Assembly: GCA_020848615.1 (NCBI GenBank)
Contig: JADLHW010000024.1
Location: 1 to 64,000 of the forward strand
Source: Thermoleophilia bacterium
GTDB lineage: Bacteria > Actinomycetota > Thermoleophilia > Miltoncostaeales > Miltoncostaeaceae
Reading direction: 5' to 3'
Length of the DNA stretch: 64,000 nt
Shown here: piece by piece, positions 1 to 64,000 of the stretch
Layout: each line of letters begins with the position of its first letter
How positions within the stretch are numbered: position 1 is the first letter of the stretch
The notes under the pieces: generated by a model
Seen by the model: the letters and a program-made list of their open reading frames with translations, nothing else
Database searches by the model: none
What the model was told of the DNA's origin: nothing
Program-made: the position numbers and the translations under genes

Positions 1-936
1 ATCGACATCGGCGGGACCAAGATCGCGGCGGTGCTGGCCGGCGACGACCTCACGGTGGTCCAGGAGGCGCGCCTGGCGACGCCCGCCACCCAGGAGGAGC
101 TCCTGCAGACCCTCGCCGCCACCATCGGCGGCCTGGCGACGCGTGCCACCGAACCGGTGCTCGCGGTGGGGGTCGGTGTGCCGTCCATGGTGGAGCGCCC
201 CAGCGGCCGGGTCGCGATGAGCGTGAACGTCGACCTCGAGGGCGTCGTGCTGGCCGACGAGCTCGCGCGCCGCACCGGCCGGACGGTGGTGGTGGACAAC
301 GACGCGAACGTCGCGGCCCTCGCCGAGCACCGTGCCGGGGCGGCCCGCGGCACCGACGCGGCGATCATCCTCACCCTCGGCACCGGTGTCGGCGGCGGGG
401 CGATCGTGGACGGCGAGCTGTTCCACGGCGGCACGGGCATGGGCACCGAGCTGGGCCACGTGGTCGTGGACGCGCACGGTCCGCCCTGCCCGGGCAGCTG
501 CCCCGGTTCGGGCTGCCTGGAGGCGTTCGCGGGCGGGATCGCCGTCGGCCGGGCGGCGCAGGCCGCCGCCGTGGACGACCCCCGCGGCGCGCTGGCCGCC
601 GCGATCCGCGAGCACGGCGCCGACGGGCGCGTGGTGACCGACCTGGCCCGCGGCGGGGATGCCGTGGCCGTGCGGCTGCTCACGGACGCCGGCTGGGCCC
701 TGGGGGTGGGCATGGCGGTCCTCGCGAACGTGTTCAACCCCGAGGTGTTCGTGCTGGGCGGCGGGATGGCGGCCGCCGGGTCGCTGGTGCTGGACGCCGC
801 CGAGGCCGAGTACCGGCGCCGTGCCCTGCCGCCGCACGCCGCGGCGCGCATCGTGCCGGCCCACTTCGGGCCGGAGGCCGGGGTGCTGGGCGCCGCGCTG
901 CTCGCCCGGGAGGCGGTGCGGGGCACCGCGTCGTAG
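1..936 (+). CDS. ROK family sugar kinase (glucokinase-like), 5' truncated
   Basis: This is a cytoplasmic ATP-dependent sugar kinase of the ROK family, probably phosphorylating glucose or a related hexose. The reading frame is open from base 1 and begins inside the first phosphate loop (DIGGTK), so the true start lies outside the window; 311 residues are visible. Family marks in order are the acidic VDNDANVAALAEH segment, the glycine-rich LTLGTGVGGG loop, and an ELGHVVVD helix followed by the cysteine cluster C-PGS-C-PGSG-C-LE, which corresponds to the ROK zinc site. No HTH domain is visible, so it is an enzyme and not a ROK repressor as far as can be seen. Substrate is inferred from family only. 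A PAC2 gene starts 11 bases after its stop. Confidence 0.9.
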   Translation: MDIGGTKIAAVLAGDDLTVVQEARLATPATQEELLQTLAATIGGLATRATEPVLAVGVGVPSMVERPSGRVAMSVNVDLEGVVLADELARRTGRTVVVDNDANVAALAEHRAGAARGTDAAIILTLGTGVGGGAIVDGELFHGGTGMGTELGHVVVDAHGPPCPGSCPGSGCLEAFAGGIAVGRAAQAAAVDDPRGALAAAIREHGADGRVVTDLARGGDAVAVRLLTDAGWALGVGMAVLANVFNPEVFVLGGGMAAAGSLVLDAAEAEYRRRALPPHAAARIVPAHFGPEAGVLGAALLAREAVRGTAS

Positions 937-939
937 GCT
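934..939 (+). promoter_or_regulatory. Putative -10 box (TAGGCT) of a leaderless PAC2 transcript
   Basis: TAGGCT overlaps the stop codon of the ROK kinase and lies 7 nt before the ATG at 947. At that distance transcription would start at or next to the ATG. No Shine-Dalgarno sequence precedes the gene. The same arrangement recurs in front of several other genes here. Confidence 0.45.
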
Positions 940-946
940 TGGACCG

Positions 947-1807
947 ATGAGCGGCATCGTCTGGGAAGAGCGCCCGCAGGACCTCCGGGACCCCGTGATC
1001 GTGGTCGCCTTCCGCGGCTGGAACGACGCGGGGGCCGCGGCGAGCACCGCGGTGACGGCCATCACGGGCGAGCTCGGCGCCCGCCGCCTGGGCGCCCTCG
1101 ATGCCGAGGACCACTTCGACCTGCAGGCCACCCGGCCGATGGTCGATCTCACGCTGCCCCAGCCGGAGCTGCGCTGGCCCGAGATCGAGATCCGGCTCGC
1201 CGACGGCGGCGCCCGCGACCTGCTGCTGGTCACCGGCCCCGAGCCCTCCATGCGCTGGCGCACGATGTGCACGGCGCTGCTGGACCAGCTCACCGGCCTG
1301 GGTGCGGCGACCGTGGTGACCCTCGGCGCGTTCCTGGCCGACGTCCCCCACACGCGTGCGGCGCGCCTCACCGGGATGTCCACCGACCCGGGCCTCGCCC
1401 GCCGGCTGGGCCTGCGCGACCCCTCGTACCGCGGTCCCACCGGCATCGTCGGCGTGTTCCACCACATGGCGGCGGCACGCGGGCTGCGGGCCACCTCGCT
1501 GTGGGCGCCCGCGGCCCACTACGCGGCCGGGATCCCGAACGCCAAGGCGGCGCTCGCCCTGGTGGAGACCTTCACGACCGTCACGGGCGCCACGGTGCCC
1601 ACCGGCGCGCTGCGCTCCAGCGCCGAGGCGTTCGAGCGCCAGGTGGACCGGGCGGTGCGCGACGACTCCCGGCTCATGGACCTCGTGCGCCAGCTGGAGG
1701 CGGCCGCCGACGAGGCGGATGCCCCGCGCCATGCCGACCTGCCGTCCGGCGACGAGCTCGCACGGGAGCTGGAGCGCTACCTGCGGGAGCGCGAGGGCGA
1801 CGGCTGA
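947..1807 (+). CDS. PAC2 family protein (paralogue 1)
   Basis: A 286-residue soluble protein of the PAC2 family (proteasome assembly chaperone 2-like fold), whose bacterial function is unsettled. The N-terminus (RDPVIVVAFRGWNDAG) is the typical PAC2 opening. The central stretch with LLLVTGPEPSMRW, a TLGAFLADVPHTR loop and the GVFHHMAAARG region follows the family order, and the C-terminal 50 residues are a charged helix. The ATG at 947 was chosen because homology begins there and a -10-like box precedes it; longer upstream frames lie inside the ROK gene. A second PAC2 gene (12985-13860) shares the architecture, including the charged tail. Function is not assigned. Confidence 0.85.
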   Translation: MSGIVWEERPQDLRDPVIVVAFRGWNDAGAAASTAVTAITGELGARRLGALDAEDHFDLQATRPMVDLTLPQPELRWPEIEIRLADGGARDLLLVTGPEPSMRWRTMCTALLDQLTGLGAATVVTLGAFLADVPHTRAARLTGMSTDPGLARRLGLRDPSYRGPTGIVGVFHHMAAARGLRATSLWAPAAHYAAGIPNAKAALALVETFTTVTGATVPTGALRSSAEAFERQVDRAVRDDSRLMDLVRQLEAAADEADAPRHADLPSGDELARELERYLREREGDG

Positions 1808-2001
1808 GCCCACCGTGGCGCGGGCATCCGCGCCCGCCCGGAGGGCGACGGGGCCCGTCACCGATGCCGCCCACGCACCCCGGGCCGAACATCGTGGGTG
1901 ACGGGGTGCCGTCCCATCGCGACGGTGCGTGACCGCCGGACCGGGAGGTGAAGACCGCCCACCGTCCGGTGTTCACGGCATCGTGGGGCCGTCGCGGAAC
2001 G

Positions 2002-2026
2002 GGCGGCACCCCGTTGCCGTGCCGCC
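2002..2026 (-). terminator. Hairpin terminator after the PAS-LuxR pair
   Basis: GGCGGCAC and GTGCCGCC form a perfect 8-bp stem around a 9-nt loop. The hairpin starts 2 nt past the stop codon of the minus-strand gene ending at 2029. No U-tract follows. The 194 bases between 1808 and 2001 show no gene. Confidence 0.5.
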
Positions 2027-2028
2027 GG

Positions 2029-5000
2029 TCAGTCGTCGCCGATGAGCCCCTCGCGACGGGCGATGTGGACGGCCTCCAGGCGGGACCGCGCCCCCAGGCG
2101 GCGCAGGATCGCGGCCACGTGGTTCGCCACCGTCGTGCGGGTGATCTCCAGTCGCACCGCGATCTCATCGGTGCCCGCCCCCTCGGCGAGCAGGTCGAGC
2201 ACCGCCATCTGGCGCCCGGTGAGCCGCGCCGACGGCCCCTCGCCCCGCGGCCGGGGCGCGGGCGCGACGATCCGCTCGTCGGTGACGTCGCTCATGGTGC
2301 CGGCCACCAGGACGCTCCCGTCGGGCTGCAACCGGGGGCGCCCGGTCGCCCGGATCCAGCGGATCTGCCCGTCGGGCCACAGCACCCGGTAGTCGAGGGA
2401 CAGCGGCACGCCCTCCAGCGTGCGCATCATGCGCGTGCGCACCAGGTCGCGGTCGTCGGGGTGCACCACGGATGTCGGCTCGCCGCCGGGAGGCGCCCCG
2501 TCCAGGCCGTACAGCCGCCACAGCTGCGGGCTGCCGTAGGTCACGCGCGGCTCGCCCTCCTTGGTGACGCGCACCTCGTACACCGCCTCCCCCATCGCGG
2601 CGATCACGCGCATGAGGCGCGCCTGCGCCGCCCGCAGGGCGTCGTCGGCGTCCATGACCTCGGTGACGTCGGTGATCACGCCGCCCACGACGTCCGCGGC
2701 GATCCGCGCCGCGCCGATGCGCAGCCGCAGGGCGCCGCGCGACCCGCGGACGCCGACGACCACCGACGCGGTGCCCCCGTCCTCCCGGACGCTGCGCAGC
2801 GCGTCGAGGAGCGCCCCCCGTTCCCGTTCGTCCGGGATGTGCGCGCACCACACCGCCATGCGCTCGGCGGGATCCTCGGGCATGGGCACGCCCAGCACCG
2901 GGCCGGCGTTCGGCCCGATGTGGCTCAGCACCCACCGTCCGGACCCGCCGATGCGCGCCTCGTAGGCGATCGCGGACGATCCGGACACCAGCCGGTTGAG
3001 GCCTCGCTCGGCGCGGAGCAGCGCCTGCCCGGTCTGCAGGAGCTCCGTGACGTCGGCGACCACCCCCGCCACCGCCGGGCGGCCGGGCGGCGCGTCGCGG
3101 CGCGCCATCGTCGCCCGGATCCAGCGGATCTCGCCGTCCGCGCGGACGATCCGCACGGTCACGCTGCCGCCGCCGCCGCGCCGTGCCAGCGCGAGCAGCT
3201 CGCGGGCCAGGGTCTCGCGGTCGGCCGGGTGGACGGCGTCCTCGAAGGCCCGGCCCCGGGACCGCGGGTCGTCGGGCAGCGCGGTGGCCAGCAGGCGATC
3301 CAGCGGGGCGCTCGCGTACGTGGCGTGCCAGCGCTCGTCGTCGCCCACCTCGCACTCCACGACCACCTCCTCCCGCGTGTCCAGGACACGGCGCAGCCGG
3401 TCGCCCGCCGAGCGCTGGTCGGTGATGTCGGTGAGGATGAGGCTGCGCCGCCCCGGGTCGCCGCCCTCCGCCCGGGCGAGCGTCGCGCGCACCCAGCGGA
3501 CGTCGCCGCCGGGCCGCACGAACCGGTGCTCGAGCGTGAGCATCCCGCCCTCCGCGGTCACGCGCGCCGCGGTGGCGGCCACCTCGTCCCGGTCGTCGGG
3601 ATGGATCGCGCCGGTCACCACGGCGCCGGCGGCCTCCGGGTCGGCCGGCACCGGGCGGTCCAGCAGGCGCTCCAGCTCCGGGCTGGCGCGTTCCACCGCC
3701 CACCGGCCGTCCGGCAGGCTGCGCGCCTCGACGACGATGGCGCCCACGGACGCCAGCACCCGCTGGGCGAACGCCCGGGCCTCCCACTGCTCGGTGAGGT
3801 CGGTCTTCACGCCTGCGAGCCTGGGGCGGCCGTCGTCGCCGATGAACCGCGCCATCGTCGCGCTGACCCGGCGGATCGCGCCGTCCGCCCGCACGTGCCG
3901 GTACTCGGTGATCACGGAACCGCCCTCGTTCCACACCCTCGTCGCGGCACCGGACATGGCCTCGGCGTCATCCACGTGCACGGCGCCCATGAAGACCGCC
4001 GCGCGCTCGACGGGGTCGGCGGGCAGCGGCGCCCCCACCAGGCGGGCGCCCGACGGGGAGACGTACGAGTACGCCCACCGGCCGTCCGGCAGCATCTCCG
4101 ACTCGCAGATGACGGCGTCGACCACCTCCGCGATGCGCCGCAGCCGCGCCTCCACGGCGCGGCGCCCGGTGACGTCGGTGAGCAGGCCCAGCACGCGCGG
4201 CGACTCGCCGGCCACGCGCGTGGACACCAGGGTGCCCTCCAGGCGCACGGTCCCGCCCGCCCGCGTGACGAGCCGCACCTGGATCCGCTCCCTGCTGGCC
4301 CCCGCCCTGAGGCGGCGCATCGCGCCGTCCAGCAGCGGCATGTCGTCGGGATGCAGGCGCCGCTCGAGTTCCGCGCCCAGCTCGGCGGGACCGGCCGGCT
4401 CCACGCCCAGCAGGCCGGCCGCCGACGGGCTGAGGGATCGCACGTACCAGACGCCGGAGGCGTCCCACACGACCTCGACCACCAGGTCCCGCACCATCGC
4501 GAGGACGTGCTCCAGCTCCTGCCGGGTCGCCCGTTCCTCGGTGATGTCGGTCACGATCGCCCACACGCCGAGATCCGGGTACACGCCGCTGTACGGGGCG
4601 ATGGTGGACCGCACCCAGCGCACCGCCCCGTCCGGGGCGATCACCCGGTACTCGTCGGTGCGCGGCGGCGAGTCGGCCCGCACCTCGCCGAAGCGGGCGA
4701 GGGCGGCCTGGCGGTCGTCCGGGTGGATCGCGGCGACCCACTCGTCCATGAGCCGCAGCGGGCTCCACCGGGAGCGCAGGATGTCCGGGAAGCCGCCGGT
4801 CACGAACTCCAGGATCACCCGGCCGCCCACCAGGCGCCCGCCCCACACCATCTGGTCGGGCGCGGCGCCGGCCGGGGCGCCGGTGTCCGCGGGCTCGGGG
4901 ATGTGGAACGACGGGGCCGGCGGGGCGATGTGCACCGCCACCTCCCCGCCCGGCAGGGGCAGCCACCGCAGCCGCTGGCCCTCGCCGCCCGCGGAGAACC

Positions 5001-5262
5001 ACACGCTCACCATGCCGGGGGTCCCCGCCTCCACCGCGGAGGCGATCGCCGCGAGGATGTCGGTTTCGGTGACGTGGGCCCGCAGGAACGCCAGGAGGTC
5101 CTGGCCCTCCGCCGGCGCGGGCGGGGTCCAGTCCGGCCCCACCGAGACCTCGCGCACCGGCAGACGCGGGCCGTCGACGGCGCACACCACGCCGAGCCCG
5201 GCACGGATGCCCGCATCGGCCGGGGCGGCCGCGGACGTGAGCTCCGGGAGATGCTCGGTCAC
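2029..5262 (-). CDS. Multi-PAS sensor with C-terminal LuxR-type HTH (seven PAC units)
   Basis: A 1077-residue cytoplasmic one-component regulator. After an N-terminal region of about 150 residues there are seven consecutive PAS/PAC units, recognised by the recurring (I/V)HPDDR helix, a WVRAT-type strand and a closing (L/V)xDVTE linker. The last 65 residues are a LuxR/GerE HTH (LTGRQMAVLDLLAEGAG, then TRTTVANHVAAILRRLGARS). There is no kinase, receiver or membrane segment, so ligand or redox sensing is probably coupled directly to DNA binding. The GTG at 5262 was chosen because it lies one base after the stop of the upstream paralogue, giving a coupled operon; the open frame continues upstream only in shadow sequence. 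Ligands are unknown. Two such genes in tandem suggest local duplication with gain or loss of PAS units. Confidence 0.85.
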   Translation of the reverse strand: MTEHLPELTSAAAPADAGIRAGLGVVCAVDGPRLPVREVSVGPDWTPPAPAEGQDLLAFLRAHVTETDILAAIASAVEAGTPGMVSVWFSAGGEGQRLRWLPLPGGEVAVHIAPPAPSFHIPEPADTGAPAGAAPDQMVWGGRLVGGRVILEFVTGGFPDILRSRWSPLRLMDEWVAAIHPDDRQAALARFGEVRADSPPRTDEYRVIAPDGAVRWVRSTIAPYSGVYPDLGVWAIVTDITEERATRQELEHVLAMVRDLVVEVVWDASGVWYVRSLSPSAAGLLGVEPAGPAELGAELERRLHPDDMPLLDGAMRRLRAGASRERIQVRLVTRAGGTVRLEGTLVSTRVAGESPRVLGLLTDVTGRRAVEARLRRIAEVVDAVICESEMLPDGRWAYSYVSPSGARLVGAPLPADPVERAAVFMGAVHVDDAEAMSGAATRVWNEGGSVITEYRHVRADGAIRRVSATMARFIGDDGRPRLAGVKTDLTEQWEARAFAQRVLASVGAIVVEARSLPDGRWAVERASPELERLLDRPVPADPEAAGAVVTGAIHPDDRDEVAATAARVTAEGGMLTLEHRFVRPGGDVRWVRATLARAEGGDPGRRSLILTDITDQRSAGDRLRRVLDTREEVVVECEVGDDERWHATYASAPLDRLLATALPDDPRSRGRAFEDAVHPADRETLARELLALARRGGGGSVTVRIVRADGEIRWIRATMARRDAPPGRPAVAGVVADVTELLQTGQALLRAERGLNRLVSGSSAIAYEARIGGSGRWVLSHIGPNAGPVLGVPMPEDPAERMAVWCAHIPDERERGALLDALRSVREDGGTASVVVGVRGSRGALRLRIGAARIAADVVGGVITDVTEVMDADDALRAAQARLMRVIAAMGEAVYEVRVTKEGEPRVTYGSPQLWRLYGLDGAPPGGEPTSVVHPDDRDLVRTRMMRTLEGVPLSLDYRVLWPDGQIRWIRATGRPRLQPDGSVLVAGTMSDVTDERIVAPAPRPRGEGPSARLTGRQMAVLDLLAEGAGTDEIAVRLEITRTTVANHVAAILRRLGARSRLEAVHIARREGLIGDD

Positions 5263-5263
5263 G

Positions 5264-7570
5264 TCACCCCACGGGCCCCGGGACGTCCCGGTCTCCGGGC
5301 CCCGGGACGGCCCCGGAGAGCCAGCGCTCCCCCGTCGCCTGGCCCAGCACCACGGCCACCGCCTCCAGCCGGGAGCGCACCCCCAGCCGGCGTAGCAGCG
5401 CCGCGACGTGATTCGCGACCGTGACCGGACGGATGCCCATCGCACGCGCGATCTCGTCGGTGCTCGCGCCGGAGGCCAGGTGGTCGAGGACCTCCCGTTG
5501 GCGGGCGGTGAGCGGCGGCAGGCCGGCGATGCGCTCGGCCGCCCTCGCCGGCGGTCGCACGATCTCCCCGGTGACGTCGCGGATCGTCCCGACCAGGCGC
5601 ACCACGCCGTCGTCCCCGAACCGCCCGAGCGCGGTCCACCGCACCCACCGCACCGGATCGTCCGGCCGGACGATCCGGTGCTCGGCGACGCTCACGTCCT
5701 CGCGCCGCAGCAGCCGCCTGAACTGGTCACGGCTCAGCGGGCGGTCCTCGGGGGGCACGGCCTCCGCCAGGAGGTCGCCGAGCCGGAACGCCTCGGCCGG
5801 CTCCATCCCCAGGATGTCCCACAGGCGCGCGGAGGCGAAGCTGAACTCGCAGACCCCGGCCGCCGCGTCGTGCACCACGACCTCCCAAAGCCCGTCCGGC
5901 ACCGACGCGACGATCCGGGCGAACCGGCCGCCGTCGGGCACGGTGTCCGGGGCCAGCGCCTCCGCGAGGTCGGTGATGTCGCTCGCGACGCACGTGACGG
6001 CGCCGGGCGCCGCGCGGTGCAGCTCCGTGCGCACCCACCGCACCCCGCCGCCGGCGGTGCGCACCCGCCGGGCGCCGCGCACCACCGCGCCGCGCTCGGC
6101 GGCACGGATGTCGGCCAGCAGCCCGGGACGGTCGCGTGGATCGACGGCCCCCATCCACGCGGCGGCCCGCGCGGCACCGGGCGCCAGGTCCGGCATCCCC
6201 AGCAGGACGGCGGCGGCGCGGCTCGCGTACCGGGGCGTGACGTCTCCGCCGGAGACCGCGAACTCCACCACGACCTCCTCCGGCCCCTCGGCGACCGGTG
6301 CCCGCCGCACCGGATCCCGCAGGCGCCCGGACGCCGGCCCGGGACCCGTTCCCGAGATGTCGGTGATCACGCCGGTCAGCCGGACGGGGGCCCGCGACAC
6401 CCGGACGAAGGTCGTGCGGACGCGGCGGGTCCCGCCGCGGGGCGGCACCACCCGGTACTCGGCCACGGTGGGGCGCCCGGTGACCACCGCCTCGGTGAGC
6501 GCCGCCAGCGCCCGCCGCACGTCGTCGGCGTGCATCCGCTCGATGCAGACGGCGGCCCGGCGGCGCGGGTCGTCGGGGATGTCCCCGCCCAGGATCTCCC
6601 GTGCCACCGGGCTGAGGTGATCGTTCCGCCACTCCCCGTCCACGCCGAGATGCATCTCGTACACCCCGGATGCCGTCTCCGCGGGTGCCCGCCCATCGGT
6701 GACGCCGGTCGAGGACCCCGCCACGTCACGCGGGTCGCGCGAGGACAGCAGCGCCCGGAGCCTGCGGCGCAGATCCTCCGGCAGGGCCGCACCCGGGTGG
6801 TCCAGCAGCTCCGAGACGGCGCGCACCAGCTCCACGAGCCGCAGGTCGCGGAGCTTCTGCTCGGTGATGTCGATGCACACGCCCGTCACCCGCGGGGCGC
6901 CGTCCCCCGAGAACCCCGTGATGCGGTCCCGGACCCATCGGACCTCGCCGTCGCTGCGGATGATGCGGTAGTCGTGGGACAGCGGCTCGCGGCGCGTGGT
7001 GCCGTCCAGGGCGGCGGCGGTGGCGCGACCGATGTCATCGGGGTGGATCGACGCGAGCCAGGCGTCGGAGCGCTCGACCGGGTCGTCCGGGATGGGGCGG
7101 CCGTGCAGGCGCTCCCACCCGGGGCTCACGTACGTGGCTGCCCAGCGTTCGCCCGGCATCCGGCGCAGCTCGTAGCAGACCTCGTCGAGCCGCTCGAGGG
7201 CGCTGCGGAGGTCCGGGACCCGGCCGTCGCCGCGGGACCGGGGGTCCGCCTCCGGCGCGCCGAAGCGCACCGCGACCGCGTGATGGCCGTCCCCCGTCTC
7301 CACGGCGGTGACCGTCAGCGCGCCGCGCACCCCGCCGGGGACGACGACCGCGATGGAGGCCTGCGCCGCGCCGGCCTCCCGCAGTCCGGCCACCCAGGCG
7401 GCGAGGCGGGCGGGGGCGTCGGAGCGCCCCACCGCCCGCAGGGCGGCGATCAGGTCATCGCCCGGGGCGGCCGTGAGCCACGGTGCCACGGTGCCGGCAC
7501 CGGCGACGACCTCGAGGCGGCCGTCCCGGAGCACGCACGTGAAGCGCCTGGCGAGCTCGGTCAGCTCCAC
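5264..7570 (-). CDS. Multi-PAS sensor with C-terminal LuxR-type HTH (four PAC units)
   Basis: A 768-residue paralogue and operon partner of the gene at 2029-5262. An N-terminal domain of about 150 residues is followed by four PAS/PAC units, each with the HPDD-like helix, a RWVR strand and a DIT/DVT exit linker. The C-terminal LuxR HTH (LTARQREVLDHLASGAS; VTVANHVAALLRRLGVRS) is nearly identical in layout to that of the neighbour, so both may bind related sites or heterodimerise. The GTG at 7570 is supported by an AAGGA ribosome-binding site about 6 nt upstream. No enzymatic output domain is visible. The gene is divergent from the GntR gene; the intergenic region holds a palindrome at 7778-7791. 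Confidence 0.85.
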   Translation of the reverse strand: MELTELARRFTCVLRDGRLEVVAGAGTVAPWLTAAPGDDLIAALRAVGRSDAPARLAAWVAGLREAGAAQASIAVVVPGGVRGALTVTAVETGDGHHAVAVRFGAPEADPRSRGDGRVPDLRSALERLDEVCYELRRMPGERWAATYVSPGWERLHGRPIPDDPVERSDAWLASIHPDDIGRATAAALDGTTRREPLSHDYRIIRSDGEVRWVRDRITGFSGDGAPRVTGVCIDITEQKLRDLRLVELVRAVSELLDHPGAALPEDLRRRLRALLSSRDPRDVAGSSTGVTDGRAPAETASGVYEMHLGVDGEWRNDHLSPVAREILGGDIPDDPRRRAAVCIERMHADDVRRALAALTEAVVTGRPTVAEYRVVPPRGGTRRVRTTFVRVSRAPVRLTGVITDISGTGPGPASGRLRDPVRRAPVAEGPEEVVVEFAVSGGDVTPRYASRAAAVLLGMPDLAPGAARAAAWMGAVDPRDRPGLLADIRAAERGAVVRGARRVRTAGGGVRWVRTELHRAAPGAVTCVASDITDLAEALAPDTVPDGGRFARIVASVPDGLWEVVVHDAAAGVCEFSFASARLWDILGMEPAEAFRLGDLLAEAVPPEDRPLSRDQFRRLLRREDVSVAEHRIVRPDDPVRWVRWTALGRFGDDGVVRLVGTIRDVTGEIVRPPARAAERIAGLPPLTARQREVLDHLASGASTDEIARAMGIRPVTVANHVAALLRRLGVRSRLEAVAVVLGQATGERWLSGAVPGPGDRDVPGPVG

Positions 7571-7777
7571 GCGGGTCCTTCGGAGTCGGAACGCGGACCC
7601 CGTGCCCTCGGGGATCCGCGGCGGGCGGCGGCAGGGTACGACGTAAGAATTGGACGGTCAAGGACGGGGTTTCCGCCGCGCGCCGGGGGGACGGCGCACC
7701 CCGCCGCGGACAGCCGGTGGCACACGCCTGATCCGCGCACATCAAATCCGGATTCGTCTTTGCCGATCATCCTGATC

Positions 7778-7791
7778 GAGTGATATCACTC
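7778..7791. promoter_or_regulatory. 14-bp perfect palindrome GAGTGATATCACTC, putative operator
   Basis: The perfect palindrome lies in an AT-rich patch (about 7726-7810) that stands out from its GC-rich surroundings. It sits 54 nt upstream of the first GntR start candidate and between the divergent PAS-LuxR and GntR genes. GntR-family repressors commonly bind short inverted repeats near their own promoters, so autoregulation by the adjacent gene is the simplest reading. Confidence 0.45.
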
Positions 7792-7844
7792 CTAATCAAG
7801 ATCGATCATGCGCGCAGCCGACGCGCCGCACCGGAGCCGCACGA

Positions 7845-8702
7845 ATGACGCACGCGTGGGATGCAGGTCGGATGAGCGCCGCCGCAGACCCTGCCCGCCC
7901 CCGCCGCAAGCCATCGCCGCGGACCGACGCCGCCGAACACGAGATCCGGCAGTGGCTGGTGCAGCGCCAGCACCGCCCCGGGGACCGCCTCCCGGCGGAC
8001 GTCGAGCTGGCCCAGATGCTGGGCGTCGCGCGCAGCACCGTGATCGCCGCCCTCGACCGCCTCGAGGACGACGGCGTCATCATGCGCCGTCAGGGCAGCG
8101 GGACGTTCGTCCGCGAGGTGCCGCTCCCCACCGGCGCCGTGCACGGGCTCGAGGTGTTCGAGGCGTACCCGCGCACCGCCGCCCGGCAGGGACGGCCGCT
8201 GGGCATCGGCGAGATCCGCATCGAGCCGGACGCGCCGCTCCAGGCCGACGTGGCGGGCGTGCTCGGCGTGGGGGCCGGCGCCCCCGCGCCCTGCATCACG
8301 ACCACCCTCGTCACCGACGGCCGCCCGCGGGCCCGCACGAGGGACCACGTGCACCCCGACATCGCCCTCCCGGAACCCGATGCGCTCCGCGACCGCATCC
8401 GCGCCGGCGAGTCCGTGCTGGACGTCCTCATCGCGTCGAGGATCCCCGTCGCCTACGGGCAGACCGAGATCCGCGGCCGGCTGGTGGGCCCGGACACCGA
8501 GCTGGGCGCGGAGCTGGGCGTGGCATCGCCCGTCGCCGCCGTCGAGCTCGTCGAGACCGCGCACCTCGCATCCGGTGCCTGCGTGCGGCACTCGGTCGAC
8601 GTGTTCCTGCCGGGGGCGCTCGACCTGCAGGTGTTCCGGCGCGTCGACCTGCGGCACGCCGCCCGCCCCCGCGCCCTGCCGCGCGGCGGCCGGGCCGTGT
8701 AA
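7845..8702 (+). CDS. GntR family transcriptional regulator with UTRA domain
   Basis: A 285-residue DNA-binding regulator. Residues about 28-100 form the winged helix of the GntR family (EHEIRQWLVQRQHRPGDRLP, then AQMLGVARSTVIAALDRLEDDG and the wing GSGTFVREV). Residues about 130-275 match a UTRA-type effector domain of the HutC subfamily. The ATG at 7845 is the first in frame; ATG 7872 gives a more typical N-terminus (MSAAADPARP) and is equally possible, since neither has a clear Shine-Dalgarno site. The effector is unknown, and no metabolic operon is attached downstream because the next gene is convergent. It probably acts at the 7778-7791 palindrome. Confidence 0.85.
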   Translation: MTHAWDAGRMSAAADPARPRRKPSPRTDAAEHEIRQWLVQRQHRPGDRLPADVELAQMLGVARSTVIAALDRLEDDGVIMRRQGSGTFVREVPLPTGAVHGLEVFEAYPRTAARQGRPLGIGEIRIEPDAPLQADVAGVLGVGAGAPAPCITTTLVTDGRPRARTRDHVHPDIALPEPDALRDRIRAGESVLDVLIASRIPVAYGQTEIRGRLVGPDTELGAELGVASPVAAVELVETAHLASGACVRHSVDVFLPGALDLQVFRRVDLRHAARPRALPRGGRAV

Positions 8703-8737
8703 CCGGAGCCGCCCGCGGGGCCCCGGACCGCACATGC

Positions 8738-9640
8738 TCAGGCGGTGCCCGAGAAGGTGTTGCAGGCCTCGGGTCCGGCGGCCTTGTAGCCCTCCTGGAA
8801 CCAGTGCTGCCGGCGCTCGCTCGAGCCGTGCGTGAAGCTCTCGGGGATCACCCGGCCCTGGAACGTCTCCTGGATGCGGTCGTCGCCCACGGCCGCGGCG
8901 GCGTCCAGCGCGGTGGCGATCTCCCGCTGGGTCACCTCGAAGCCGATCACGCCCCGCCCGGCGTTCGCCGTCCAGGCGCCGGCGAGGCAGTCCGCCTGCA
9001 GCTCCGACCGCACGGCGGCGCTCTGCGGGCCGGTGCGCCGGTCGCCGCTGATCTGGTCGAGGACGCCGAGCAGGTTCTGCACGTGGTGCCCGTACTCGTG
9101 AGCCACCACGTACGCCTCGGCGAAGGGGCCGCCCTGGGCGCCGAACTGGTCCTGCAGCGTCCGGAAGAACCCGAGGTCCAGGTAGATCTTCTTGTCGCCC
9201 GGGCAGTAGAACGGCCCGGTCTGCTCCGTCGCGGTCCCGCACGCGCTGGTGGTGCTGCCCGAGAAGAACACGGTGGTCGCCGGCGTGTACGAGCGGCCGA
9301 GGTTCTTGAACTCATGCCGCCAGTAGGCCTGGATGTCGTTGATGAAGGCCACCATCCGGCAGTCCTCGCGCTCGTCGGCGTCCGCACCCGTCCGGCAGGC
9401 GGTCTGCACCTCGCCCGCGCCCTGGGACGCGCCCGGTCCGAGCGCCTGGTCGTCCAGGCTCGCCCGGCCCCCCAGGCCGGAGCCGCCGCCGCCGACCCCG
9501 AAGATCAGCGCGAGGATCACGCCGATGATCCCGAGTCCGCCGCCGCCCACGGCGATGCCCCCGCGGCCGCCCAGCCGGCCACCGCGCCGGTCCTCGATCT
9601 GTGAGGTGTCGAGCTGTGAGTTGTCGTCGAAGTCGACCAT
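8738..9640 (-). CDS. Neutral zinc metallopeptidase (YpfJ/KPN_02809 family)
   Basis: A 300-residue membrane-anchored zinc metallopeptidase. The N-terminus is a charged segment and a glycine-rich stretch followed by one hydrophobic helix at about residues 30-50 ([13 protein letters not shown]). The catalytic domain carries the zinc motif HEYGHH in [12 protein letters not shown], and the family sequences [23 protein letters not shown] and [12 protein letters not shown]. Four or more cysteines suggest an extracytoplasmic domain. The ATG at 9640 fits the family start (MVDFDDN). The substrate is not known for this family. The gene is convergent with GntR, and a degraded reading frame lies directly upstream. 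Confidence 0.9.
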
Positions 9641-9653
9641 GCGGTCCGGGAGA

Positions 9654-9949
9654 CTATCGCCAACGGCGGATGCGCGTCACCGGACGGCCGTCCAGGGCGC
9701 CGGCACCGGTCCAGCTCCGCGACCGCGCGCTCCAGGTCGGCGAGCACCTCCTCGCGCTCCAGGGGCTCCATGGGGGCGTCCGCGGCGAGGGCGAGGGCGA
9801 CGACGGCGGAGCCGGGCCCGCCCGCCCCCCGGGGCCGCGCGCCGGGCCTCGGCGAGCGCCGCCACCGCCGCGTGCCGGTCGCCCACCGCCGCGGCGATGC
9901 GCAGCAGCTCGTCGTCCGCGGGGACGAGCCGGCGGGCGCGGGCCGTCAC
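9654..9949 (-). pseudogene. Frameshifted small gene remnant between the hydrolase and metallopeptidase
   Basis: No intact gene occupies this gap, but protein-like sequence runs through it in three successive frames. The first, from a GTG at 9949 with GGGAGA upstream, has a helical acidic stretch (VPADDELLRIAAAVGD and AAVAALAEARR). It passes near the C/G homopolymers at about 9820-9845 into a frame with SAVVALALAADAP and LEREEVLADLERAVAELDR, then into a short tail ending at 9654. Two single-base shifts in GC runs would join them into one protein of about 95 residues. It resembles no family I recognise. It could be a decayed gene, assembly error, or coincidence. Confidence 0.3.
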
Positions 9950-9986
9950 CGTCTCCCGCACGGTCCGGGGCAGGCCCGTCCTCCAC

Positions 9987-10024
9987 GCGTTCGCCGAAAC
10001 CAGGCCCACGGTTTCGGCGAACGC
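9987..10024 (-). terminator. 15-bp perfect hairpin downstream of the alpha/beta hydrolase
   Basis: GCGTTCGCCGAAACC at 9987-10001 and its exact complement at 10010-10024 enclose an 8-nt loop. The hairpin begins 15 nt after the stop of the minus-strand hydrolase. No T-run follows on either side. Its position and strength fit a U-less terminator; a protein-binding site is the alternative. Confidence 0.55.
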
Positions 10025-10038
10025 CCATCGAGGGGCGA

Positions 10039-10839
10039 TCAGCGCAGGGCGCCCAGGATCCACTCGGTGGTGGCGGCCGGCGCGTCCATCGACGGCAGGT
10101 GGGCGCTGCCCGGCAGCATGCGCAGCCGCGCGCCGGGGACGCGTGCCGCGATGGCCTCGCACCGCTCCACCACGCCCGGCACGTCGCGCTCGCCGCACAG
10201 CACGTGCACCGGGGGCCGCAGCTCGCCCAGCCGGTTCCAGGCGTCGCCCGGGGCGGGGTCGTCCCCGGCGGGCGCGGCGCGGAGGATGGCGCCGTTCATC
10301 CGGAGGAACAGGTCGCGGGTGGCGCCGCCAACGCGCCCCTCCGGCTCCCCCGGACCGTCGAGCCACAGGTGCGCCTCCAGGGAGTTCACCTCGTCCAGGT
10401 CGCCCGCCGCCTCGGCGGCGTCGATCATGTGCGCCAGGTCACCCACGGCCCCCGGGGTCTCCAGCTCCGGCGCCCCGGACACCGCCGGTGAGATGAGCAG
10501 CAGCGCCGCCACGCGGGAGGGATGCGCGAGCGCCGCGTCGATCGCCACCCGGCCGCCCTGCGAGCACCCCACCAGCACCGCCGGCGGCTTCCGCGCCAGC
10601 GCGTCCAGCACCGCGACGAGGTCGTCCGCGTCGTGGCCGGCCCGCGCGGGGGTCGTCGTCGACCCGAACCCGGGCCGATCGTAGGCCACGGCGTGGTGGC
10701 CGGCCGCCACCGCCGGCAGCTGCGCCGCCCACATGCGGGCGTCCCCCACGCCGGCGTGCAGGAACACCACCGGCCGGCCCCGCCCGCCGTGCACCGCGTG
10801 GATCGTCGCGTCCCCCGTCGTGACCCTCGCGGTCACCAT
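10039..10839 (-). CDS. Alpha/beta-fold hydrolase
   Basis: A 266-residue cytoplasmic hydrolase of the alpha/beta superfamily. The oxyanion-side motif HAGVGDARMW follows the first strand. The nucleophile elbow is GCSQGG, the acid lies in LCGERD near the C-terminal third, and the catalytic histidine is in GSAHLPSMDAP close to the end, so the triad is complete. The start was placed at ATG 10839 because GGAGGG lies immediately upstream and the family fold begins there; GTG 10836 is nearly as good, while ATG 10872 adds 11 unconserved residues. Substrate cannot be inferred. The gene stands alone, ending in the strong hairpin at 9987-10024. Confidence 0.85.
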   Translation of the reverse strand: MVTARVTTGDATIHAVHGGRGRPVVFLHAGVGDARMWAAQLPAVAAGHHAVAYDRPGFGSTTTPARAGHDADDLVAVLDALARKPPAVLVGCSQGGRVAIDAALAHPSRVAALLLISPAVSGAPELETPGAVGDLAHMIDAAEAAGDLDEVNSLEAHLWLDGPGEPEGRVGGATRDLFLRMNGAILRAAPAGDDPAPGDAWNRLGELRPPVHVLCGERDVPGVVERCEAIAARVPGARLRMLPGSAHLPSMDAPAATTEWILGALR

Positions 10840-10955
10840 TCCCTCCGCCGGCCAGTCCTTCACGCAACCCACCCCATTCGTCTCAGCGGCCTCTCAGGCA
10901 CCGACCCTAGCGTCCGTGACGCAGCAGGAAACCCCCCGGACACGGGACGAAATCG

Positions 10956-11270
10956 ATGGACATTCCGCAGCAGTCCCCCCGCGAGCGCAACGACGCCCGG
11001 CTGTCGCGCATCAAGACGGGGATCCTCGTCGCGTCGGCCGCGGCGTTCGCCGCGATCGGGGGTGCCGTGGCCACCTCGGGCGACGGCGGCGACTCCTCCG
11101 CGGCCACCCAGGACGCGGTCCGGCAGCAGCCTCAGCAGGACCAGGGGTCGTTCTTCGGCGACGATCAGAACCAGGGGTTCCAGGACGGCGCCCCGCAGGA
11201 CCAGGGCGGGTTCTTCGCCCCCGGCTCGGACCAGTCCGGCGCGCCGGCGATGCGATCGGGCGCCTCGTGA
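10956..11270 (+). CDS. Small membrane-anchored Q/D/G-rich protein, candidate flavin carrier for ApbE
   Basis: A 104-residue protein with a basic N-terminus, one transmembrane helix at about residues 19-40, and a disordered extracytoplasmic tail rich in Gln, Asp, Gly and Phe. It has no recognised domain. Its tail carries D-Q-S-G-A-P (residues 92-97) and ends in S-G-A-S. ApbE attaches FMN to Thr or Ser in D-x-(S/T)-G-A-(T/S) motifs, so these two SGA sites are candidate flavinylation points, though neither is canonical. The stop overlaps the apbE start (TGATG), and a ferric-reductase-like gene follows, so the three genes should be co-translated. The function is inferred from context. Confidence 0.7.
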   Translation: MDIPQQSPRERNDARLSRIKTGILVASAAAFAAIGGAVATSGDGGDSSAATQDAVRQQPQQDQGSFFGDDQNQGFQDGAPQDQGGFFAPGSDQSGAPAMRSGAS

Positions 11271-12205
11271 TGCCGGGGCGCCTGTCCACCCCCGCGGGGA
11301 TGAGCCGGCTGAGGTTCCCCGCCATGGGCACCGACGTGGAGGTGCTCATCCCCTCGCAGGACGTCGCCGCCGGGCACCGCGTGCGCGAGCTGTTCGAGGA
11401 GTGGGAGTCGGTGCTCAGCCGCTTCCGCCCCGACTCGGAGCTCTCGCGCGTCAACGCGTCGGGCGGCGGCGTGGCGAGCCCCCTGCTGGCGGAGGCGGTG
11501 GGCGCGGCCCTGCTCGCCGCGCACGCCTCCGGGGGCCTGTTCGACCCGGGGCTCGCCGTGCAGCTGTCACAGGCCGGGTACGACCGGCCGTTCACCGAGA
11601 TGGACCCGTCGTCTCCCCTGCCCGCCCCGGCCGCGGCGCGGCCCGGTGGCGACTGGCGGCGGGTCCTGCTGACCGACCGCCGCCTGCTGCGGCTGCCGCC
11701 CGGCATGCACCTCGACCTGGGCGGCATCGCGAAGGGCATGGCGGTGGACGCCGCCGTCACGCTCATGCGCCGCCTGGAGGTGCCCGGCGGCGTGGTGAGC
11801 GCCGGCGGGGATCTGGCGGTGTGGGGCCTGCCGCCGCGCGGCCGATCGTGGGGCATCGACGTCGACGCGCCCGTCCGCACCGCGCGCGTCCCCCTGCGGC
11901 GCGGCGCACTGGCGACCTCCGGCACGCAGCGGCGCAGGTGGGAGACCACCGACGGCCCGGCCCACCACACCATCGACCCCCGCACGGGCCGGCCGGCCGT
12001 CACGGACCTCGTCTCGGCGAGCGTCGTGGCGTCCCGCTGCCGTGAGGCGGAGGTGGCGGCCACGGCCGCCCTCGTCCTCGGCGCCGAGGACGGCGCCGCA
12101 TTCCTGACCGCGCGCGGCCTGCACGGGCTGCTGGTGCGACGCGACGGCCCGCCGGCGACGGTGGGGGCGTGGCCCGCGCGCGACCGAGCCGAGGTGAACC
12201 GATGA
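11270..12205 (+). CDS. apbE: FAD:protein FMN transferase ApbE
   Basis: A 311-residue member of the ApbE family, which covalently links FMN from FAD to Ser/Thr of extracytoplasmic electron-transfer proteins. Visible motifs in order are RFPAMGTDVEV near the start, SRFRPDSELSRVNA, LDLGGIAKGMAVDAA (flavin pocket), VSAGGDLAVWG, HHTIDPRTGRPA and TDLVSASVVA. No obvious signal peptide or lipobox is present, unlike many exported homologues, so location is uncertain. The start ATG at 11270 overlaps the previous stop by one base. The stop overlaps the next start as ATGA, giving a three-gene coupled operon with a small anchored protein and a ferric-reductase-like protein. Confidence 0.9.
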   Translation: MPGRLSTPAGMSRLRFPAMGTDVEVLIPSQDVAAGHRVRELFEEWESVLSRFRPDSELSRVNASGGGVASPLLAEAVGAALLAAHASGGLFDPGLAVQLSQAGYDRPFTEMDPSSPLPAPAAARPGGDWRRVLLTDRRLLRLPPGMHLDLGGIAKGMAVDAAVTLMRRLEVPGGVVSAGGDLAVWGLPPRGRSWGIDVDAPVRTARVPLRRGALATSGTQRRRWETTDGPAHHTIDPRTGRPAVTDLVSASVVASRCREAEVAATAALVLGAEDGAAFLTARGLHGLLVRRDGPPATVGAWPARDRAEVNR

Positions 12206-12909
12206 GCGGCGAGCTCCTCTGGTACTTCGCGCGGGCCGGCGGCTTCGTCGCCTACGGCCTGCTCACGGCCAGCGTGGCGATGGGCCTGCTGGCGAGCCTG
12301 CGCGTCACGGCCCCCGGGTGGACGCGGGCGATGACCACCGAGGTCCATCGCTTCGTCACCATGACCGCCCTGGGCTTCACCGCCCTGCACGTCCTCACCC
12401 TGGTGGCGCACCCCACCGAGGGCTACGGCATCACCGAGGTGCTCATCCCGTTCGCGGCGGCCCGCGAGCCGCTGTGGACCGGGCTCGGCGTGATCGCCAT
12501 GGAGCTGGCGGTGGCCGTGTGGCTCACCACCCACTTCCGGCAGCGGATCGGGTACGGCCGCTGGCGGCAGCTCCACTACCTGGCCTTCGTGAGCTTCGGC
12601 GCGGCGCTGGTGCACGGCATCGCGCAGGGCACGGACACCGCCACCCCGTGGGGACGGGTCGTCTACATGGCGTCGATGGGCCTGGTGGGCGGCCTCCTGG
12701 CCGTCAGGATCTTCGGCGCCCAGCGGCCGGCGGCCGACCCGGAGGCGGCGACGGCGACGCGGCCGGCCCCGGTCGCCGCGCGTGCGGCCCCGGCCCCGGC
12801 CAGGGCCGTGACGACGTCGCTGCCGCCGCTGCCGGAGCGCCCCTCGCCGGCGTCCGGCGGCCTGCCGCCCCTGGGGTCCGCGGCGAACACGGTGCGGCGC
12901 GGCGCCTGA
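12202..12909 (+). CDS. Ferric-reductase-like transmembrane protein (haem b electron-transfer subunit)
   Basis: A 235-residue integral membrane protein with about six helices between residues 7 and 180, then a Pro/Ala-rich cytoplasmic tail. It matches the ferric reductase-like transmembrane domain. Paired histidines suited to haem b ligation are seen in EVHRF, ALHVLTL, WRQLHYLAF and ALVHGIAQGTD. It lacks the FAD/NAD(P)H domains of full ferric reductases, so it probably passes electrons across the membrane to a flavinylated partner. The start ATG at 12202 overlaps the apbE stop (ATGA) and follows GAGGTG. A hairpin at 12894-12917 covers the stop codon. Confidence 0.85.
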   Translation: MSGELLWYFARAGGFVAYGLLTASVAMGLLASLRVTAPGWTRAMTTEVHRFVTMTALGFTALHVLTLVAHPTEGYGITEVLIPFAAAREPLWTGLGVIAMELAVAVWLTTHFRQRIGYGRWRQLHYLAFVSFGAALVHGIAQGTDTATPWGRVVYMASMGLVGGLLAVRIFGAQRPAADPEAATATRPAPVAARAAPAPARAVTTSLPPLPERPSPASGGLPPLGSAANTVRRGA

Positions 12910-12917
12910 CGCGCCGC
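12894..12917 (+). terminator. Hairpin across the stop codon of the ApbE operon
   Basis: GCGGCGCG and CGCGCCGC pair around an 8-nt loop that includes the TGA stop codon. The stem can be extended by a G-T and a G-C pair. It ends the three-gene operon and lacks a U-tract. Confidence 0.4.
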
Positions 12918-12972
12918 GCTCCCGGTGGTCGCGGCGCGCCGGGTACCCCGGCGGGTCGCGGCCGCCGACCCC

Positions 12973-12978
12973 TATGCT
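12973..12978 (+). promoter_or_regulatory. Putative -10 box (TATGCT) of a leaderless PAC2 transcript
   Basis: TATGCT ends 6 nt before the ATG at 12985, with no Shine-Dalgarno sequence between. Initiation six bases downstream would place the start codon at the 5' end of the mRNA. Confidence 0.5.
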
Positions 12979-12984
12979 TGCCCG

Positions 12985-13860
12985 ATGCTCTACGACCTGC
13001 AGCAGGACCTGCCCGCCCTCACCGAGCCGGTGATGGTGGCCGCGCTGGACGGCTGGGTCGACGCCGCGGGCGCGGCCACCGCCGCCGTCGACCGCATCTC
13101 CGGCGGCGGCGCGGTGATCGCCCGGTTCCGGGGGGACGAGCTGTTCGACTACCGCTCGCGCCGGCCGGTGCTGGACGTCGTGGACGGGCACCTGTCGCAG
13201 CTGGTGTGGCCCGAGCTGGCCGTCACGCACGTGCGCCACGGCGAGCGGGACCTCCTGGTCCTCGCCGGCGCGGAGCCCGACATGCGGTGGGAGGCCCTGG
13301 CCCGCGACATGACCGAGCTGTGCCGCACGCTCGGGGTGGCGCAGTGGATCAGCATGGGCGCGGTGCCCGCCGCCGTGCCGCACACCCGCCCGGTGCCGGT
13401 GATGGCGACGGCCTCACGGGAGGGGCTGCTGCACAACGGCGAGACCCCCGGGCCGTCCGGGCTCCTGCGCGTGCCCGCCGCCGCCCTGTCGGTGCTGGAG
13501 ATGGGCGTGAGCGACGGCGGGCTGCCGGCGGTCGGCTTCTTCGCCCAGGTGCCGCCGTACGCGGGCACCGGGTACGCGGCGGCGAGCGTCGCGCTCATCG
13601 AGCACCTGGGCCGCCACCTGGGCGTGAGCCTCCCGGCCGGCAACCTGCGCGCCGCCGCGACGGTCGAGCACCAGCGGTTCGACCAGGTCGTGGAGACCGA
13701 CCCGGAGACCCGGGAGATCGTGGACCGCCTGGAGCTGCTGGGTGAGGGCGAGGGCGGGCAGGAACGCCTGCCGACCGGCGAGGAGCTCGCCTCCGAGCTC
13801 GAGCGGTTCCTCCGTGAGCACGCGGGCGAGGACCCGGACTCCCCCGGCTTCGGGACCTGA
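12985..13860 (+). CDS. PAC2 family protein (paralogue 2)
   Basis: A 291-residue soluble PAC2-family protein, paralogous to the one at 947-1807. The N-terminal EPVMVAALDGWVDAAGAA, central LLVLAGAEPDMRWEAL, the SMGAVPAAVPHTRPVP loop and the C-terminal ELASELERFLREH helix line up with the first copy. The C-terminus is strongly acidic. Bacterial PAC2 proteins have no settled function. The ATG at 12985 is supported by the start of homology and the TATGCT box. The downstream neighbour is convergent. Confidence 0.85.
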   Translation: MLYDLQQDLPALTEPVMVAALDGWVDAAGAATAAVDRISGGGAVIARFRGDELFDYRSRRPVLDVVDGHLSQLVWPELAVTHVRHGERDLLVLAGAEPDMRWEALARDMTELCRTLGVAQWISMGAVPAAVPHTRPVPVMATASREGLLHNGETPGPSGLLRVPAAALSVLEMGVSDGGLPAVGFFAQVPPYAGTGYAAASVALIEHLGRHLGVSLPAGNLRAAATVEHQRFDQVVETDPETREIVDRLELLGEGEGGQERLPTGEELASELERFLREHAGEDPDSPGFGT

Positions 13861-13873
13861 CCCCGCCGCGGCG

Positions 13874-14146
13874 TCAGGCCGGGGTGAGGTACTCCACCCG
13901 GTCCGAGCCGCCCGCGACCCCGGCGCGCTGCAGCGCCGCCGCCCGTGCCGGGTCGGTCTCGAACGCGTGCGCCGCGTCGTGGCCGGGGAAGTCGATGAGC
14001 ACGACGAACCGCGCGGGGTCGCCCTCGGCGCGCAGCAGGCGGGTCGCGGTGGCCCCGTGGGCGCGGCGCGTCGCCTCGAACGCGTCGAACTCGGCCCGGA
14101 ACACCTCCGGGTCGGCGACGGTGTAGTGGATGAGCAGGGTGGTCAC
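13874..14146 (-). CDS. Small dimeric alpha/beta-barrel protein (antibiotic-biosynthesis-monooxygenase-like)
   Basis: A 90-residue protein starting MTTLLIHYTVADPEVFRAEF, with the beta-alpha-beta pattern of the dimeric alpha/beta barrel superfamily (ABM-type monooxygenases, EthD-like and stress-response barrels). Conserved features are the early HYTV strand, a central RLLRAEGDPARFVVLIDF strand pair and a C-terminal YLTPA strand. The GTG at 14146 is preceded by GGAAGGAGG, one of the strongest ribosome-binding sites here. It may degrade or bind a small aromatic, but no catalytic residue can be identified. It lies between a convergent PAC2 gene and the co-directional CDF transporter. Confidence 0.7.
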   Translation of the reverse strand: MTTLLIHYTVADPEVFRAEFDAFEATRRAHGATATRLLRAEGDPARFVVLIDFPGHDAAHAFETDPARAAALQRAGVAGGSDRVEYLTPA

Positions 14147-14243
14147 GGTGCCTCCTTCCCGGGTGCGTGCGGGCGCGTCGCCCGCCGCCCCGAGGGTCCC
14201 GCGGCGGCGCCCGCCGCGCATCCGCGCCGCGACGGGCGTGCGC

Positions 14244-15182
14244 TCAGTGGCAGGCCGAGGTGCAGCCCGCGGCGCCGGCGCCCGGCGTGAGCAGCCGCGC
14301 CTGCCGGTGCTCCATCTGCAGGGTGCTGTGGGAGATCCCGAAGCGGTGCTGCAGGAGCTCCTCCAGCTCCCGCCGCACCCGGTGGCAGTCGCTGTCGTGG
14401 GTGACCACCACGTGCGCGGAGATCGCGGGGAAGTCGCTCGAGACGCTCCAGATGTGCAGGTCGTGGACCTCCACCACGTCCGCGGCACCGGCGAGGGCGG
14501 CGCCCACCGCCTCGGGGTCCATGCCGCGGGGCGCCGCCTCGAGCAGCACCAGCACCGACTCCCTCAGCACGCTCCAGGCGCTCACGGCGATGAGCCCGGC
14601 GATGGCGATGGCGATGACCGGGTCGGCGATGCGCCAGTCGAACGCCAGCACCAGGGCGCCGGCAACCAGGACGCCCACGGACGCCAGCGCGTCGCCCGCC
14701 AGGTGCAGGAACGACGCGCGCAGGTTGAGGTCGTCCCGTCCGCGGGCGGCGCGGTGGACGATCCAGGCGCTCAGGGCGTTCACGGCGATGCCGCCGACGG
14801 CGACCGCCATGAGCCAGCCACCCGGCACCTCGGGCGGGTCGGCGAGCCTCCGGACGGCCTCGAACAGGATGATGCCGCTCACCGCGACGATGGACAGCGC
14901 GTTCGCCAGGGCGGCGAGGATCTCCGCCCTGCGGTACCCGAAGCTGTGCCGGGGCGTCGCCGGGCGCCGCGCGAACCACACGGCCCCCAGGGCGACGGCC
15001 AGGGCCAGGACGTCGGAGAGGTTGTGACCCGCGTCGGCCAGCAGCGCCATCGACCCGAACGCGATGCCCACCACCGCCTGCAGCGCCGTGTACCCGGCGT
15101 TCAGCACCAGCGCCGTGGTGAGCGCCCGGCCGCCGTCCGCGGCGTGGTGGTGATGGTGGTCGTGCCCGTGGCCCACCTCCAC
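14244..15182 (-). CDS. Cation diffusion facilitator (zinc efflux, CzcD/ZnT-like)
   Basis: A 312-residue inner-membrane metal/proton antiporter of the CDF family. The N-terminus is a His-rich loop (GHGHDHHHHH), then six transmembrane helices follow. Helix II carries AGHNLSD and helix V carries HLAGDALAS, giving the HxxxD/HxxxD tetrahedral site typical of zinc-selective members. A C-terminal cytoplasmic domain of about 90 residues has the ferredoxin-like dimer fold (VVEVHDLHIWSVSSDF) and ends in GCTSACH, a possible extra metal site. The GTG at 15182 has GGGAGG about 11 nt upstream; GTG 15257 would add 25 unconserved residues and reach into the divergent promoter region. Confidence 0.9.
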   Translation of the reverse strand: MEVGHGHDHHHHHAADGGRALTTALVLNAGYTALQAVVGIAFGSMALLADAGHNLSDVLALAVALGAVWFARRPATPRHSFGYRRAEILAALANALSIVAVSGIILFEAVRRLADPPEVPGGWLMAVAVGGIAVNALSAWIVHRAARGRDDLNLRASFLHLAGDALASVGVLVAGALVLAFDWRIADPVIAIAIAGLIAVSAWSVLRESVLVLLEAAPRGMDPEAVGAALAGAADVVEVHDLHIWSVSSDFPAISAHVVVTHDSDCHRVRRELEELLQHRFGISHSTLQMEHRQARLLTPGAGAAGCTSACH

Positions 15183-15290
15183 ATCGTGCCATCCCTCCCG
15201 GCCGCGGTCACGGAGCGCGTGATTCCGTCCGATCCGCGTGTCGAAAATGCCGGGCACAGCCGCTCCTCGACCCGACCACCGGGAGTCCCC

Positions 15291-15755
15291 ATGCGCCGCG
15301 CACTCATCGCCTCCGCCGCCCTGCTGCTGCCCGCCGCCCTCGCGGCCGCCCAGGACCCCGTTCCCGGGCAGATCACCGTCCTGGGAACCGGGTCGGCACG
15401 GGTGCTGGCGCCGGAGGACCCCACCGAGACCGAGATCGCCCAGGCCGTCGCCGAGGCCCGCGTGCGGGCCGTCCCCGCCGCGGTGGACCGGTCACGCGAG
15501 ACGGCCGCCGCGGCGGCGTCCGCCGCCGGCCTGCCGCTGGGGCCGATCCTGGGCGTCGCCGAGCAGACCGCGTCCCTGGTCGCCGCGGGCCGGTTCGGCC
15601 CCGGGCGGTACTGCGGCTCGGTGCGGCCCCTCACGACGGTCACCAAGGACGGCCGCACCACGAAGGTGCGCGGGAAGGCCCGCCGGGTGTGCGTGATCCC
15701 GAAGTCGGTGACGGTGGTGGTCGCGGTGGCGTTCCGCACGACGCCCCCGGCCTGA
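15291..15755 (+). CDS. Exported SIMPL-like (DUF541) protein
   Basis: A 154-residue secreted protein. Residues 1-21 are a signal peptide with an LAAAQ-type cleavage region. The mature part opens ITVLGTGSARV, which matches the start of SIMPL/DUF541 domains. It continues with an Ala-rich helix (AVAEARVRAVPAAVDRSRE) and a beta region containing two cysteines (YCGSV and RRVCVIP) that may pair. It is shorter than usual SIMPL proteins (about 200-230 residues), so it may be a reduced form. The ATG at 15291 is the natural start for the signal peptide. It is followed by the hairpin at 15768-15801. Confidence 0.65.
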   Translation: MRRALIASAALLLPAALAAAQDPVPGQITVLGTGSARVLAPEDPTETEIAQAVAEARVRAVPAAVDRSRETAAAAASAAGLPLGPILGVAEQTASLVAAGRFGPGRYCGSVRPLTTVTKDGRTTKVRGKARRVCVIPKSVTVVVAVAFRTTPPA

Positions 15756-15767
15756 CGCACCGCCGGG

Positions 15768-15801
15768 CGGGCGGTGTGTCGCGGACCTGACACACCGCCC
15801 G
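15768..15801 (+). terminator. Long GC hairpin after the SIMPL-like gene
   Basis: CGGGCGGTGTGTC and GACACACCGCCCG form a 13-bp stem with an 8-nt loop, 12 nt after the stop codon at 15755. There is no T-run. The form closely resembles the hairpin at 9987-10024. Confidence 0.6.
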
Positions 15802-15870
15802 TCGCGGCCGGAACGGACCCGCGGGGGGCCGCGGCGGAGCATGGCGGCACACCCTGGAAAGGAGCCCGCC

Positions 15871-17556
15871 ATGTCCCGCCGCACCCGTCTCGCCCTCACC
15901 GCCGCCGCCCTGCTGGTGGCCGCCACCCCGGCCGCGGCGACCACCCGTCACGTCGCTCCCCAGGGCATCGGCGCCGCGCCGTGCACCGATCCCGCCGTGC
16001 CCTGCGGCCCCGGCACCGGCCTCGCGGCGGCCGACGCGGGTGACACCATCGAGTTCGCCGGCGGCGAGTACGGCGCCGGAATGTCCGGGGTGGCCCCGCC
16101 GGTGCCGCTCACGCTCCGGGCCCGCGCGGGTGAGACCCCCGTCGTGCGGTACGCGGGGTCAGCCCCCGCGTGGACCGTCACGGGCCCCGGCAACGTGATC
16201 GACGGCCTCACGATCATCAACACGGGGACGGGCGCCGCCCTCGCTGCCGCCCCCGGCGCGGGGATCGTGGTGCGCCGCGCCACCCTCGAGGGCGACCGCT
16301 GCGCGGACCTCGCGTCCGCGGCGTCCGCCGCGATCGAGGACGGCACGCTCACCGGGCACCTCGGCGGAACCTGCCTCCAACTCGGCGCGACCGGGTTCCT
16401 CACCCGCTCCTCCGTCCGCATGACCGGCCTCAGCCGCGGCACGCCGCCGCCGGCGGTGACGTCCTCCGGGACGGTCGAGGACTCGACGGTGCTCGGCGGG
16501 ATCCTCATGTCCGGCCCCTCCGCGGTGGTCCGCCGCTCCACCGCCGTGGGCGGGTTCGTCCCGGCCATCGCCGGCAACGGGTCGGTGACCGACACGGTCG
16601 CCGTGAACCTCCTGTCCGGCGGTGACGCCATCGCCGCGGACGGGATGTCGTCGCCGGGCGCCGCGCCCGTGCTCCGGCTCACCGCCGTCACCGCGTACGC
16701 CCCCGAGGGCACGGCCGTCCACGCCCGCGCCGGATGCCTGGATGCGGGACCGAAGGCCGACAGCCGCCTGGAGATGGTCGACACCGTCGCGCGGGGCAGG
16801 ACCGACATCGCCGCCGACATCGGCGTGACCTGCGGCCTCGGGCAGATGGCGTACCACGGCCGCCTGTCGACGACGTTCTCGAACTGGACCGTGCGGGAGC
16901 CCGCGGCCACCGGCGCCGGTGCCGCCGCCATCCAGGCGGGCCCCGGCAACGTCGCCGGCGACCCCCGCTTCACCATGACCGCCGGGCGCGACCCGCTCCT
17001 GTTCGACCTGCGCCCCCTCGCCGGCTCGCCCGTCATCGACGCCGGGACCCCGGCGCCGGAGTCGATGCCGTCCGACCGCGACCTGCGGCCGCGGGTGTCG
17101 GGCGCCGCGCAGGACATCGGCGCGTACGAGTTCCAGGTCGCCGTCCCGCCGCCGGGTGGGCCCGGCACCGGCGCCCCGCCGGCCGCCGACACCTCGGCGC
17201 CCCGCGTCTCGGCCGCCCTCCTGCGCCCCGTGGTGCGCCTGGGCCGCGCCGCGGTGGTCACCGCCCGCCTGGGCGAGGCCGCGACGATGCGGGTCGCGGT
17301 GGCCAGGATGGCGCCCGGGCGGCGCCGTGCGGGGCGTTGCGTCGCCCCCGCCGCCGCCGCGGCGACGGCGGGCCGGTGCACCCGGCTGGTCCCCGTCCGC
17401 CCCGTGCTGACGGTCCGCGCCGGGTCGGGCGCGGTGCGCATCCCGCTGGGCCGCCTGCGGCTCGGGCGGGGCGTCTACCGCGTGACGCTCACGGCGGTGG
17501 ACGCCGCCGGCAACACGTCCCGGCCGGTGCGGATGACCCTGCGGGTGGTGCGGTAG
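15871..17556 (+). CDS. Secreted right-handed beta-helix protein
   Basis: A 561-residue exported protein. A signal peptide covers residues 1-24 (cleavage near AAATT). Residues about 40-390 form a parallel beta-helix of the pectin-lyase-like type, with short turns such as NVIDGLTIINTGTG and repeated valine/threonine strands. The stretch ending PVIDAGTP, then DIGAYEFQ near residue 430, is a common closing motif of secreted beta-helix proteins. After a Pro/Gly linker, the last 100 residues form a cysteine-paired module ending in GVYRVTLTAVDAAGN. The ATG at 15871 follows AAAGGAG. No catalytic residues for a polysaccharide lyase are evident; a surface or matrix role is inferred. Confidence 0.8.
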   Translation: MSRRTRLALTAAALLVAATPAAATTRHVAPQGIGAAPCTDPAVPCGPGTGLAAADAGDTIEFAGGEYGAGMSGVAPPVPLTLRARAGETPVVRYAGSAPAWTVTGPGNVIDGLTIINTGTGAALAAAPGAGIVVRRATLEGDRCADLASAASAAIEDGTLTGHLGGTCLQLGATGFLTRSSVRMTGLSRGTPPPAVTSSGTVEDSTVLGGILMSGPSAVVRRSTAVGGFVPAIAGNGSVTDTVAVNLLSGGDAIAADGMSSPGAAPVLRLTAVTAYAPEGTAVHARAGCLDAGPKADSRLEMVDTVARGRTDIAADIGVTCGLGQMAYHGRLSTTFSNWTVREPAATGAGAAAIQAGPGNVAGDPRFTMTAGRDPLLFDLRPLAGSPVIDAGTPAPESMPSDRDLRPRVSGAAQDIGAYEFQVAVPPPGGPGTGAPPAADTSAPRVSAALLRPVVRLGRAAVVTARLGEAATMRVAVARMAPGRRRAGRCVAPAAAAATAGRCTRLVPVRPVLTVRAGSGAVRIPLGRLRLGRGVYRVTLTAVDAAGNTSRPVRMTLRVVR

Positions 17557-17557
17557 C

Positions 17558-17812
17558 TCAGAACGGCAGGTCCGGGTCGGCGTCGTGCGCGGCGCCGACC
17601 GGACCCGCATGGACGAACCGGCCGTCCCGCCAGGTGACCGGGCCCCCGCACACCCGGCAGGGCGGCTCCCCCATCGCCGCGGTGTCCGGCACCGGCGGGT
17701 GGTCGGCGTTCAGGTCGCAGGCCGCGACGACGCGCCCCACGTGCGTGAGGGTCCCCCGCAGGCGCCCCCGCGTGAGGCGCTCCCCGCACTCGGCGCACCG
17801 CAACTCCGGCAC
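17558..17812 (-). CDS. Small zinc-ribbon-like protein
   Basis: An 84-residue protein with two CxxC pairs, RCAECGERL near the N-terminus and PCRVCGGPVTW in the second half, separated by about 45 residues. These could bind one zinc as a ribbon. A further lone cysteine lies between them, and the C-terminus is acidic (HDADPDLPF). No named family is recognised. The GTG at 17812 lies 3 bp after the upstream propeller stop, so the two are probably co-transcribed. Its 3' end is 1 bp from the convergent beta-helix gene. Confidence 0.6.
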   Translation of the reverse strand: MPELRCAECGERLTRGRLRGTLTHVGRVVAACDLNADHPPVPDTAAMGEPPCRVCGGPVTWRDGRFVHAGPVGAAHDADPDLPF

Positions 17813-17815
17813 CGG

Positions 17816-20800
17816 TCAGCGCCGCGGCAGGATCGTGAGGCGCACCGCGCGCCGCTCACCCGAGCCGGCCCCGCCCCCCGCCAGGCGCAGGCCGATCCGG
17901 TAGGCGCCGGGCTTCAGGCGCACCCGGCCCCACCGCGTGGCGATGCGGACCACGTTGACCCCGGGGCGCCCGCGCACGGTGCGATGGGCGATGTCGACCC
18001 ATGCCACGCAGCGGCGGCCGGAGGTGCGGCGCGGCCGGCAGACGCCGCCGGCGACCCGGCCGGGCCGCGCCGTCCGCACCGTGATCGCGACACGGTTGAC
18101 GCCGGCCAGGGTGAACCGCAGGCCCGCATGCCCGCCCTGCCGGATCCGGGCCGGGCGCAGCGACACGCCGCGGAGCGTGGGCCCGGGGTTCCCGGTGCTC
18201 ACCGAGGCGACCCCGCACGTGCCGGCCGCGGCGTTCAGGTAGACGTGCGAGAGGTCCGCCGACCGGTAGCCGTCCGCCACCAGGGCCGGGTTCGTGCTCT
18301 CGAACGCGATGCACGCCAGGTCCGGGGAGCCGCCGGGCGCGCCGCCGGGGCGGGAGCCCAGCAGGAGGCCGCCGCCGTCGGCGCGGCTCACGCCGGTGAT
18401 GGTGCCGGCCGTCGCGTCGCGCAGGAAGACGTCCTCGGTGCCGTCCGCGTCTCCGGGAACCAGGTTCGTGGCGGACGAGGTGAACGCCACGCGGGTGCCG
18501 TCGTCGCTGATCACCGGCAGGCCCGACGGCCCGTCGCCCTTGGTCCCGGAGGCGGCACGGCTCACCAGGACGGTGCGGCCGGTCACCAGGTTCCGCGTGA
18601 AGACGTCCTGCACGGCGTCCGGGTCGTCGGCGGTGAGTCCTGGCGCCTGCGCCGCGAAGGCCACGACGGCGCCGTCGGCGTCCAGTGCCGGCGCCCCGGC
18701 GAGGCCGTCGGCGGCCCCGGCGGTGCCGTCGGGGCGGCTCGCCCACATGGTCATCGACGCCGGCAGGTCCCGCACGTACACGTCGTCCCCGGTGCCCGTG
18801 TCGCCCGAGCCGGGCACCGCGGTGCGGGTCGCGAACGCCACGCGGCTGCCGTTCCCCGAGATGGCCGGGCTGTCGGCCCCGTCGGCCACGGGCGCGCCGG
18901 AGCCGCCGGGAAGGCGCGACGCGAGCTGCGGCGCGGCCGCCGAGCGATTGCGCACCCACACCTGCTCCGTGCCGGCCGGGACCGCCACCCCGAGGTTCGT
19001 GGACGTGCTGGAGAACGCCACCGTGCCGCCGTCGGCGCTCAGCGCGGGCGACCGGCTGGCGCCGTCGCCCACCACCACGCCGGCGGTGCTGGCGACCGTG
19101 AGGGCGCCGGTGTCGCGGCGCCACAGCACCACCTGGGAGTTCACGCCCGCCCCCAGGTTCGCGGCGGTGGTGGTGAACGCGACGGTGCCGCCGTCGGCGC
19201 TGATGACCGGCTCCGAGGAGTTCCCCGTGCCCGGCGCGCCCGACGCGTCGCGGCTGAGGAGCGTGACCTCGCCGGTGGCCACGTCGCGCATGAACACCTG
19301 GCTGTCCGCGCTGCCGGCGCCGGGCAGCAGGCCGTCGCTCTGGGACGCGAACACCGCCCACCGGCCGCCGCGGCTCAGCGTGCGGCCGGCGACACCGCGC
19401 GACCCCTCGGCGGAGTCGGCCAGGGCGATGGAGAGGGTTGCGTTGCCCACCTGCTGCGGCGCGGGGTCGGTGGCGGCGCCGGCGGGCCGGGAGACACGCC
19501 GCGTGACGCCGCCGACGAGGTCCCGCGTGTACACCTGGTTGGCGTCGGTGTCGCCCCCCGGGGCGGTGCCGTGCCCCTCCGCGTCGAACACCGCGGTGAC
19601 GCCGTCGCCGGAGATCCCGGTTTCCGCCTGCACCTTCACCGCCGGCGCGCCCGCGGCGCCGTCGGCGCGCGAGGCGAGGATGGTGCGGCCCGCGGCGACG
19701 TCGCGCACGTGGACGGCGTTCTGGGTGCCGGGCAGGCCGTCGGCGAGGTTGCCGGACCGCGAGGCGAAGGCCACACGGTTGCCGTCGTCGCTGATCGCGA
19801 AGCCGAACACGAAGCCGTTCGCGAGCACCATGCCCGTGCCGTCCGCCACGCTCACGGGCACCGTGGTGGCCGCCAGCGGGCGCCGCAGGTAGATGTTCGT
19901 CGCGGCGGCGCCGGTGCCCGCGCCGCCCAGGTTCGTCGCGCTCGAGGAGAACGCCACCCCGGAGGCGTCCCGGGAGAGCTGCACGCCGGTCACCACGCCG
20001 TTCTGCGCGCCGGAGGCGCCGGTGGGACGCGACACGTACGTGACGGCGCCGGTGGGGAGGTTCTTCACGTAGGCGTCGCGGTCGCCGGGGCCGTCGGCCG
20101 CGTCGAGCCCGGTGTCGGTGAGGAACGCGACGCGCGTGCCGTCCGCCGCCTGGCTGCCGTCCACGCCGCCCGCGGCCGGGGACGCGGGGCCCGCCGCCCG
20201 GCTCACCAGCACCGTCGAGGACGCCGCGGCGGCGATGCGCCGCTGGTAGACGTCCGGCTCGCCGTTGGCGTCCGCGGGGTCGGCGGCCGCCACGGTCGTG
20301 AACGTGACGCGCACCTCGCGGGACGCGCCGGCCCCGGTGACCGTGACGTCCGGGGAGTCCCCGCCCTCGGTGAGCTGCCCGCCCTCCGACACGCTCGCCC
20401 GCAGGGTTGCGGCGCCGTCGCGCACGAACACGTCGGCGGCCCCGTTGGTGTCGCCCGGGACGAGGTTCCCCGCGGCGCTGGTGAACGCCACCGCCGTCCC
20501 GTCGGGGCTGATCGCCGGGTTGGCGCAGTCGGCGTCCGCGACGGGCCCGGCGGCGCCGTCGGCGCGGTCGAGCAGGGTGGTCGCACCCGTGAGCGTGTCG
20601 CGCACGTAGCAGTGGATGCCCGCGTCGTCGGCGGTGCCGGGGTCCAGGCCGTCGGCGCCGGAGGTGAACACCACCAGGCGGCCGTCGGCGCTCACGGCGC
20701 GCCCGGCGCCGAGGTGGGCGCCGGAGACGCCGTCGCCGGGCAGGGCCCCCGCCGGCCGGTCGATGAGGACCGTCGCGCCCTGCGGGACCGCGGCGGCCAG

Positions 20801-20860
20801 GCACGGCGTCGCGGCGAGGGCCGCGGCGGCCATGATTGCGACGGGGGTGCGCACGGCCAC
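17816..20860 (-). CDS. Secreted TolB-like beta-propeller protein
   Basis: A 1014-residue exported protein. Residues 1-24 are a signal peptide. The bulk (about 30-890) is a long series of TolB/PD40-type propeller blades, each with a conserved S-x-DG-xx-VAF(T/S)S strand and a DVFVRD or VYVRDL strand. About 14-16 repeats can be counted, enough for two propellers. The last 110 residues are a separate beta module with two cysteines (GVCRPRR and GRRCVAW) and a KPGAYRIGL strand, similar to the end of the neighbouring beta-helix protein. The function is probably binding or structural at the cell surface. The gene forms a pair with the small zinc-ribbon gene downstream. Confidence 0.85.
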   Translation of the reverse strand: MAVRTPVAIMAAAALAATPCLAAAVPQGATVLIDRPAGALPGDGVSGAHLGAGRAVSADGRLVVFTSGADGLDPGTADDAGIHCYVRDTLTGATTLLDRADGAAGPVADADCANPAISPDGTAVAFTSAAGNLVPGDTNGAADVFVRDGAATLRASVSEGGQLTEGGDSPDVTVTGAGASREVRVTFTTVAAADPADANGEPDVYQRRIAAAASSTVLVSRAAGPASPAAGGVDGSQAADGTRVAFLTDTGLDAADGPGDRDAYVKNLPTGAVTYVSRPTGASGAQNGVVTGVQLSRDASGVAFSSSATNLGGAGTGAAATNIYLRRPLAATTVPVSVADGTGMVLANGFVFGFAISDDGNRVAFASRSGNLADGLPGTQNAVHVRDVAAGRTILASRADGAAGAPAVKVQAETGISGDGVTAVFDAEGHGTAPGGDTDANQVYTRDLVGGVTRRVSRPAGAATDPAPQQVGNATLSIALADSAEGSRGVAGRTLSRGGRWAVFASQSDGLLPGAGSADSQVFMRDVATGEVTLLSRDASGAPGTGNSSEPVISADGGTVAFTTTAANLGAGVNSQVVLWRRDTGALTVASTAGVVVGDGASRSPALSADGGTVAFSSTSTNLGVAVPAGTEQVWVRNRSAAAPQLASRLPGGSGAPVADGADSPAISGNGSRVAFATRTAVPGSGDTGTGDDVYVRDLPASMTMWASRPDGTAGAADGLAGAPALDADGAVVAFAAQAPGLTADDPDAVQDVFTRNLVTGRTVLVSRAASGTKGDGPSGLPVISDDGTRVAFTSSATNLVPGDADGTEDVFLRDATAGTITGVSRADGGGLLLGSRPGGAPGGSPDLACIAFESTNPALVADGYRSADLSHVYLNAAAGTCGVASVSTGNPGPTLRGVSLRPARIRQGGHAGLRFTLAGVNRVAITVRTARPGRVAGGVCRPRRTSGRRCVAWVDIAHRTVRGRPGVNVVRIATRWGRVRLKPGAYRIGLRLAGGGAGSGERRAVRLTILPRR

Positions 20861-20938
20861 AGGTTCCGCCCGCGGCGGCGTGCGGTCAACCGGACGTCCG
20901 GGGGGTCCGGCTGCGGGAAACCCGGGGCGCGCGGGGCC

Positions 20939-22114
20939 TCAGAGGCCCCGCTGGCGCTCCCCGGCGAGCTCGGTGAACACCCCGTAGGAGGGCTTCTGCG
21001 ACCCGTCCTCCCGCAGCAGCCCCGCCGGCCAGTTGGGGTTGTCCTGCAGGTTGAACCACACGACCACGCGCACCCGCGGGTCGCGCACCGCCGGCATCGC
21101 GAGGATGTCCCGCAGGTTCGCGGCCTGGGCCTCCTCGCTCACGAACGTCTTGCGGTACGGGGTCTCGGCCGTGGTGTAGCCCGCCTCGGTGATGGCGATG
21201 CCGAGGTCCGGGCGCCACGTCTCCAGCTCGTCCAGCAGGACGTCGAGGGTCCCCCATGCCGGGACCGCCGGGGTGACCTCCCGCGGCGCGGCCGCCGGGT
21301 AGATGTGCTGCGAGTACACGTCCAGCGGCACGTCCCTGCGGCGCAGCCCCACCAGCCAGTCGCGGGCGCCCACGGCGTTCGCGCCGGTGCGGCTGCGCGG
21401 GCCGGCGGCGCCCACCAGCACGACGGTGCCGGCCCCGCCACCGGCCTTCACCGCCGGGTACGCGGCCTTCACCATGGCCGCGTACGTGTCGATCCACCGC
21501 TGCGTCCCGCCGGCCGGGTGCATGAACAGCTTGAGGTTCGGTTCGTTCCACAGCTCCCAGTGCGTGACCTTCGGCAGCGCGGCGCCGCCGGCGGTGAAGG
21601 TGCCGGAGTAGCGGGTGCTGGCCGCCCGCATGAACTCCGCGAACGCGGCGGGGTCCGGTGGCACCGAGTTGTACGGCGTGAGGGGCCCCACGGTGGTGGT
21701 GCCGCCGGTGGCCCAGGCCGGGGCGTTGAACACGTCGACGATGGGGCTGATGCCCGCCGCGGCGAACCCGGTGAGGATCGCGTCCATGCGGGTCCAGTCG
21801 TAGGCGGGGTCCGCCGGGTCGGTGGGGTCCGCCGGCCGCGCGGGGGCGACGTCCTTCCAGAACAGGTCCACGCGGGTGACCTTCGCGCCGGTCTGCGCGA
21901 CCATCGCGGTGCGCTCCGCCGGGTCGGCGTTGGCGTTCACCAGGCGGTCGTCCTGCACGGCGAGCGCCGGCGGGAGCCCCTCATCGGTGAGGGGCAGCGG
22001 CTGCGGGCCGGTGGCGGTGCTGCGGGGCACCTCCGAGTTGGAGGAGTCCGAGCATCCGGCCACCAGCGGGATGAGGGCGAGGGCCGCCGCGATCGCGGCC
22101 AGGCGCGTCCTCAC
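20939..22114 (-). CDS. Glycoside-hydrolase-like lipoprotein (clan GH-A type barrel)
   Basis: A 391-residue lipoprotein. The N-terminus RLAAIAAALALIPLVAGC contains a lipobox (LVAGC) for membrane attachment. The mature domain has a TIM-barrel layout of the GH-A clan, closest in feel to GH39/GH5 beta-xylosidase-like proteins: HWELWNEPN supplies the acid/base Glu after Asn, and IAITEAGYTT supplies the likely nucleophile Glu, followed by VVWFNLQDNPNW. The GTG at 22114 was chosen because GGAGA precedes it and the signal peptide starts there; ATG 22147 would add 11 residues. The substrate is unknown. It is upstream of the propeller gene on the same strand, 78 bp away. Confidence 0.8.
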   Translation of the reverse strand: MRTRLAAIAAALALIPLVAGCSDSSNSEVPRSTATGPQPLPLTDEGLPPALAVQDDRLVNANADPAERTAMVAQTGAKVTRVDLFWKDVAPARPADPTDPADPAYDWTRMDAILTGFAAAGISPIVDVFNAPAWATGGTTTVGPLTPYNSVPPDPAAFAEFMRAASTRYSGTFTAGGAALPKVTHWELWNEPNLKLFMHPAGGTQRWIDTYAAMVKAAYPAVKAGGGAGTVVLVGAAGPRSRTGANAVGARDWLVGLRRRDVPLDVYSQHIYPAAAPREVTPAVPAWGTLDVLLDELETWRPDLGIAITEAGYTTAETPYRKTFVSEEAQAANLRDILAMPAVRDPRVRVVVWFNLQDNPNWPAGLLREDGSQKPSYGVFTELAGERQRGL

Positions 22115-22229
22115 GCGGTCTCCGGTTCGTGCCGTCGGTCCATGCATTCCCCATATCCGTCGGGAGCCCGCGCTCCCGTCACATCCCCGGCAGCATTCCA
22201 GACGGCGCGGCGCGATGGCGGAATCCGGC

Positions 22230-22260
22230 GGCCCGGGTGTCGCGGTGCGACACGCGGGCC
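22230..22260 (-). terminator. Hairpin after the 57-residue gene
   Basis: GTGTCGC and GCGACAC pair around a 3-nt loop. Beyond one G-G mismatch a further six pairs extend the stem. It starts 6 nt past the stop codon of the minus-strand gene ending at 22267, which supports that gene being real. Confidence 0.45.
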
Positions 22261-22266
22261 ACGGCG

Positions 22267-22440
22267 TCACGGGGTGTCGCACCCCAGGGACGAGGGGTAC
22301 GCCTCCGCCACGGTCATGGCCTTCCCGGCGGGCACGTCGCCGTTGCCCGGCATGGCGTCCGCGAGCTCCCACAGCGCGTCGGGAGAGCCGCCTTGGGCGT
22401 CCATCTCGCGCAGCAGCGCCGTGAGGTGCGCGAGGTCCAT
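22267..22440 (-). CDS. Small hypothetical protein (57 aa)
   Basis: A short frame beginning MDLAHLTALLREMDAQGG and ending in a cysteine-containing SSLGCDTP tail. The amphipathic N-terminal helix and balanced composition differ from the Arg/Pro-rich shadow frames around it. A GGAGGTGATGGGG stretch lies upstream but is more distant than usual from the ATG at 22440. A hairpin follows the stop. No family is recognised. It lies on the chromosome side of attL, so it is not part of the integrated element. Confidence 0.4.
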   Translation of the reverse strand: MDLAHLTALLREMDAQGGSPDALWELADAMPGNGDVPAGKAMTVAEAYPSSLGCDTP

Positions 22441-22520
22441 GGGGCCGGCATCCCCATCACCTCCGCCGGCTTCTTCAAGCCCGCGCCCACGGCCGCCCGT
22501 ATGACAAGGCGCCCCAGAGT

Positions 22521-22636
22521 GGGGACCACTCAGGACAAGACGCCGGGGAGAACAGATGGCCACCCCTGGGGAGATCCGGCGGCCGCCCCCGGGGACTCCC
22601 AATGACCGCCCACGGGGAGATTCCCATGGCCGCCGT
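22521..22636. repeat. Degenerate direct repeats with a 23-bp period (five units)
   Basis: GGGGA recurs at 22521, 22545, 22568, 22591 and 22614, that is at 24, 23, 23 and 23 bp. Units 2-5 also share a second core near position 13-20 of the unit, close to TGGCCGCC. The middle of each unit varies. The region 22441-22832 otherwise shows no convincing gene. The period is about two helical turns, so sites would lie on one face of the DNA. Confidence 0.4.
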
Positions 22637-22832
22637 CAGATGCAGGGCACCCGCGGGCCGCCGGCAGCTGGGTCACGTCACGCCCGACCGCCGTGTACCC
22701 GCGCCTGCCGCGCGGCTCGGTCCAGAGCGGAGGGCGCCTCATCCGGGCACCCCGGGGAGCCGGGCAAGGACATCCGTCCGGGCGATTCCCGCACGGTCCT
22801 CACCGTGCCGCACGGTGTCTCGACGCGTCATG

Positions 22833-22846
22833 CGAACGGCCGTTCG
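22833..22846. promoter_or_regulatory. SOS-box-like palindrome CGAACGGCCGTTCG, left copy
   Basis: A perfect 14-bp palindrome of the form CGAAC-N4-GTTCG, the layout of actinobacterial and Gram-positive LexA boxes. It sits exactly at the outer edge of the att repeat. No promoter or adequately placed start codon was identified for it, so function here is uncertain. Confidence 0.3.
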
Positions 22847-22863
22847 CGGAGCCACAACGCAAG

Positions 22864-22887
22864 AAACCCCCACACGTGCGGGGGTTT
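22864..22887 (-). terminator. Duplicated tRNA terminator hairpin in attL
   Basis: AAACCCCC and GGGGGTTT flank an 8-nt loop. It is the copy of the tRNA-Gly terminator carried by the att repeat, with one loop base changed. It would end minus-strand transcripts leaving the integrase. Confidence 0.6.
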
Positions 22888-22946
22888 CGAGGAGCGGGCG
22901 ACGGGGCTCGAACCCGCGACCTTCGGCATTGGGAAGGGCCGCGCGG

Positions 22947-24331
22947 TCATCGTGAGATCCCCGTGTCCTTCGCGATCTCGGGGATTTCGAGCTGTTCTGC
23001 GCCCGCGGGCCGCTCGGCGTCTGCGGCTTCGAGTGCCGCTTGCATGCGGCGGGCGGCCTCGGCGAGCTGGGCGTCGGCGTCGACCAGGTGGGAGTACGCG
23101 CCGGCGGTGATCTGCACGTCGGCGTGGCCCAGGAACCGGCTCACGACGATGAGCGGGACGCCCTGGGAGAGCAGCAGGGACCCGGCGCCGTGGCGCAGGC
23201 CGTGGAGGCTCACCAGGGGCTTGCCGTCGTGGTCGAGCAGGCCGGCGTCGGTGAGCGCGCGCTCCAGGGCCTGGGTGGGCGTGTCGGCGGCCATGGGCCC
23301 GCCGGTCGTGCCGGGCCACACGTAGCCGAGGGGGTCGGCGCGGTGCGCGACGACGCTCTGCGCGTACCAGTCGGTGAGCGCCCGGGTGAGGGTGTCGGTG
23401 ATGCGGATGGAGCGTGCATTGCGTCCCTTGGTGGGCTTCTCCATGCGCTTTCCGCCGCGGGTGCGGTCCTGCCAGACCGAGCGGCGCACCACGATCGCGC
23501 GGCCGTCCAGGTCGATGTCGCCCCAGCGCAGGCCGATCAGCTCGCCGCGGCGCAGCCCACATTCGGCGGCGGTGCGCAGCAGGCTGTGGATGCGGGGGTT
23601 GGGGGTGGCGGCGAACAGCTGCCGGAGCTCCGCGGGGACAGGACGCGTCGTTCGCCGCGGGGCCCGTCGTGGACGTCGCCGGCCAGGCGGAACCGTGCCG
23701 CCTTGATGCCCATCGCCGGGTTCGCGTCGAGCCTCCCCCACTCCACGGCCGCCGACAGCGCGGCGCGCAACACGGCCAGCGTCTTCTCAACGGTGCGGGT
23801 GGATGTGGCATTGGCGGCGACGCCGTTGACGAACTCCAGCACACGCTCGCGAGTGACCTCCGACAGTGGCAGATCCCCGATGGCCGGGCCGATCCGGAGC
23901 CGATAGGTCTCGTCGATGGTGTAGAGCGTTGATGGCGCGAGGCTGCGTTCCCGCAGTCGCAGGTAGCGCACGAAGAACTCCTGCACGGTCTCGATCTGCT
24001 CGGGTTCCGGGGCCGGTGGCCGGGCCCCGTAGCCGGCGGCCTGCAGGCGCCGTTTCTCGGCTCTGGCGGCGCGCACGGGGCCGGGGTGCTGCACCTGGCG
24101 GGTGCTGCCCGGGAAGTCACCGGGAACGGTCAGGAGGAACGGGCATCCGCAGCGTCGCCCGGGCTGCCGCTCGCTGGATGCGCGACAGCCGACGCGGTGG
24201 TTCTTGTAAAGACCGGGCTCGAGCGGTTCGCGCCATCCGCGGCGCTCCCGGGGTGTGTCCGCGTCGTCTCGGGGTGGGCCCATTGTGTGAGCCTCTCCGC
24301 CCTCCCCGTTCGGTTCGATGACGAGCGTCAT
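22947..24331 (-). pseudogene. Tyrosine integrase, frameshifted in the middle
   Basis: A phage-type tyrosine recombinase for insertion at tRNA-Gly. The N-terminal frame from ATG 24331 holds an arm-binding segment (YKNHRVGC and RRCGC) and a SAM-like core-binding domain (VQEFFVRYLRLRERSLAPST). The C-terminal frame, ending 22947, holds the catalytic domain with the arginine in AAECGLRRGELIGLRW, a lysine in KGRNARS, HGLRH, LGHADVQIT and the nucleophile tyrosine in GAYSHL. The frames join near 23634-23640: adding one C to the minus-strand CCCC run gives RRVLSPAELRQL, the normal linker into the catalytic domain. Restored length is about 460 residues. All catalytic residues survive, so the lesion is recent, an assembly error, or programmed frameshifting. 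The start overlaps the upstream HTH gene as ATGA. Confidence 0.8.
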
Positions 24332-24555
24332 GCCGACTCCCGCCACCAGCCCGGGGCGAGGCCCTCGCCGGGGTGATGGTGCCGGCCCCGTTCCCATGCG
24401 TCCAGCACGTCGGCGCGGATCACCAGGCGGCGGGCCACGTTGAACCCGCCGGCCCGGTACATCAGCCGCCTCGCGGCCCGCGGGTCGCGCATCCCGTAGC
24501 GGCGCTGCACGTCTGCGACGCCCAGCAGCGGCGGCAGGTCCTCCTGGCCGGTCAT
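24328..24555 (-). CDS. Small HTH protein of the integrative element (recombination directionality factor-like)
   Basis: A 75-residue protein beginning MTGQEDLPPLLGVADVQRRYG. The LLGVADVQRRYGMRDPRAARRLM stretch fits a winged-helix/MerR-like DNA-binding head, followed by FNVARRLVIRADVLDAWERGR, the usual last strand and helix of AlpA/excisionase-like proteins. The C-terminus is His/Gly-rich. The start overlaps the upstream small HTH gene and the stop overlaps the integrase start (both ATGA), so all three are co-translated. A role in excision or in controlling the integrase is inferred from context. Confidence 0.65.
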   Translation of the reverse strand: MTGQEDLPPLLGVADVQRRYGMRDPRAARRLMYRAGGFNVARRLVIRADVLDAWERGRHHHPGEGLAPGWWRESA

Positions 24556-24737
24556 GCCGCGCTCCGCTCGTCGGCGTGCCGGTACGCCGGACGCGGGATG
24601 CTCCCGGCGTCCACCAGGTAGCCGCGTCCCACCCTCACCGCGGCCAGGTCGCTGCGGGCGATCATGCGTCGCACGGTTTCCTCGGAGCACCGCAGGCGTC
24701 CGGCGACCTCCCGGACCGTCAGCAGCTCACGTTCCAT
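24552..24737 (-). CDS. Excisionase-like helix-turn-helix protein
   Basis: A 61-residue DNA-binding protein of the excisionase/MerR-like HTH type: LLTVREVAGRLRCSEETVRRM is the recognition helix region, followed by the VRVGRGYLVD wing. The start ATG at 24737 was chosen over 24758 because GGAGGTGGGGGAG directly precedes it. It is the first gene of a three-gene coupled operon with a second HTH protein and the integrase. It probably acts as Xis or as a regulator of the element. Confidence 0.75.
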   Translation of the reverse strand: MERELLTVREVAGRLRCSEETVRRMIARSDLAAVRVGRGYLVDAGSIPRPAYRHADERSAA

Positions 24738-24866
24738 CTCCCCCACCTCCGTTGTCATGGCGCACCCAACTGGCGCCTCTACATGGAGAAATGGGACGAG
24801 GTGACGCGATGAGGGGGTGTGTAGTGGCGATGCCGACGCCGTATCACGGCCGTGCTACGGTTCCGG

Positions 24867-25054
24867 GTGCGTATCGAAGGGCTCCGCTGGGATGACCGGA
24901 GCGTCCGGCGCATCGCTCGTCACCGGGTGACTCCTGGGGAGGTGCAGGAGGTCGTGCTCGAAGCGCCGCGGTGTTCCGTGCACGCGACGGCCGGCATCTG
25001 GCGATGGGCAACATGACGCCCCGCCGAGCGTCGTCGATGTGGAGCAAGAAGTGA
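24867..25054 (+). pseudogene. BrnT-like toxin remnant, frameshifted
   Basis: From GTG 24867 the frame reads VRIEGLRWDDRSVRRIARH then VTPGEVQEVV, the usual N-terminus of BrnT-type ribonuclease toxins (W-D-x-N-xx-KI-xx-H-x-VT-xx-EV). It then runs to a stop at 25014-25016. The expected next strand, RDGRHLAMGN, lies in another frame, whose stop at 25052-25054 overlaps the antitoxin start as GTGA, the normal toxin-antitoxin spacing. The later core of BrnT is missing, so the toxin is very probably dead. TACGGT 5 nt before the GTG could be a -10 box. Confidence 0.5.
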
Positions 25055-25401
25055 GCCGACCCAAGAAGCCACCAGCGTCCGAACGTGAGGCCGCCGCCAC
25101 CCGATGGGAGTCGACCCACGTGGCCGAGATCCCGGAGGAGGAACTCGAGGAGGTTCCGGTGACGGTGGCCAAGGAGCCGACGATCACCTTCTCGGTTCGC
25201 CTCAGCCGTGACGACGTGAACCGGATCCGTGCGGCGGCCCGAGCGCGGGGCGTCGGCCCGACCGAACTCGCCCGGGCGTGGGTGCTGGAGGCGCTCTCGC
25301 AAGAGGTCGCGGACACCCCGAGCCCGGAGAGGGCGCTCGACCGCGTCCGGGCAAGCCTCAATGAGTTGGAGGTCGCGCTCCGCCATGGCGGAGCGGCCTG
25401 A
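25051..25401 (+). CDS. BrnA/CopG-like ribbon-helix-helix antitoxin
   Basis: A 116-residue protein. Residues about 45-90 form a ribbon-helix-helix domain: the strand ITFSVRLSRDDV followed by NRIRAAARARGVGPTELARA. An acidic N-terminal region (HVAEIPEEELEEVP) would be the toxin-binding part, which places the domains in BrnA-like order. It directly follows the BrnT-like remnant, so it is an orphaned antitoxin or still represses the shared promoter. GTG 25051 was preferred over GTG 25039 because it overlaps the toxin-frame stop. The 236 bp after it (25402-25637) show no gene. Confidence 0.65.
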   Translation: MSRPKKPPASEREAAATRWESTHVAEIPEEELEEVPVTVAKEPTITFSVRLSRDDVNRIRAAARARGVGPTELARAWVLEALSQEVADTPSPERALDRVRASLNELEVALRHGGAA

Positions 25402-25637
25402 GACTCGACACCCGCACGGTTCGTCCGACGCGCACGTCAGACGCGCACAGGACGCGCGGCGCGCGCGTCCTCCGCGCATCAGGTCGCGCGTGGCTGTGCG
25501 GCGGTCCGGGGTGAGCGGGCGCTGATATCACGACGGGGAGGCCACCCCCGCATGGCTTGGCCGTGGGCGGTGTTGGGCCGGCGAACGATCTCGATATCGC
25601 CGACGCCCCGTCCTCGGGGATCCTCAGAGCGCGCGGG

Positions 25638-25850
25638 TCAGGCGACCTCGAGCAGCTCAGCGCTTGACGGGGTGGGTTCGGGCACGGCGAGCCCGTCCTC
25701 TTTCATGCCGGCGATGTGCATGAGGACCGCGTCACGCATGTTGGCGCGCAACTCTTCAAGATTGGCACCGGTCGCGACGCAACCGGGGAGGTCCGGCACG
25801 TATGCCGACAGGTTGCCGGGCCCTTCCTCGATGACCATCAGGTACCGCAT
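25638..25850 (-). CDS. hicB: HicB family antitoxin
   Basis: A 70-residue HicB-type antitoxin with the partial RNase-H-like fold: MRYLMVIEEGPGNLSAYVPDLPGC is the family signature, followed by ATGANLEELRANMRDAVLMHI. It ends soon after the fold and lacks a C-terminal HTH or RHH domain, as in minimal HicB proteins. It binds and neutralises HicA. The ATG at 25850 overlaps the hicA stop (TGATG), placing the antitoxin second, the common order for hicAB. Both genes are intact, unlike most of the element. Confidence 0.9.
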   Translation of the reverse strand: MRYLMVIEEGPGNLSAYVPDLPGCVATGANLEELRANMRDAVLMHIAGMKEDGLAVPEPTPSSAELLEVA

Positions 25851-26044
25851 CACTCGTTCTCCCCGATCCCGGCTTGCCGGAGGATGCTCCGGAGGGTCTT
25901 CGGATGCAGGTCGTCGCTGGGGTGACCTGCCACCGTGACCCGCCCGGGTCGTTCCGGATGCTTGAGCTGGCGATGGCTGCCGCGCCTGGCCACCTCGTAC
26001 CAGCCCGCCTCATCGAGCAGCCGGAGCACCTCTCGGACCTTCAC
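25850..26044 (-). CDS. hicA: HicA family toxin (mRNA interferase)
   Basis: A 64-residue HicA-type toxin with a dsRNA-binding-like fold, predicted to cleave mRNA when free of HicB. The motif ARRGSHRQLKHP contains the catalytic histidine in G-S-H, followed by the VTVAGHPSDDLHPKTLRSIL region. The GTG at 26044 was chosen because homology begins there (MKVREVLRLLDEAGW) and a TACGCT box lies 6 nt upstream. It is the first gene of the hicAB pair. Confidence 0.9.
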   Translation of the reverse strand: MKVREVLRLLDEAGWYEVARRGSHRQLKHPERPGRVTVAGHPSDDLHPKTLRSILRQAGIGENE

Positions 26045-26050
26045 CCGCCG

Positions 26051-26056
26051 AGCGTA
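26051..26056 (-). promoter_or_regulatory. Putative -10 box (TACGCT) of leaderless hicAB
   Basis: On the minus strand TACGCT ends 6 nt before the hicA GTG, with no Shine-Dalgarno sequence. The spacing matches other candidate leaderless genes in the window. Confidence 0.4.
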
Positions 26057-26233
26057 GCGCCCCGGCACCCCCCTGGCGAGATCGGCTCAGGACGGCACGG
26101 CTCGAGGACTTCCAACCGGCGGCGGAGTCTTCGAGCGTCACTCGGTCTGGGAATGACGTCGCTCTGGGGCCAGTGCAAACCGTCGCTCTCATCGGTCGGC
26201 GCACGCCCGGGCGGGCGGCGCATCCACCACGAA

Positions 26234-26697
26234 TCAGTCTTCGCGCGCCCGCACAGCGGAGCAGAGCGAGCGGACGCTGCTGGCCCACCACTGGCGCCCG
26301 TCCCGCGCGGTCGGAACCCGGCGGCATTGAGCTGGCGAGCAATCTCCGCGTAGCCCAGACCCTCGCCCCGCATGGCGAGCACCCGGTCGATCACCGCCTG
26401 GTCGGCCTCGGGGGTTCCCTGGGGGCGCCCACGGCGCGGCGGCCGGCGCCTGGCTTCATCCAGGTCATCTTCCGTCATGCCGAGGCCGATCATGTTCCGG
26501 CGGAGTGTCAGCTCTCCCCGCGCCCCGCGACGGCGCAGCGTGGTGGGGTGCACCTTCAGGCGGCGCGCGGCCACGCTGACCGGAATCAGTCGCCCCTGAA
26601 AGGTGATCTGGGGACCGGCGGCGGGCCGATGGGTCGGCTGCTGAGCCGGAGCCGGCGGGGCCTCAACCGAACGGCCGTTCGCGGGGCCACAACGCAA
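26234..26697 (-). pseudogene. Recombinase-like HTH protein, frameshifted
   Basis: The minus-strand frame has an HTH (VSVAARRLKVHPTTLRRRGA), a linker RRGRPQGTPEADQ and AMRGEGLGYAEIARQLNAAG, which resembles the HTH tail of large serine recombinases. After LNAAG the frame changes to nonsense. The alternative frame continues VPTARDGRQWWASSVRSLC to a stop at 26234, exactly the expected LN-x-x-G-VPT-x-x-G-xx-W-x-x-S-V pattern. Adding one G to the GGG run there restores the gene. The N-terminus reaches into attR, so the true start is unclear. It is too short to be a recombinase and is more likely an element regulator. Confidence 0.5.
26668..26681. promoter_or_regulatory. SOS-box-like palindrome CGAACGGCCGTTCG, right copy
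   Basis: An identical copy of the 22833-22846 palindrome at the outer edge of attR. It lies directly upstream of the recombinase-like frame on the minus strand, where LexA control of an element gene would make sense. No clear -10 box was identified. Confidence 0.35.
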
Positions 26698-26698
26698 G

Positions 26699-26722
26699 AA
26701 ACCCCCACGCGTGCGGGGGTTT
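26699..26722 (-). terminator. Terminator of tRNA-Gly
   Basis: AAACCCCC and GGGGGTTT flank the loop, 5 nt past the tRNA 3' end on the minus strand. The hairpin leads into TTTCTTG, the closest thing to a U-tract in this window. Confidence 0.7.
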
Positions 26723-26727
26723 CGAGG

Positions 26728-26800
26728 AGCGGGCGACGGGGCTCGAACCCGCGACCTTCGGCTTGGGAAGCCGACGCTCTACCAGCTGAGCTACACCCGC
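26728..26800 (-). tRNA. tRNA-Gly (anticodon CCC)
   Basis: A complete 73-nt cloverleaf on the minus strand. The acceptor stem GCGGGTG pairs with CGCCCGC (one G-T pair), and the D-arm is GCTC-AGCTGGTA-GAGC. The anticodon stem TCGGC/GCCGA encloses TTCCCAA, giving anticodon CCC. The T-arm is GCGGG-TTCGAGC-CCCGT, and the discriminator is T. CCA is not encoded. The gene is the attachment site of the integrated element and lies downstream of the signal-peptidase-like gene on the same strand. Confidence 0.95.
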
Positions 26801-26838
26801 CCGGGCCGGCTGAGGGTATCAGGCCCGCCGGGAGGCGG

Positions 26839-27876
26839 TCATGCGGTCCAGCAGGCGCCCACCTTCGTCCGCGCCTTGGCGATCGCGCTGTCGATGTTCC
26901 GGGACAGCGCGAGGGACTTCGCGCGGGTGACGCGGCCCCTGCGGGCCCCGCGGGCAAGCCGCTGGAGCTCCGCGCGCAGCGCCTTCGCGGGCGCGGCGCC
27001 GCACTCCGCCCCGAGGGCGCGGGCCGGGGCGGTCATCTTCCCCGCCAGGCCGGCGGCCGCCCGGCCCGCGGCGCGGTGCCTCGCGGTGAGGGACCTGGCG
27101 CACGACGCCTTCTTCGCGCACTTGCGGAGGGCGCCGGACGCGATGTAGGCCGGCGACGCGGAGCGGGTGAGGGTGACGAGGTACTCCGCGCGGGCGCGGG
27201 TGGGCGCGCCGGAGACGTCAAACGGCGTGACGGCCCCCGCGGGGGTGACGAAGCCGACGCGGGCGCGCGGGAACGCGATGGCCTCGGCGCGGCCGTCGAT
27301 CTGGGCGATGGGCACGCCGGGAGACGCCCAACTGTGGGAATCGCACGACGACCCGCGGTTGTCGCCCAGCACGTACACCTGGCCGGCGGGCACGACGACG
27401 GACGCCACGGTGTACGCCGGGGCCGTCGCGCCGGCGACCACGAACTCCGCGCCGTTCACGAGCACCTGGCCTGCGGCGACGTCGACGCGGTCGCCGCCGA
27501 CGGCAACGACGCGCTTGATGAACCGCTCGTCGGCGCCGGTGCCGCACTTCGCGCGCTGGGCGGGCGTGGGCAGGAACACCACCACGTCGCCGCGGGTCAC
27601 CGTCGCGGCGCGCTGCCGGTCGGTGATGACGACGTCGCCCTCCTTGATGGACGGCAGCATGCCGGCGCTGGGGACGTCGAACGCGCCGAAGCGGTCGGCG
27701 GTGGGGGTGCCCGCGACGACCCAGATGTCGCCGCGGAGGATCTGCGCGACGGCGGGATCGGCCGGCGGGGTCTGGGCGCCGGCGGCGCCCGCGCCCAGGA
27801 GGCCGGCGGCGAGGACGAGGGCGGCGGCGGACACGTGGCGCACCGTGCCGCGACGGAGGGGGGTTCGGGTCGTCAT
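26839..27876 (-). CDS. Signal peptidase I-like protein lacking the usual catalytic serine
   Basis: A 345-residue S26-family protein. Residues 10-35 form a hydrophobic segment ending AGAAGAQ, which looks like a cleavable signal and not a membrane anchor. The S26 boxes follow: VPSAGMLP at 68-75, FIKRVVAVGGDRV around Lys121 (general base), and VLGDNRGSSCDSHSW. In box B the serine that normally precedes Met is glycine (Gly72), so the nucleophile is missing; Ser70 two residues earlier is the only near substitute. A C-terminal extension of about 105 residues with CxxxxxC-type cysteines follows, absent from standard LepB. The ATG at 27876 has a TAGCCT box 7 nt upstream. It is either an inactive paralogue or an enzyme with shifted chemistry. 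Confidence 0.75.
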   Translation of the reverse strand: MTTRTPLRRGTVRHVSAAALVLAAGLLGAGAAGAQTPPADPAVAQILRGDIWVVAGTPTADRFGAFDVPSAGMLPSIKEGDVVITDRQRAATVTRGDVVVFLPTPAQRAKCGTGADERFIKRVVAVGGDRVDVAAGQVLVNGAEFVVAGATAPAYTVASVVVPAGQVYVLGDNRGSSCDSHSWASPGVPIAQIDGRAEAIAFPRARVGFVTPAGAVTPFDVSGAPTRARAEYLVTLTRSASPAYIASGALRKCAKKASCARSLTARHRAAGRAAAGLAGKMTAPARALGAECGAAPAKALRAELQRLARGARRGRVTRAKSLALSRNIDSAIAKARTKVGACWTA

Positions 27877-27883
27877 GCCGCGC

Positions 27884-27889
27884 AGGCTA
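27884..27889 (-). promoter_or_regulatory. Putative -10 box (TAGCCT) of the signal-peptidase-like gene
   Basis: TAGCCT on the minus strand ends 7 nt before the ATG at 27876. No ribosome-binding site is visible between them, which fits a leaderless mRNA. Confidence 0.45.
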
Positions 27890-27954
27890 ACGGCGCGCCG
27901 GAAGGGGCCGCCACTAGACGAACGGCCGGTCACGGATCCCTCACAATCCCCGTG

Positions 27955-28329
27955 TTAGCGGCGCTTCTTCCCGCTGGACTCCACGCCCAGCATGGGCTGC
28001 AGCACCGTGTTGACGGCGCCCACGATCACGGCGGCCCACACCCCCGCCCACCCGTCGATGTGGAAGCCGTCGGCGATCGCGGCCATGAGGTGCAGCATGA
28101 GCACGCAGATCGCGAGGTAGGCGACCCCGAGCGTCGCGATGATGAAGGGGATCGCGACGATCGTGAGGACGGGCTTCACCAGCCAATTCACGACCGCCAG
28201 CACGGCGGCGCCCAGCAGCAGCGCGCCGGTCGTGGAGTAGCCGAAGCCGTCCAGCAGCCGGGCCGCCACCCACAGGGCCGCGACGTTGCCGGCCCAGATG
28301 AGCACCAGTCCGCCCAGGCGCTCGCTCAC
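27955..28329 (-). CDS. Phage holin family (mycobacterial 4-TMS, DUF360-like) membrane protein
   Basis: A 124-residue membrane protein with four hydrophobic helices (about 7-24, 32-55, 58-82 and 94-113). The sequence VNWLVKPVLTIVAIPFIIATLG is the hallmark of the DUF360/phage holin family IV found in many bacteria, and AVIVGAVNTVLQPML closes the fold. The C-terminus is basic (GKKRR). The GTG at 28329 follows AGGGACGG. Its role in non-phage genomes is unknown. It lies 13 bp after argS on the same strand, so it is likely co-transcribed. Confidence 0.85.
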   Translation of the reverse strand: MSERLGGLVLIWAGNVAALWVAARLLDGFGYSTTGALLLGAAVLAVVNWLVKPVLTIVAIPFIIATLGVAYLAICVLMLHLMAAIADGFHIDGWAGVWAAVIVGAVNTVLQPMLGVESSGKKRR

Positions 28330-28342
28330 CGCGGCACCGTCC

Positions 28343-30013
28343 CTACATGCGGTCGGGGGCGGTCACCCCGACCAGGTCCAGGCCGCACCGCACGACGTCG
28401 CGGGTCGCGACCGTGAGCTCCATCCGGAACGCCTGCACCTCCCGCGCCTCGCCCACCACGCGGCACCGGTGGTAGAAGGCGTGCAGGTCCCGGGAGAGGT
28501 CCTTCAGGTACGCGACCACCCGGTGCGGCGCCCGCCGCTCGGCGGCGTCGGCCACCGTGCGCGGCCACTCGGCGAGGCGCAGCGCAAGCGCCCGTTCGCT
28601 CGGGTCGAGCACCTGAGGCGGCCCGGCGGCGGGGTCGCGCGTCACGCCCTCGGCGGCGGCCTTGGCGAGGATGCTGCAGCACCGGGCGTGGGCGTACTGC
28701 ACGTAGTAGACCGGGTTCTCCTGGCTCTGCTCGCGGGCGAGGTCCAGGTCCAGCTCGAACGCCGTGTCGTGGCTGCGCTCCACCAGGAAGAACCGGGCCG
28801 CGTCGACGCCGATGTCGTCGATGAGGTCGTCGAGCAGCACGATGGTGCCCGCCCGCTTGCTCATGCGCTTCGCCTCGCCGGACTCGGTGAGGCCCACCAG
28901 CTGCATGATGAGCACCTCGAGGGTGTCCGGGTCGAACCCGCCGGCGGCGAGCACGGCCCGCAGGCGCCCGATGTACCCGTGGTGGTCGGCGCCCAGCACG
29001 TCGATCATCCGGTCGCCCATGCGGGCGGCCTTGTCGAGGTGGTACGCGACGTCGGCGGCGAGGTAGGTGGTCCCCCCGCCGGACCGCACCAGCACCCGGT
29101 CCTTCTCGTCGCCGTAGGCGGTGGTGCGGAACCACACGGCGCCGTCGGCCTCGTACGCGTCGCCGCTGTCCACCAGCCGCCGGACGCCGGCCTCCACCCG
29201 GCCGGTCTGGTGGAGGGTCCGCTCGGAGAAGAACTCGTCGTACGACACCCGGAAGCGCTCCAGCGTCCCGCGGATGACGTCCAGCATGAGCTCGCCGCCG
29301 CGCCGGCCGAACAGCTCCAGGGTCCCGGCGTCCGGCGGCGACACCCGCCCGTCGTACGCGTCGCCCAGTTCCTCCCGCAGCGCCCGGGCGATGCCGATGA
29401 CGTACTCCCCCGGGTACCCGCCCTCCGGCATGTGCGGCTCCGCCCCCACGAGCTCCGCGTAGCGGGCCGCCACGGACGCCGCGAACAGCTCCATCTGCGC
29501 GCCGTGGTCGTTGATGTAGTACTCGCGGGTCACCGCGTGCCCCACGAACGACAGGATGCGGCCCACCGAGTCCCCGTAGGCCGCCCCGCGGGCGTGCCCG
29601 ATGTGGATGGGGCCCGTGGGGTTGGTGGAGACGAACTCCAGCAGGATCCGCTCCGGCCGCGCCACGCCGCCGCGCCCGAACCCGGGGCCCGCCGCGGCGA
29701 CCGTGCGGACGGCGTCCGTGACCCAGGCCGGGGCCAGCCGCAGGTTCAGGAAGCCGGGGCCCGCGACCTCCACGGCCTCCAGCGCCGCGGCGGTGTCCGG
29801 CCGCGCCCGCAGCCGCTCGGCGAGGGCCTCCGCGATCTCGCGGGGGTTCCGCTTCGCCGCCCGGGCGAGGGTCATCGCCACCGGCGTCGCCAGGTCGCCG
29901 TGCTCGGGCCGGGCCGGGGGGCCCAGCTCCACGTGCACGCCGGTGGTCCCGGCCACCGCGGCGGCCTCCGCGGCGATCGCCGCCTGCAGGGAGGTGAGGG
30001 GGGCCGTGGTCAC
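28343..30013 (-). CDS. argS: Arginyl-tRNA synthetase
   Basis: A 556-residue class I aminoacyl-tRNA synthetase charging tRNA-Arg. The N-terminal about 110 residues form the arginyl-specific domain. The HIGH signature is NPTGPIHIGHARG, and the catalytic core contains YYINDHGAQ. The KMSKS-like loop is KRMSKRAGTIV, and the C-terminal anticodon-binding (DALR) domain includes PVYYVQYAHARCCSIL and ends DLVGVTAPDRM. Length is normal. The GTG at 30013 gives the natural start (MTTAPLTSLQ). RlmH lies 30 bp upstream and the holin-family gene 13 bp downstream, all on the minus strand. Confidence 0.97.
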   Translation of the reverse strand: MTTAPLTSLQAAIAAEAAAVAGTTGVHVELGPPARPEHGDLATPVAMTLARAAKRNPREIAEALAERLRARPDTAAALEAVEVAGPGFLNLRLAPAWVTDAVRTVAAAGPGFGRGGVARPERILLEFVSTNPTGPIHIGHARGAAYGDSVGRILSFVGHAVTREYYINDHGAQMELFAASVAARYAELVGAEPHMPEGGYPGEYVIGIARALREELGDAYDGRVSPPDAGTLELFGRRGGELMLDVIRGTLERFRVSYDEFFSERTLHQTGRVEAGVRRLVDSGDAYEADGAVWFRTTAYGDEKDRVLVRSGGGTTYLAADVAYHLDKAARMGDRMIDVLGADHHGYIGRLRAVLAAGGFDPDTLEVLIMQLVGLTESGEAKRMSKRAGTIVLLDDLIDDIGVDAARFFLVERSHDTAFELDLDLAREQSQENPVYYVQYAHARCCSILAKAAAEGVTRDPAAGPPQVLDPSERALALRLAEWPRTVADAAERRAPHRVVAYLKDLSRDLHAFYHRCRVVGEAREVQAFRMELTVATRDVVRCGLDLVGVTAPDRM

Positions 30014-30043
30014 GGCGGGGAACGATATCCGCCCCGCCCGCCG

Positions 30044-30529
30044 TCAGTGGGGATACGGGTGTCCCCGCAGGATGCAGGCGGCCCGGTACAGCTGCTCGGT
30101 GAGCACGACCCGGGCGAGCTGATGCGGCATGGTGAGGGCGCCCAGCGCGAGCCGCTCGTCGCATTCGGCCAGGAGGGCGTTGTCCACGCCGGATGCCCCG
30201 CCCACGATGAACGCCACCGGCCGGCCCGAGGCGAGGTGCTTCTCGAGCCACGTCGCGAACGCCTCGCTGGAGGCCGGCTGACGGCCCTCGGGGTCCAGCG
30301 CGACCCGCCAGGCGCCCCGGGCGATGCGACCCCGGATGCGGTCCGCCTCGGCGGCGCGGGCGCGGGCCTCCCCGCGCTGCAGGGGCTCCGGCTCGACCTC
30401 GTCGGCCCGGAACGGCAGCATCCCGCCCAGGCGTTCCTCGTACAGCCGGCCCGGGGCGTCGTGCGGCGGGCGCAGCCGTCCGACCGCCACCACCTGCACC
30501 CGCGGCGACCGTGGCGCGCGGCCGCTCAC
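30044..30529 (-). CDS. rlmH: 23S rRNA (pseudouridine1915-N3)-methyltransferase RlmH
   Basis: A SPOUT-class methyltransferase that modifies pseudouridine 1915 of 23S rRNA. Key segments are VQVVAVGRLR at the start, the SAM-knot region VAFIVGGASGVDNALL, and the conserved C-terminus MPHQLARVVLTEQLYRA ending GHPYPH. The GTG at 30529 overlaps the stop of the M48 gene (GTGA) and gives 161 residues. GTG 30499 would give 151 residues starting exactly at the family N-terminus and is a good alternative. The gene is cotranscribed with argS. Confidence 0.93.
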   Translation of the reverse strand: MSGRAPRSPRVQVVAVGRLRPPHDAPGRLYEERLGGMLPFRADEVEPEPLQRGEARARAAEADRIRGRIARGAWRVALDPEGRQPASSEAFATWLEKHLASGRPVAFIVGGASGVDNALLAECDERLALGALTMPHQLARVVLTEQLYRAACILRGHPYPH

Positions 30530-31794
30530 CCCGCCGGGTCCGGGTGGCGGGCGGCGTACTCCGCCATTCCGATGCGCTCGATGGGCTCGGGGTGGGTGCC
30601 GAACCACAGCTGCAGCGCGCGCGGGGTGTCCGGCATGCCGAGCGCGGTCCGCACGAAGCCCTGGAACAACCGCACCTGGGCGGACGGGTCATGGGTCGTC
30701 CGGAGGGCCGTCCAGTCGGCCTCCCGCTCATACGTGCGGCTCACGTAGTTGGCGAACGGCGTCGCCAGCGTCCCCGCCACCGACGCCGTCGCCGCCACGA
30801 TCGCCAGACGCCGCACCACCAGGCGGGTCCCCGCACCACCGGGCGTCGCGGCCCTCCCCCACCCGGTGCGCGCGCCCACCAGGGCGAAGCACAGCAGGCA
30901 GCCGGGGATCGCCATGAGCGCGCCGGTCGTCGTGCCCTTCAGCACGTGCCGGTGCTTGACGTGCGCCAGTTCGTGGGCGACCACCGCGAGCACCTCGTCC
31001 CGCGGGAAGTCGCGCAGGAGGGTGTCGTACAGCACGATGCGCCGGCTCGCTCCCAGGCCCGACACGTAGGCGTTCGCGGCCACGGTGCGCCGGGAGGCGT
31101 CGTTCACCAGCACCCGGTCCGCCGGAACCCCCTCCCGGCGGGCGAGATCCAGGATCTGCCGCGACAGGACCGGGTCGTCCAGCGGCCGCGTCCTCTGGAA
31201 CAGCGGGTCGATGACCACCGGCGCCAGCAGCGTCGACAGGTAGACGAACCCGGCGACGCCGCAGGCCAGGCCCGCCCACCACAGGCGGGGCGCCCGCGCG
31301 ATGAGCACCGCGGCACCGCACGCCACCCCCGCCGAGATGACGGCCTCCACCGCCGTGCCCTTCGCGACGTCCAGCAGCCACGCGGGCGGGTTCTGCGTGA
31401 CGATCCCGTACTCCCTGCCCCACCCGTACCGGGCGGCTCCCACCGGCAGCCCCGCCAGCGTCTCGGCCACCGACAGGCCCGCACCGAACAGCAGGCCCGC
31501 GCGCCACGCCCGGCCGCGGGCCAGCCGGGCGAGCGGACCGCCCCAGCGGCCCGAGGTGCCGGCCACCGCCAGCGCCACCGCGGGTGCGATGGGCACGGCC
31601 GCCACCGCCATCGCCCACACCCCGCGGCGGTACTGCCGGTTGCGCGCCAGCTCCCCGGGGTCGAAGTAGTCGCCCACCGGGGGCGTGGGCGCGGACGGCA
31701 CGCCGTGGGACCACAACTTCCAGCGCAGGAGGGCGGTGACCCCGGCGGCACCGGCGACGGCGACGCCCGCGATGCCCAGTGCCCGGCGGTCCAT
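30526..31794 (-). CDS. M48 family membrane zinc protease (Ste24/HtpX-like)
   Basis: A 422-residue integral membrane protease. Several transmembrane helices precede the active site. The zinc motif HELAH occurs in VLAVVAHELAHVKHRHVL, preceded by NAYVSGLGASRRIVLYDTLL, the classical Ste24/M48A layout. The third ligand is probably the Glu in YEREADW near residue 388. It probably acts in membrane protein quality control. The ATG at 31794 was chosen because TACGAT lies 6 nt upstream and the first helix follows at once. The stop overlaps rlmH. Confidence 0.92.
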   Translation of the reverse strand: MDRRALGIAGVAVAGAAGVTALLRWKLWSHGVPSAPTPPVGDYFDPGELARNRQYRRGVWAMAVAAVPIAPAVALAVAGTSGRWGGPLARLARGRAWRAGLLFGAGLSVAETLAGLPVGAARYGWGREYGIVTQNPPAWLLDVAKGTAVEAVISAGVACGAAVLIARAPRLWWAGLACGVAGFVYLSTLLAPVVIDPLFQRTRPLDDPVLSRQILDLARREGVPADRVLVNDASRRTVAANAYVSGLGASRRIVLYDTLLRDFPRDEVLAVVAHELAHVKHRHVLKGTTTGALMAIPGCLLCFALVGARTGWGRAATPGGAGTRLVVRRLAIVAATASVAGTLATPFANYVSRTYEREADWTALRTTHDPSAQVRLFQGFVRTALGMPDTPRALQLWFGTHPEPIERIGMAEYAARHPDPAG

Positions 31795-31800
31795 CGGGCG

Positions 31801-31806
31801 ATCGTA
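31801..31806 (-). promoter_or_regulatory. Putative -10 box (TACGAT) of the M48-rlmH-argS transcript
   Basis: TACGAT on the minus strand ends 6 nt before the ATG at 31794, without a Shine-Dalgarno sequence. It would produce a leaderless M48 mRNA. Confidence 0.5.
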
Positions 31807-31870
31807 GCGGCCCCGCGCCGCGTATCGTGCGGAGTGGGCCGCGGTTTCGAGATGGGGAGAGGAGCCCGCC

Positions 31871-32602
31871 ACGCCGATCGCCGTCCTCAGCGACATCCAC
31901 GGCAACAGCCAGGCGCTGGCCGCCGTCCTGCGCGCCGCCCAGCAGCGCGGCGCGGGCCGCTGGTGGTGCGTCGGTGACGTCGTGGGCTACGGCGCGGACC
32001 CGGTCACCACGCTCGGGCGCGCGCTCACCGAGGCCGAGCGGTGCCTCGCGGGGAACCACGACCTGGGCGCCTCCGGGCGCATCCCGCTGGAGAACTTCAC
32101 CTCCTGGGCGCACGACGCGCTGGTGTGGACCCAGGAGCGGCTGGGCCCCGTCGGCATGGCGAAGCTCGACCGGCTGCAGCCGCTGGACCGCGCCGAGGGC
32201 GTCGCCCCGATGTTCCACGCGAGCCCCCGCGACCCGGTGTGGGAGTACGTGCTGGAGCTGGGCCAGGCCCGCGACGCGCTGGAGGCCGTGCCCGCGCTGG
32301 TCACGTTCATCGGGCACACGCACCTGCCGGCCGTGTGGCAGCTCGGCGAGGACGGCGCGGTGCGCGGGTTCGAGCCGTCCACGGGCCCGTTCGCGCTCAC
32401 CCCGCACCGGTGGCTGGTGAACCCGGGGTCGGTGGGACAGCCGCGGGACGGCGATCCCCGGGCGTCGTGGGCGCTGTACGACCCGGACGCCGGCACGGTC
32501 GAGATCGTCCGCACGCCGTACGACGTGGCGGCCGCCCAGAACCAGATCCTCAACGCCGGCCTGCCCGCCGGCCTCGCCACCCGCCTCGCCGAGGGCCGGT
32601 GA
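31871..32602 (+). CDS. Calcineurin-like metallophosphoesterase (YfcE/PF12850-like), apparent ACG start
   Basis: A cytoplasmic metallophosphoesterase of about 243 residues. All metal-binding motifs are present: LSDIHGN near the start, VGDVVGYGADP, LAGNHDLGA, and FIGHTHLP. The frame carrying LSDIHGN has no ATG or GTG upstream of it; GAGGAG lies 6 nt before an ACG codon at 31871, exactly where a start is expected. GTG 31982 is the first standard start but would remove the first metal motif. The start is therefore an unusual ACG or a base error. The stop overlaps the next gene as GTGA, placing it first in an operon with a desulfurase-like and a TusA-like gene. Confidence 0.8.
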   Translation, partial: TPIAVLSDIHGNSQALAAVLRAAQQRGAGRWWCVGDVVGYGADPVTTLGRALTEAERCLAGNHDLGASGRIPLENFTSWAHDALVWTQERLGPVGMAKLDRLQPLDRAEGVAPMFHASPRDPVWEYVLELGQARDALEAVPALVTFIGHTHLPAVWQLGEDGAVRGFEPSTGPFALTPHRWLVNPGSVGQPRDGDPRASWALYDPDAGTVEIVRTPYDVAAAQNQILNAGLPAGLATRLAEGR

Positions 32603-33765
32603 CCGGGGCGTACCTGGATGCCGCCGCCGCGGTGCCACCCGCCCCGGAGGTGCGCGACGCGATGGCCCGCGCCGTCGCGGAGCTCTGGGCGTCGCCGTCC
32701 GGGCTGCACCCGCACGCCGCGGGACCCGCCGCGGCGCTGGAGGAGGCCCGCGCCGAGGTGGCCGCGCTCATCGGCGCGGCCGACCCCGACGAGGTCGTGT
32801 TCACCTGCGGGACCTCCGAGGCCCGGGCCCTCGCCGTGACCGGGCTGCTGTCCGCCAACCGGCACCTCGGGCGCCACGCCGTTCTCACGGCACTGGAACA
32901 CCCGGCCGTCGCCACGGCCCTCCTGCGCCTCGCCGCCGACGGCGTGACCCACACGACCGTCGGCGTGGATCACGAAGGCCATGCGGATCCCACCGCACTG
33001 GCGACCGCGGCGGGACCCGGGACGGCGCTGGTGTGCCTCCACCACGGCCACCACGAGGTGGGGACCCTGCAGGACCTCGGCGCGCTCATCCCCGCCGCCC
33101 GCGGCGCCGCCCCGGACGCCCGGATCCACGTGGACGCCGCCGAGACCGCGGGGCTGCTGCCCCTGGACGTGCGCGCCCTGGGGGCCGACGCCGTGACGGT
33201 CGGCGGACCGGCGATGGGCGCCCCCGCGTGGAGCGGCGCGCTGTGGGTGCGTCCCGGCGCGGGCCTGCATCCGCTGGTCGGCGGCGGCGCCCAGGAGGGC
33301 GGCAAGCGCGCCGGCCCGCAGGACTTGCCTGGAATCGTGGGCCTGGGCGCCGCGGCACGCCTGGCCCGTGCGTCGATGGGCGCCCGCGCCGCCCACCGCC
33401 GCGCGATGGGCGAGCGCCTCGCCGGGCTGCTCGTGGCGGTGCCCGGCGTCACCCTCAACGGCCCGTCCCCGCACCGCCGCGTGCCGGGCAACGTGCACGT
33501 CTCGGTGCACGGGGTGGAGGGCGAGACCCTCACGGTCGCGCTCGGCACGCGCGGGGTGGCCGTGTCCCCCGGCTCGGCGTGCACCGCCGATGCCGGCAAG
33601 GCCTCCCCCACGCTGCTCGCCATGGGCGCGGACGCCCGTGACGCCCACTCCGGGGTGCTGCTGGGGGCGGGCGACGCCACCACCGCGGGGGAGGTCGACG
33701 CGGCGGCGGCGGTGTTCGCGGAGGTCGTCGCGGCGCTGCGGGCCATGAGCCCGGTGCGGCCGTGA
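32599..33765 (+). CDS. Cysteine desulfurase-like protein (class V aminotransferase fold) lacking the PLP lysine
   Basis: A 388-residue protein with IscS/NifS-like sequence throughout: YLDAAAAVPP at the start, CGTSEARALAV (phosphate loop), LEHPAV (stacking His101), HVDAAETAG with Asp179, and the sulfur-carrying loop SPGSACTADAGKASP with Cys328. Where family members have S-x-HK-x-x-G-P-x-G-x-GALWV, this one reads GGPAMGAPAWSGALWV, so the Schiff-base lysine is Ala205 and its neighbour His is Pro204. The PLP-contacting Asn and Gln equivalents are also changed, to His152 and Glu182. It should not form a normal internal aldimine. The cysteine is kept, suggesting a persulfide carrier or scaffold. 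GTGA overlaps join it to both neighbours. Confidence 0.85.
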   Translation: MTGAYLDAAAAVPPAPEVRDAMARAVAELWASPSGLHPHAAGPAAALEEARAEVAALIGAADPDEVVFTCGTSEARALAVTGLLSANRHLGRHAVLTALEHPAVATALLRLAADGVTHTTVGVDHEGHADPTALATAAGPGTALVCLHHGHHEVGTLQDLGALIPAARGAAPDARIHVDAAETAGLLPLDVRALGADAVTVGGPAMGAPAWSGALWVRPGAGLHPLVGGGAQEGGKRAGPQDLPGIVGLGAAARLARASMGARAAHRRAMGERLAGLLVAVPGVTLNGPSPHRRVPGNVHVSVHGVEGETLTVALGTRGVAVSPGSACTADAGKASPTLLAMGADARDAHSGVLLGAGDATTAGEVDAAAAVFAEVVAALRAMSPVRP

Positions 33766-34034
33766 CCCCGGTGCGCGTGGTGGATGCGCTGGGCGCGCCC
33801 TGCCCCGTGCCCGTCCGGCTCCTCGCCCGGGCCATGGGCCGGGTCGCCCCCGGCCAGGTGGTGGAGCTGCTGGCCGACGACCCGCTCATCGAGGTGGACC
33901 TGCCGGCGTGGTGCCACGCGCGCGGGCACCGCCTGCTGGAGCTCAGCCGCGACGGCGCCCGCTGGCGGGGCCTGGTGCGGCGGGGTCAGCCGGGCGGCGG
34001 CGCGGCGTCCGAGGCGGCGGCGCCCCGGTCGTAG
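33762..34034 (+). CDS. TusA/SirA family sulfur-carrier protein
   Basis: A 90-residue protein with the TusA fold. The signature LGAPCPVPVRLLARAM holds the CPxP motif with the persulfide cysteine Cys14, and the VVELLADDPLIEVDLPAWC strand-helix follows. TusA proteins take sulfur from a cysteine desulfurase and pass it to thiolation or cofactor pathways. The start overlaps the desulfurase-like stop (GTGA), so the pair is tightly coupled. The Ala/Gly-rich last 17 residues overlap the convergent membrane-protein gene by 49 bp. Confidence 0.9.
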   Translation: MTPVRVVDALGAPCPVPVRLLARAMGRVAPGQVVELLADDPLIEVDLPAWCHARGHRLLELSRDGARWRGLVRRGQPGGGAASEAAAPRS

Positions 34035-35146
34035 GCCCACGCGGCCACCACGCCGCGCACCCGCTCCAGCTCGTCCTCGATGAACTCCCGCCGGTTCTGG
34101 GCCTCGCTGACGGCGACCACCGCGAAGTACAGCGCCGCGAACGCCCCCAGCAGGGTCGACACCCGCAGCAGCGGCTCGCTGAGCACCACCGAGCCGCGCA
34201 GGCCGTCGTACTCGGCGAGCACGTGCAGGGCGTCGCCGGTCCGCCCGGTCCAGGCCTCGGTGGTGGGCCGGTCCACGGTGAGGAGCCCGAAGCCCACGAA
34301 GAACACGGCGGTGATGAACCCCACGACCGCCACGCGCGCCACCAGGCCCACGTGCAGCGCCACCGCGACGTTCGCCCGCTGGATCCCGGACATCCGCTCC
34401 ACGCGCGGGGTCACGCCCGACGCCACCAGCCCGGCGGCCGGCGTGGCGATCGCGCGCCCGCGCAGCTCGTCGTCCACCCGCGGCCGGTAGAGGCCCCGGC
34501 GCTCGCCGGAGAGCCCCACCACCAGCGTGAGCACCGCGAGCACGCAGAACAGCAGGAGGACGCTCACGAACCGCCAGCCCTCGATGGTTCCGAGCGTCTG
34601 CCACACCTCCGCGGCGAGGAACAGGAACAGCAGGACGGCGAGCAGCAGCACCAGCGCCCGCCCCGCGATGGAGGCGATGTCACGCAGGGCCGACAACGCC
34701 GAGCGGCCCGTGTGGACCAGCACGGACACCACGCCGAGGCTGATGAGCACGTACAGCACGCCGGCGACCACCGCGCCGCCGGCCAGCACGCCCGCCGCCC
34801 GGACCGGGCCGTCGCCGACGGCGAGGTCCGCCACGGCCGGCACGACGACGAACACCCCGGCCTCCACGAACCCCACGCGTTCCGGCGGTGCCGTCCACGC
34901 GCGGCCCCGCAGCCGGTTCGCAAGCCCCAGGCCGGCGAACGCCGCGAGCAGCGCCCCCGCCGCGGCCGCCGCCCGCGACCACGGCGGCCAGTCGGGCCGC
35001 AGCACCAGGGCGAGCCCCACCACGAACAGCACCAGCAGCGCCGGCCGCAGCCGGGTGAGGACGTCCTCGCGCGGGTCGAAGTCGCGGGCCAGGTGCGGCA
35101 CGCCCTCGCGGCGGAACCAGTCGTCGAGGGAAGGGTCATCTCGCAT
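33986..35146 (-). CDS. Multi-pass membrane protein of unknown function
   Basis: A 386-residue protein with about eight transmembrane helices, including the pairs LRPALLVLFVVGLALVL, VLLLAVLLFLFLAAEVW and FVSVLLLFCVLAVLTLVVGL. A soluble N-terminal segment contains RDDPSLDDWFRREGVPHL. A long extracytoplasmic loop carries AWTGRTGDALHVLAEYDGLRG, followed by a last helix and an acidic helical tail (RREFIEDELERVR). No family is recognised. The ATG at 35146 gives a plausible start. Its 3' end overlaps the convergent TusA gene by 49 bp. It is divergent from the c-di-GMP operon, with a 26-bp palindrome between them. Confidence 0.75.
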   Translation of the reverse strand: MRDDPSLDDWFRREGVPHLARDFDPREDVLTRLRPALLVLFVVGLALVLRPDWPPWSRAAAAAGALLAAFAGLGLANRLRGRAWTAPPERVGFVEAGVFVVVPAVADLAVGDGPVRAAGVLAGGAVVAGVLYVLISLGVVSVLVHTGRSALSALRDIASIAGRALVLLLAVLLFLFLAAEVWQTLGTIEGWRFVSVLLLFCVLAVLTLVVGLSGERRGLYRPRVDDELRGRAIATPAAGLVASGVTPRVERMSGIQRANVAVALHVGLVARVAVVGFITAVFFVGFGLLTVDRPTTEAWTGRTGDALHVLAEYDGLRGSVVLSEPLLRVSTLLGAFAALYFAVVAVSEAQNRREFIEDELERVRGVVAAWAYDRGAAASDAAPPPG

Positions 35147-35220
35147 GGGTGATCCCCGAAGGGTGAAGCATCCCGCCCAGCATCCGATAACGAGGGTACC
35201 GGCACCACCGGCCGGCGGGT

Positions 35221-35246
35221 CGCAACCCCGCCCGGGCGGGGTTGCG
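35221..35246. promoter_or_regulatory. 26-bp perfect palindrome between divergent genes
   Basis: CGCAACCCCGCCC is followed at once by its exact reverse complement. It lies 74 bp upstream of the membrane-protein start (35146, minus) and 45 bp upstream of the GGDEF gene start (35292, plus). No gene ends nearby, so termination is unlikely. A dimeric regulator site or an mRNA-leader hairpin for the c-di-GMP operon would fit. Confidence 0.45.
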
Positions 35247-35291
35247 GTCCGTCACCCCCGCGGCGGCGTCCCGGTTCCACCAACCCCATCG

Positions 35292-37664
35292 GTGAACACC
35301 CCAATCGACCTCCACCAGCTCCATTCGGGCCACGGTCCGGCGTGGCAGCGCGCCGCGCGACGGGTCCGCGTGCTCTCGCACCTGCAGGTCACGACGCTCG
35401 TCGCCGTGGGCCTGCTCATGATCGCGGGCAGCCTCGCGATCGGCCGTCAGATCGTGAGCTCCCAGTCGGCGCACGCGCGGGTCACGCACGCCCAGCTGGA
35501 GCTCATCTCCGCGCGGGAGGTCTTCCAGGCGCTGGAGAACGACGCGTGGTTCGCGGCGGCCAACGACGGGCCCCGCGGGACGGGCCTGCCCACCGGGTGG
35601 ATCCGGCGGGCGGTGAGCCTGAGCGGGCGCTTCACCCGCCTCGCCGAGGACGCCGCCACGATCTCCGGCGGGGCCGGCCGCGCCGCCGGCGAGGCCCGCC
35701 TGCGGCTCGCCCGCGTGGAGGAGGCCACGCGGGTCCCCACCGGCGTGAGCGCCCGGGACGCGCGCGAGGCCGCCCACCGCATCCGCATCCGCAGCACCGA
35801 GTTCAACCAGGCCGTCGACGGGTGGGTGGCCGCCTACTCGCGCGAGCTGCGCCGCATCGACGACGACCAGGAGGCGTTCACCCGCCGCGTCCTGGTGCTG
35901 TTCGCGATCGCGGTCGCGGTGCTGTGCCTGGCGGGCGCGTGCTGCTGGGTGGCGCTCAACCGGTCCCGCGGGCGCGTGGTGCAGGAGATGCGGCGCGCGG
36001 TCTCCGAGCAGAGCGCCCTGCGCCGCGCGGCCACCGAGATCGCCTCGTTGTCGGACACCGGGGAGATCCTGGACGTCATGGCACGCGAGGTCGCCGGCGT
36101 GCTGGGCGTCGAGCGGGCGTCGGTGGTGCGGTTCGCGGGGGCGGAGGGCCGCATCGCGGGGTCGTCGGTGGACGGCGAGGACCGGGGCTCGGTGCTGCCG
36201 GAGGACGGCGCGGACGTCGTCGCGGTGGTCCGCCGCACCGGGGCGGCCGCCACCGTGAGCGACTACGCCGAGGTCGCCGGCGACCCGACCGTGCGCCGGC
36301 TGGTGGAGGCGGGCACGCGGTCCGCGCTGGCCGCGCCCATCCACGTGGACGGAGCGGTGTGGGGCGCCCTGGTCGCCGGGTCGGCCGTGCCCGGGCGGTT
36401 CACCGGCGCCGACGTCGAGCGGCTGGAGCGGTTCTGCAGCCTCGCGGGCCTGGCGGTGACCAGCGCCGAGAACATCGCCCGGCTGTCCGACCAGGCCGCG
36501 AGCGACCCCCTGACGGGCCTCGCCAACCACCGCGTGTTCCGGGAGCGCCTGGCGGTGGAGGCCGAGCGGGCACGGCGCCACGGCCGCGAGCTCGCCCTCG
36601 CCGTGTTCGACATCGACCGCTTCAAGCTCGTGAACGAGGCGCTGGGGCACCGCGGCGGCGACGCCGTGCTGGTCGACCTGGGGCAGCGGCTGGCCGCCGC
36701 ATGCCGCGACGGCGACCTGGTGGCCCGCGTGGGCGGCGAGGAGTTCGCCTGGATCATGCCCGAGACCGACTCGTGGGGCGCCTGGTGCGCCGCCGAGCGG
36801 ATCCGCGTGGAGGTGGCCGGCACGCCGCTGGCGGGGCTGGGCCACCACAGCGTGTCGGCCGGCGTGTGCGACCTCGCCCAGGCCGGCGGGGAGGGCGACC
36901 GGCTGTACGAGCTCGCCGACGGGGCCGTGTACTGGGCGAAGGCCCACGGCCGGGACCTGTGCGTGCGGTACAGCCCCGATGTCGTCGTCGACCTGTCCGC
37001 CGCCGAGCGCGCGACGCGGCTCGAGCAGCGGCGCACCCTCGACGCGGTGCGCCTGCTCGCCCAGGCCGTGGACGCCCGCGACCCGAACACGCAGCGCCAC
37101 TCCGAACGCGTGGCGGAGATCGCCGCCGAGCTCGCCCAGGCCATGGGCTGGGACCACGAGCGCATCGAGCTGCTGCGCGAGGCGGCGCTCGTGCACGACG
37201 TCGGCAAGATCGGCGTGCCCGACTCGGTGCTGCTGAAGGCCGGGCCGCTCACGCCCGACGAGCGCGAGCGGATCCAGGCGCACGCCGCGCTGGGCGCCCA
37301 GATGGTCGCCGACATGCTCTCCGCCGAGCAGGTCGCGTGGGTGCGCGGCCACCACGAGCGGTGGGACGGCGGCGGGTACCCGGACGGCATCGCCGGGGAG
37401 CAGATCTCCGACGGGGCGCAGGTGCTCATCGTCGCGGACGCCTTCGACGCGATGTCCGCCGACCGCCCGTACCGGCGGGGCCTGCCGCTGCCGGACGCCT
37501 ACCGGGAGGTCCTGGACGGGTCCGGGTCGCAGTTCACGCCGGCGGTGGTGACGGCGATGACCGCGGTGATGGACTCCGGGCGCGTCGCGGCGATCCTGGA
37601 GGCGGCCGCCACCACGCAGCCCGCGGCCCGGCCCGGCGACGACCACGGCCCGGCGGCGCGATGA
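35292..37664 (+). CDS. Membrane GAF-GGDEF-HD-GYP cyclic-di-GMP enzyme
   Basis: A 790-residue bifunctional c-di-GMP protein. Two transmembrane helices (about 31-52 and 198-222) enclose an extracytoplasmic sensor of about 145 residues, mainly helical. A GAF domain follows (about 240-400), then a GGDEF domain with an intact GGEEF active site near residue 480 and an upstream RDGD inhibitory I-site. The HD-GYP domain near 590-780 has intact metal and signature residues (HDVGKIGVPD; HHERWDGGGYPDG), so both synthesis and breakdown look possible. The GTG at 35292 gives the natural short cytoplasmic N-terminus. The stop overlaps the next gene as ATGA. Confidence 0.93.
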   Translation: MNTPIDLHQLHSGHGPAWQRAARRVRVLSHLQVTTLVAVGLLMIAGSLAIGRQIVSSQSAHARVTHAQLELISAREVFQALENDAWFAAANDGPRGTGLPTGWIRRAVSLSGRFTRLAEDAATISGGAGRAAGEARLRLARVEEATRVPTGVSARDAREAAHRIRIRSTEFNQAVDGWVAAYSRELRRIDDDQEAFTRRVLVLFAIAVAVLCLAGACCWVALNRSRGRVVQEMRRAVSEQSALRRAATEIASLSDTGEILDVMAREVAGVLGVERASVVRFAGAEGRIAGSSVDGEDRGSVLPEDGADVVAVVRRTGAAATVSDYAEVAGDPTVRRLVEAGTRSALAAPIHVDGAVWGALVAGSAVPGRFTGADVERLERFCSLAGLAVTSAENIARLSDQAASDPLTGLANHRVFRERLAVEAERARRHGRELALAVFDIDRFKLVNEALGHRGGDAVLVDLGQRLAAACRDGDLVARVGGEEFAWIMPETDSWGAWCAAERIRVEVAGTPLAGLGHHSVSAGVCDLAQAGGEGDRLYELADGAVYWAKAHGRDLCVRYSPDVVVDLSAAERATRLEQRRTLDAVRLLAQAVDARDPNTQRHSERVAEIAAELAQAMGWDHERIELLREAALVHDVGKIGVPDSVLLKAGPLTPDERERIQAHAALGAQMVADMLSAEQVAWVRGHHERWDGGGYPDGIAGEQISDGAQVLIVADAFDAMSADRPYRRGLPLPDAYREVLDGSGSQFTPAVVTAMTAVMDSGRVAAILEAAATTQPAARPGDDHGPAAR

Positions 37665-39634
37665 GCGGCGGGGGCGACGGCGGCGTCGCGCGCCTGCACG
37701 AGCTCGTGGCCGGGCAGCTCGCCGAGGGCGAGCGCCTGCGGGCCGCGGAGGCGACGTACCGCGCCCTGGTGGAGAGCTTCACGGACCTGCGCACCCGCCA
37801 CGACGTCTCGGGCCGGATCACCTGGGCGAGCGACGGCGCCGGGGCCGTCCTCGGGTGCTCCCCGCAGGAGCTCGCCGGGATGGCGCCCGCGGACCTGCTG
37901 CACCCCGAGGACGCGGCGCCGTTCGCCTCCGGCCTGGCCGCCGCCCGGCGTGGCGGCGAGGTGGTCACGGTGACCTATCGCGTGCGGCACCGCGAGGGCC
38001 GGTGGCTGTGGTTCAGCAGCGCCCTGCACCCCGACGGGCCGGCGGGCGAGGTCCTCGCCGCCACCAAGGACGTGACGCCGTCGGTGCGCACCCAGTACGG
38101 CCAGGGCGCGTTGCACCGCGTGGCCGCCGCCCTGGTGCGCGAGGTGGGCGAGGAGGAGCTGTTCGCCCTGTGCGCCCTCGAGGTCGCCCGCCTGCTGGAC
38201 GCCGACACCACCCTGCTCGCGCGGTACCAGCCCGAGGGGGCGCTTGTGCTCGCATGCCGGGGCGAGCCGGCCATCGAACCCGGCCAGGTGCTGCCCGGCA
38301 CCGGCGGAGGGGCGATCGACGAGGTGCGCCGCACCGCCGCGCCCGCCCGGGTCGACCACCGCGACCTCCCCGCCGGCGCCCCCCTGCGGACCCCGCCGGG
38401 CATGGATCTCCACGCGGTGGACGCGGCCGTGCCGGTGTTCGTGCGGGGCGGCGTCTGGGGCGCCCTGATGGCCGCGACGCGCGAGGGCAGCCCGCCGCCG
38501 GAGGCCGAGCTGTGGATGGCGCGCATCGCCGAGATGCTCGGCCTGGGGATCGCCGCGGCGGCGCAGCGCACCCAGCTGCGGGCGCAGGCCACCAGCGACC
38601 CGCTCACCGGGCTGGCGAACCACCGGACCTTCCACGAGCGGCTCCACGCCGAGGCGGCGCGGTCCCGGCGGTCCGGGGCGTCCCTGGCGCTGGTGCTGCT
38701 CGACATCGACCGCTTCAAGTCCGTGAACGACCTCCACGGGCACCAGTGCGGCGATGAGGTGCTGCGCACGATCGCGGCGGTCCTGGCCGAGGACGCCCGC
38801 ACCACCGACCTCGCCGCCCGCCTGGGCGGCGAGGAGTTCGCGCTGCTGCTGTCGGACTCCGGGGACGATGGGGCCCTCGCCGTCGCCGAGCGGCTGCGGG
38901 CCGCCATCGCCGCGACCCGCGTGCAGGGCCCGGGGCGGGTGACCGCGTCGTTCGGCGTCGCCTCCCTGGGCCCCGACGGCGACCCGGACGAGCTGGTGCG
39001 CGCCGCCGACCGTGCCCTGTACGCCGCGAAGGGCGCGGGGCGCGACCGGTGCGTCCTGCACGACGCCGACCTGGAGCTGCTGATGCCCGCGCCGGTGGAC
39101 GACACCGGCCACGAGGTCGTGCCGGTGCGCGCCCTGCGGGCCCTCGCGCGCAGCGCCGAGGGGGACGCCGGTCTCGGCCCGGGCCACGGCGAGCGCGTCG
39201 CGAACCTGGCGGCGGCCCTCGCCACCGCGATCGGGTGGGGGTCCCGCGAGGTCATGCGCCTGCACGACGCGGCCCTGGTGCACGACGTGCCGCGGGAGCT
39301 GGTGGCCGAGGTCCTCGCCGGCGAGCAGCTGGACTGGGTGCGCCACCACGCGGCCCGGTGGGACGGCGGCGGCCGTGCCGCCCCGGCCGCCCCGCACGGC
39401 GAGGCGATCCCGGAGGGCGCCAGAATCATCGCGATCGCGGACGCCTGGGACGGCTTCCGCACCGCCCGTGAGGGGGCCCGGCCGGCGTCCACGGCGGACA
39501 CCCTGCGGCGGGTGCGGCGCCGCTCGGGACGCCACCACTGGCCCGCGGGGGTCGAGGCCCTGGCCCGGCTGGTGGAGGTGGGTGCCCTACCGCGCACCGC
39601 AATTCCCGCTCGTAGCGCGACACATTCGATGTGA
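37661..39634 (+). CDS. PAS-GAF-GGDEF protein with a degenerate HD domain
   Basis: A 657-residue cytoplasmic partner of the preceding gene. A PAS domain (about 20-145) is followed by a GAF domain (about 150-300) and a GGDEF domain with GGEEF near residue 388 and an RTTD I-site, so it should make c-di-GMP. The C-terminal region resembles HD-GYP, but HDVGK is replaced by HDVPR and the GYP triplet is lost after WDGGG, so phosphodiesterase activity is not expected. It may bind ligand or dimerise with the active neighbour. The ATG at 37661 overlaps the upstream stop. A hairpin at 39640-39666 ends the operon. Confidence 0.9.
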   Translation: MSGGGDGGVARLHELVAGQLAEGERLRAAEATYRALVESFTDLRTRHDVSGRITWASDGAGAVLGCSPQELAGMAPADLLHPEDAAPFASGLAAARRGGEVVTVTYRVRHREGRWLWFSSALHPDGPAGEVLAATKDVTPSVRTQYGQGALHRVAAALVREVGEEELFALCALEVARLLDADTTLLARYQPEGALVLACRGEPAIEPGQVLPGTGGGAIDEVRRTAAPARVDHRDLPAGAPLRTPPGMDLHAVDAAVPVFVRGGVWGALMAATREGSPPPEAELWMARIAEMLGLGIAAAAQRTQLRAQATSDPLTGLANHRTFHERLHAEAARSRRSGASLALVLLDIDRFKSVNDLHGHQCGDEVLRTIAAVLAEDARTTDLAARLGGEEFALLLSDSGDDGALAVAERLRAAIAATRVQGPGRVTASFGVASLGPDGDPDELVRAADRALYAAKGAGRDRCVLHDADLELLMPAPVDDTGHEVVPVRALRALARSAEGDAGLGPGHGERVANLAAALATAIGWGSREVMRLHDAALVHDVPRELVAEVLAGEQLDWVRHHAARWDGGGRAAPAAPHGEAIPEGARIIAIADAWDGFRTAREGARPASTADTLRRVRRRSGRHHWPAGVEALARLVEVGALPRTAIPARSATHSM

Positions 39635-39639
39635 CACCG

Positions 39640-39666
39640 GCGCGGGCCCTTGACGCGGGCCCGCGC
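39640..39666 (+). terminator. Hairpin after the c-di-GMP operon
   Basis: GCGCGGGCCC and GGGCCCGCGC form a 10-bp stem with a 7-nt loop, 5 nt past the stop at 39634. There is no U-tract. Confidence 0.6.
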
Positions 39667-39755
39667 GAGCACTTCATGCACAGGTTGTGGACAACACTGT
39701 GCAGAACACCGGTTCGCGCCCCCTAGAGCATCGCAAATAGACGATGTAAGGGGTC

Positions 39756-39791
39756 AATTCGCCCGCCTCGCACGCGCGCAACGGGCGAATT
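39756..39791 (-). terminator. Hairpin after the glycolytic operon
   Basis: AATTCGCCCG and CGGGCGAATT pair around a 16-nt loop, 6 nt past the gpmI stop on the minus strand. With the hairpin at 39640-39666 it separates two convergent operons. Confidence 0.55.
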
Positions 39792-39797
39792 CGTGTG

Positions 39798-41294
39798 CTA
39801 CAGGAGGGCCTCGCCGGTCATCTCGGCGGGGACGTCCCATCCCATGAGCCCGCACGCGGTGGGCGCGACGTCGCCGAGCTTGCCGTCGCGCAGCGCGAGG
39901 CCCGGCCGGTCGATCCACAGCGGCACCGGGTTCGTGGTGTGCGCGGTGTTGGGCGTGCCGTCGGGCTCCAGCATCACCTCGCTGTTGCCGTGGTCGGCGG
40001 TGACGACGAGCAGGCCGCCGGCCGCCGCCACCGCCGGCCGGATCGCCCCGAAGCACGCGTCGACCGTCTCGATGGCGGTGACGGCCGCCGGGATGGACCC
40101 GGTGTGTCCCACCATGTCGGCGTTCGCGAAGTTCACGACCAGCAGCTCGTGCCGGCGCTCCGCCAGGCCCCCCACGACGGCGTCGCGGACGCCGGCGGCG
40201 CTCATCTCGGGGGCGTGGTCGTACGTGGGGACGTGCTGCGGGGACTGCACCAGCACCCGGTCCTCGCCGTCGAACGGCTCCTCGCGGCCGCCGTTGAAGA
40301 AGAACGTGACGTGCGCGTACTTCTCGGTCTCGGCGATGTGCAGCTGCCGGCGGCCGGCCGCGCTGGAGGCCTCGGCGAGGCCCTGTCGCACGTCCTCCGC
40401 CCCGAAGATCACGGGGAGGTCCCACTCGCGGTTGTACCGGGTCATGCACACCTGGTGGGGCCGCACGAGCGGGGTGCCGCGGTCGAAGCCGTCGAACGCC
40501 GTGTCGGTGAACGCCTGGGTGAGCTGCCGCGCCCGGTCGGGCCGGAAATTCACGAAGATCAGCGCGTCGCCGTCGGCCACGCGGCCCACGGCCGGGTCGC
40601 CCACCACGGTTGCCTCGATGAACTCGTCGGTGACGCCGCGGTCGTAGGACTGCCGCACCGCGTCGGCGCCGGTGGCCGCGGCGTGCGGGGCCCGGCCGTG
40701 GACGATGGCGTCGTACGCCGCCCGCGTGCGCTGCCAGCGCCGGTCGCGGTCCATCGCGAAGTACCGGCCCACGACGGTGGCGACGGTCGCGCCGGCCGCC
40801 TCGAGCTCCCGCACCGCGGGCAGGCCCGAGTCGGGCCGGGAGTCCCGGCCGTCGGTGAGGGCGTGCAGGTACAGGCGCTGGACGCCGTTGCGGCGGGCGA
40901 TGTCGATGAGCGCCAGGAAGTGCCGCTGCGCGGCGTGCACGCCGCCGTGGCCCACCAGGCCCACCAGGTGCAGGGCCCGGTCGCGGCCGATGGCCAGGGC
41001 CTCCTGCAGCTGCGGGGCGCGCTCCAGCTCGCCGCTGCCGATGGCCTCGTCGATGCGGACGAGCATCTGCGGCACGCGCCGGCCGGCACCGAGGTTGAGG
41101 TGCCCCACCTCGCTGTTGCCCATCTGGCCGTCGGGCAGTCCCACCGGCAGGCCGGAGGCCTGCAGCCGCGACGCCGATCCCTCGCGGGCGAGGGCGTCCA
41201 GGTTGGGGGTGCGGGCCTGGGACACCGCGTTCCCCGGGCCGGCCGGGGCGATGCCGAAGCCGTCGATGACGATGAGGACGAGCGGCCCGCTCAC
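39798..41294 (-). CDS. gpmI: 2,3-bisphosphoglycerate-independent phosphoglycerate mutase
   Basis: A 498-residue manganese-dependent enzyme interconverting 3- and 2-phosphoglycerate. The alkaline-phosphatase-like domain starts LVLIVIDGFGIAP. The phosphoserine site is in PDGQMGNSEVGHLNLGAGR. The substrate-domain markers LHALTDGRDSRP and NFRPDRARQLT follow, and VTADHGNSEVM near the end supplies metal ligands. The GTG at 41294 overlaps the tpiA stop (GTGA). It is the last gene of the gap-pgk-tpiA-gpmI operon. Confidence 0.96.
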   Translation of the reverse strand: MSGPLVLIVIDGFGIAPAGPGNAVSQARTPNLDALAREGSASRLQASGLPVGLPDGQMGNSEVGHLNLGAGRRVPQMLVRIDEAIGSGELERAPQLQEALAIGRDRALHLVGLVGHGGVHAAQRHFLALIDIARRNGVQRLYLHALTDGRDSRPDSGLPAVRELEAAGATVATVVGRYFAMDRDRRWQRTRAAYDAIVHGRAPHAAATGADAVRQSYDRGVTDEFIEATVVGDPAVGRVADGDALIFVNFRPDRARQLTQAFTDTAFDGFDRGTPLVRPHQVCMTRYNREWDLPVIFGAEDVRQGLAEASSAAGRRQLHIAETEKYAHVTFFFNGGREEPFDGEDRVLVQSPQHVPTYDHAPEMSAAGVRDAVVGGLAERRHELLVVNFANADMVGHTGSIPAAVTAIETVDACFGAIRPAVAAAGGLLVVTADHGNSEVMLEPDGTPNTAHTTNPVPLWIDRPGLALRDGKLGDVAPTACGLMGWDVPAEMTGEALL

Positions 41295-42043
41295 CCCGCC
41301 GCCTCGACGATGCTGGCGAAGCCGTCCGCGTCGAGGCTCGCACCGCCCACCAGGGCACCGTCGATGTCCGGCTGGGCCATGAGCTCGGCCGCGTTGCCGG
41401 GCGTCACGCTGCCCCCGTACAGCACCTTCACGCGGTCCGGGTCGAGGCGGCCCCCGGCGGCGGTGCGCACCACCCGGCAGGTGTCCTGCGCGATCTGGGG
41501 GGTCGCGGTGCGGCCGGTGCCGATCGCCCAGATGGGCTCGTACGCGATCGCGATGCGGTCGACCTCGTCGGCCTCGACGTCCTCGAGGGCCTCGTTCACC
41601 TGGGTGCGGACGTGGTCGTCGGTCTCCCCCGCCTCGCGCTGGGCCAGGCTCTCGCCCACGCACAGGATCACCCGCAGCCCGGCGTCGAGGGCGGCGCGGA
41701 GACGGGCGGCGACCATCGCGTCGGTCTCGCCCGCGGCCCGGCGCTCGGAGTGCCCCAGGATGACCCCGGTGGCGCCGGCGCCGAGCACCATGCCGGCCGA
41801 CACCTCGCCGGTGTGGGCCCCCTGCGGCGCGTCGTGGATCGTCTGCGCCGCCACCCATGCCGGGTACCCGTCGAGGGCCGTCGCCACCGCCTCCAGGGAC
41901 GGGAAGGCCGGGCACACGGCCACCTCCACCCCGGGGCCCGGCTGCGGGAGGCGGGCGCGGAACGCCGCGCACCACTCCCGGGCCTCGGACGGCGTGAGGT
42001 TCATCTTCCAGTTGCCCGCGACGAGCGGGATGCGATCGCTCAT
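41291..42043 (-). CDS. tpiA: Triosephosphate isomerase
   Basis: A 250-residue TIM-barrel enzyme interconverting DHAP and glyceraldehyde 3-phosphate. Residues visible are the substrate lysine in LVAGNWKMNL, the catalytic histidine in VILGHSERR, the catalytic glutamate in AYEPIWAIGTGRTA, and the phosphate loop YGGSVTPGN. The length is typical. The ATG at 42043 lies 4 bp after the pgk stop. Confidence 0.97.
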   Translation of the reverse strand: MSDRIPLVAGNWKMNLTPSEAREWCAAFRARLPQPGPGVEVAVCPAFPSLEAVATALDGYPAWVAAQTIHDAPQGAHTGEVSAGMVLGAGATGVILGHSERRAAGETDAMVAARLRAALDAGLRVILCVGESLAQREAGETDDHVRTQVNEALEDVEADEVDRIAIAYEPIWAIGTGRTATPQIAQDTCRVVRTAAGGRLDPDRVKVLYGGSVTPGNAAELMAQPDIDGALVGGASLDADGFASIVEAAG

Positions 42044-42047
42044 GTGC

Positions 42048-43238
42048 TCACCCCTGCGGCAGGGCCGCGACGCCGGGCAGGACCCTGCCCTCCATCATCT
42101 CCAGGCTGGCCCCGCCCCCCGTGGACACGTGCGTGAGCCGGTCGGCGAGGCCGAACGCGGCGAGCGCCGCGCCGGAGTCGCCGCCGCCGGCGACGGTCGC
42201 GCCGGGGCAGGCCGCCATGGCCTCGGCCACCGCGCGGGTGCCGTCGGCGAACGGCGGGATCTCGAACGCCCCCATCGGGCCGTTCCAGAAGACGGTGCCG
42301 GCCTGCTCGATCACCTCGCGGTACGTCGATGACGTGCCGGGGCCGATGTCGACGCCCATCCAGCCGTCCGGGATGCCGTCGCTGGCCACCACCTGCAGCT
42401 CGGCGGAGGCGTCGAACCGGTCGGCGATGAGGATGTCGCCGGGCAGCTGCAGCAGGCAGTTGTACCGCACCGCGGTCCGCTGCAGCTTCCGGGCCATCTC
42501 CTGCGCCTTGGGGCCCTCGTGCAGGCTGGTGCCCACCGGGTCGCCCATCGCGGCCAGGAACGTGAAGCACATCGCCCCGCCGATGAGCACGCGGTCGCAC
42601 TTCTCCAGCAGGGACTCGATGAGCGGCAGCTTGTCGCTCACCTTCGAGCCGCCGAGCACCGCCACGAACGGGGGCCGGGGCGCCCCCAGCAGGCCGCCCA
42701 GCACCCGCACCTCACGGGCCATCAGCAGCCCGGCGCGGGACGGCAGCAGGTGCGCGACGCCCTCGGTGGACGCGTGGGCGCGGTGCGCCGCGCCGAACGC
42801 GTCGTTCACGTAGTGGGTGAAGCCCGCGGCCAGCGACGCGGCGAACGCCGGGTCGTTCGCCTCCTCCTCCGCGTGGAAGCGGAGGTTCTCGAGCATCACG
42901 ATCTCACCGGGCTTCAGGGCCTCCACGCGGGCCCGCACCTCCGGCCCCACGCAGTCGGGCAGCAGCTCCACCCTGCGGGTGAGGAGCTGGCCCAGGCGCT
43001 CGGCGCACGGCGCGAGCGAGAGCTCGGGTCTGCGCTCGCCCTTCGGCCGGCCCAGGTGGCTGCACACCGCCACCGCAGCGCCCTTCCGGAGCAGGTCGCG
43101 GATGGTGTCGAGGGACGCCCGGATGCGGGCGTCGTCGGTGATGCTGCCGTCCTCGAGCGGCACGTTGAGGTCCGCGCGCACCAGGACGCGCGCCCCCCGC
43201 CACTCGATGCCGGGCGCGTCGATCGCCAGCAGGCTCAT
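42048..43238 (-). CDS. pgk: Phosphoglycerate kinase
   Basis: A 396-residue enzyme making ATP from 1,3-bisphosphoglycerate. The N-domain begins VLVRADLNVPLEDG and contains CSHLGRPKGER. The hinge and nucleotide domain include FVAVLGGSKVSDK and FWNGPMGAFE, and the C-terminal GGGDSGAAL and HVSTGGGASLEMMEG close the active site. The length is normal. The gene lies 10 bp downstream of gap. Confidence 0.97.
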   Translation of the reverse strand: MSLLAIDAPGIEWRGARVLVRADLNVPLEDGSITDDARIRASLDTIRDLLRKGAAVAVCSHLGRPKGERRPELSLAPCAERLGQLLTRRVELLPDCVGPEVRARVEALKPGEIVMLENLRFHAEEEANDPAFAASLAAGFTHYVNDAFGAAHRAHASTEGVAHLLPSRAGLLMAREVRVLGGLLGAPRPPFVAVLGGSKVSDKLPLIESLLEKCDRVLIGGAMCFTFLAAMGDPVGTSLHEGPKAQEMARKLQRTAVRYNCLLQLPGDILIADRFDASAELQVVASDGIPDGWMGVDIGPGTSSTYREVIEQAGTVFWNGPMGAFEIPPFADGTRAVAEAMAACPGATVAGGGDSGAALAAFGLADRLTHVSTGGGASLEMMEGRVLPGVAALPQG

Positions 43239-43248
43239 GACGTTCCCC

Positions 43249-44259
<1,011 letters not shown>

Positions 44260-44286
44260 TCAGGAACCTGTGCCGGAACGCGCGCG

Positions 44287-44292
44287 AGCCTA
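44287..44292 (-). promoter_or_regulatory. Extended -10 box (TGCTAGGCT) of the gap operon
   Basis: TAGGCT on the minus strand is preceded by TG and one base, which makes an extended -10 element. No -35 hexamer is obvious. It predicts a leader of about 35 nt before gap. Confidence 0.45.
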
Positions 44293-44337
44293 GCACGGGA
44301 CCCCAATGGCCCCCCGGCCTGTGGCACCATCGTCGTC

Positions 44338-44913
44338 GTGCCCCGGATCCCCGTACTGGCCGCGCTTCTGGCGGTCCCGCTCGCCCTGGCGGCGGGAGGT
44401 TGTGACGGTGGTGACACGTCCGGCGGCGACGCCCTGCCCGGCGCGCTGTCGGCGGCCGCGACGCCGGGCGCGGCGGCCTCCGCGCCGGCCGTCGTGGAGC
44501 GCGTGGTGGACGGCGACACCCTGGTGGCCGACGTGGACGGCGACCGGGCGCGCGTGCGGCTGCTGGGCATCGACACCCCGGAGACGGTGAAGCCCGACGC
44601 ACCGGTGGAGTGCTACGGGCCGCAGGCGTCGGCGCGCACCAAGGCGCTGCTGCCGGAGGGCGTGCGGGTGGTCCTGCAGACCGACCCCGTGGCCGGCGCC
44701 CAGGACGACTTCGGGCGGGTCCTGGCGTACGTCACCCCGCAGGGCGCGCGGCTCACCGTGAACGAGGAACTGCTGCGCGAGGGGTTCGCGACGCTGTTCG
44801 TGTTCGACCGTGCCCACCCGTTCACCCGGGTGGCGGCGTTCCGGGCGGCGGAGCGGTCGGCGCGCGGCGCCCGCCTGGGGCTGTGGGGATCCTGCCCCCT
44901 GCCCGCCCGGTGA
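44338..44913 (+). CDS. Thermonuclease-like (SNase) lipoprotein
   Basis: A 191-residue exported nuclease-like protein. The N-terminus ends in LALAAGGC, a lipobox, so it is probably membrane-anchored outside. The staphylococcal nuclease domain covers about 50-185: VVERVVDGDTLVAD, VRLLGIDTPETV, then DDFGRVLAYV and LREGFATLF. The metal-binding acids and the active-site Arg in RVRLLGIDTPE match the family, so Ca-dependent DNA/RNA cleavage is likely. The GTG at 44338 was chosen from the signal sequence. It is divergent from gap and ends at the hairpin 44934-44962. Confidence 0.88.
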   Translation: MPRIPVLAALLAVPLALAAGGCDGGDTSGGDALPGALSAAATPGAAASAPAVVERVVDGDTLVADVDGDRARVRLLGIDTPETVKPDAPVECYGPQASARTKALLPEGVRVVLQTDPVAGAQDDFGRVLAYVTPQGARLTVNEELLREGFATLFVFDRAHPFTRVAAFRAAERSARGARLGLWGSCPLPAR

Positions 44914-44933
44914 GGCGTCCGTGCCGCAAACGG

Positions 44934-44962
44934 CGCCGGGGGCCCCGATGGGGCCCCCGGCG
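44934..44962. terminator. Strong 13-bp bidirectional hairpin
   Basis: CGCCGGGGGCCCC and GGGGCCCCCGGCG pair perfectly around a 3-nt loop. It lies between the convergent nuclease (ends 44913) and membrane-protein (ends 45005) genes and can serve both. Confidence 0.75.
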
Positions 44963-45004
44963 AGTGCTACGAGGTGCCGGCGTCCGTGCCGGCGGTCAGC
45001 CCGA

Positions 45005-45670
45005 TCAGGCCTCGGCGGCGCGAGGCTTCGGGGTGATGGCGGCGGCCACCTTGGCGGACACGATGCCGAGGATGCAGCCGCAGACCAGGGTCACGAGGGT
45101 GTTCAGCCACACGTAGGCCCAGGGGGTGGAGATGACACCACCGAACGCGCCGGAACCGGCCGTCGTGGGGTCGCCGAGGGCGGCGATGCTGTTGCCCACG
45201 CCACCACCGTTCGTGGCCCAGCCGTCGAGGCCGGTCGCGATCCACCACAGGAACGTCGCTGCGAAGGCCGGGAAGGTGCCGGCCACGTAGTACCAGTCGC
45301 CGGCGATCAGGATCGCGACGAGGATGAACGCGAAGATGCCGACCCAGAGGGCGATGCCCCAGAAGTCGGGCAGGTCCGCGGTCGAGAACGCGAGCGGCAT
45401 GGTGACCAGGGCGGCCACGGTGCCGAAGATGCAGGCCACGAGGACCTTGCCGAAGGCGGCGTTGTCACCACCGGCCATGAAGAACATGCCCCACGAGATG
45501 AACGCGGTGGGGAGGATCAGGTGAAAATTGCTGGGAAGCGCAAGCCCGATGCCGAGGTCGCCGTCGGTGACCCAGTGGAACGTGAAGTTCAGGGAGAACT
45601 CCGTCCAGAGGAACGACAGAACCCCGACGACGAGCGCGAGCGGCAGGATTGCCTGTGCACGAGCACCCAT
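45005..45670 (-). CDS. Multi-pass membrane protein (possibly DUF1097-like)
   Basis: A 221-residue protein with six or seven transmembrane helices. Features are an aromatic-rich extracytoplasmic loop (LWTEFSLNFTFHWVTDGDLG), FHLILPTAFISWGMFFMAGG, KVLVACIFGTVAALV, GDWYYVAGTFPAFAATFLWW and a last helix LVTLVCGCILGIVSAKVAAA. The FISWGMFFMAGG stretch resembles DUF1097 membrane proteins, but I am not sure of the family. The ATG at 45670 follows AGAGGAG. A full -35/-10 promoter lies about 112 nt upstream, leaving an untranslated leader of roughly 105 nt. Transport of a small solute is a guess. Confidence 0.7.
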   Translation of the reverse strand: MGARAQAILPLALVVGVLSFLWTEFSLNFTFHWVTDGDLGIGLALPSNFHLILPTAFISWGMFFMAGGDNAAFGKVLVACIFGTVAALVTMPLAFSTADLPDFWGIALWVGIFAFILVAILIAGDWYYVAGTFPAFAATFLWWIATGLDGWATNGGGVGNSIAALGDPTTAGSGAFGGVISTPWAYVWLNTLVTLVCGCILGIVSAKVAAAITPKPRAAEA

Positions 45671-45781
45671 GAAGGCGACTCCTCTTGGGGAAATGAAAGG
45701 AATCCTTCCGCGCGGCGGGATGAACGACAGTGCCACGCGGCACGCCCCGGCCCCATGCGGGCGACCGGTTTGTGCGGAGTG

Positions 45782-45811
45782 AGCCTAATGGGGCCTCAGG
45801 GGTCGTTGCAA
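45782..45811 (-). promoter_or_regulatory. Sigma-70-type promoter (TTGCAA, 18 bp, TAGGCT)
   Basis: On the minus strand TTGCAA (45811-45806) and TAGGCT (45787-45782) are 18 bp apart. It is the best two-box promoter seen in the window and drives the membrane protein at 45005-45670. Confidence 0.6.
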
Positions 45812-45885
45812 GCGTTACATACCTACGCTTTCGGATGGCTGAAACCTCCGGAAAGCGTCCAGGGCGACGTGTATGTGGAACGCCG

Positions 45886-46695
45886 TCAGGAGGGGGCAGG
45901 AACCCGGGCCGGCAGCTCGAAGAGGGAGGGCCACCACTTGCCCGTCACGAGCACCCGGTCGCGGGCGCGGTCCCAGGCGATCCCGTTCAGCACCTCGGGC
46001 CGGCCGCCCCCCGGAAGGCGGCCCCGCAGTCCGGACAGGTCGAGGCGCACGCGCACACGTCCGGTGGCGGGGTCGATCACCACGATGTCGTCCCGCTGCC
46101 AGACGTTCGCCCAGATCTCGCCGTGCACCGCCTCGAGCTCGTTCAGGCGGGTCACGGGGCGCCCGCCGTCGGTGACCCGCACCCGGCGGACCTCCCGGAA
46201 CGTCGCGGGGTCGAGGAACCGCAGCACGGCGCTGCCGTTGCTCATCACCAGGCGTCCCTCCAGGGTGGCGAGGCCCCATCCCTCCCCGGCGTACCGGAAC
46301 GTGCGCACCCGGCGCAGGGTGCGGCGGTCCCACACGAACGCCGTGTGCTCCCTCCAGGTGAGCTGCACCAGGCGGCTCCCGGCGGCGGCCAGCCCCTCCC
46401 CGAAGTAGGCGCGGGGCAGCGCCCGGGAGCGGATGACCGCGCCCGTGGCCCGCCGCACCTGGCGCAGGGACGACGCGCCGTACATCCCGGTGCTCTCGTA
46501 CAGGGCGCCGCCGGGGAGCCACACCAGCCCCTCGGTATACGCGTCGGTGGCGTGGGGATGCCGGGCGAGCGGCGCCGGGGCGACCACGGGTGCCCGGGCC
46601 GCGGTGGCCGTCTCGTGGCCGCCGCGCGCGGCGATGCCGAGGGCCGCGCCGCCGGCGCAGGCGGTGAGGGCGATGCCGGCGAGGACGCGTCGCAT
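45886..46695 (-). CDS. Glutaminyl-peptide cyclotransferase-like exported protein
   Basis: A 269-residue protein with a hydrophobic N-terminus (LAGIALTACAGGAALGIAA), so it is exported or anchored. The body is a five-bladed propeller of the bacterial/plant glutaminyl cyclase family: DAYTEGLVWLPGGALYESTG, FGEGLAAAGSRLVQLTWRE, GEGWGLATLEGRLVMSNGS, RLNELEAVHGEIWANVW and LNGIAWDRARDRVLVTGKWW all match in order. Such enzymes form N-terminal pyroglutamate on secreted proteins. The ATG at 46695 follows GAGGA. It lies 47 bp downstream of yvcK, where whiA is usually found in Actinomycetota. Confidence 0.88.
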   Translation of the reverse strand: MRRVLAGIALTACAGGAALGIAARGGHETATAARAPVVAPAPLARHPHATDAYTEGLVWLPGGALYESTGMYGASSLRQVRRATGAVIRSRALPRAYFGEGLAAAGSRLVQLTWREHTAFVWDRRTLRRVRTFRYAGEGWGLATLEGRLVMSNGSAVLRFLDPATFREVRRVRVTDGGRPVTRLNELEAVHGEIWANVWQRDDIVVIDPATGRVRVRLDLSGLRGRLPGGGRPEVLNGIAWDRARDRVLVTGKWWPSLFELPARVPAPS

Positions 46696-46742
46696 GGCGG
46701 GATCCTCACACGGCGGCGCGCGGGTGACGAATGCGCCCGGGG

Positions 46743-47708
46743 TCAGGTGGGGCGCGCCGGCCCGGTCGCCGTCATCGCGAGGTCCAGCAGGACGGCGGCG
46801 AGCGCCTCCGGGCGGTGCCGCACCACGCTGCCGGCCTCCGCCAGGTCGGCGGTGACCAGCCGGACCCCCAGGGACTCGATGCGGGCGCGGTCCGGCGCGA
46901 CCGGCTCCTGCCCCATCGCCCGGTAGGCGGCCACGGCGGCCGGGTCGAGCGGGCCCTCGTGGGCGACCACCACGTCCAGGCCGCCGGGGGCCGCCTCCAG
47001 GATCCGCTCCACGTGGTCGCCCACCGAGAAGGCGTCGGTCTCGCCCATCTGGGTCATCACATTGCACACGTAGACGCGCAGACCGGGCGCCGTCGCGACG
47101 GCCTCGGCGATCTCCGGCACGGCGAGGTGCGGCAGCACGCTGGTGAACAGGCTGCCGGGGCCCAGCACGATGATGTCGGCGTTCGCCAGCGCCTCGATCG
47201 CCGGCCGGTGGGCGACCGGCGGCGGGTCGAGCCACACCCGCCGGCACGCACCCACGCCCGAGGCGATGTTCGTCTCGCCGCACACGTGCTGCCCGTCGGC
47301 GCGCTCCGCCCACAGCCGCACGTGCTGCAGGGTGCTGGGCAGCACCGACCCGCGGATCTTCAGCACCCGGGAGCACTCCTGCACCGCCAGGTCGAAGTTA
47401 CCGGTGACCTCCGCGAGGGCGGCGAGGAACAGGTTGCCGAACGGGTGGCCCGACAGGTCGCCGTCGGCGAAGCGGTGCTGGAACAGCCGGCCCATGAGCG
47501 ACTCGTCGTCGGCGAGCGCGACCAGGCAGTTCCGGATGTCGCCCGGCGGCAGCACCCCCAGCTCGCGGCGCAGGCGCCCCGAGGACCCGCCGTCGTCGGC
47601 GACGGTGACGATCGCCGTGAGGTCCACGGGCGCGCGCTTGAGGCCGCGCAGCAGCGATGACAGGCCGGTGCCGCCGCCCAGGGCGGCGATGTGCGGGGGC
47701 ACGGTCAT
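46743..47708 (-). CDS. yvcK: YvcK/CofD-like gluconeogenesis factor
   Basis: A 321-residue protein of the CofD/YvcK family, which binds UDP-GlcNAc and links cell-wall synthesis to carbon supply. Motifs are ALGGGTGLSSLLRGLK at the start, VTVADDGGSSGRLRRE, GDIRNCLVALAD, HPFGNLFLAAL and LGPGSLFTSVLPHL. The ATG at 47708 overlaps the rapZ stop (ATGA). It belongs to the conserved uvrC-rapZ-yvcK block. Confidence 0.94.
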   Translation of the reverse strand: MTVPPHIAALGGGTGLSSLLRGLKRAPVDLTAIVTVADDGGSSGRLRRELGVLPPGDIRNCLVALADDESLMGRLFQHRFADGDLSGHPFGNLFLAALAEVTGNFDLAVQECSRVLKIRGSVLPSTLQHVRLWAERADGQHVCGETNIASGVGACRRVWLDPPPVAHRPAIEALANADIIVLGPGSLFTSVLPHLAVPEIAEAVATAPGLRVYVCNVMTQMGETDAFSVGDHVERILEAAPGGLDVVVAHEGPLDPAAVAAYRAMGQEPVAPDRARIESLGVRLVTADLAEAGSVVRHRPEALAAVLLDLAMTATGPARPT

Positions 47709-48610
47709 GCCGCGCGCTGCGGCGACGGGGAGTCCTCCGGCGACCGCAGGGTCGCGCGCCCGATGTCCCGGTGCGTCACGGCCACCTGGAAGTCCGGGCG
47801 GCCGCGGTACCGGCGGCCCATGGCGTCCGCCATGTACACGCTGCGGTGCCGCCCGCCGGTGCAGCCGAAGCCCACCACAAGGTGGCTCTTGCCCTCCTTG
47901 GCGTAGGCGGGCAGCAGGTAGTCCAGGAGGGACTCGAGCCTGGGGAGGAACCCCACGGTCTCCTCGGCGGCCTCCACGAACGCCGCCACGTCGGGGTCCA
48001 GGCCGGTCTTCGGCGCGAACTCCGGCACGTAGTGCGGGTTGGTGATGAACCGGACGTCGAACAGCAGGTCGGCGTCGGTGGGGGCGCCGTACTTGAACCC
48101 GAAGGACACGAACAGCACCTGCATGCGCGGCTGGGCGTCGGGATCGATCATGGACTCCACGACGGTGCGGCGCAGGTCCCAGATGTTCAGGGCGGTGGTG
48201 TCGATGACCGTGTCGGCCCGTGACCGCAGCGGCGCCAGGAGCTCCCGCTCGCGGCGGATGCCGTCGGTGAGCGGTCCGTCGCCCGCCATGGGGTGCCGGC
48301 GGCGGGTCTCGCGGTAGCGGTTCAGCAGCACCTCGTCGGAGGCCTCCAGGAACAGGATGCGGGGGCGCACGCCGGTGATGGTCTCCATGCGGTCCACCTC
48401 GGCGCCGAGGTCCGCGAAGAACACGCCGCCGCGGATGTCGCACACCACCGCCGCGCGCTCCACCGTGGCGCCGCCGGCGAACAGCTCCGCCAGCGACGGC
48501 AGCAGCTTCGGGGGGAGGTTGTCCACCACGAAGTAGCCGGAGTCCTCGAAGACGCCCATGGCCTGGCTCTTCCCCGCCCCGCTCATGCCCGTGATGACGG
48601 TCAGCTCCAC
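47705..48610 (-). CDS. rapZ: RNase adapter RapZ (YvcJ family nucleotide-binding protein)
   Basis: A 301-residue P-loop protein. The Walker A motif is GMSGAGKSQAMG, followed by the family sequence SGYFVVDNLPPKLL. FLEASDEVLLNRYRETRRRHP marks the second half of the kinase-like domain, and the C-terminal FGCTGGRHRSVYMAD region is the metabolite-binding site in RapZ. In Gram-positives the homologue YvcJ hydrolyses nucleotides and affects competence. It lies 13 bp after uvrC and overlaps yvcK. Confidence 0.94.
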   Translation of the reverse strand: MELTVITGMSGAGKSQAMGVFEDSGYFVVDNLPPKLLPSLAELFAGGATVERAAVVCDIRGGVFFADLGAEVDRMETITGVRPRILFLEASDEVLLNRYRETRRRHPMAGDGPLTDGIRRERELLAPLRSRADTVIDTTALNIWDLRRTVVESMIDPDAQPRMQVLFVSFGFKYGAPTDADLLFDVRFITNPHYVPEFAPKTGLDPDVAAFVEAAEETVGFLPRLESLLDYLLPAYAKEGKSHLVVGFGCTGGRHRSVYMADAMGRRYRGRPDFQVAVTHRDIGRATLRSPEDSPSPQRAA

Positions 48611-48623
48611 GTTTCCCCTTTGG

Positions 48624-50546
48624 TCAGGCGCGCCCCGCCAGCCGCGGCACGTCGTCCGGGTCCGGCGCCCGATGCAGATGGTCCCAGATGTCCCGGGCGA
48701 CCTTCGGCGGCAGCCCGGGCACCGCCTCCAGCTCCTCCCGGGTGGCGTTCACGAAGCGCTCCGCCGTGCCGAAGTGCCGCAGGATCGCCTTCCGCCGCGA
48801 CGGCCCCACCCCGGGCAGGGCGTCGAAGATGCTGGCGGTCATGCCGCGCCCCCGGGACGCGCGGTGGTGGCGCAGGGCGAAGCGGTGCGCCTCGTCCCGG
48901 ATCTGCTGCAGCAGCTTCAGGCCCGCGGATGCCTCGGGCAGGAGCAGCGGGTCGCGGCGCCCCGGCAGGTACACCTCCTCGCGCTGCTTGGCGAGGCTCA
49001 CCACCGGCACGTCGGTGACGCCGGCCTCGGCCATGCCCTCGATCGCGGCGCCCAGCTGGCCCTTGCCGCCGTCGATGATCACCAGGCCCGGCCGCGCGCC
49101 GAACGACATGTCGCCGTCGTCCTGCGCGAGGCGCGCGAACCGGCGCAGCAGCGCCTCGCGCATGTTCGCGAAGTCGTTCTGGCCCCCGTCGAAGCGCATG
49201 GTGAAGGTGCGGTAGTGGGCCTTGCTGGGCGCGCCGCCCTCGAACACCACCATCGAGGCCACCGCGTGGGTGTCGCCGAGGTTGGAGATGTCGTAGCACT
49301 CCATCCGGATCGGCGGGGACGCCAGCCCCAGCCAGCCCTGCAGCTCGGTGAGCGCCTCCCGCCGGCGGGCCCGGGTGCGGTCGTGGCGGCGGCGGTCCTG
49401 GTCGAGGGCCAGCGCGGCGTTGCGCTGGGCGAGCTCGGCGAGCCGCGCCCGGTCCCCGCGCCCGGGCCGCACGTCGGCACGCGCGCCGCGCCGCTCCGAC
49501 AGCAGCGCCGACAGGTCGCCCATGCGGCCGATCTCGCGCGGCACGACCACCACCGGCGGGATCGCCATGGCCACCGAGTAGTACTCGATCGCGAAGCCCT
49601 CCAGCACGTCGGCCGGCACCTCGTCGCCCACGCCCTCCAGGAAGAACGACTGCCGGTCGCTCAGCACCCCGTCGCGCACCTGCATGACCTGCACGTTCGC
49701 GGCGTCCTCCGCCACCGCCACGCCCAGCACGTCCACGGTGCCGAGGTGCTCGCCCGAGGCGACCTGCCGCTCCATGAGGTGCCGCACCGCGGCCAGGCGG
49801 TTGCGGTACACCGCCGCGGACTCGTACTCCTGGCCGGCCGCGGCGTCGCGCATCTGCGCGTCGATCTCCTGCTCCAGGCCCCGGTAGCGGCCCGACAGGA
49901 ACGCGACGATCTGGTCGATGAGCGCCCGGTAGTCGTCGCGGGAGATGTAGTCGACGCACGGCGCCAGGCACCGCTTGATGTGGTAGTCGAGGCAGGGGAT
50001 GCCGCTCGGGCGGCCGGGTTCGGCGCCCTCGCACGGGCGGCTCGGGAAGATCTTCCCGATGAGCGACAGCGTCTCCCGCACCTTGCTGGCCGACGAGAAC
50101 GGCCCGAAGTACAGGCGGTCACGGCGGTGCCGCTCCCGCGTGAAGTACACGCGGGGATAGTCCTCGTCGAGGCTGATCGCGATGTACGGGTAGCTCTTGT
50201 CGTCGCGCAGCTTCACGTTGAACGGCGGCCGGTGACGCTTCACCAGGTTCGCCTCGAGGATGAGCGCCTCCGGCTCGGACGCGGTGACGATGGTCTCGAG
50301 CCGGTGGATGCGCTCCACCATGTCCCCCACCTTGGCGTGCTGCCCGGCGCGCGCGGTCATGGGCGCGGAGGGGTCCAGCGTCCGGTCGGGGCGCAGCGGC
50401 GCCTGGAAGTAGCTGAGCACCCGCTTGCGCAGGGACTTCGCCTTGCCGACGTAGAGCACGCGGTCCCCGGCGTCGCGGTACACGTACACGCCGGGCTGGT
50501 CGGGCAGCTCGGCGAGCTGCTCGCGCAGGAGGGACCGTTCGGGCAT
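48624..50546 (-). CDS. uvrC: Excinuclease ABC subunit C
   Basis: A 640-residue nucleotide-excision-repair endonuclease. The N-terminal GIY-YIG domain is seen in QPGVYVYRDAGDRVLYVGKAKSLRKRV. A UVR motif occurs near residue 205-240 (YRGLEQEIDAQMRDAAAGQ). The RNase-H-like second nuclease has CYDISNLGDTHAVASMV and LVIIDGGKGQL, and the last 60 residues form the helix-hairpin-helix pair (ALPGVGPSRRKAIL; AVPGLPPKVARDIW). Length is normal. The ATG at 50546 is the family start. Confidence 0.97.
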   Translation of the reverse strand: MPERSLLREQLAELPDQPGVYVYRDAGDRVLYVGKAKSLRKRVLSYFQAPLRPDRTLDPSAPMTARAGQHAKVGDMVERIHRLETIVTASEPEALILEANLVKRHRPPFNVKLRDDKSYPYIAISLDEDYPRVYFTRERHRRDRLYFGPFSSASKVRETLSLIGKIFPSRPCEGAEPGRPSGIPCLDYHIKRCLAPCVDYISRDDYRALIDQIVAFLSGRYRGLEQEIDAQMRDAAAGQEYESAAVYRNRLAAVRHLMERQVASGEHLGTVDVLGVAVAEDAANVQVMQVRDGVLSDRQSFFLEGVGDEVPADVLEGFAIEYYSVAMAIPPVVVVPREIGRMGDLSALLSERRGARADVRPGRGDRARLAELAQRNAALALDQDRRRHDRTRARRREALTELQGWLGLASPPIRMECYDISNLGDTHAVASMVVFEGGAPSKAHYRTFTMRFDGGQNDFANMREALLRRFARLAQDDGDMSFGARPGLVIIDGGKGQLGAAIEGMAEAGVTDVPVVSLAKQREEVYLPGRRDPLLLPEASAGLKLLQQIRDEAHRFALRHHRASRGRGMTASIFDALPGVGPSRRKAILRHFGTAERFVNATREELEAVPGLPPKVARDIWDHLHRAPDPDDVPRLAGRA

Positions 50547-50554
50547 CGCCCGAC

Positions 50555-50560
50555 AGGGTA
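50555..50560 (-). promoter_or_regulatory. Possible -10 box (TACCCT) upstream of uvrC
   Basis: TACCCT on the minus strand ends 8 nt before the uvrC ATG. No SOS-box-like sequence was seen here. Evidence is weaker than for the other -10 candidates. Confidence 0.3.
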
Positions 50561-50578
50561 GACCACCCCCGGCGCGCG

Positions 50579-51997
50579 TCAGCCCCGGGTCAGGGACACC
50601 GCCGCGCCCACCGCGGCGACCACCGCGCCCACCGCCATCGCGGCGTGGTACCCGTCCAGGAACCGGAGGGCGTCGAGGGCGGAGGCGTCCTCCCCCAGGA
50701 TCACCCGGCCGCCGCGCTCCCCCAGGCCGGACGCCGCGATGGCGCCCAGCACCGCCACCGAGCTGGACTGGCCCAGGCTGCGCATCGTGGCGAGCACCGC
50801 GGCCGCCACCCCCAGGCTCGCGGGCGGGACGGAGCTCATCGCGGCGGTGGTGTTGGGGCTGCTGAACCCGGCCATCCCCACGCCGACGCACACCAGCGAC
50901 GGGATGAGGTGGGCGGGCGGGATGTCCCGCGGGACGGTGGCGAGCCCGGCGAGGCCCACCGCGATGAGCGCCATGCCGCCGCTGGAGAGCCAGCGGGAGC
51001 CGACGCGGTCCGACATCCGCCCGGCCACCGGGGACAGGGCCACCATGAACGCCGGCTGCACGATCAGCAGGGCGCCGGCCGCGATGGGGCTGCGGCCGCC
51101 CACGACCTGCAGCAGGATCGCGGTGAGGGCGATGGCCCCGAACATCGCCGTGTCGTTCAGGAGCGCCGCCGCGCTCGCCGCGGCGAAGAGGCGGCTGCGC
51201 CGGAACAGCGCGAGGTCGAGCAGCGGGTCGTGCGCGCGGGTCTGCCGCACCAGGCAGGCCGCCAGGCCGGCGGCGCCCAGCGCCATGAGGCCGAGGGTGG
51301 CCGGCGCCGTCCAGCCCCACAGGGGCGCGAACGCCAGGGGCACCATCGCGCAGGCGAGCCCCGCGCCCAGGAGCAGCGCGCCCAGGACGTCCACTCGGGG
51401 GCGGCCACCGCCCGCCGTGGGGTCGTGCAGACCCCGGGAGGCCACCAGCGCCGCGGCGGCGACGGGGAGGTTCACCAGGAACACCCACCGCCAGCCCAGG
51501 CCGTCCACCAGCAGGCCGCCGATGAGCGGGCCGGTGGCGAGGCCCAGGTAGATGGCGGTGACGTTCACGCCGATCGCCCCGCCGCGCTCGCCCGGCGGGA
51601 ACACGGCGCTCACCAGGGCCGTCGCCATGGACGCGAGGATCGCGGCGCCGACGCCCTGGATGCCGCGCAGCGCCAGCAGCACCGTGCTGTCCGGCGCCAT
51701 CGCCAGCAGCAGCGAGGAGGTCGCGAACACCGCCACGCCCAGGCGCCACATGCGCAACCGCCCCCACTGGTCGGCGGTGCGCCCCACCGGCACCAGGGCG
51801 ACCGTGTAGGTGAGCAGGTACGCGGCCGACACCCAGATGCCGGCGGCGAAGCTCAGGTCCAGGTCGCGGCCCATCGCGGGCAGGGCGACGGCCACGCCGG
51901 TGATGTCCACCGGCCCCAGGAAGGAGCCCGCGCACGTGACCGCCAGCATGCGCCGGCGGCGGGCGTGGAGCGGGGAGGTCCCCGCCCCGGTCCCCAT
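50579..51997 (-). CDS. MFS efflux transporter, DHA2-like (second of pair)
   Basis: A 472-residue, about 14-helix drug/proton antiporter of the major facilitator superfamily. Helix 1 region ends DITGVAVALPAMGRDL, the motif A loop is GRTADQWGRLRMW, and motif C is seen in YLGLATGPLIGGLLVDGLGWRWVF. The C-terminal half repeats the fold with ALLIVQPAFMVALSPVAGRMSDRVG. The ATG at 51997 overlaps the upstream MFS stop by one base (TGATG). It is the last gene of a marR-usp-MFS-MFS operon. Substrates are unknown. Confidence 0.9.
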   Translation of the reverse strand: MGTGAGTSPLHARRRRMLAVTCAGSFLGPVDITGVAVALPAMGRDLDLSFAAGIWVSAAYLLTYTVALVPVGRTADQWGRLRMWRLGVAVFATSSLLLAMAPDSTVLLALRGIQGVGAAILASMATALVSAVFPPGERGGAIGVNVTAIYLGLATGPLIGGLLVDGLGWRWVFLVNLPVAAAALVASRGLHDPTAGGGRPRVDVLGALLLGAGLACAMVPLAFAPLWGWTAPATLGLMALGAAGLAACLVRQTRAHDPLLDLALFRRSRLFAAASAAALLNDTAMFGAIALTAILLQVVGGRSPIAAGALLIVQPAFMVALSPVAGRMSDRVGSRWLSSGGMALIAVGLAGLATVPRDIPPAHLIPSLVCVGVGMAGFSSPNTTAAMSSVPPASLGVAAAVLATMRSLGQSSSVAVLGAIAASGLGERGGRVILGEDASALDALRFLDGYHAAMAVGAVVAAVGAAVSLTRG

Positions 51998-53469
51998 CAG
52001 GCGCCCGGGGCGCTCGCCGGGATGACCCGCACGCGGGCCGGCCTCGGCACCCGCCAGACGCCGACGGTCGCCAGCAGCGCCACCGCTCCCGACACCAGGA
52101 ACACCGCGGTGAAGGCGCCCTCCGACGGGATGGGCGTGCCGTCGATCGTGACCGCGCTCAGCACCGCCGCCCCCACCTGGCCGCCCACGACGCCGCCGAT
52201 CGTCCGCATGACCGTGTTCATGCCCATGGCCACGCCGGTCACCTCGGGCGACACCGCGTCGACGATGAGCTTGGCCAGCATCGCATAGGCCAGTCCCACG
52301 CCCGCGCCCACGAGCGTCATGGCGACCACGATCTGCCAGCCGGAGGCGTGCAGCAGGGCGAGCATCACGGCGCCCACCGCGAGCACCGCCAGGCCGGTGG
52401 TGCACACGCGGCGCGCGCCGAGCCGCCGCTCGGCCAGGCCGCCGGCGGGACCCACCAGCAGCATCACCAGCGAGGAGGGCAGCAGGTACAGGCCGGCGAC
52501 GATCACGCTCGCGCCGAAGCCGTAGTGCACGAGCGCCGCCGCCTCGGGCGGCAGGCCGTTCGGCATCTGCACGAAGTTCGGCACCAGCAGGAACGTCCCG
52601 AACATCGCAAAGCCGGCGAGGAACGCCCCCACGTTGGTCCACAGCACGGCCGGGGCCCGCATCATCCCGATGTCCACCATCGGCTCCGCAACGCGCAGCT
52701 CGATCGCGATCCACGCGACGGTGAGGGCGACGGCGCCGGCGAACAGCCCCAGCACGGCCGGCGACAGCCAGCCCCAGGACTCACCCTCGCTGAGGGCCAC
52801 CAGCAGGGCGCCGAGCGCCCCCGACAGCGTGACCGCCCCGGGGATGTCGAGCCTGGCCGGGGTGCGGATGGGCGACTCCGGGATGAGCGGCACCACCAGG
52901 AGCAGGGCCAGGGTCACGGGCACGGCGCCGATCCAGAAGAGCCACTGCCACGACAGGTGCTCGAGGATCACCCCGCTCAGCACCAGGCCGGCGCCGCCGC
53001 CCACGCCGAAGGTGGCGCTCAGGAGGCCCAGCCCCACGCCCACGCGCTCCGGCGGCAGCTCGTCGCGGATGATCCCGAACGACAGCGGGAAGATCGCCCC
53101 GCCGGCGCCCTGCAGCGCGCGGGCGACGATGAGCATCGCGATGGACGTCGAGAGGGCGCACAGCACCGTCGCCGCGGCGAAGATCACCATGGCGATCACC
53201 AGCAGGCGCTTCTTCCCGTACGTGTCGCCGAGCTTGCCCAGCAGCGGGGTGCTGATCGCGGACGTCAGCAGGAACCCCGTGAACACCCAGGTGGCCCACG
53301 TGTTGGTGGTGCCCAGGTCGCGCTGCAGCGAGGGCAGGGCCGGCACCACCAGGGTCTGCTGCAGCACGTAGCTCACCGCGACCACCGCGAGGAGGCCCAG
53401 GGTGAGGTTCGCCCCGGTGCGCCGGGGGGCGCCGCCGGGTGCGGGGCGTCCCGCCTGCGCGGTGCTCAC
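51997..53469 (-). CDS. MFS efflux transporter, DHA2-like (first of pair)
   Basis: A 490-residue, about 14-helix MFS exporter. Features are QQTLVVPALPSLQRDLG in helix 1, motif A GKLGDTYGKKRLL, and motif C around GVGGGAGLVLSGVILEHLSWQW. It differs clearly from the second transporter of the operon, so the two are not a recent duplication. The GTG at 53469 overlaps the usp stop (GTGA). MarR control and export of a toxic compound are inferred from context. Confidence 0.9.
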   Translation of the reverse strand: MSTAQAGRPAPGGAPRRTGANLTLGLLAVVAVSYVLQQTLVVPALPSLQRDLGTTNTWATWVFTGFLLTSAISTPLLGKLGDTYGKKRLLVIAMVIFAAATVLCALSTSIAMLIVARALQGAGGAIFPLSFGIIRDELPPERVGVGLGLLSATFGVGGGAGLVLSGVILEHLSWQWLFWIGAVPVTLALLLVVPLIPESPIRTPARLDIPGAVTLSGALGALLVALSEGESWGWLSPAVLGLFAGAVALTVAWIAIELRVAEPMVDIGMMRAPAVLWTNVGAFLAGFAMFGTFLLVPNFVQMPNGLPPEAAALVHYGFGASVIVAGLYLLPSSLVMLLVGPAGGLAERRLGARRVCTTGLAVLAVGAVMLALLHASGWQIVVAMTLVGAGVGLAYAMLAKLIVDAVSPEVTGVAMGMNTVMRTIGGVVGGQVGAAVLSAVTIDGTPIPSEGAFTAVFLVSGAVALLATVGVWRVPRPARVRVIPASAPGA

Positions 53470-53906
53470 GCGGCGGGGGCCGGCTCGTGGTGGACCACCA
53501 GCACCGGGCAGGGCGCGTGGTAGGCCAGGTACGCCGCGAACGCCCCGCGCAGGGCGCGGCTCAGCCGGCCGCGCACGGCGGCGACGACGATGAGGTCGGG
53601 ACGCGGCTCCCCCTCGGCCCAGGCGCACACGGCCTGCGCGGGATCCTCGCCGGCCAGCAGCACGGGCCGTTCCCCGGATGCCTCGTCGAGCAGTTCGTGC
53701 AGGAACGCGCGGCCGTGCTCGGTGCTCTCCTGCAGGGGCGGCAGGGCCATGGTGGGCGACGCGAGCAGCGCGAGATCGGCGTTGGCGAGCACGTGCACGC
53801 CCATCAGCTCGCCGCCCGGTTCCAGGAGCCGCCGGGCCGCGGCCAGGGCGTCGCGGGACGCGCCGTCGTCGTCGACGCACACCGCGATGCGCCGGAATCC
53901 GGTCAT
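53466..53906 (-). CDS. Universal stress protein (UspA family)
   Basis: A 146-residue UspA-fold protein: FRRIAVCVDDDGASRDALAAA at the start with the conserved Asp, GVHVLANADLALL in the middle, and PDLIVVAAVRGRLSRALRG then CPVLVVHHEP at the end. The G-2x-G-9x-G(S/T) ATP-loop is only partly kept (VRGRLSRALRG), so nucleotide binding is uncertain. The ATG at 53906 is supported by AAGGA about 8 nt upstream; ATG 53915 is an alternative. A 13-bp palindrome precedes it, directly after the marR stop. Confidence 0.85.
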   Translation of the reverse strand: MTGFRRIAVCVDDDGASRDALAAARRLLEPGGELMGVHVLANADLALLASPTMALPPLQESTEHGRAFLHELLDEASGERPVLLAGEDPAQAVCAWAEGEPRPDLIVVAAVRGRLSRALRGAFAAYLAYHAPCPVLVVHHEPAPAA

Positions 53907-53917
53907 TGTGGACATCC

Positions 53918-53930
53918 TTGCATGATGCAA
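53918..53930. promoter_or_regulatory. 13-bp palindrome TTGCATGATGCAA, putative MarR operator
   Basis: The perfect TTGCAT-N-ATGCAA repeat lies 4 bp past the marR stop and 11 bp before the usp start. MarR-family dimers commonly bind short AT-rich palindromes of this type. It would let MarR control usp and both exporters from an internal site. Confidence 0.5.
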
Positions 53931-53934
53931 TCAC

Positions 53935-54435
53935 TCACCGGGGGGCGCAACCCCCGGCCGGGCGGTCGGCCTCCTCGGCGAGGCTCAGGGCGGTGGTGAG
54001 CGCCAGCACGCCCTCCAGCAGGGCGGTGCGGTCGCGGTCGGACAGCGGGGCGATGAGCGCGGCGAACCGCGCGTCGCGCAGGGCGAGGCTCGCGTCCAGG
54101 ATCCGGGTCCCCTGGGCGGTGATCCGCGTGTTGCGGCGCCTGCGGTCCCCGCCGGCGGTCTCCGGCTCCGTGAGCCCCATGCGCGTGAGGCCCTGCAGCA
54201 TCCGGGTGGCGGTGCTCACGGCCACCCCGGTTCCCCGCGCGACCTCGGACACCCCCAGCGGGCCGTCTCGCAGGGTCATGAGGGTGAGCTGCTGCTCCGG
54301 GCTCAGGCGGCCCTCGGGGGTGTCGGCGTTGCGGCGCCGCTCGAGGCGCCCCAGCAGGAGCCGCAGCAGGGCCGGGTACAGCGCGCCGAGCGCGGCGGCG
54401 ACCTCCTGGGGGGTGTCGGTGCGCGGCGTGGCCAT
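53935..54435 (-). CDS. MarR family transcriptional regulator
   Basis: A 166-residue winged-helix repressor. The core reads LSPEQQLTLMTLRDGPLGVSEVAR, with the recognition helix in GVAVSTATRMLQGLTRMGL and the wing GGDRRRRNTRITAQG. Dimerisation helices flank it. It leads an operon with a universal stress protein and two MFS exporters, and probably responds to a substrate of one of them. The ATG at 54435 is preceded by a TACGCT box with no ribosome-binding site. Confidence 0.9.
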   Translation of the reverse strand: MATPRTDTPQEVAAALGALYPALLRLLLGRLERRRNADTPEGRLSPEQQLTLMTLRDGPLGVSEVARGTGVAVSTATRMLQGLTRMGLTEPETAGGDRRRRNTRITAQGTRILDASLALRDARFAALIAPLSDRDRTALLEGVLALTTALSLAEEADRPAGGCAPR

Positions 54436-54443
54436 TTGACGGA

Positions 54444-54449
54444 AGCGTA
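54444..54449 (-). promoter_or_regulatory. Putative -10 box (TACGCT) of marR
   Basis: TACGCT on the minus strand ends 8 nt before the marR ATG. The 13-bp palindrome near usp is not repeated here. Confidence 0.4.
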
Positions 54450-54608
54450 TCGCCGGGGTCCGCGGCCACCCCCCGGGCGGGGCGGGTCGCCGTGCACCCG
54501 GGCGCGCCCGGCCGCGGTGCCCGGGGCCCTACCGTGTGCCATGGGAGGGAACGTGGACGGAGGCCCAGGGGGGTTTCGCGGGGCGTCCCGGGAGGAATCC
54601 ACAGGGGG

Positions 54609-54622
54609 CGAACGAATGTTCT
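54609..54622 (+). promoter_or_regulatory. LexA (SOS) box-like site CGAACGAATGTTCT
   Basis: The site matches the Gram-positive/actinobacterial SOS box CGAAC-RNRY-GTTYG except for the last base. It is followed 15 bp later by TACCGT (54638-54643), a plausible -10 box, and sits 54 bp upstream of the winged-helix gene. The position overlaps where the -35 region would be, suited to repression. Confidence 0.5.
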
Positions 54623-54676
54623 GTCCGAGGCGCCGTCTACCGTCGTCTCCCCCACCACACCGGATCGGAGGTCCCC

Positions 54677-54952
54677 GTGGTTCGTGCGTTCCCAAACCCC
54701 CCGTCCCTGCGCCGCCGTGTCGAGCAGGCCCTCGCCGCCCATCCGGGCGGGTTGGGCTGGCAGGCCCTGGCGGAGGAGGTCGCCCGCCGCGCGGTCGCGT
54801 CCGGCGCCACGGCGCCCCGCCCCGCCCAGGTGGTGCGCGAGCTGGGCTCACTCATCGTCGAGGGCCGGGTGGACGATCGCGGCGGCCGGTTCGTCCTGCT
54901 GGCGTCCACCCGCCACGCGGCGGTGCCGTTCGTCCACGACCGGGCGGCGTGA
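54677..54952 (+). CDS. Small winged-helix-like protein, possibly SOS-regulated
   Basis: A 91-residue protein. RRRVEQALAAHPGGLGWQALAEEVARR followed by PRPAQVVRELGSLIVEGRVDDRGGRFVLL has the helix-turn-helix plus beta-hairpin pattern of a winged-helix domain. No named family is recognised. The GTG at 54677 is preceded by GGAGG at 5 nt, a clear ribosome-binding site. The upstream SOS-like box suggests induction by DNA damage. It is convergent with the Tad-like operon. Confidence 0.6.
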   Translation: MVRAFPNPPSLRRRVEQALAAHPGGLGWQALAEEVARRAVASGATAPRPAQVVRELGSLIVEGRVDDRGGRFVLLASTRHAAVPFVHDRAA

Positions 54953-54974
54953 GGATGACCCGCTCCGGGAGCCG

Positions 54975-56249
54975 TCAGGCGGCGATGGGCAGCAGCACCA
55001 CCGCCCCTGACGGCGACCCCGGGGCGAGCGCCGCCGCGCCGCCGGCGAGCGCCATGATCCGGGCCACGTAGGCCTGGGTCTCCGCGTACGGCGGCACCCC
55101 GCCGTAACGCCGCACCGCGCCGGCCCCCGCGTTGTACGCGGCGAGGGCCAGCGGCACCGACCCGAACGCCCGGATGTGGCCGCCCAGCAGCCGGCCCGCC
55201 GCCGGGATCGCCTGCATGGGGTCGAACGGGTCCCGCAACCCCATGCCCGCGGCGGTGGCCGGCATGAACTGCGCGATGCCGAGCGCCCCGGCGGGACTCA
55301 CCGCATCGGGGCGGTACCCGGACTCCGCCTGCAGCAGAGCCGCGAGCACCGCGGGCGGCACCCCGTTCGCCAGGGCCGACGCCATCACCACGCCGCGATA
55401 ACGCTCCGGCACCCACGCCGGCAGTCCCGCGGCGGGAAGCGCCACGGCGACCGCCCGGCGTGCCCCGTCGCCGTCCCCTCCCGCCGTCGCGGCGCCGCAC
55501 CCCGGCAGGTAGCCGAAGTGCCACGGCTCCCACGAGTACCGCTGGACGAAGCCGAACCGGCCGGCGTGCGCGGCGAGCCACGCCCCGGCCCCGCCACCGG
55601 TGGCGAGGTCCAGCTCGGTGGCGTCGCGGTGGCGGCTGCGGCCGGGCGGCGCGACCCACCGCGGGTCGGGGTGCCGGGCGAACAGCACGGCCTGCTCGGC
55701 GTCCGACCGGAAGCCGCTGACCACCGTCAGGTCGATTCCGTCGCCGTGCGCGGCGGCGTCCATGAGGTCGAAGGCGGCGGCGACCTGCGGGCACGTGGGT
55801 TTGCCGTCCCGGTGCACCAGCGGCCCGTCGTAGCCGCCGCCGGTGGCCATGGTGACGGGCCCGGCGTCCAGCGCGACGCGCACCTCCAGGCCCGCCCGTG
55901 CCCGCGCCGTCGCGACGGTGCCGAGCGGGCCGGGCACCGCGACCTCCACGTCCACCGCCACGGGCGGCCATGGCCCGGGCGCGTTCACGTGCGCGACGCG
56001 GCCACCGGCCGAGACGGCCGCGGGTCCGGCCGCGGCGCGCGCCGCCGCGGCCAGCGCACCCTCGTCGGCGGGGTCCGTGCCGAGCCGGGCCACCAGGGCG
56101 CGGGCGGCGGACAGGGCGGCGAGATCCGCGGCGCGCTGGGCCCGGGCGGCCGCCGCGTGGGCCGCGCCGAGGATCCCGACCATCGCGACGCCGAGGATCA
56201 CGAGGACGCCGAGCGCCATGACCGGGATGACCGCCTGGCCGCGGCTCAC
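54975..56249 (-). CDS. TadG-like anchor fused to VanY-type D,D-carboxypeptidase and lytic transglycosylase
   Basis: A 424-residue three-part protein. Residues 1-50 (SRGQAVIPVMALGVLVILG, then RAQRAADLAALSAARAL) are a TadG/TadE-type pilin-like transmembrane head. Residues about 150-252 match VanY D-Ala-D-Ala carboxypeptidases: SGFRSDAEQAVLF, then His207 and Asp214 in SRHRDATELDL and Glu241/His244 in SWEPWHFGY, a complete zinc site. Residues about 280-405 are an SLT lytic transglycosylase with Glu309 in LLQAESGY, then GALGIAQFMPATA and ALAAYNAGAGAV. The GTG at 56249 overlaps the upstream TadE-like gene (GTGA). It would sit outside the membrane and cut both peptide and glycan of peptidoglycan. 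The fusion is not one I know. Confidence 0.85.
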   Translation of the reverse strand: MSRGQAVIPVMALGVLVILGVAMVGILGAAHAAAARAQRAADLAALSAARALVARLGTDPADEGALAAAARAAAGPAAVSAGGRVAHVNAPGPWPPVAVDVEVAVPGPLGTVATARARAGLEVRVALDAGPVTMATGGGYDGPLVHRDGKPTCPQVAAAFDLMDAAAHGDGIDLTVVSGFRSDAEQAVLFARHPDPRWVAPPGRSRHRDATELDLATGGGAGAWLAAHAGRFGFVQRYSWEPWHFGYLPGCGAATAGGDGDGARRAVAVALPAAGLPAWVPERYRGVVMASALANGVPPAVLAALLQAESGYRPDAVSPAGALGIAQFMPATAAGMGLRDPFDPMQAIPAAGRLLGGHIRAFGSVPLALAAYNAGAGAVRRYGGVPPYAETQAYVARIMALAGGAAALAPGSPSGAVVLLPIAA

Positions 56250-56500
56250 GGGAGCCGCACCGCGCCGGCGGCGGCGGCCCGCACCCCGAACGGGCCGGGC
56301 ACCGGCACCTCCGCGGTGACGGTGACCACCGCGCCCGCCGGGCCGGTGGCGTGCAGGGCGGCGCGCCGCACCCCCTCCTCGGCGTCGATCACCGCGCGGC
56401 ACGCCGCGGCGACCTGCCAGGCCAGCAGGGCGGCGGCCAGGATGACCGGGACCGCGGCCAGCAGTTCCAGCGTCGCCTGCCCGCGCGAGCGGTGGGTCAC
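56246..56500 (-). CDS. TadE-like pseudopilin (second)
   Basis: An 84-residue single-helix protein of TadE type: the short basic leader MTHRSRGQATLELLAAVPV places a Gly-Gln-Ala-Thr-Leu-Glu junction before one hydrophobic helix, as in TadE minor pilins. A small beta region (VVTVTAEVPVPGPFGV) follows. The start overlaps the upstream TadE-like stop and the stop overlaps the TadG fusion gene, so all three are co-translated. It probably assembles with them at the cell surface. Confidence 0.8.
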   Translation of the reverse strand: MTHRSRGQATLELLAAVPVILAAALLAWQVAAACRAVIDAEEGVRRAALHATGPAGAVVTVTAEVPVPGPFGVRAAAAGAVRLP

Positions 56501-56823
56501 CGGGTGACCACCTCGGCCGTGACGGTGAGGGGGACCCGCCCGGCCCAGGGCAGCGGCGGCGAGGGGAGGCGCAGCTCGATGCGGCCGGGCCGGGAGGGGT
56601 CGGTGCGGGCGACGGCCGCCGGGGCGGCGGCGCGGACGAGGGGTGCGGGGTCCTCACCCACGCCGGCGGCGCGGGCGCCCGCCCGGGCCGCGCCGCCGGC
56701 CTGCAGCCACGCGGCCGAGCAGGCCACGAGCCACCATGCGGCGAGGGCCAGGACGGCCATGGCGGGCAGCACCGCGACGAGCTCCACCGTCGCCTGCCCG
56801 CCGTGTCGCGCCGTCCGCCGCAT
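56497..56823 (-). CDS. TadE-like pseudopilin (first)
   Basis: A 108-residue protein opening MRRTARHGGQATVELVAVLP, the TadE-like signal and start of the transmembrane helix, followed by AVLALAAWWLVACSAAWLQ. The C-terminal part is a small strand-rich domain (VPLTVTAEVV), shared with the second copy. No prepilin peptidase, TadA ATPase or Flp pilin is encoded nearby in this window. The ATG at 56823 has TAGCCT 7 nt upstream. Confidence 0.8.
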   Translation of the reverse strand: MRRTARHGGQATVELVAVLPAMAVLALAAWWLVACSAAWLQAGGAARAGARAAGVGEDPAPLVRAAAPAAVARTDPSRPGRIELRLPSPPLPWAGRVPLTVTAEVVTR

Positions 56824-56830
56824 GCATCGC

Positions 56831-56836
56831 AGGCTA
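56831..56836 (-). promoter_or_regulatory. Putative -10 box (TAGCCT) of the Tad-like operon
   Basis: TAGCCT on the minus strand ends 7 nt before the ATG of the first TadE-like gene. No ribosome-binding site is seen, so a leaderless operon mRNA is likely. Confidence 0.45.
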
Positions 56837-56909
56837 GGCCGGGAGGTGTGACGGGTGACGCGCGCTTCGTGCCGCCCGGCGCACGGCGCCGTGACACATC
56901 AGGCACGCC

Positions 56910-57278
56910 TCAGTGCCAGCGGCGGCTCCGCCGGACGATCCACAGGATGGCCAGCGCGCACGCCGCGGCGAGCGCCAGCACCCCGAGCCCCGAGATGTGC
57001 GGGCCCAGCAGCGGGATCCCGAGGACGAGTAGCAGCAGGATCGCGACGCCCAGCGCGATGATCGCCTTGCGCTGCCACGCGGGGATGACCATCCATGCCA
57101 GCTCGTTCTGCCGGAAGTACTGGTAGGCCATGACCGCCAGCCCGGCGACGAACAGCACGAAGATGATCTGGTTGAGGGACACCGCCACGGTCCCGAAGCC
57201 CCGCTGGGACACGAAGACCAGCGCCGCGATCCCCATGACGATCGCGATGTTCCGCACGGCGTTCATGTTCAGCTTCAT
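56910..57278 (-). CDS. Small four-helix membrane protein of unknown function
   Basis: A 122-residue protein with four hydrophobic stretches: NIAIVMGIAALVFVSQ, IIFVLFVAGLAVMAYQYF, AIIALGVAILLLLVLGIP and LGVLALAAACALAILWIV. The N-terminus (MKLNMNAVRN) is short and the C-terminus basic (RRSRRWH). No family is recognised. The ATG at 57278 was chosen from the topology; TACGAT lies 10 nt upstream on the minus strand. It is divergent from tatA. Confidence 0.7.
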   Translation of the reverse strand: MKLNMNAVRNIAIVMGIAALVFVSQRGFGTVAVSLNQIIFVLFVAGLAVMAYQYFRQNELAWMVIPAWQRKAIIALGVAILLLLVLGIPLLGPHISGLGVLALAAACALAILWIVRRSRRWH

Positions 57279-57386
57279 TGCGGGCGCGATCGTAGCGCGG
57301 TCCCCGCCCCCGGGACCGTGATCCGCGTCGCGGCCCGGCCCGTAGGCCATTTCGTACGCCGAATCGCGACTCCCGGGAGGCACGGA

Positions 57387-57665
57387 ATGTTCGACATCTC
57401 GCCCATCCAGATCATGCTGGTGCTGGCGCTCGCGCTGATCGTGTTCGGACCCAGGCGCCTGCCGGAGCTGGGCCGCAACCTCGGGAAGGGCCTGCGGGAC
57501 TTCAAGGGCGGGCTCGCCGGCGAGCCGGTCCACGACCCCGACCCCACCGCCGCGCGGGTCGCCCACGACCAGGACGACGACGCCCAGGACCTTCGCCGCA
57601 TCATCACCGACGGCGCGACCCCGGAGGCCGTGCGGCACGAGGACGCCGCGTCGCGCGCGGCGTGA
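57387..57665 (+). CDS. tatA: Sec-independent protein translocase subunit TatA/E
   Basis: A 92-residue Tat component: the short N-terminal helix SPIQIMLVLALALIVFGP, the hinge RRLPELGRNLG, then the amphipathic helix KGLRDFKGGL and an acidic tail. The FGPRRLPELGR motif is diagnostic; the terminal region (AQDLRRIITDG) is not conserved. It forms the TatA pore with TatC, which is not in this window. The ATG at 57387 follows GGGAGGCACGG. Confidence 0.9.
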   Translation: MFDISPIQIMLVLALALIVFGPRRLPELGRNLGKGLRDFKGGLAGEPVHDPDPTAARVAHDQDDDAQDLRRIITDGATPEAVRHEDAASRAA

Positions 57666-57825
57666 CGCACCGCGGGCGGATCGCATCCGGATCCGCCCGC
57701 CCGCTCAATTCGCCCGCCCTCCGGCCGAAACCGTGGCGGCCGGGTGCCGATCGACCGCGCATGCCGTTGCGTGCACGCGCACCGCCACCCGCGCGACGGC
57801 GACCGACGACGGCACGGGGGCACAC

Positions 57826-60800
57826 GTGACACGCAGGCGAATCGCACTCCTCACGGCGGCCGCCGCGGCCGCCGCCGGCACGGCCATGGCGACCGGCTCC
57901 GCGGCGGGGGCGCTCCCCGAGCACCTCGCGGCCCGGCACACCGCGCCGGCCACCGCATCCAAGGACGTCACCGTGATCCTGCGGCTGGCCGGGCAGCCCG
58001 TGGCCGCCCAGGAGGCCGCCGTGCAGGGCACGGCCCGCGTGGCGACCTGGCGGAGCGCCCGGGTGCGCGCCGGTCTCGTCGCCCGGCAACGGCGGCTGGT
58101 GCCGCGGCTGCGGGCGCGCGGCGCGAGGGTGATCGCCACGTACCGCGACGCCTACAACGGCGTCGCGGTACGCGTGCCGGCGAACCGCGTCGCCGCGCTG
58201 CGCACCCTCCCCGGCGTCGTGGCCGTCCACCGCAGCCACCGCGTGAGCCGGGCCCTCACCTCCGCGGTGCCGTTCACCGGCGTGCCGTCGGCGTGGCAGG
58301 ACCCCGGGTACACGGGCCGCGGCGTCCGCATCGGCATCATCGACAGCGGCGTCGACTTCCACCACGCCGACCTCGGCGGTTCCGGTGACCCGTCGGCGTT
58401 CGCCGCCGATGCCGGCACCGACCCCGCCGCATCGGGATTCCCCACGGCGAAGGTCGCCGGCGGGTACGACTTCGTGGGCGACGCCTACGACCCGTCGGAC
58501 CCCGCCACCGCGACCCCGCGGCCCGACCGCGTGCCCCTGGACTGCGAGGGCCACGGCACCCACGTGGCCGGCATCGCCGCCGGCACCGGCGTGCGTCAGG
58601 ACGGCACCCCCTACACCGGTCCATACACGGAGGGCGCCCTCGCCTCGCAGGGGTTCCGGGTGGGTCCCGGCGTGGCCCCGGAGGCCAGGGTGTACGCGTA
58701 CCGGGTGTTCGGCTGCGGCAGCGGGGACGCCGAGGACACCGTGATCATGGCCGCCATCGACCGTGCCGTGCGGGACCGCGTCGACGTCATCAACATGTCG
58801 CTCAGCGGGGTGTACACCGGGAGCGACGAGCCCCTCGCCGCGGCGGTGCGCACCGCCACCCGGGCCGGCGTGACGGTGGTCGCCGCCACCGGCAACGAGG
58901 GCCCCGGGGCCTACACCGGCGGATCGCCGGCCGCGGCGGACACCGCCATCGCGGTCGGCGCGGCCGACTCGGTCGCCGACTACACGGGCGCCACCCTCCA
59001 GGGCCCGTCCCTGTCCGCCACCGTCGTCCAGGAGACCACCGGGGCGACGATCCCCGGGGGGCTGCAGGGGACGCTCACGGTGACCGGCACCCCGGGGATG
59101 CTGGGCGCCGGATGCGACGCCGCCGACTACGCATCCGTGCCCGCCGGGGGCATCCCGGTGGTGATCCTCGGGATCTGCGACCACCGCACCAAGGCGCTGC
59201 TGGCGCAGGCCGCCGGGGCCCCCGCGGTGATCCTCGTGAGCAACGACACCGGGTACGGGACCACCGATGATGCGCTGCCGGACGTCACGATCCCGGTGCT
59301 GGTCGCCCCGGTGGACGCCCTCGCGGCCCTGCGCGCCGCCGACGGCACCGCGGTGTCGGTGACGCCCGCCCCGCGCCTGGCGAACCCCCTGTTCCGCCGC
59401 GCGGAGGTGTGGACCTCCTCCGGGCCGCGGTGGAACGACTCCGCCCTGAAGCCCGACGTCGTGGCCCCGGGCGTGGACATCGCCTCCGCGGCCGTCGGCA
59501 CCGGCACCGCCGCCGTCCGCCACTCCGGGACCTCGATGGCGTCTCCGTACGCCGCCGGGATCGCGGCACTGGTGCGGCAGGCCCACCCGGGCTGGAGCCC
59601 CGCCGACGTGAAGGCCGCGATCATGGGGACGGCCTCCGCCGACGCGGCGGACCTCGCCGCCGCCGACGTGCTCACCTCCGGGGCCGGGCTCGTGCAGCCG
59701 GCGCGGGCCGTGCGCGCCACGGTGCGGGCCACCACGTCCGACGGCCTCGGCAACCTGTCGTTCGGGTACCGCCCGGCGAACGGCGCGATCTCCGAGACCC
59801 GCCGGTTCCGCATCACCAACGACGGCTCCCGGTCGGTCACGTACACGATCGCGACGGACGCCGGCGGCGACCTCCACGGCGCCCGCCTGTCCCTGTCGGA
59901 CACCCGGGTGACGGTCCCGGCCCGCGGCTCGGTGAACGTGTCGCTCGCCGTGAGCCTCTCCAGGTCGGCCGTGGCGGGCCTGCCCGGCGCCGGCGACGGC
60001 CTCACCACCGTGCGCGGCGCGGTGGTCGCGACGCCGGTGACGGCCCGGGAGGGGGCGTACGCGCTCCGCGTGCCCTTCCTGCTGGTCCCGGCCGGCCGCT
60101 CCGCCGTCTCCACGGGGAACACCCGCCTGCGCACCGTCTCCGGCGGCGCCCGCCGGGTGACCGTGCCGGTGGAGAACTCCGGCGTGCACGGCACCCGCGT
60201 GGGCGTGTTCGCCTGGGGCCTGGCGGACCCGTCCGGGGACGCCGAGGACACCGTCGACATCCGCACCGCCGGGGTGCAGACGGTCGCCGGGACGGACCCG
60301 GCCCTGCTGTTCGCGGTCACCCTGGGCGACGCCCTCGCGAACCCCGCGCGGACGGAGTTCGACGTCTCCATCGACACCGACGGCGACGACTCCGCCGACC
60401 TGCTGCTGGTGGGCGTCGACTCCGGGCTCGCCGACATCGGCTCCCACAACGGCCGCATGCAGGCGTTCGTGATCGACGCGTCCGGCGCCATCATCGACCG
60501 TCTCGAGATGACCGCGCCGCTGAACGGCGGGACGGTGCTCATGCCGCTGCCGCTGCGCCACATCGGCGACGCCACCGCGATCACCTACGGGGTGACCACG
60601 TACGACACCCTCACGGGGGACGAGGACGGCACGGGCACCGCGCGGTACCGGCCGCTCGCGCCCGCGGTGGAGAACGGCGCGACGGTCGCCCTCGCGGCCG
60701 GGCAGGAGCGGACCCTCACCCTGTCCGCGGCCTCGCCGGCCGCCGGGGACCCGCTGGGATGGCTGCTGGTCGCCCTGGACGACCCGTCGGGGATCGGCCA

Positions 60801-60834
60801 GGCCAACCCGGTGCCGATGCCGCGCAAGCGGTGA
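57826..60834 (+). CDS. Secreted subtilisin-like serine protease (S8) with PA domain
   Basis: A 1002-residue exported protease. A signal peptide covers about residues 1-30 and an I9-type propeptide about 45-140. The catalytic triad is complete: Asp173 in IGIIDSGVDF, His243 in EGHGTHVAGIAAG, and Ser570 in SGTSMASPYAAG. A protease-associated (PA) insert lies about 390-515, before the Ser region. The last 370 residues form beta-rich Fn3-like domains resembling the C-terminal part of large subtilases (C5a peptidase-like). The GTG at 57826 follows GGGGGC and begins the signal peptide (MTRRRIALLTAAAA). It probably processes or degrades proteins outside the cell. Confidence 0.93.
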   Translation: MTRRRIALLTAAAAAAAGTAMATGSAAGALPEHLAARHTAPATASKDVTVILRLAGQPVAAQEAAVQGTARVATWRSARVRAGLVARQRRLVPRLRARGARVIATYRDAYNGVAVRVPANRVAALRTLPGVVAVHRSHRVSRALTSAVPFTGVPSAWQDPGYTGRGVRIGIIDSGVDFHHADLGGSGDPSAFAADAGTDPAASGFPTAKVAGGYDFVGDAYDPSDPATATPRPDRVPLDCEGHGTHVAGIAAGTGVRQDGTPYTGPYTEGALASQGFRVGPGVAPEARVYAYRVFGCGSGDAEDTVIMAAIDRAVRDRVDVINMSLSGVYTGSDEPLAAAVRTATRAGVTVVAATGNEGPGAYTGGSPAAADTAIAVGAADSVADYTGATLQGPSLSATVVQETTGATIPGGLQGTLTVTGTPGMLGAGCDAADYASVPAGGIPVVILGICDHRTKALLAQAAGAPAVILVSNDTGYGTTDDALPDVTIPVLVAPVDALAALRAADGTAVSVTPAPRLANPLFRRAEVWTSSGPRWNDSALKPDVVAPGVDIASAAVGTGTAAVRHSGTSMASPYAAGIAALVRQAHPGWSPADVKAAIMGTASADAADLAAADVLTSGAGLVQPARAVRATVRATTSDGLGNLSFGYRPANGAISETRRFRITNDGSRSVTYTIATDAGGDLHGARLSLSDTRVTVPARGSVNVSLAVSLSRSAVAGLPGAGDGLTTVRGAVVATPVTAREGAYALRVPFLLVPAGRSAVSTGNTRLRTVSGGARRVTVPVENSGVHGTRVGVFAWGLADPSGDAEDTVDIRTAGVQTVAGTDPALLFAVTLGDALANPARTEFDVSIDTDGDDSADLLLVGVDSGLADIGSHNGRMQAFVIDASGAIIDRLEMTAPLNGGTVLMPLPLRHIGDATAITYGVTTYDTLTGDEDGTGTARYRPLAPAVENGATVALAAGQERTLTLSAASPAAGDPLGWLLVALDDPSGIGQANPVPMPRKR

Positions 60835-60855
60835 CCGCGGCCCGTCCGACCGATT

Positions 60856-60892
60856 GACCGCGCCGGCGGTCGATCGGCCGGGCGACCGGCCG
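60856..60892. terminator. Tandem hairpins between convergent genes
   Basis: GACCGC/GCGGTC (loop GCCG) is followed by CGGCCGG/CCGGCCG with a GCGA tetraloop. They lie between the protease (ends 60834, plus) and the response regulator (ends 60897, minus). Neither has a U-tract. Confidence 0.55.
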
Positions 60893-60896
60893 GGGG

Positions 60897-61547
60897 TCAG
60901 CCCATCCCGGCATCGTGGACGCAGATCGCGATCTGCACGCGGTTCGCGGCGCCGAGCTTGTCCAGCAGGCGGGACACGTGGGTCTTCACGGTGGGGACCG
61001 ACATGTGGAGCTCCGCCGCGATCTCCGCGTTGGCGAGGCCGCGGCCCACGGCGAGGGCGACCTCGCGCTCCCGGCCGGTGAGCGCGTCCAGGCGCACGCG
61101 GGCGGCGGCGGAGCGGTCGCCGGCGGCGTCCGCCCGCACCCGGGCGACGAGGCTGCGGGTGGCCGACGGGGACAGCATCGCCTCGCCGTCCACGACCCTG
61201 CGGATGGCGTCGATGATCGCCGGGGGCGGGGTGTCCTTCAGCAGGAACCCGTCGGCGCCGGCGGCGACCGCGCGCACGACGTTCTCGTCGGCATCGAAGG
61301 TGGTGAGCACGATCACCCGGGGCGGCGAGGGGTCCCGCAGGAGCCGGCGGGTCGCCTCAAGCCCGTCCATCACCGGCATGCGGATGTCCATGAGCACGAC
61401 GTCCGGCCGCAGCTCCCCGGCGCGCGCCACGCCCGCGGCGCCGTCCGGGGCCTCGCCCACCACCCGCAGGTCCTCCTGCCAGCCGAGCATGAGCGACAGC
61501 GCCGACCGCACCAGGGGGTCGTCGTCCACCAGCAGGACGCGGATCAC
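60897..61547 (-). CDS. NarL/FixJ-type response regulator
   Basis: A 216-residue two-component regulator. The receiver (residues 2-120) has the acidic pocket LLVDDDP, phospho-acceptor Asp54 in VVLMDIRMP, and the LKDT switch lysine. The LuxR-type HTH occupies the last 65 residues (LTGREREVALAVGRGL; MSVPTVKTHVSRLLDKLGAANR). The GTG at 61547 overlaps the kinase stop (GTGA), so the two are a coupled pair. The divergent ABC transporter is a likely target. Confidence 0.95.
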   Translation of the reverse strand: MIRVLLVDDDPLVRSALSLMLGWQEDLRVVGEAPDGAAGVARAGELRPDVVLMDIRMPVMDGLEATRRLLRDPSPPRVIVLTTFDADENVVRAVAAGADGFLLKDTPPPAIIDAIRRVVDGEAMLSPSATRSLVARVRADAAGDRSAAARVRLDALTGREREVALAVGRGLANAEIAAELHMSVPTVKTHVSRLLDKLGAANRVQIAICVHDAGMG

Positions 61548-62704
61548 GCCGGCCAAGGCAGCCACCCGTGCAACGCGAAGGTGCCGTCGACCCGGCGGGT
61601 CTCGAGCGTCCCGCCGCTCAGCTGCGCGCGCTCGGCGAGCCCCACCAGGCCCAGCCCCGCGCCCGGGGTGCCCGACGCCCCGAACCCCAGGGGGTTGCTC
61701 ACCGTGACGTCCAGCCCCCGGTCGGGGTCGCCGTCCAGCCGCACCCGCACCTCCGCCCCGGGAGCGTGCTTGCCGGCGTTCGTGAGCCCCTCCTGGACGA
61801 TGCGGTACGCGGTGCGCCCCAGGGCCTCGGGCACGGCGCCGGCCACCTCGGCGGCGTAGTCGACGGCCATGCCGGCGGCACGGCACTCCTCGACCAGGAC
61901 GGGCACGTCGGCGAAGGTGGGCTGCGGCCGGTCCACCGCGCCCCCGGTGTCCGGGTCGCGCAGCACCCCGAGCACGCCGCGCAGGTCGGTGAGCGCCGCG
62001 TTGGCGCGCTGCTGGATGTCGGCGGCGCCGCGGCGGAGCTCGTGGGCGGGCAGGTCCTCACGGAAGGCCAGCGCGCCGGCGTGCATGGCGATCTGGGAGA
62101 TGCGGTGTGCGAGCACGTCGTGCATCTCCCGCGCGATGCGGGCGCGTTCGTTCGCCCGCGAGCGGTCGGCGCGCAGCGCCTGCTCGGCCTCCGCCCGCTC
62201 CGCCCGGTCGCGCAGTTGCCACAGGAGCTCGCGGCGCGAGCCGATGTACATGCCCCACCCGCTGAGCGCCGCGGTGAACACGACGCCCACGAACAGCGTG
62301 AGCCAGAACGGGTCGCCGTCCTGCTCCGGCACCAGCAGCACGTAGAGGTGGCCCGCCACGATCGCCACCACGCCCACGCTCAGGACCTCGCCCCACCGCC
62401 GCCGAGTGGCGACCGACACCAGGGCGAGCATCGCGGGGCCCGTGCCCGACATCGACACCAGGCCCGTCAGCGCGATGCCCAGCGCCACGGGGACCGGCCA
62501 GCGGCGGCGGCGGGTGACCAGCACGAACGCCGCCGCGCCCAGCAGGAGATCGAGCAGGATCCAGCCCCACCTGCCGTCGTCGGCGAGGGTCACCAGCGGC
62601 TCGCCGGCCACGGCGGCGCTCACGGCCAGCATCACGGCGAGGCGCCACGACCGCCCCCACCGGGTGAGGGGCGGCTGCCACGGCACGGGGTCGGCGCGGG
62701 TCAC
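61544..62704 (-). CDS. Sensor histidine kinase (HisKA_3, NarX/DesK-like)
   Basis: A 386-residue membrane kinase. About five transmembrane helices fill residues 20-155 without a large extracytoplasmic domain, as in DesK-like sensors. A coiled coil leads to the phospho-acceptor His195 in RIAREMHDVLAHRIS, the HisKA_3 motif. The ATPase domain has YRIVQEGLTNAGKHAPGAEV (N box) and PGAGLGLVGLAERAQLSGG (G box). The GTG at 62704 has TAGCCT 6 nt upstream. It is divergent from the ABC transporter. Confidence 0.95.
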   Translation of the reverse strand: MTRADPVPWQPPLTRWGRSWRLAVMLAVSAAVAGEPLVTLADDGRWGWILLDLLLGAAAFVLVTRRRRWPVPVALGIALTGLVSMSGTGPAMLALVSVATRRRWGEVLSVGVVAIVAGHLYVLLVPEQDGDPFWLTLFVGVVFTAALSGWGMYIGSRRELLWQLRDRAERAEAEQALRADRSRANERARIAREMHDVLAHRISQIAMHAGALAFREDLPAHELRRGAADIQQRANAALTDLRGVLGVLRDPDTGGAVDRPQPTFADVPVLVEECRAAGMAVDYAAEVAGAVPEALGRTAYRIVQEGLTNAGKHAPGAEVRVRLDGDPDRGLDVTVSNPLGFGASGTPGAGLGLVGLAERAQLSGGTLETRRVDGTFALHGWLPWPA

Positions 62705-62710
62705 GCACCA

Positions 62711-62716
62711 AGGCTA
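62711..62716 (-). promoter_or_regulatory. Putative -10 box (TAGCCT) of the two-component operon
   Basis: TAGCCT on the minus strand ends 6 nt before the kinase GTG. A leaderless mRNA is likely. Confidence 0.5.
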
Positions 62717-62823
62717 GGGGACCCCGGGTGGGCCGCCCATCCGCCGGCGGTCGCCGCATCGGTACAACTTTCGTCGGACCCCGCTCGCGACGCCCGCCCG
62801 ATGTGCCCGGGCCCATCGCGGAC

Positions 62824-62829
62824 CAGGCT
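62824..62829 (+). promoter_or_regulatory. Possible -10 box (CAGGCT) of the ABC transporter operon
   Basis: CAGGCT ends 6 nt before the ATG at 62836. It differs from the other boxes by having C at the first position, and is weaker evidence. Confidence 0.3.
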
Positions 62830-62835
62830 GGGCAC

Positions 62836-63750
62836 ATGATCACCGTCACCGGACTCACCAAGCGCTACGGCGGCTTCACCGCCGTCGACGACGTCACCTT
62901 CACCTGCACGCCGGGCCGCGTCACCGGCTTCCTGGGCCCCAACGGGGCGGGCAAGACCACCACCATGCGCATGATGGTGGGGCTCACCGCCCCCACCCAC
63001 GGCGAGGTCACCGTGGGCGGCCACGGCTTCACCGACATCCCCAACCCCGCCCGCCACGTGGGCGTCCTGCTGGACGCCTCCGCCCAGCACGCCGGCCGCA
63101 CCGGCCGCGAGGTGCTGGTGCTGGGCGCCCGCACCATGGGCGTGCCCGACACCCGCGTGGACGACATGCTGCACCTCGTCGGCCTCACGGACGCCGAGTC
63201 GGCCCGTCGCGTGCGGGACTACTCCCTGGGCATGCGGCAGCGCCTCGGCATCGCCAACGCCCTGCTGGGCGACCCCTCCGTGCTCATCCTCGACGAGCCC
63301 GCCAACGGCCTCGACCCCGCCGGCATCCGCTGGATCCGCGACCTGCTGCGCGGCTTCGCCGCCCGCGGCGGCACCGTGCTGCTGTCCAGCCACCTGCTGC
63401 ACGAGGTGGAGCAGGTCGCCGACGACATGGTCCTCATCGGCCACGGCCGCATCGTCGCGGCCGGCGACAAGGCCACGCTCCTGGCGCGCGCCCACGACGG
63501 GGTGCTCGTGGAGGCGGCGGACCCGGACGCCCTCGCCGGCGCCCTGCGCGAGGAGGGCCTCGCCCACCGTCCCGCCGGCGCCGGCCTGCACGTCGACGCA
63601 CCCGCGCTCGCCGTCGGCACCCTCGCCGCCCGGCGCGGGCTGGTCCTCACCGGGTTGCGGCCCGACGGCGACGGCCTCGAGGACGTGTTCTTCCAGCTCA
63701 CCGCCGGCACGCAGCGGGACGCCGCGCTCCCGGAGAGGATCGCCGCATGA
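62836..63750 (+). CDS. ABC transporter ATP-binding protein (DrrA/CcmA-like)
   Basis: A 304-residue ABC ATPase. The Walker A is GPNGAGKTTTMRMM, the Q-loop region contains LLDASAQHAGRT, the signature is YSLGMRQRLGIA, and the Walker B is VLILDEPANGLDP followed by the switch HLLHEVEQVAD. The last 80 residues are a regulatory extension typical of DrrA-type exporters. It probably drives an exporter with the permease that follows. The ATG at 62836 starts the homology, and the stop overlaps the permease start (ATGA). Confidence 0.95.
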   Translation: MITVTGLTKRYGGFTAVDDVTFTCTPGRVTGFLGPNGAGKTTTMRMMVGLTAPTHGEVTVGGHGFTDIPNPARHVGVLLDASAQHAGRTGREVLVLGARTMGVPDTRVDDMLHLVGLTDAESARRVRDYSLGMRQRLGIANALLGDPSVLILDEPANGLDPAGIRWIRDLLRGFAARGGTVLLSSHLLHEVEQVADDMVLIGHGRIVAAGDKATLLARAHDGVLVEAADPDALAGALREEGLAHRPAGAGLHVDAPALAVGTLAARRGLVLTGLRPDGDGLEDVFFQLTAGTQRDAALPERIAA

Positions 63751-64000
63751 CCGTCCAGCCCATCGCGTTCCGGCCCTTCGACCTGTCCGCCACGCCCGCG
63801 GTGCCGTTCGGCCGCCTGGTGTCGGTGGAGGTCCGCAAGATGGCCGACACCCGCGCCGGCCGGTGGCTGCTCATCAGCATCGGCCTCATCACCGCCGCGA
63901 TCCTGGGCGTCATGCTCGCCGTGGTCGTGGCGCGGGACATGTCCGTCTCGTTCGGGGACTTCCTGACGGCCGTGAGCATCCCCATGGGGATCCTCCTCCC
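63747..64000 (+). CDS. ABC transporter permease, 3' truncated by the window end
   Basis: The first 84 codons of an ABC-2-type permease. After a 20-residue cytoplasmic segment, LVSVEVRKMADTRAGRW is the amphipathic entry into the first helix (LLISIGLITAAILGVMLAVVV), a form common in ABC-2 exporters coupled to DrrA-like ATPases. An extracytoplasmic loop follows and a second helix begins at the edge. The start overlaps the ATPase stop (ATGA). Confidence 0.85.
   Translation, partial: MTVQPIAFRPFDLSATPAVPFGRLVSVEVRKMADTRAGRWLLISIGLITAAILGVMLAVVVARDMSVSFGDFLTAVSIPMGILL

What the first reader, a model, noticed from the sequence alone, without database searches (positions are those of the whole stretch)
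54975..56823. TadE-TadE-TadG operon whose last protein fuses a pilin-like anchor to VanY and SLT peptidoglycan hydrolases
Three overlapping genes encode two TadE-like pseudopilins and a 424-residue protein with a TadG-like head, a complete VanY zinc site (His207, Asp214, Glu241, His244) and a lytic transglycosylase domain with its catalytic glutamate (Glu309). Tad minor pilins and wall hydrolases are each known, but their fusion, in an operon without TadA, TadB, TadC or Flp in this window, is not a combination I recognise. A plausible role is local opening of the wall for a surface structure, with the pilin head placing two complementary cutting activities. Seen: domains and overlaps. Known: TadE/TadG, VanY and SLT families. 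Inferred: the joint function.
Basis: partly seen in the sequence, partly recalled or inferred. Interest (0 to 1): 0.8.

Follow-up and report, generated by a model that had tools for sequence, protein, structure and literature searches.

The report
Pilus tip protein that cuts cell wall
Bacteria of the class Thermoleophilia carry a pilus-tip (TadG-type) protein fused to two enzymes that cut the bacterial cell wall, which offers a first candidate answer to the open question of how Tad pili get through that wall.

Summary
Three minus-strand genes with 4-bp GTGA overlaps encode two TadE-type pseudopilins and a 424-aa protein with a TadG-like head (PF13400), a VanY domain and an SLT domain, all three above Pfam cut-offs.

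It is not an assembly join. A profile finds it in 152 of 399 Thermoleophilia genomes, including single-contig ones. Zinc ligands and the SLT glutamate are almost invariant. Outside the class (phylum sample of 396 genomes) only the SLT domain matches.

It belongs with the Tad pilus. TadA and its partners are encoded elsewhere, in clusters without TadE or TadG. Of 62 fusion genomes at least 95% complete, 57 have TadA. In most fusion genomes checked the fusion is the only TadG found; five TadA genomes without it have an ordinary TadG. A genus without Tad lacks the three genes although the flanks are intact; a genus with no other pilus ATPase found has both.

Best reading: the operon encodes the TadE-TadE-TadG priming/tip complex, whose large subunit opens the cell's own wall. 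A 2025 paper states that no wall hydrolase had been reported with Tad pili. Catalysis, pilus incorporation and target wall are untested.

The parts
56497..56823 (-). TadE1, TadE-type pseudopilin, 108 aa, prepilin motif G|QATVE
   Evidence: PF07811 borderline (22.0 bits against 22.9; 23.3 bits); NCBIfam TadE_Rv3655c E 8e-6; motif recurs upstream of the fusion in most relatives with enough flank
56246..56500 (-). TadE2, TadE-like pseudopilin, 84 aa, prepilin motif G|QATLE; overlaps both neighbours by GTGA
   Evidence: no Pfam or NCBIfam match; assigned by motif, hydrophobic N-terminus, position and recurrence in relatives
54975..56249 (-). TadG-VanY-SLT fusion, 424 aa, GTG start
   Evidence: three Pfam domains above cut-off; orthologues in many genomes of the class
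55884..56249 (-). TadG-like head, residues 1-122: helix 7-56, helix 63-80, three strands 84-122; Gly4 at the presumed processing site, no Glu at +5
   Evidence: PF13400 residues 4-51; AlphaFold2 models; Gly4 kept in 28 of 29
55503..55787 (-). VanY (M15B) peptidase domain, residues 155-249, with H207, D214, H244 (zinc) and E241
   Evidence: PF02557 E 1.2e-13; residues kept in 29 to 30 of 30; nearest solved structures BaLdcB and VanYB
55098..55379 (-). SLT lytic transglycosylase domain, residues 291-384, with E309
   Evidence: PF01464 E 1.2e-22; E309 kept in 26 of the 27 sequences that reach it; Slt, MltD nearest structures
56910..57278 (-). upstream 122-aa membrane protein: conserved neighbour, not part of the unit
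   Evidence: also present in genus g2, which lacks TadA and the fusion
48624..50546 (-). uvrC, conserved downstream landmark, not part of the unit
   Evidence: shared gene order in relatives

Best explanation
The three genes encode the minor-pilin (TadEFG-type) priming/tip complex of a Tad/Flp pilus whose motor and platform genes lie elsewhere in the chromosome. TadE1 and TadE2 are pseudopilins with prepilin-peptidase motifs. The third protein is the TadG subunit: its pilin-like head sits in the membrane or at the filament end, and its C-terminus, in place of the usual TadG domain, carries two peptidoglycan enzymes, a VanY-type metallopeptidase and an SLT lytic transglycosylase. Likely mechanism: the complex primes pilus assembly at TadA/B/C, and the enzymes, held at the outer end of the nascent filament, clip stem peptides and glycan strands of the cell's own wall so that the pilus can pass. 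Shown here: the fusion, intact catalytic residues, occupation of the TadG place in most fusion genomes checked, co-occurrence with Tad and joint absence with it. Inferred: assembly into the pilus, catalysis, and that the target is the cell's own wall.
For: Domains above cut-off. Catalytic residues nearly invariant over families. Conserved gene set and order. Tad machine in trans without TadE/TadG in fusion genomes; TadE and TadG inside the Tad cluster in outgroup families. Only TadE match of the own genome is in this operon. PF13400: the fusion head is the strong match in fusion genomes, an ordinary TadG in five TadA genomes without fusion. Co-occurrence 124/28/113/134, Fisher p 5e-13; 57 of 62 fusion genomes at least 95% complete have TadA. 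Genus g9: fusion with TadA as the only ATPase of the superfamily found; genus g2: other such ATPases, no TadA, no fusion, flanks in place. A prepilin peptidase is encoded in the own genome. Published framework for TadEFG tips: PMC12075869; precedent for a hydrolase helping pilus export: PMC13192262.
Against: No activity or localisation data. Five fusion genomes at least 95% complete show no TadA. Some f7 genomes have TadA without the fusion, so Tad does not need it everywhere. Fisher test ignores relatedness. The head alone matches no solved structure. The genes are not linked to the Tad cluster. One genus seems to lack the SLT half.
Confidence: 0.6

Rival explanations
1. The enzymes are displayed on the outside of the filament as an enzymatic tip and attack the wall of neighbouring cells (predation, or DNA release for uptake), as proposed in general form for Myxococcus Kil tips, rather than the cell's own wall.
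For: Tad tips of Myxococcus kill prey on contact and TadG-like C-termini are exposed at the extremity (PMC12075869). Flp pili serve DNA uptake in the actinobacterium Micrococcus luteus (PMC6916266).
Against: Domains are almost invariant and single-copy, not variable like tips that meet different prey. No needle-less T3SS or immunity-type gene was seen beside the operon, though none was searched for systematically.
Confidence: 0.15
2. A membrane-anchored basal wall enzyme: the TadG-like part keeps it at the Tad machine but it never enters the filament; it makes or widens the wall passage from below.
For: No Glu at +5 after Gly4, unlike TadE1 and TadE2. Classical T4SS and flagella use such local wall enzymes (own knowledge).
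Against: Gly4 and the RGQA context are shared with both TadE proteins, and TadG-type proteins are modelled as the backbone of the tip (PMC12075869).
Confidence: 0.18
3. A general wall-remodelling enzyme that borrowed a pilin-type membrane anchor and has nothing to do with Tad.
For: The genes are not in the Tad cluster; 28 fusion genomes of 399 show no TadA.
Against: Two TadE genes always travel with it where flanks allow a check; it fills the TadG place; joint absence in g2. Drafts explain some absences: G032 is a case in the other direction.
Confidence: 0.05
4. The operon serves the type IVa pilus (PilB/PilT-type machine also present in the own genome), not the Tad pilus.
For: The own genome has other ATPases of the T2SSE family besides TadA.
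Against: Genus g9 genomes carry the fusion with TadA as the only such ATPase found; genus g2 has other ATPases and no fusion.
Confidence: 0.02
5. An assembly join of separate genes.
For: The window's genome is a draft of 183 contigs.
Against: Orthologues with the same domain order on single-contig genomes such as G012, G050, G103, G113, G121, G197 and G227, and in named isolates such as Conexibacter arvalis.
Confidence: 0

Closest known systems
TadE/TadF/TadG minor pilins of Tad (Flp, Tfpc) pili
   Same: Two TadE-type pseudopilins and a larger PF13400 protein encoded together; RG|QA processing context; co-occurrence with TadA
   Different: C-terminus carries VanY and SLT enzymes; genes lie apart from the Tad cluster, next to uvrC
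Kil tip complexes of Myxococcus (KilL/KilM/KilN)
   Same: Three-gene minor-pilin sets, some encoded apart from the main cluster, the large subunit with a modular C-terminal domain (PMC12075869)
   Different: The paper's main text does not contain the words peptidoglycan or hydrolase; here the C-terminal part is enzymatic and conserved
VanY / LdcB-type M15B peptidases
   Same: Fold and catalytic residues
   Different: The usual SxHxxGxAxD motif (own knowledge) reads SxHRxxTELD here, conserved in the family; substrate unknown
SLT (family 1) lytic transglycosylases: Slt70, LtgA, MltD, and two-domain SLT enzymes of mobile elements
   Same: SLT fold, ES motif with catalytic Glu, GIAQ and AAYN motifs; Actinomycetes proteins with the nearest SLT domains also pair SLT with a second wall domain by eye
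   Different: Anchored by a pilin-type head and paired with VanY
LytF of Streptococcus sanguinis
   Same: A wall hydrolase that promotes export of a type IV filament in a Gram-positive (PMC13192262)
   Different: Separate competence-induced protein of the com pilus, not fused to a pilin

Membership tests
TadG (PF13400) minor pilin of Tad systems | PF13400 N-terminal domain | tested here: met
   24.6 bits against cut-off 22.3; 11 of 23 orthologues match at E 0.01 or better on their own
TadG (PF13400) minor pilin of Tad systems | Occurs with TadE-type pseudopilins | tested here: met
   two TadE-type genes directly upstream in window and in most relatives with enough flank
TadG (PF13400) minor pilin of Tad systems | Genome encodes the Tad machine (TadA, TadB/C, prepilin peptidase, Flp) | tested here: met
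   TadA, TadZ, RcpC-like, start of TadB and a prepilin peptidase in the own genome; TadC and a Flp-like prepilin seen only in the sister species and others
TadG (PF13400) minor pilin of Tad systems | Part of the assembled pilus or needed for it | not testable with these tools
   needs an experiment
TadE (PF07811) pseudopilin | Model match and prepilin motif | tested here: inconclusive
   TadE1 at the cut-off, TadE2 no match; both have G|QATxE before a hydrophobic helix
VanY (M15B) peptidase | Model match, zinc ligands His-Asp-His and catalytic Glu | tested here: met
   E 1.2e-13; H207, D214, E241 30 of 30, H244 29 of 30
VanY (M15B) peptidase | Carboxypeptidase activity on peptidoglycan stems | not testable with these tools
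   specificity (D,D or L,D, carboxy- or endopeptidase) cannot be read from sequence
SLT (family 1) lytic transglycosylase | Model match and catalytic Glu in the ES motif | tested here: met
   E 1.2e-22; E309 in 26 of 27 sequences that reach it
Kil-type predation tip complex | Three-gene minor-pilin set with modular large subunit | tested here: met
   gene set and head similar; complexes could not be modelled here
Kil-type predation tip complex | Assembles at the pilus end and acts on prey | not testable with these tools
   needs an experiment; not claimed

The most novel reading that the evidence does not exclude
An enzymatic pilus tip: the VanY-SLT pair is displayed at the end of the Tad filament and works as a drill, cutting the cell's own wall on the way out and possibly the wall of whatever cell the tip touches. 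It would be the first wall-cutting part reported for a Tad pilus.
Probability: 0.4. Interest if true: 0.85.

Novelty: new variant of a known kind. Interest (0 to 1): 0.74.

Why it matters
A 2025 structural paper on the Tad pilus states that, unlike related appendages, no peptidoglycan hydrolase or lytic transglycosylase had been reported with it, and that TadG is uncharacterised (PMC12307814). Here one protein joins the TadG role to two such enzymes, well conserved across families of a bacterial class, so both questions become directly testable in cultured species such as Conexibacter arvalis or Solirubrobacter. It also extends the 2025 proposal that TadG C-termini customise Tad tips (PMC12075869) to enzymes.

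Tried and rejected
Assembly join: rejected by single-contig genomes. Service to a type IVa pilus: made unlikely by genera g9 and g2. The upstream 122-aa membrane protein as a fourth subunit: rejected, it is kept where Tad and the fusion are absent. In Solirubrobacterales a ~213-aa protein often sits between TadE2 and the fusion; its relation to TadZ/MinD proteins is only weak (hhalign E 2.5e-4, probability 43%) and was left open. Fold search with the head alone gave nothing. A T2SSF search of the own genome gave nothing; the TadB fragment at the contig end was found only by gene calling. Paper searches for Tad or TadE with lytic transglycosylase, and for Tad pili in Thermoleophilia or Solirubrobacter, found no earlier report of the fusion; the library is open-access only.

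Full report
WHAT IS THERE. The three genes are on the minus strand at 56823-54975. The stop of each of the first two overlaps the GTG start of the next in the sequence GTGA. The last protein, 424 aa, has PF13400 (Tad) at 4-51, VanY at 155-249 and SLT at 291-384, each above Pfam's cut-off. The first protein is a borderline PF07811 TadE. The second matches no family, but has the same motif G|QAxxE in front of a hydrophobic stretch; both motifs recur in relatives. An AlphaFold2 model from 23 orthologues has mean pLDDT 82: a head with one 50-residue helix, a second helix and three strands, then the VanY domain, a low-confidence linker at 253-274, then the SLT domain. Foldseek and profile searches give VanY/LdcB and Slt/MltD structures as nearest. 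The head modelled alone (pLDDT 90.5) matches no solved structure, so 'pilin-like' rests on PF13400 and on the layout of the model.

HOW WIDESPREAD. Among 61 genomes of the relatives set, full-length orthologues occur in family f1 and in f5 and f7 of the same class. A profile of 23 orthologues (A1) finds strong matches (E < 1e-55) in 152 of 399 genomes of the class, in f1, f5, f7, f9 and f10; most listed matches run nearly the length of the profile, some are cut by contig ends. Record titles from a scan of genome contigs place these in Thermoleophilia: Miltoncostaeaceae among the closest relatives, Solirubrobacterales among the others, including the isolates Conexibacter arvalis, Solirubrobacter taibaiensis, S. 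deserti and Patulibacter medicamentivorans. In 396 genomes of the phylum, listed matches outside the class cover only the SLT domain. H207, D214 and E241 are kept in 30 of 30 sequences and H244 in 29; E309 in 26 of the 27 sequences that reach it, the exception being one draft with Gly. Genus g8 seems to lack the SLT half.

WHERE IT SITS. In the close relatives the order is thrS, a ~120-aa membrane protein, TadE1, TadE2, fusion, uvrC, rapZ, yvcK, with local variations. In Solirubrobacterales a ~213-aa protein of unclear kind often lies between TadE2 and the fusion; a profile comparison with TadZ is suggestive only.

LINK TO THE TAD PILUS. The own genome has an RcpC/CpaB-like protein, TadZ, TadA and the start of TadB at the end of contig C93. 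In the sister species and other fusion genomes the cluster continues with TadB, TadC and, in some, a small Flp-like prepilin, and shows no TadE or TadG. In loci of families without the fusion (L076, L077) TadE- and TadG-like genes lie in the Tad cluster. The only TadE match in the own genome is TadE1 of this operon. A PF13400 search of 30 genomes finds the fusion head as the one strong match in most fusion genomes (no match at this threshold in G009, G018 and G227, weak extra ones in G050), and an ordinary TadG in five genomes checked that have TadA but no fusion (G039, G043, G048, G146, G217); G356 has both, the ordinary one in a second Tad locus with Flp and TadE. Across 399 genomes: 124 have fusion and TadA, 28 fusion only, 113 TadA only, 134 neither; Fisher p 5e-13, which ignores relatedness. 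Of the 62 fusion genomes at least 95% complete, 57 have TadA. G032, counted as TadA without fusion, is explained by a contig that ends just after TadE2.

TWO INFORMATIVE GENERA. Genus g9 genomes such as G009, G018, G021 and G028 carry the fusion and a single match for this ATPase superfamily, TadA. Genus g2 (G013, G020, G023) has other ATPases of the superfamily but neither TadA nor the fusion. In g2 genome G020 the flanking genes thrS, membrane protein, uvrC, rapZ and yvcK are in order, with an MFS transporter gene where the three pilin genes would be (L190). The membrane protein is therefore not part of the unit.

MECHANISM. Published models hold that TadEFG-type proteins form a complex that primes Tad pili and sits at the tip, with the C-terminal part of the large subunit exposed (PMC12075869). 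With VanY and SLT in that place, the simplest account is a priming/tip complex that cuts a passage through the wall of these bacteria (that they are monoderm is own knowledge of the phylum). A wall hydrolase promoting pilus export has a precedent in S. sanguinis LytF (PMC13192262). Alternatives are a basal enzyme that never enters the filament, and an enzymatic tip turned on other cells as in Myxococcus; sequence data cannot separate these. The strong conservation of the enzymes favours a standing role in the cell's own wall; this is inference.

COMPARISON AND NOVELTY. The parts are known; their union is not in the papers found. [quoted passage not shown] Searches of the open-access library found no report of the fusion. 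It is filed as a new variant of the TadG minor-pilin kind.

LIMITS. All evidence is computational. Many genomes are drafts, so single absences mean little. Co-occurrence was not corrected for phylogeny. Gene calls on relatives come from a simple codon-usage script, not a standard gene finder. Enzyme specificity is unknown; the VanY motif reads SxHRxxTELD in place of the usual SxHxxGxAxD.

Noticed in passing
L087, L124, L127, L133, L134: Metagenome-assembled genomes titled Bifidobacterium breve carry Thermoleophilia-type versions of this locus; the record titles look wrong.
   Followed up: no
L062, L064, L065, L080: In several fusion genomes the main Tad cluster lies close to genes that look like the division and cell wall cluster (mraZ, rsmH, ftsL, ftsI, murE, murF, named by eye).
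   Followed up: partly
L041:10698-11513, minus strand (genome G050): An M23 peptidase with a FlgD-type Ig domain lies between TadE2 and the fusion in one Solirubrobacterales-type genome: a third wall enzyme in the same operon.
   Followed up: partly
L114:4863-5504, L127:5036-5689, L042:10786-11421 and others: A ~213-aa protein without Pfam match where scanned lies between TadE2 and the fusion in many Solirubrobacterales; only weakly similar to TadZ.
   Followed up: partly
L193 (genome G008) near 9950-10702, and L031 (G017): Genus g8 has a version that ends after VanY; no SLT domain was found downstream in the three frames read in G008.
   Followed up: partly
window 57387-57665 and 57886-60834, plus strand: A TatA gene and a long gene that looks like a subtilisin-type serine protease (by eye) lie just upstream of the operon on the other strand.
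   Followed up: no
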